5,910 bases of DNA from Bacillota bacterium (GTDB lineage Bacteria; Bacillota; Clostridia; Christensenellales; CALWSW01): NCBI GenBank assembly GCA_023402915.1, contig JAEYFO010000239.1, forward strand, positions 1 through 5,910. The letters are read 5' to 3'. Shown here one piece after another: positions 1 to 5,910 of this stretch. The position numbers were made by a program, and so were the translations under genes. The first letter of the stretch is position 1. Every line of letters starts with the position of its first letter. Below the pieces are notes generated by a model. That model saw only the letters and a program-made list of their open reading frames with translations, had not been told where the DNA came from and searched no databases.

Positions 1-1
1 T

Positions 2-601
2 TGCGGCGTCGATCTGGTGCGCAGCGGCGAGCTGGACATCATGAACCCCGAGGGCGGCATCGACGTGAGCCACCATAACCTCAAGGCGCTGCAATTCGGC
101 ATCGCGAGCCTGCACCGCCCGGCCATCGAGGACGGCGGCGTGGAGCGCAACACCGCGGCCTATCTGGCTGTTTTGAAGGACCCGGTCATCGATATTCTCG
201 GCCATCCCGACCGCCCGGCCTACCCCTGCGACGCGCGCACGGTGGTCAAGGCGGCGCGGGATGCGGGCAAGCTCATCGAGATCAACAACCATTCCATCGA
301 GCATTACCGCGACCACACCGACACGCTCGAGCTGATCCGCCTGTGTAAGGAGTACGGCGAGCGGGTCTGCGTGTCGAGCGACGCGCATTTTTGCGGACAG
401 GTGGGCGCGGTCTCTCTGGCAATGGCCATGCTTGAGGAGCTGGACTTCCCCAGGGAGCTGATCGTCAATTTGCGGGCGGCGGATTTTGAGGCGTATCTGG
501 CCGAGCGGACGGCGCGCATCGAGGCGGCTCTGGCCGCAGGCGTGGACGTGTACCGCAAGGATTTTGACATCGAGCCGATCTACCGCTATCCCCGTCCCTG
601 A
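2..601 (+). CDS. PHP-family metal-dependent phosphatase (YcdX-like), 5' end outside window
   Basis: The reading frame is open from the window edge to the TGA at 599-601, so the N-terminal metal-binding HxH part is missing and about 199 residues remain. PHP-domain enzymes hydrolyse phosphoesters with a cluster of metals held by His, Asp and Glu. Ligand positions known from E. coli YcdX are recognisable in order: the Glu of GELDI (codon 29-31), the His of SLHRP, the His of LGHPDRP, the INNHS segment, and the Asp/His pair of SSDAHF. The C-terminal part (DFPRELIVN and what follows) also aligns with the YcdX layout. The natural substrate is not evident; histidinol-phosphatase-like names are common for this family but cannot be supported here. 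A GTG at 17 is internal, since the homology extends upstream of it. A terminator follows after about 20 bases, so this gene ends its transcription unit. Family assignment is solid, exact function is not. Confidence 0.88.
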   Translation, partial: CGVDLVRSGELDIMNPEGGIDVSHHNLKALQFGIASLHRPAIEDGGVERNTAAYLAVLKDPVIDILGHPDRPAYPCDARTVVKAARDAGKLIEINNHSIEHYRDHTDTLELIRLCKEYGERVCVSSDAHFCGQVGAVSLAMAMLEELDFPRELIVNLRAADFEAYLAERTARIEAALAAGVDVYRKDFDIEPIYRYPRP

Positions 602-622
602 CAGCACACATGATTTTTTCCG

Positions 623-657
623 GCGCTGCACAAACTGAACTGTGCGGCGCTTTTTTT
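623..657 (+). terminator. Rho-independent terminator of the PHP phosphatase gene
   Basis: A 10-bp stem pairs 623-632 (GCGCTGCACA) with 641-650 (TGTGCGGCGC) with a single G-T wobble. The loop is 8 bases, and seven T follow directly at 651-657. It starts 21 bases after the stop codon, the usual place for an intrinsic terminator. It separates the phosphatase transcript from the sugar genes. Confidence 0.88.
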
Positions 658-777
658 GTGCGCGAAAGGCGCGGGGAGCGTCTGGACAATTGACGCACAG
701 AGCCGTTTTCGGGGGATTTTTCAGAGAAGGCTTTTAGAGAAGAAAAAGAACAGACAAGACAGACCTGTGTTGTTTTG

Positions 778-813
778 AAAATTCTTGAAAATTTTAGAAA
801 ATGCTTTTGAAAA
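778..813. promoter_or_regulatory. Phased A-tracts, probable intrinsically curved DNA
   Basis: Four AAAA tracts start at 778, 788, 798 and 810, with spacings of 10, 10 and 12 bases, and a near-perfect 10-base repeat (TTGAAAATT at 775 and 785) underlies the first two. A-tracts in phase with the helix are known to bend DNA and, upstream of promoters, can act as UP-like elements or as binding sites for nucleoid proteins. A role here is inferred only from the pattern and from its place ahead of the glycosyltransferase gene. Confidence 0.4.
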
Positions 814-988
814 GCGCTGCTTCAAAAAGGACGCTGGTGAAAAAGCGATCCGGTTTTGTTTTGCCGGAGAGAAGGAAAGGAAAAACAGACTGAAATACTC
901 GATTTTGAACGGAAAAACACGGCAAAACGGACGCTTGCGTCTGTACGGGTGGTTTCGTTTTTTTGAAAAAGCCGAAATAAAGCAGAAA

Positions 989-994
989 AAGGAG
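989..994 (+). promoter_or_regulatory. Shine-Dalgarno site that sets the TTG start of the glycosyltransferase
   Basis: AAGGAG is followed by an 8-base gap to the TTG at 1003. This spacing, together with MRVLHIA being a typical GT4 N-terminus (first beta strand), supports TTG as the true start. No in-frame ATG offers a better start nearby. Confidence 0.75.
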
Positions 995-1002
995 CGAACG
1001 CC

Positions 1003-2139
1003 TTGCGGGTTCTTCACATTGCAAACACGTGGTTTTTCGTGGAGCGGCTGCTTTCGGGCAAGCTGGAAGGGCTGCGGGACGCGGGCTGGGACGTTCATGC
1101 CGCCGCGCCGGTCCCGGAGGAAAAGCGCGGCGCCCTTCTGCCCTGCTGGTTCCATCCGCTGCCCATGGCGCGGGACATTGCGCCCTTTTCCGACGGGCGG
1201 ACGCTGCTTTGCTGCATGAAGCTCCTTTCGGAGGGAAACTACGACCTCGTTCACACCCACAGCGCCAAGGCGGGATTTCTCGGGCGGCTGGCGGCGTGGC
1301 TTTGCGGCGTGCCCTGCGTGCATACGGTGCACGGCCTGCCGTTTTACGAGGGGCAGCCGGCGCTCTCCCGCACCCTTTGCCGGGCGCTCGAGTGGCTGGC
1401 CGCCCACTGGTGCGAGGGGATCTTGTCGCAAAATAGCGCGGATCTTTCCGCCCTGCGGGCGCTGAACGTCCTGCCGCCGCAGCGGATTTTTTACGAAGGA
1501 AACGGATTGAATCTGCCCCAAACGGCGCGGGTTGCCGCCTGCCGAAGCGACATGCGGGCGGAGCTGGGCCTTTCGGAAACGGACGTAGCCATCGGGCTGC
1601 TGGCGCGGCTGGAACCGGTCAAGGATCACCGGACGTTTCTTCGCGGGTTTGAAGAGCTTTGCCGCAGGGACAAGCGCGCCGTGGCCGTGGTGGCAGGCGG
1701 AAATTTTGGCCGCAGCAGCGAATACGCCCGGGAGACGCTCCGGCAATATGAATCGAGTCCTTTCAAGGGGCGCATCCGTCTGCTGGGCTATCGGAAAGAC
1801 CCCTGCCGGGTGCTTTCGGCCTGCGACATTCTGGCGCTGACGTCGGAAAAAGAAGGACTGCCGCGGGTCGTGATGGAGGCGATGACGCTGGGGCTGCCCG
1901 TGGCGGCGACGGACGCGCCCGGCACGCGGGAGCTGGTGCGAAACGGCGTCAACGGGCTGCTGGTTCCGGTGGGGAATCCTCACGCGCTTTGCGAGGCGCT
2001 TGAGCGGCTTTCAGCCTCCCCTGCCCTTCGTGCCCGGCTGGGAGCGGCGGGCGAACGGTTTGCCTGGCGGGAACTGAGCGAAAAGCGGGTTCTTTCCCGG
2101 ATACTTTCGGCATATGAATCCATCGTACCCTCCAGTTGA
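1003..2139 (+). CDS. GT4-family glycosyltransferase (CapM/EPS type)
   Basis: The 378-residue product has the two-domain GT-B layout. Residues 1-7 (MRVLHIA) form the opening strand. The N-terminal acceptor domain runs to about 180 and contains HTHSAKAGFLGRLA (from residue 84) and HTVHG (107-111), both typical of capsule and exopolysaccharide GT4 enzymes. The C-terminal donor domain starts near ETDVAIGLLARLEPVKDH and carries the family's E-x7-E element at E284 and E292 (EGLPRVVME), followed by GLPVAATDAPGTRELV and NGVNGLLVP, which contact the nucleotide sugar in this family. No signal peptide or membrane segment is seen, so it should act on the cytoplasmic face of the membrane. The start is TTG with a well-placed AAGGAG. 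rmlA and rmlC lie downstream on the same strand, which suggests, without proving, a rhamnose or other dTDP-sugar donor. Donor, acceptor and linkage cannot be read from the sequence. Length is normal for the family. Confidence 0.9.
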   Translation: MRVLHIANTWFFVERLLSGKLEGLRDAGWDVHAAAPVPEEKRGALLPCWFHPLPMARDIAPFSDGRTLLCCMKLLSEGNYDLVHTHSAKAGFLGRLAAWLCGVPCVHTVHGLPFYEGQPALSRTLCRALEWLAAHWCEGILSQNSADLSALRALNVLPPQRIFYEGNGLNLPQTARVAACRSDMRAELGLSETDVAIGLLARLEPVKDHRTFLRGFEELCRRDKRAVAVVAGGNFGRSSEYARETLRQYESSPFKGRIRLLGYRKDPCRVLSACDILALTSEKEGLPRVVMEAMTLGLPVAATDAPGTRELVRNGVNGLLVPVGNPHALCEALERLSASPALRARLGAAGERFAWRELSEKRVLSRILSAYESIVPSS

Positions 2140-2215
2140 CAAAGACACATAGCCCTTTGCCGTTCCGGGGCATACGGCGGGACGCACAGCACTCCTTTTG
2201 GAAGAGCGGCACGCC

Positions 2216-2234
2216 TCCGGCCGCCGGATTTTTT
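2216..2234 (+). terminator. Weak hairpin plus T-run, possible terminator or pause site after the glycosyltransferase
   Basis: TCCGG (2216-2220) pairs with CCGGA (2224-2228) across a 3-base loop, and six T follow at 2229-2234. The stem is only 5 bp, short for an efficient terminator, so partial termination or pausing is as likely as a real end. It lies 77 bases after the glycosyltransferase stop. Confidence 0.3.
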
Positions 2235-2299
2235 GAATTTCTGTGTCCGTTTCCCCGACTTTTTCCGCTGAAAAATTTGGGGGTTCAACGAGGACGCAT

Positions 2300-2344
2300 G
2301 TCGCCTGTTCAAGGCGACGACCTTGCTCAAAATAGGGGTCGCCT
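2300..2344 (+). promoter_or_regulatory. Competing-hairpin element in the rmlA leader
   Basis: The heptamer GTCGCCT occurs twice, at 2300-2306 and 2338-2344, and its exact complement AGGCGAC lies between them at 2312-2318. The middle copy can pair with the first (7 bp, 5-base loop) or with the second (7 bp, 19-base loop), but not both. A third, weaker option pairs 2318-2322 with 2337-2341. No strong T-run follows, so it is not a plain terminator. It ends 37 bases before the Shine-Dalgarno site. No known riboswitch class was recognised. Confidence 0.4.
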
Positions 2345-2381
2345 CTTTCGGTCAAACGCCGCAAGCGCTTGGCCGGTTTGG

Positions 2382-2388
2382 AAAGGAG
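2382..2388 (+). promoter_or_regulatory. Shine-Dalgarno site that sets the GTG start of rmlA
   Basis: AAAGGAG is followed by an 8-base gap to GTG at 2397. The translated start (KGILLAGG) matches the conserved RmlA N-terminus, which rules out the longer upstream reading of the same frame. An ATG at 2389 is out of frame and too close to the site. Confidence 0.85.
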
Positions 2389-2396
2389 AATGCGCC

Positions 2397-3248
2397 GTGA
2401 AGGGAATTTTGCTTGCGGGAGGCCGCGGGACGCGGCTGTATCCGTTGACGCGCGCCGTGTCCAAACAGCTGCTGCCCATCTACGATAAGCCCATGGTTTA
2501 CTATCCGCTGTCCGTTTTGATGACGGCGGGTGCAAGGGACATTCTGCTCGTGACCAACCCGGGCGACGCGGGGCAGTTTCGGGCGCTGCTGGGCGGCGGT
2601 GAACGGCTGGGGGTGAAAATCCGCTACGCCGTGCAGCCCTTCCCGCTGGGCATTGCGGACGCGCTGCGCATCGGAGAAGAATTTCTGGAAGGTCAGCGCT
2701 GCATTTTGGCGCTGGGAGACAATCTTTTCGTGGGCGGCGGGCTGGAAACGGCGCTGCAAAAAGCGGCGGCAGAGCCGGACGCGGCGATTTTCACCGTGCC
2801 TGTCAAGCGGCCGGAGCAGTTCGGCGTGGCGGAAGTTTTGCCGGATGGAACGGTGTGTTCACTCGAGGAGAAGCCGCGCTGTCCCCGCAGCAATCTGGCC
2901 GTGCCGGGGCTGTATTTTTATCCGCCGGACTGTGCGGCGCGGGCAAAGACCCTCCGCCCTTCCGCCCGGGGCGAGCTGGAGATCACCGATTTGAACCGGC
3001 AATATCTTCAGGAGGGAAGGCTCAAAGCGATTCCGCTTGCCGGCGTGCGCTGGCTGGATACCGGAACGTGCGAGGGGCTGCTCGCGGCGGTCAATCTGGT
3101 GGCGCAGGAGCAAAAGGCCGGGCGGCTGGTGGGCTGCGTGGAGGAGATCGCCCTGCAAAAGGGCTATATCAGCCGGGAGGACGTCGCGCGCCTGTCGGAG
3201 GAGTTGAGCGGGTGCGAATACGGCCAATGTCTTCGCCGCTGTTTGTAG
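2397..3248 (+). CDS. rmlA: Glucose-1-phosphate thymidylyltransferase (RmlA/RfbA)
   Basis: The enzyme joins dTTP and glucose-1-phosphate to give dTDP-glucose and pyrophosphate, the first step towards dTDP-L-rhamnose. The 283-residue product is of normal length. Residues 6-18 hold the nucleotide-binding signature LAGGRGTRLYPLT. VSKQLLPIYDKPMVYYPL follows at 21-38. D108 (LGDN) and D221 (WLDTGT) match the two metal-binding aspartates of Pseudomonas RmlA (D110, D225). EEKP is at 157-160 and SARGELEITDLN at 189-200. The C-terminus (EYGQCLRR) also matches short-type RmlA. Two stretches are atypical: the loop QPFPLGIADAL (80-90) in place of QPSPDGLAQAF, and VGGG (112-115) in place of YGHG. Both lean towards the wider sugar nucleotidyltransferase family, so strict dTTP/glucose specificity is not certain. 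The start is GTG. rmlC begins 10 bases after the stop. rmlB and rmlD are not in the window. Confidence 0.93.
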   Translation: MKGILLAGGRGTRLYPLTRAVSKQLLPIYDKPMVYYPLSVLMTAGARDILLVTNPGDAGQFRALLGGGERLGVKIRYAVQPFPLGIADALRIGEEFLEGQRCILALGDNLFVGGGLETALQKAAAEPDAAIFTVPVKRPEQFGVAEVLPDGTVCSLEEKPRCPRSNLAVPGLYFYPPDCAARAKTLRPSARGELEITDLNRQYLQEGRLKAIPLAGVRWLDTGTCEGLLAAVNLVAQEQKAGRLVGCVEEIALQKGYISREDVARLSEELSGCEYGQCLRRCL

Positions 3249-3252
3249 GAGG
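3246..3252 (+). promoter_or_regulatory. rmlC Shine-Dalgarno site fused to the rmlA stop codon
   Basis: TAGGAGG contains the rmlA stop TAG (3246-3248) and an AGGAGG (3247-3252), 6 bases before the rmlC ATG. Ribosomes ending on rmlA are therefore placed directly on the rmlC initiation site, which favours coupled translation. Confidence 0.8.
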
Positions 3253-3258
3253 GACGCG

Positions 3259-3798
3259 ATGTTTCGATTCGAACCGATGGAGATCGAAGGGGTCTGGAGC
3301 ATTTGTCCGGAGCGGTTTGACGACGCGAGGGGTTGCTTTTTTGAAGTGTTCGTTCCGGATGAACTGGAAAAAATCGGGATACGCTTCCCGTTTTTTCAGA
3401 TCAATCGTTCCGTTTCGCGCCGAGGCGTGCTGCGAGGGCTGCACGAACAGTTTCCCCCGCAGGCCAAGCTGGTTTCCGTGGCGAAAGGCAGGATTTTTGA
3501 CGTGGCGGCAGATGTTCGCCCCGGTTCCTCGACCTATGGGCGGCACGTCCACGCGGTGCTGGACGGCGAAAGCGGCCGGATGCTCTACATTCCCGAAGGG
3601 TTCGTCCACGGGTTTCTGGTGCTGAGCGAGGAAGCGGTCGTGACGTATGTTTGCAGCGCGCCCTATGCCCCCGGCGGAAGCGGCGGCGTGCGCTGGGACG
3701 ATCCTACGCTGAACATTTCCTGGCCGGAGCAGCCGGCGGTGCTTTCGGAAAAAGACCGCGCCCTCCCCTTTCTGGAGCAGCGGCGAAGGGCGTTTTGA
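3259..3798 (+). CDS. rmlC: dTDP-4-dehydrorhamnose 3,5-epimerase (RmlC/RfbC)
   Basis: This cupin enzyme epimerises C3 and C5 of dTDP-4-keto-6-deoxyglucose, the third step of dTDP-L-rhamnose synthesis. The 179-residue product is of family length. Catalytic residues known from Salmonella RmlC (H63, K73, Y133, Y139, D170) have counterparts in H62 of GVLRGLH, K70 of QAKLV, Y130, Y136, and D166 of LSEKD. Other conserved blocks are DDARGCFFE (21-29), FDVAADVRPGSSTYG (80-94), YIPEGFVHGF (110-119) and GGVRWDDP (142-149). The usual DNHS motif reads INRS (48-51), and the glutamate usual after the second tyrosine (xPxxE) is a serine (S141). Those are substrate-pocket or nearby positions, so modest divergence of specificity is possible, but the active site is intact. 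It directly follows rmlA and probably shares its transcript. Its last codons resemble repeats in the spacer that follows. Confidence 0.93.
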   Translation: MFRFEPMEIEGVWSICPERFDDARGCFFEVFVPDELEKIGIRFPFFQINRSVSRRGVLRGLHEQFPPQAKLVSVAKGRIFDVAADVRPGSSTYGRHVHAVLDGESGRMLYIPEGFVHGFLVLSEEAVVTYVCSAPYAPGGSGGVRWDDPTLNISWPEQPAVLSEKDRALPFLEQRRRAF

Positions 3799-3965
3799 GC
3801 GATTGAAATTTTCAAAAAAATACGGCCGTGCGGAAAGGCAAAGCCGGTTCAGAACAAGGGGCGCGGGAAAAGGCTGTGGTCGCTCCTTGCGCTTCTTTCG
3901 AAAAAAACACGCAACTTTTTGCGCTCTTTTCAGAAAAAAGACCGCGCTCTTCTCTTCGGATGGCA
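3799..3965. other. Spacer after rmlC with imperfect repeats
   Basis: No gene is supported here. An imperfect hairpin pairs CAAGGGGCG (3855-3863) with CGCTCCTTG (3881-3889, one G-T), but only a mixed CTTCTTT stretch follows, so it is at best a poor terminator for rmlC. Two similar segments, 3889-3912 and 3921-3947 (GCGCT, then a TTTC-like run, then an A-run, then ACnGCGC-like), lie 32 bases apart and resemble 3739-3761 near the end of rmlC. Confidence 0.45.
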
Positions 3966-4006
3966 AAAAGAGCAGGAGGCAAATGAAACATGCTTCCTGC
4001 TCTTTT
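3966..4006. terminator. Convergent bidirectional terminator between rmlC and htrA
   Basis: A 16-bp stem pairs 3966-3981 with 3991-4006 with one G-T wobble and a 9-base loop (AATGAAACA). The stem is bounded by an A-run (3965-3969) and a T-run (4003-4006), so it can end transcription in both directions. On the minus strand it gives five U and begins 23 bases after the htrA stop, so htrA is its main user. The rmlC stop is 168 bases away on the other side, leaving this as the best terminator for the plus-strand genes too. Confidence 0.85.
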
Positions 4007-4029
4007 GCTGTGAGTTTGTGTTTCGGCGG

Positions 4030-5391
4030 TCAGTTTCCGCTGGAGCCCTGGGAGATGATGGCTTTTTCCGTCGCTTCGATCTGGTTCATGTCGCCAATGG
4101 TGAGCGTGATATCCAGCTCTTCGCCGTCGCGCCAGACGCGAAGCAGAATGTCGTCGCCAACGTTTTTCGCCTTGACAAGGCCGGTCATCTGGCTGAAGGA
4201 CTCCACTTCCATGCCGTCCACGCCGATAATGATGTCGTCGACCATCAGTCCGGCCGCCTCCGCCGGGCCGCCCACCTTGATCGTCGTGACGAGCACGCCC
4301 CTGGGCGCTTTCCACTCTTCCGCGTCGATCTGCGTCATTTCGTAGGCCATGATGCCCAGCGCGGGACGGGGCACGTAGCCGTATTGAATGAGCTGCTCCA
4401 CCACGGGCAGCGCGTCGCTGATGGGGATGGCGTAGCCCAGGCCCTCCGCCGTGATGGCGTTGCCGTAATCGTCGTACCCTGCCACGACGGTTTTGAGGCT
4501 GCAAATGCCGATGACATAGCCCTGCGCATTGATGAGCGCGCCGCCGCTGTTGCCGGGATTGATGGCGGCGTCCGTTTGGATGTAGATCTGATTTTTGCCG
4601 TCAGTGTTCACCTCGCGGTTGACGGCGCTGACGATGCCCTGCGTCACCGTGCCGGACAGCGTGCCCAGCGGGTTGCCGATGGCGACGGCCAATTCGCCTG
4701 CGCGCACAGTGGCGGAATCCCCCAGCGCCGCAGGGGCCAGTCCGGTCACGTCCGCCTTGAGCACAGCCAGATCGACCGAAGGATCCGTGCCGATGACTTC
4801 GGCGGGATAGTCTTTCCCGTTGGCGGTAATATAAACCACGTCGCAGTCTGCGATGAGGTGGTTATTCGTGACGATATAGCCGTCGGACGTCAGGACGATG
4901 CCCGAACCGGCGGAGAGATCTTCCTCAAGGTCACGGTTGGTGGCGGAGCTGTAGACATAGACCTTTGCCGTGACGCTCACGATGGACGGGCCGACCTTTT
5001 CCGTGATGTCCACAACGGGATTGGCCGGATCGATCTCCGGCGCAGAGGCGCTGCCCAGCGTGGGAAGCGGAAGTTCGGCGCGGTACGGCGTGGGTGTGGG
5101 AAGCGCCGCTTCCGGCGTGGGCGATTCGTCCGGAGAGACGCTCTGCGTGGGCGCGGGCGTGGCCTGTGGATGGGCCGTAGGCTGCGCGGGAGAAAGGCCG
5201 GGCAGCGCAAGAGCGCCGGAGGAAACGAGCGAAAACACCAGCGCGGCGGTCAGCGCGCCGAGCACGAAGCAGAAAAGCGCCGTGCAAAGCAGGCTGCCCC
5301 AGCCGAAGCGCTTTTGCTTTTTCGGGGGCTGCGGCAGCTGCTGGTCGAAGGAATAGGGACCGAAAAAGTCCATTTGATTGTTGTCCTGCAC
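4030..5391 (-). CDS. htrA: HtrA/DegP-type membrane-anchored serine protease with PDZ domain
   Basis: HtrA proteases degrade misfolded proteins outside the cytoplasmic membrane. The 453-residue product has a polar cytoplasmic N-terminus (1-32), one hydrophobic segment at about 33-63 that should anchor it, then a Pro/Thr/Ala-rich linker (about 64-112) that would span the wall zone. The trypsin-like domain (about 126-335) has a complete catalytic triad: H178 in TNNHLI, D207 in DLAVLKAD and S282 in GNSGGAL. GLGYAIPIS (317-325) closes it. One PDZ domain covers about 343-432 (ALGIMA, then GPAEAAGL, DDIIIGVDG). This is the usual layout of Gram-positive HtrA. The start is GTG at 5391, set by AGGAGG at 5399-5404 (7-base gap); the next Met, residue 7, is too far from it. 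The kinase stop is 11 bases upstream, so the two genes should be co-transcribed, and a strong terminator follows. Substrates are unknown. Confidence 0.95.
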   Translation of the reverse strand: MQDNNQMDFFGPYSFDQQLPQPPKKQKRFGWGSLLCTALFCFVLGALTAALVFSLVSSGALALPGLSPAQPTAHPQATPAPTQSVSPDESPTPEAALPTPTPYRAELPLPTLGSASAPEIDPANPVVDITEKVGPSIVSVTAKVYVYSSATNRDLEEDLSAGSGIVLTSDGYIVTNNHLIADCDVVYITANGKDYPAEVIGTDPSVDLAVLKADVTGLAPAALGDSATVRAGELAVAIGNPLGTLSGTVTQGIVSAVNREVNTDGKNQIYIQTDAAINPGNSGGALINAQGYVIGICSLKTVVAGYDDYGNAITAEGLGYAIPISDALPVVEQLIQYGYVPRPALGIMAYEMTQIDAEEWKAPRGVLVTTIKVGGPAEAAGLMVDDIIIGVDGMEVESFSQMTGLVKAKNVGDDILLRVWRDGEELDITLTIGDMNQIEATEKAIISQGSSGN

Positions 5392-5398
5392 GAAAAGA

Positions 5399-5405
5399 CC
5401 TCCTA
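5399..5405 (-). promoter_or_regulatory. htrA Shine-Dalgarno site fused to the kinase stop codon
   Basis: Read on the minus strand, TAGGAGG contains the kinase stop TAG (5405-5403) and AGGAGG (5404-5399), 7 bases before the htrA GTG. It supports the GTG start and probable translational coupling of kinase and protease. The same arrangement occurs between rmlA and rmlC. Confidence 0.8.
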
Positions 5406-5909
5406 TTGGTGGGTTGCTGGTTCTTCGGAAACGGCGGAAGGCTGATGGCCGGGCTGATCCGCGGGTTCTTTAGAGCCGCCGGAATGGCGGCGTTTGTGCC
5501 TGCCTGCGGGTTCTTCGGAAACGGCGGAAGGCTGATGGCCGGGCTGGCCGTTTGGTTTTTCAGGCTCGGCGGAACGACGGCGTTTGTGCTTGACTGCGGG
5601 TTTTTCAAGCTCGGCGGGAAGTTGGCGCACAGATCGAACGCCGGGTTCTTCAGAGCCGTCAGGATGGCGGCGGCCGGACAAATGCCCGTTTTCCCGCAGC
5701 GGTTTTTTGGCCGGGAGAGGCAGCGTGAGCGAAAACTCCGTTCCCTCGCCAAAGACGCTGGAAACGGTGATCTCTCCGCCGTGCTGTTCGACGATTTTTT
5801 TGACGATGGAAAGGCCAAGACCCGTTCCGCCGTCGTTTCGGGGCGTGTGCGCTTTTTCGACCTTATAGAACCGCGTCCAGATCTGGTCGAGATCCTCCGC
5901 CGGGATGCC
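5403..5909 (-). CDS. Sensor histidine kinase, C-terminal part, with repeat-rich tail (5' end outside window)
   Basis: The frame is open from the window edge to TAG at 5403-5405, giving 168 residues. It has no ATG, GTG or TTG codon before 5681, as expected for the interior of a gene. The first 65 residues are the end of a HATPase_c domain: GIPAEDL of the G1 box, the F-box-like [12 protein letters not shown], the G2 box [19 protein letters not shown], and the closing strand [10 protein letters not shown]. This is typical of membrane-bound kinases that phosphorylate a response regulator. The sensor, HAMP and phospho-acceptor His regions lie outside the window. Unusually, the protein does not stop after SLTLPL but continues for 103 residues (5406-5714) rich in Pro, Glu, Gln, His, Lys and Arg, mostly 15-residue tandem repeats. 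The tail matches no domain I recognise. htrA follows after 11 bases, so the kinase may sense envelope stress, by analogy with other htrA-linked two-component systems. Confidence 0.88.
5415..5456. repeat. 42-base direct repeat, copy 1
   Basis: This stretch is identical to 5505-5546 at 41 of 42 positions, differing at 5418/5508 (T versus G). The copies are exactly 90 bases apart, two 15-residue units, so the reading frame is kept. The sequence between them is much more diverged. Confidence 0.9.
5505..5546. repeat. 42-base direct repeat, copy 2
   Basis: This is the partner of 5415-5456 and encodes the same [14 protein letters not shown] stretch of the kinase tail. The near identity at nucleotide level, including third codon positions, points to a recent duplication or to gene conversion. 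Confidence 0.9.
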
Positions 5910-5910
5910 G

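Follow-up and report, generated by a model that had tools for sequence, protein, structure and literature searches.

WalK (YycG/VicK) is a sensor kinase of Gram-positive bacteria in which a disordered extension follows the HATPase domain. In the available text of one report (PMC9087282), the disordered tail of Streptococcus mutans WalK is 18 residues long. WalR binding depends on this tail, and both phosphotransfer and phosphatase activity are lost when it is mutated. The same text describes streptococcal WalK tails as 13-22 residues long and acidic with an invariant Trp, and states that the KdpD tail is also required for signalling (PMC9087282). A second group of described systems links a sensor kinase to an HtrA-type protease, as in the secretion-stress system CssRS-HtrA of Bacillus subtilis and Streptomyces according to the portions of the sources available. 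CiaRH-HtrA is a stress system in which a sensor kinase is likewise linked to an HtrA-type protease. To our knowledge no repeat tail is known for CssS or CiaH.

The window, meaning the whole stretch of 5,910 nucleotides that was analysed, contains the 3' end of a sensor histidine kinase gene, which is followed directly by htrA on the same strand (Table 1). By analogy, this linkage recalls the CssRS and CiaRH stress systems. Like WalK, the window kinase has an extension after its HATPase domain, here predicted to be disordered. The WalK tail is short and acidic and contains Trp, whereas the window tail is 103 residues long, of mixed charge, without Trp and built as a tandem repeat. Because the W-acidic/WD motif given for WalK in the available text (PMC9087282) is absent from the window tail, which has no aromatic residue anywhere in its 103 residues, the tail as judged by its sequence is not of the WalK type. 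No repeat-tailed kinase was found in the literature surveyed, some of which was available in part, and no wider claim is made.

Table 1. Features of the 5,910-nucleotide window and of the kinase-htrA junction
Feature	Position	Strand	Basis or remark
PHP-type protein gene, end only	2-601	+	
GT4 glycosyltransferase	1003-2139	+	
rmlA	2397-3248	+	Pfam/NCBIfam matches
rmlC	3259-3798	+	Pfam/NCBIfam matches
htrA	4030-5391	-	HtrA/DegP-type serine protease: Trypsin_2 and PDZ (Pfam/NCBIfam), membrane anchor by eye
AGGAGG, htrA Shine-Dalgarno	5399-5404	-	Sequence; putative ribosome-binding role
Kinase stop TAG	5403-5405	-	Sequence; overlaps htrA Shine-Dalgarno
Tandem array	5403-5672	-	Six gap-free 45-nt units (89 residues and stop); 90-nt higher-order period
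Non-repeat residues (14) after last strand	5673-5714	-	Aligned by eye with 15-residue end of P0241
Kinase HATPase_c, C-terminal part	5715-5909	-	PF02518 and PDB sequence matches
Sensor histidine kinase, last 168 codons	5909-5403	-	Gene runs off window

The rmlA and rmlC genes (2397-3798; dTDP-rhamnose synthesis) adjoin the GT4 glycosyltransferase gene and converge on htrA. The genes identified in the window include neither rmlB nor rmlD. Ahead of the glycosyltransferase gene there is a 400-nt stretch (602-1002) with many GAAAA runs and a low G+C content (0.446 vs 0.60-0.65 in five genes). Between the convergent ends of rmlC and htrA there is a short hairpin (3909-3924) with T runs on both sides, which is possibly a two-way terminator.

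The kinase fragment matched PF02518 (HATPase_c) as a partial domain over residues 1-66 of its 168 residues (61.4 bits, cut-off 26.4). The best PDB sequence matches (YycG, SrrB and VicK-type) stopped at residue 65-66, and a YycG chain was the top match among solved structures. The NCBIfam model HK_WalK gave 75.3 bits against a cut-off of 725, for a query limited to the C-terminal stretch of the kinase that lies in the window. Beyond SLTLPL, the last HATPase strand, the kinase frame continues for 103 residues from 5714 down to its stop. This bore out the sequence-only reading of a sensor kinase whose tail is built of repeats and longer than usual.

The 15-residue units described in that reading are real, but their number is six whole units and not 5.7, because positions 5672-5642 match 5492-5462 at 87% over 31 nt. 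The stop codon is the last codon of the sixth 45-nt unit. The natural period is 30 residues, formed by two alternating 15-residue types. Self-match within the tail was 0.524 at lag 45 and 0.604 at lag 90, compared to approximately 0.28 ± 0.03 in shuffled tails, with maxima of 0.360 and 0.365, respectively (1000 dinucleotide shuffles for each lag). TRF reported a period of 90 with a score of 268. No gap is needed to align the six units, despite 9-24 differences per 45 positions between pairs and a minimum spanning tree of 64 substitutions. The closest pairs were units 4/6 (9 differences), 1/5 (13), 2/4 (13) and 3/5 (14), and all other pairs had 15-24 differences. The longest exact repeat in the array is 38 nt. 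Outside the array itself the window contains no significant copy of it (the best such match has E 0.063), which ruled out a dispersed element within the window. Viral contigs had no match for the 38-nt array word, the kinase fragment or HtrA.

The tail contains 19 K/R, 14 D/E, 8 H and 15 P among its 103 residues, a net charge of +5 or 0.049 per residue. The Pro noted as invariant is present in 6/6 repeat units. The alternation of basic and neutral halves is not the full picture; the tail is a near-neutral charge mix, because an S/L/P-E/K-E/K-P motif is likewise present in all six units. AlphaFold2 placed no helix or strand after residue 62 of the fragment, with pLDDT of 51-60 in ten-residue blocks from residue 71, for an input of half a domain and a thin alignment of 12 sequences (the fragment and 11 relatives; mean pLDDT 59.5). 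The tail is predicted to be disordered, in agreement with the original expectation, although a model of this kind is weak evidence.

Kinase relatives among proteins were obtained with two queries. For a query of full-length size the best 120 of 1197 proteins were used, and these are not a random kinase sample because the window's own tail lay in the scored region. Among the matches listed, scored-region coverage of at least 50% was confined to P0245 (79%), P0243 (62%), P0305 (60%), P0276 (56%) and P0258 (50%). P0305 and P0276 carry receiver domains and P0258 has a tail of 19 residues. Of the best 120 kinases (of 1197), 101 end within 20 residues and 10 have tails longer than 100, all 10 with a receiver domain. 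Outside the receiver-domain group the longest tails among the matches listed were 77 residues (P0245), 46 (P0293) and 38 (P0243). For the 168-residue fragment query the best 120 of 149 proteins were used; no match covered more than 50% of this query, and coverage was chiefly in the HATPase part.

P0241 was the nearest full-length kinase among the matches listed, with 82% identity across the portion of the HATPase domain that aligned. It ends after 15 residues, LPPAAKKAVREPSPPSGS ('...PSGS'), level with the start of the array in the window. P0243 and P0245 have HAMP, HisKA and HATPase_c domains according to a precomputed table. Like the window kinase they have a charged C-terminal extension, which is also free of aromatic residues; unlike the window tail, theirs showed no tandem repeat by eye. 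Homology of the window tail to the tails of P0243 and P0245 was rejected, the alignments lying within shuffles (p 0.40 and 0.17, respectively). Long tails thus occur in the clade, with sequences that do not match.

A set of 85 genomes with kinase relatives was assembled from all matches in three genome searches with overlaps removed. The searches matched 24/28, 50/382 (E 1e-88 or better) and 29/30 genomes. No relative above 49% (HtrA) or 43% (kinase) was found in the genome searches. The kinase tail was 1-17 residues long in 85/85 relatives, and with the 101 of the best 120 proteins this supports the reading that the window tail is unusually long. In 73/85 relatives the kinase is followed within 500 nt by an htrA gene of the same orientation. 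Of the 12 others, six have less than 1000 nt of sequence left and six have room but no htrA. Among 29 kinase loci htrA was found downstream in 13 by motif and in 22 by profile search, and the profile figures were used. The kinase-htrA gap was 38-132 nt in 60/73 relatives and -49, -20, -17, -14, 6, 30, 134, 135, 138, 170, 245, 267 and 305 nt in the remaining 13, all of them minima as they were measured to the earliest possible start codon. A contig scan with the HtrA alignment gave at least 80 further loci at 33-43% on a generic protease motif, and these are left out of the kinase counts.

In loci L090-L094 a regulator-like ORF (by eye), the kinase and htrA are in line. In L095-L098, four of the nine HtrA-centred loci and outside the 85, no kinase precedes htrA. 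Its place is taken by an ORF with CSxASGSSGN near its start. This ORF resembles WalJ/YycJ, which would make the order walJ-htrC-like.

In the window 11 nt separate the kinase and htrA, and AGGAGG is located 7 nt ahead of the htrA GTG start at 5391. The position of the array in this junction and the overlap of the kinase stop with the ribosome-binding site were both absent from the sequence-only reading. The closest HtrA relatives were P0121 (96% identity) and P0122 (73%), and others had 58% (named Christensenellales) and 56%. Going by the names of such relatives, the window may come from an uncultured bacterium of Clostridia type, perhaps one of the Christensenellales. The htrA start position is common to the window, P0121 and P0122. 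P0241 (contig 237,882 bases) and P0122 (237,864) are probably partners. Within HtrA, a Pro/Thr/Ser-rich linker (5060-5175) between the membrane anchor and the protease differs in length among aligned relatives.

At 103 residues the window tail breaks the limit of approximately 17 residues seen in the htrA-linked kinase group, as do those of P0243 and P0245. The long tail of the window was taken as a derived difference from this group. Since the tails of relatives are 1-17 residues, P0241 ends at the array start and the longer tails of two cousins are non-repetitive, the tail would be a clade-specific growth at the kinase-htrA junction. The reading that we regard as probable, if narrowly so, is that the kinase frame extends beyond the ATPase domain by 103 codons, across six 45-bp repeats which occupy the place of the short spacer seen in most relatives, forming a tolerated, flexible and charged extension that is predicted to be disordered and likely arose by in-frame duplication.

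It is rather unlikely that the tail is a selected interaction module, in which the basic patches (KHKRRRS, RHKRRHS) would keep a binding partner (the response regulator, membrane lipid or nucleic acid) close to the kinase, in the manner of the WalK tail. Such a role would be in keeping with the function of the 18-residue disordered tail of S. mutans WalK in the available text (PMC9087282), with the gap-free array and with the charged tails of P0243 and P0245. The tail, however, lacks the Trp-acidic motif and any aromatic residue and has a net charge of only +5, and the end of P0241 is 15 residues, within the range of all 85 genome relatives. The array copies also gave no sign of preferential conservation at the protein level. 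Compared in the kinase frame, the two 90-nt copies gave a dN of 0.262 and a dS of 0.268; four of the five other frames had a lower dN/dS ratio. The mean BLOSUM score between units was 1.33 in the kinase frame vs 1.63 and 1.56 in the other two same-strand frames. The proposal that the basic clusters are a binding element was not supported, given the charge, the conservation and the short end of P0241.

Synonymous codon choice in the tail scored -0.335, below all 99 overlapping comparison windows from five other genes (mean -0.052, minimum -0.264). GC3 was 0.57 in the tail and 0.72 in the HATPase part, vs 0.79 ± 0.05 (minimum 0.65) in the comparison windows. Read in the kinase frame, the tail had codon log-odds of -0.17, compared with 0.00 for the next frame. 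Because codon, GC3 and frame scores do not single out the kinase frame, a frame error was kept alive as a rival. In this rival, an ordinary stop would be masked by an indel or by a sequencing or assembly error close to the end of the kinase, and the array would be intergenic repeat DNA. There is an out-of-frame TGA at 5661-5659, about where P0241 ends. The openness of the kinase frame is weak evidence against an error, as the tail can be read without a stop in three of its six frames, and 8% of shuffled sequences are open in the kinase frame. An error is nevertheless unlikely. The kinase frame aligns with P0241 up to the array start and its stop falls on the htrA Shine-Dalgarno sequence, whereas the other open minus-strand frame extends approximately 460 nt into htrA. 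Six diverged units are also retained without any gap. Usual sequencing reads are longer than 38 nt, and collapse of copies is unlikely because the longest exact repeat is shorter than such reads.

It is very doubtful that the array is a repeat-length switch within a stress-sensing operon, in which gain or loss of 45/90-bp units would set the length of a disordered bristle while the stop is kept on the htrA ribosome site, and strains would tune the kinase and the coupled protease by slippage. It is highly improbable that the array regulates htrA as a nucleic-acid element, be it a hairpin, an attenuator or a recombination hot spot, with the protein tail as a by-product. The array is immediately 5' of htrA, but the junction RNA has no folding advantage over shuffles (z 0.32; 60/100 shuffles fold as well), and RNA structure was rejected as an explanation of the array. 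The sole terminator-like hairpin within it is on the opposite strand, and the window has no significant second copy.

The dN/dS, frame, codon and GC3 measurements argue for the tail being young or weakly constrained coding sequence. A tolerated flexible extension is favoured over a conserved binding module because of the net charge of +5, the lack of aromatic residues, the predicted disorder, the near equality of dN and dS, the atypical codons and a kinase frame that is no better conserved than others. For this tolerated extension, the ancestor would have had a short tail and a spacer ahead of htrA. Duplication of units at the junction and loss of the old stop would have brought the kinase frame to the htrA ribosome-binding site, and loss of the stop with in-frame 45-nt duplication would be the most economical history. 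We infer that, in the window lineage of a widespread kinase-htrA pair, the spacer was lost and a repeat-built tail was gained. The tail would extend unfolded into the cytoplasm next to the catalytic domain, and its exact sequence may be little constrained except to be stop-free, in frame and soluble. The most tangible effect would be the termination of the kinase and initiation of htrA at one place, with predicted translation coupling of the protease to the kinase.

Several observations sit less easily with a tolerated extension. That so diverged an array has no gaps could reflect selection on the frame, and hence on the protein. The charged tails of P0243 and P0245 are similar in composition and could indicate a shared function, although their alignments are within shuffles. 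Close spacing to htrA is not unique to the window, as gaps of 30 nt or less were found in 6/73 relatives, and the four loci L095-L098 have no kinase before htrA. The absorption of the old spacer is something we infer, and the AlphaFold2 model is limited by its half domain and 12 sequences.

The window would represent a snapshot of a conserved enzyme gaining a long, probably disordered extension as repeats fill the spacer to the ribosome-binding site of the next gene. If the tail matters for signalling, the window kinase would have a functional C-terminal tail over five times as long as that of S. mutans WalK (18 residues). If it does not, it would be a measure of the baggage that the end of a HATPase domain can carry. 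In both cases, the spacing of the operon and the length of the protein would have changed together.
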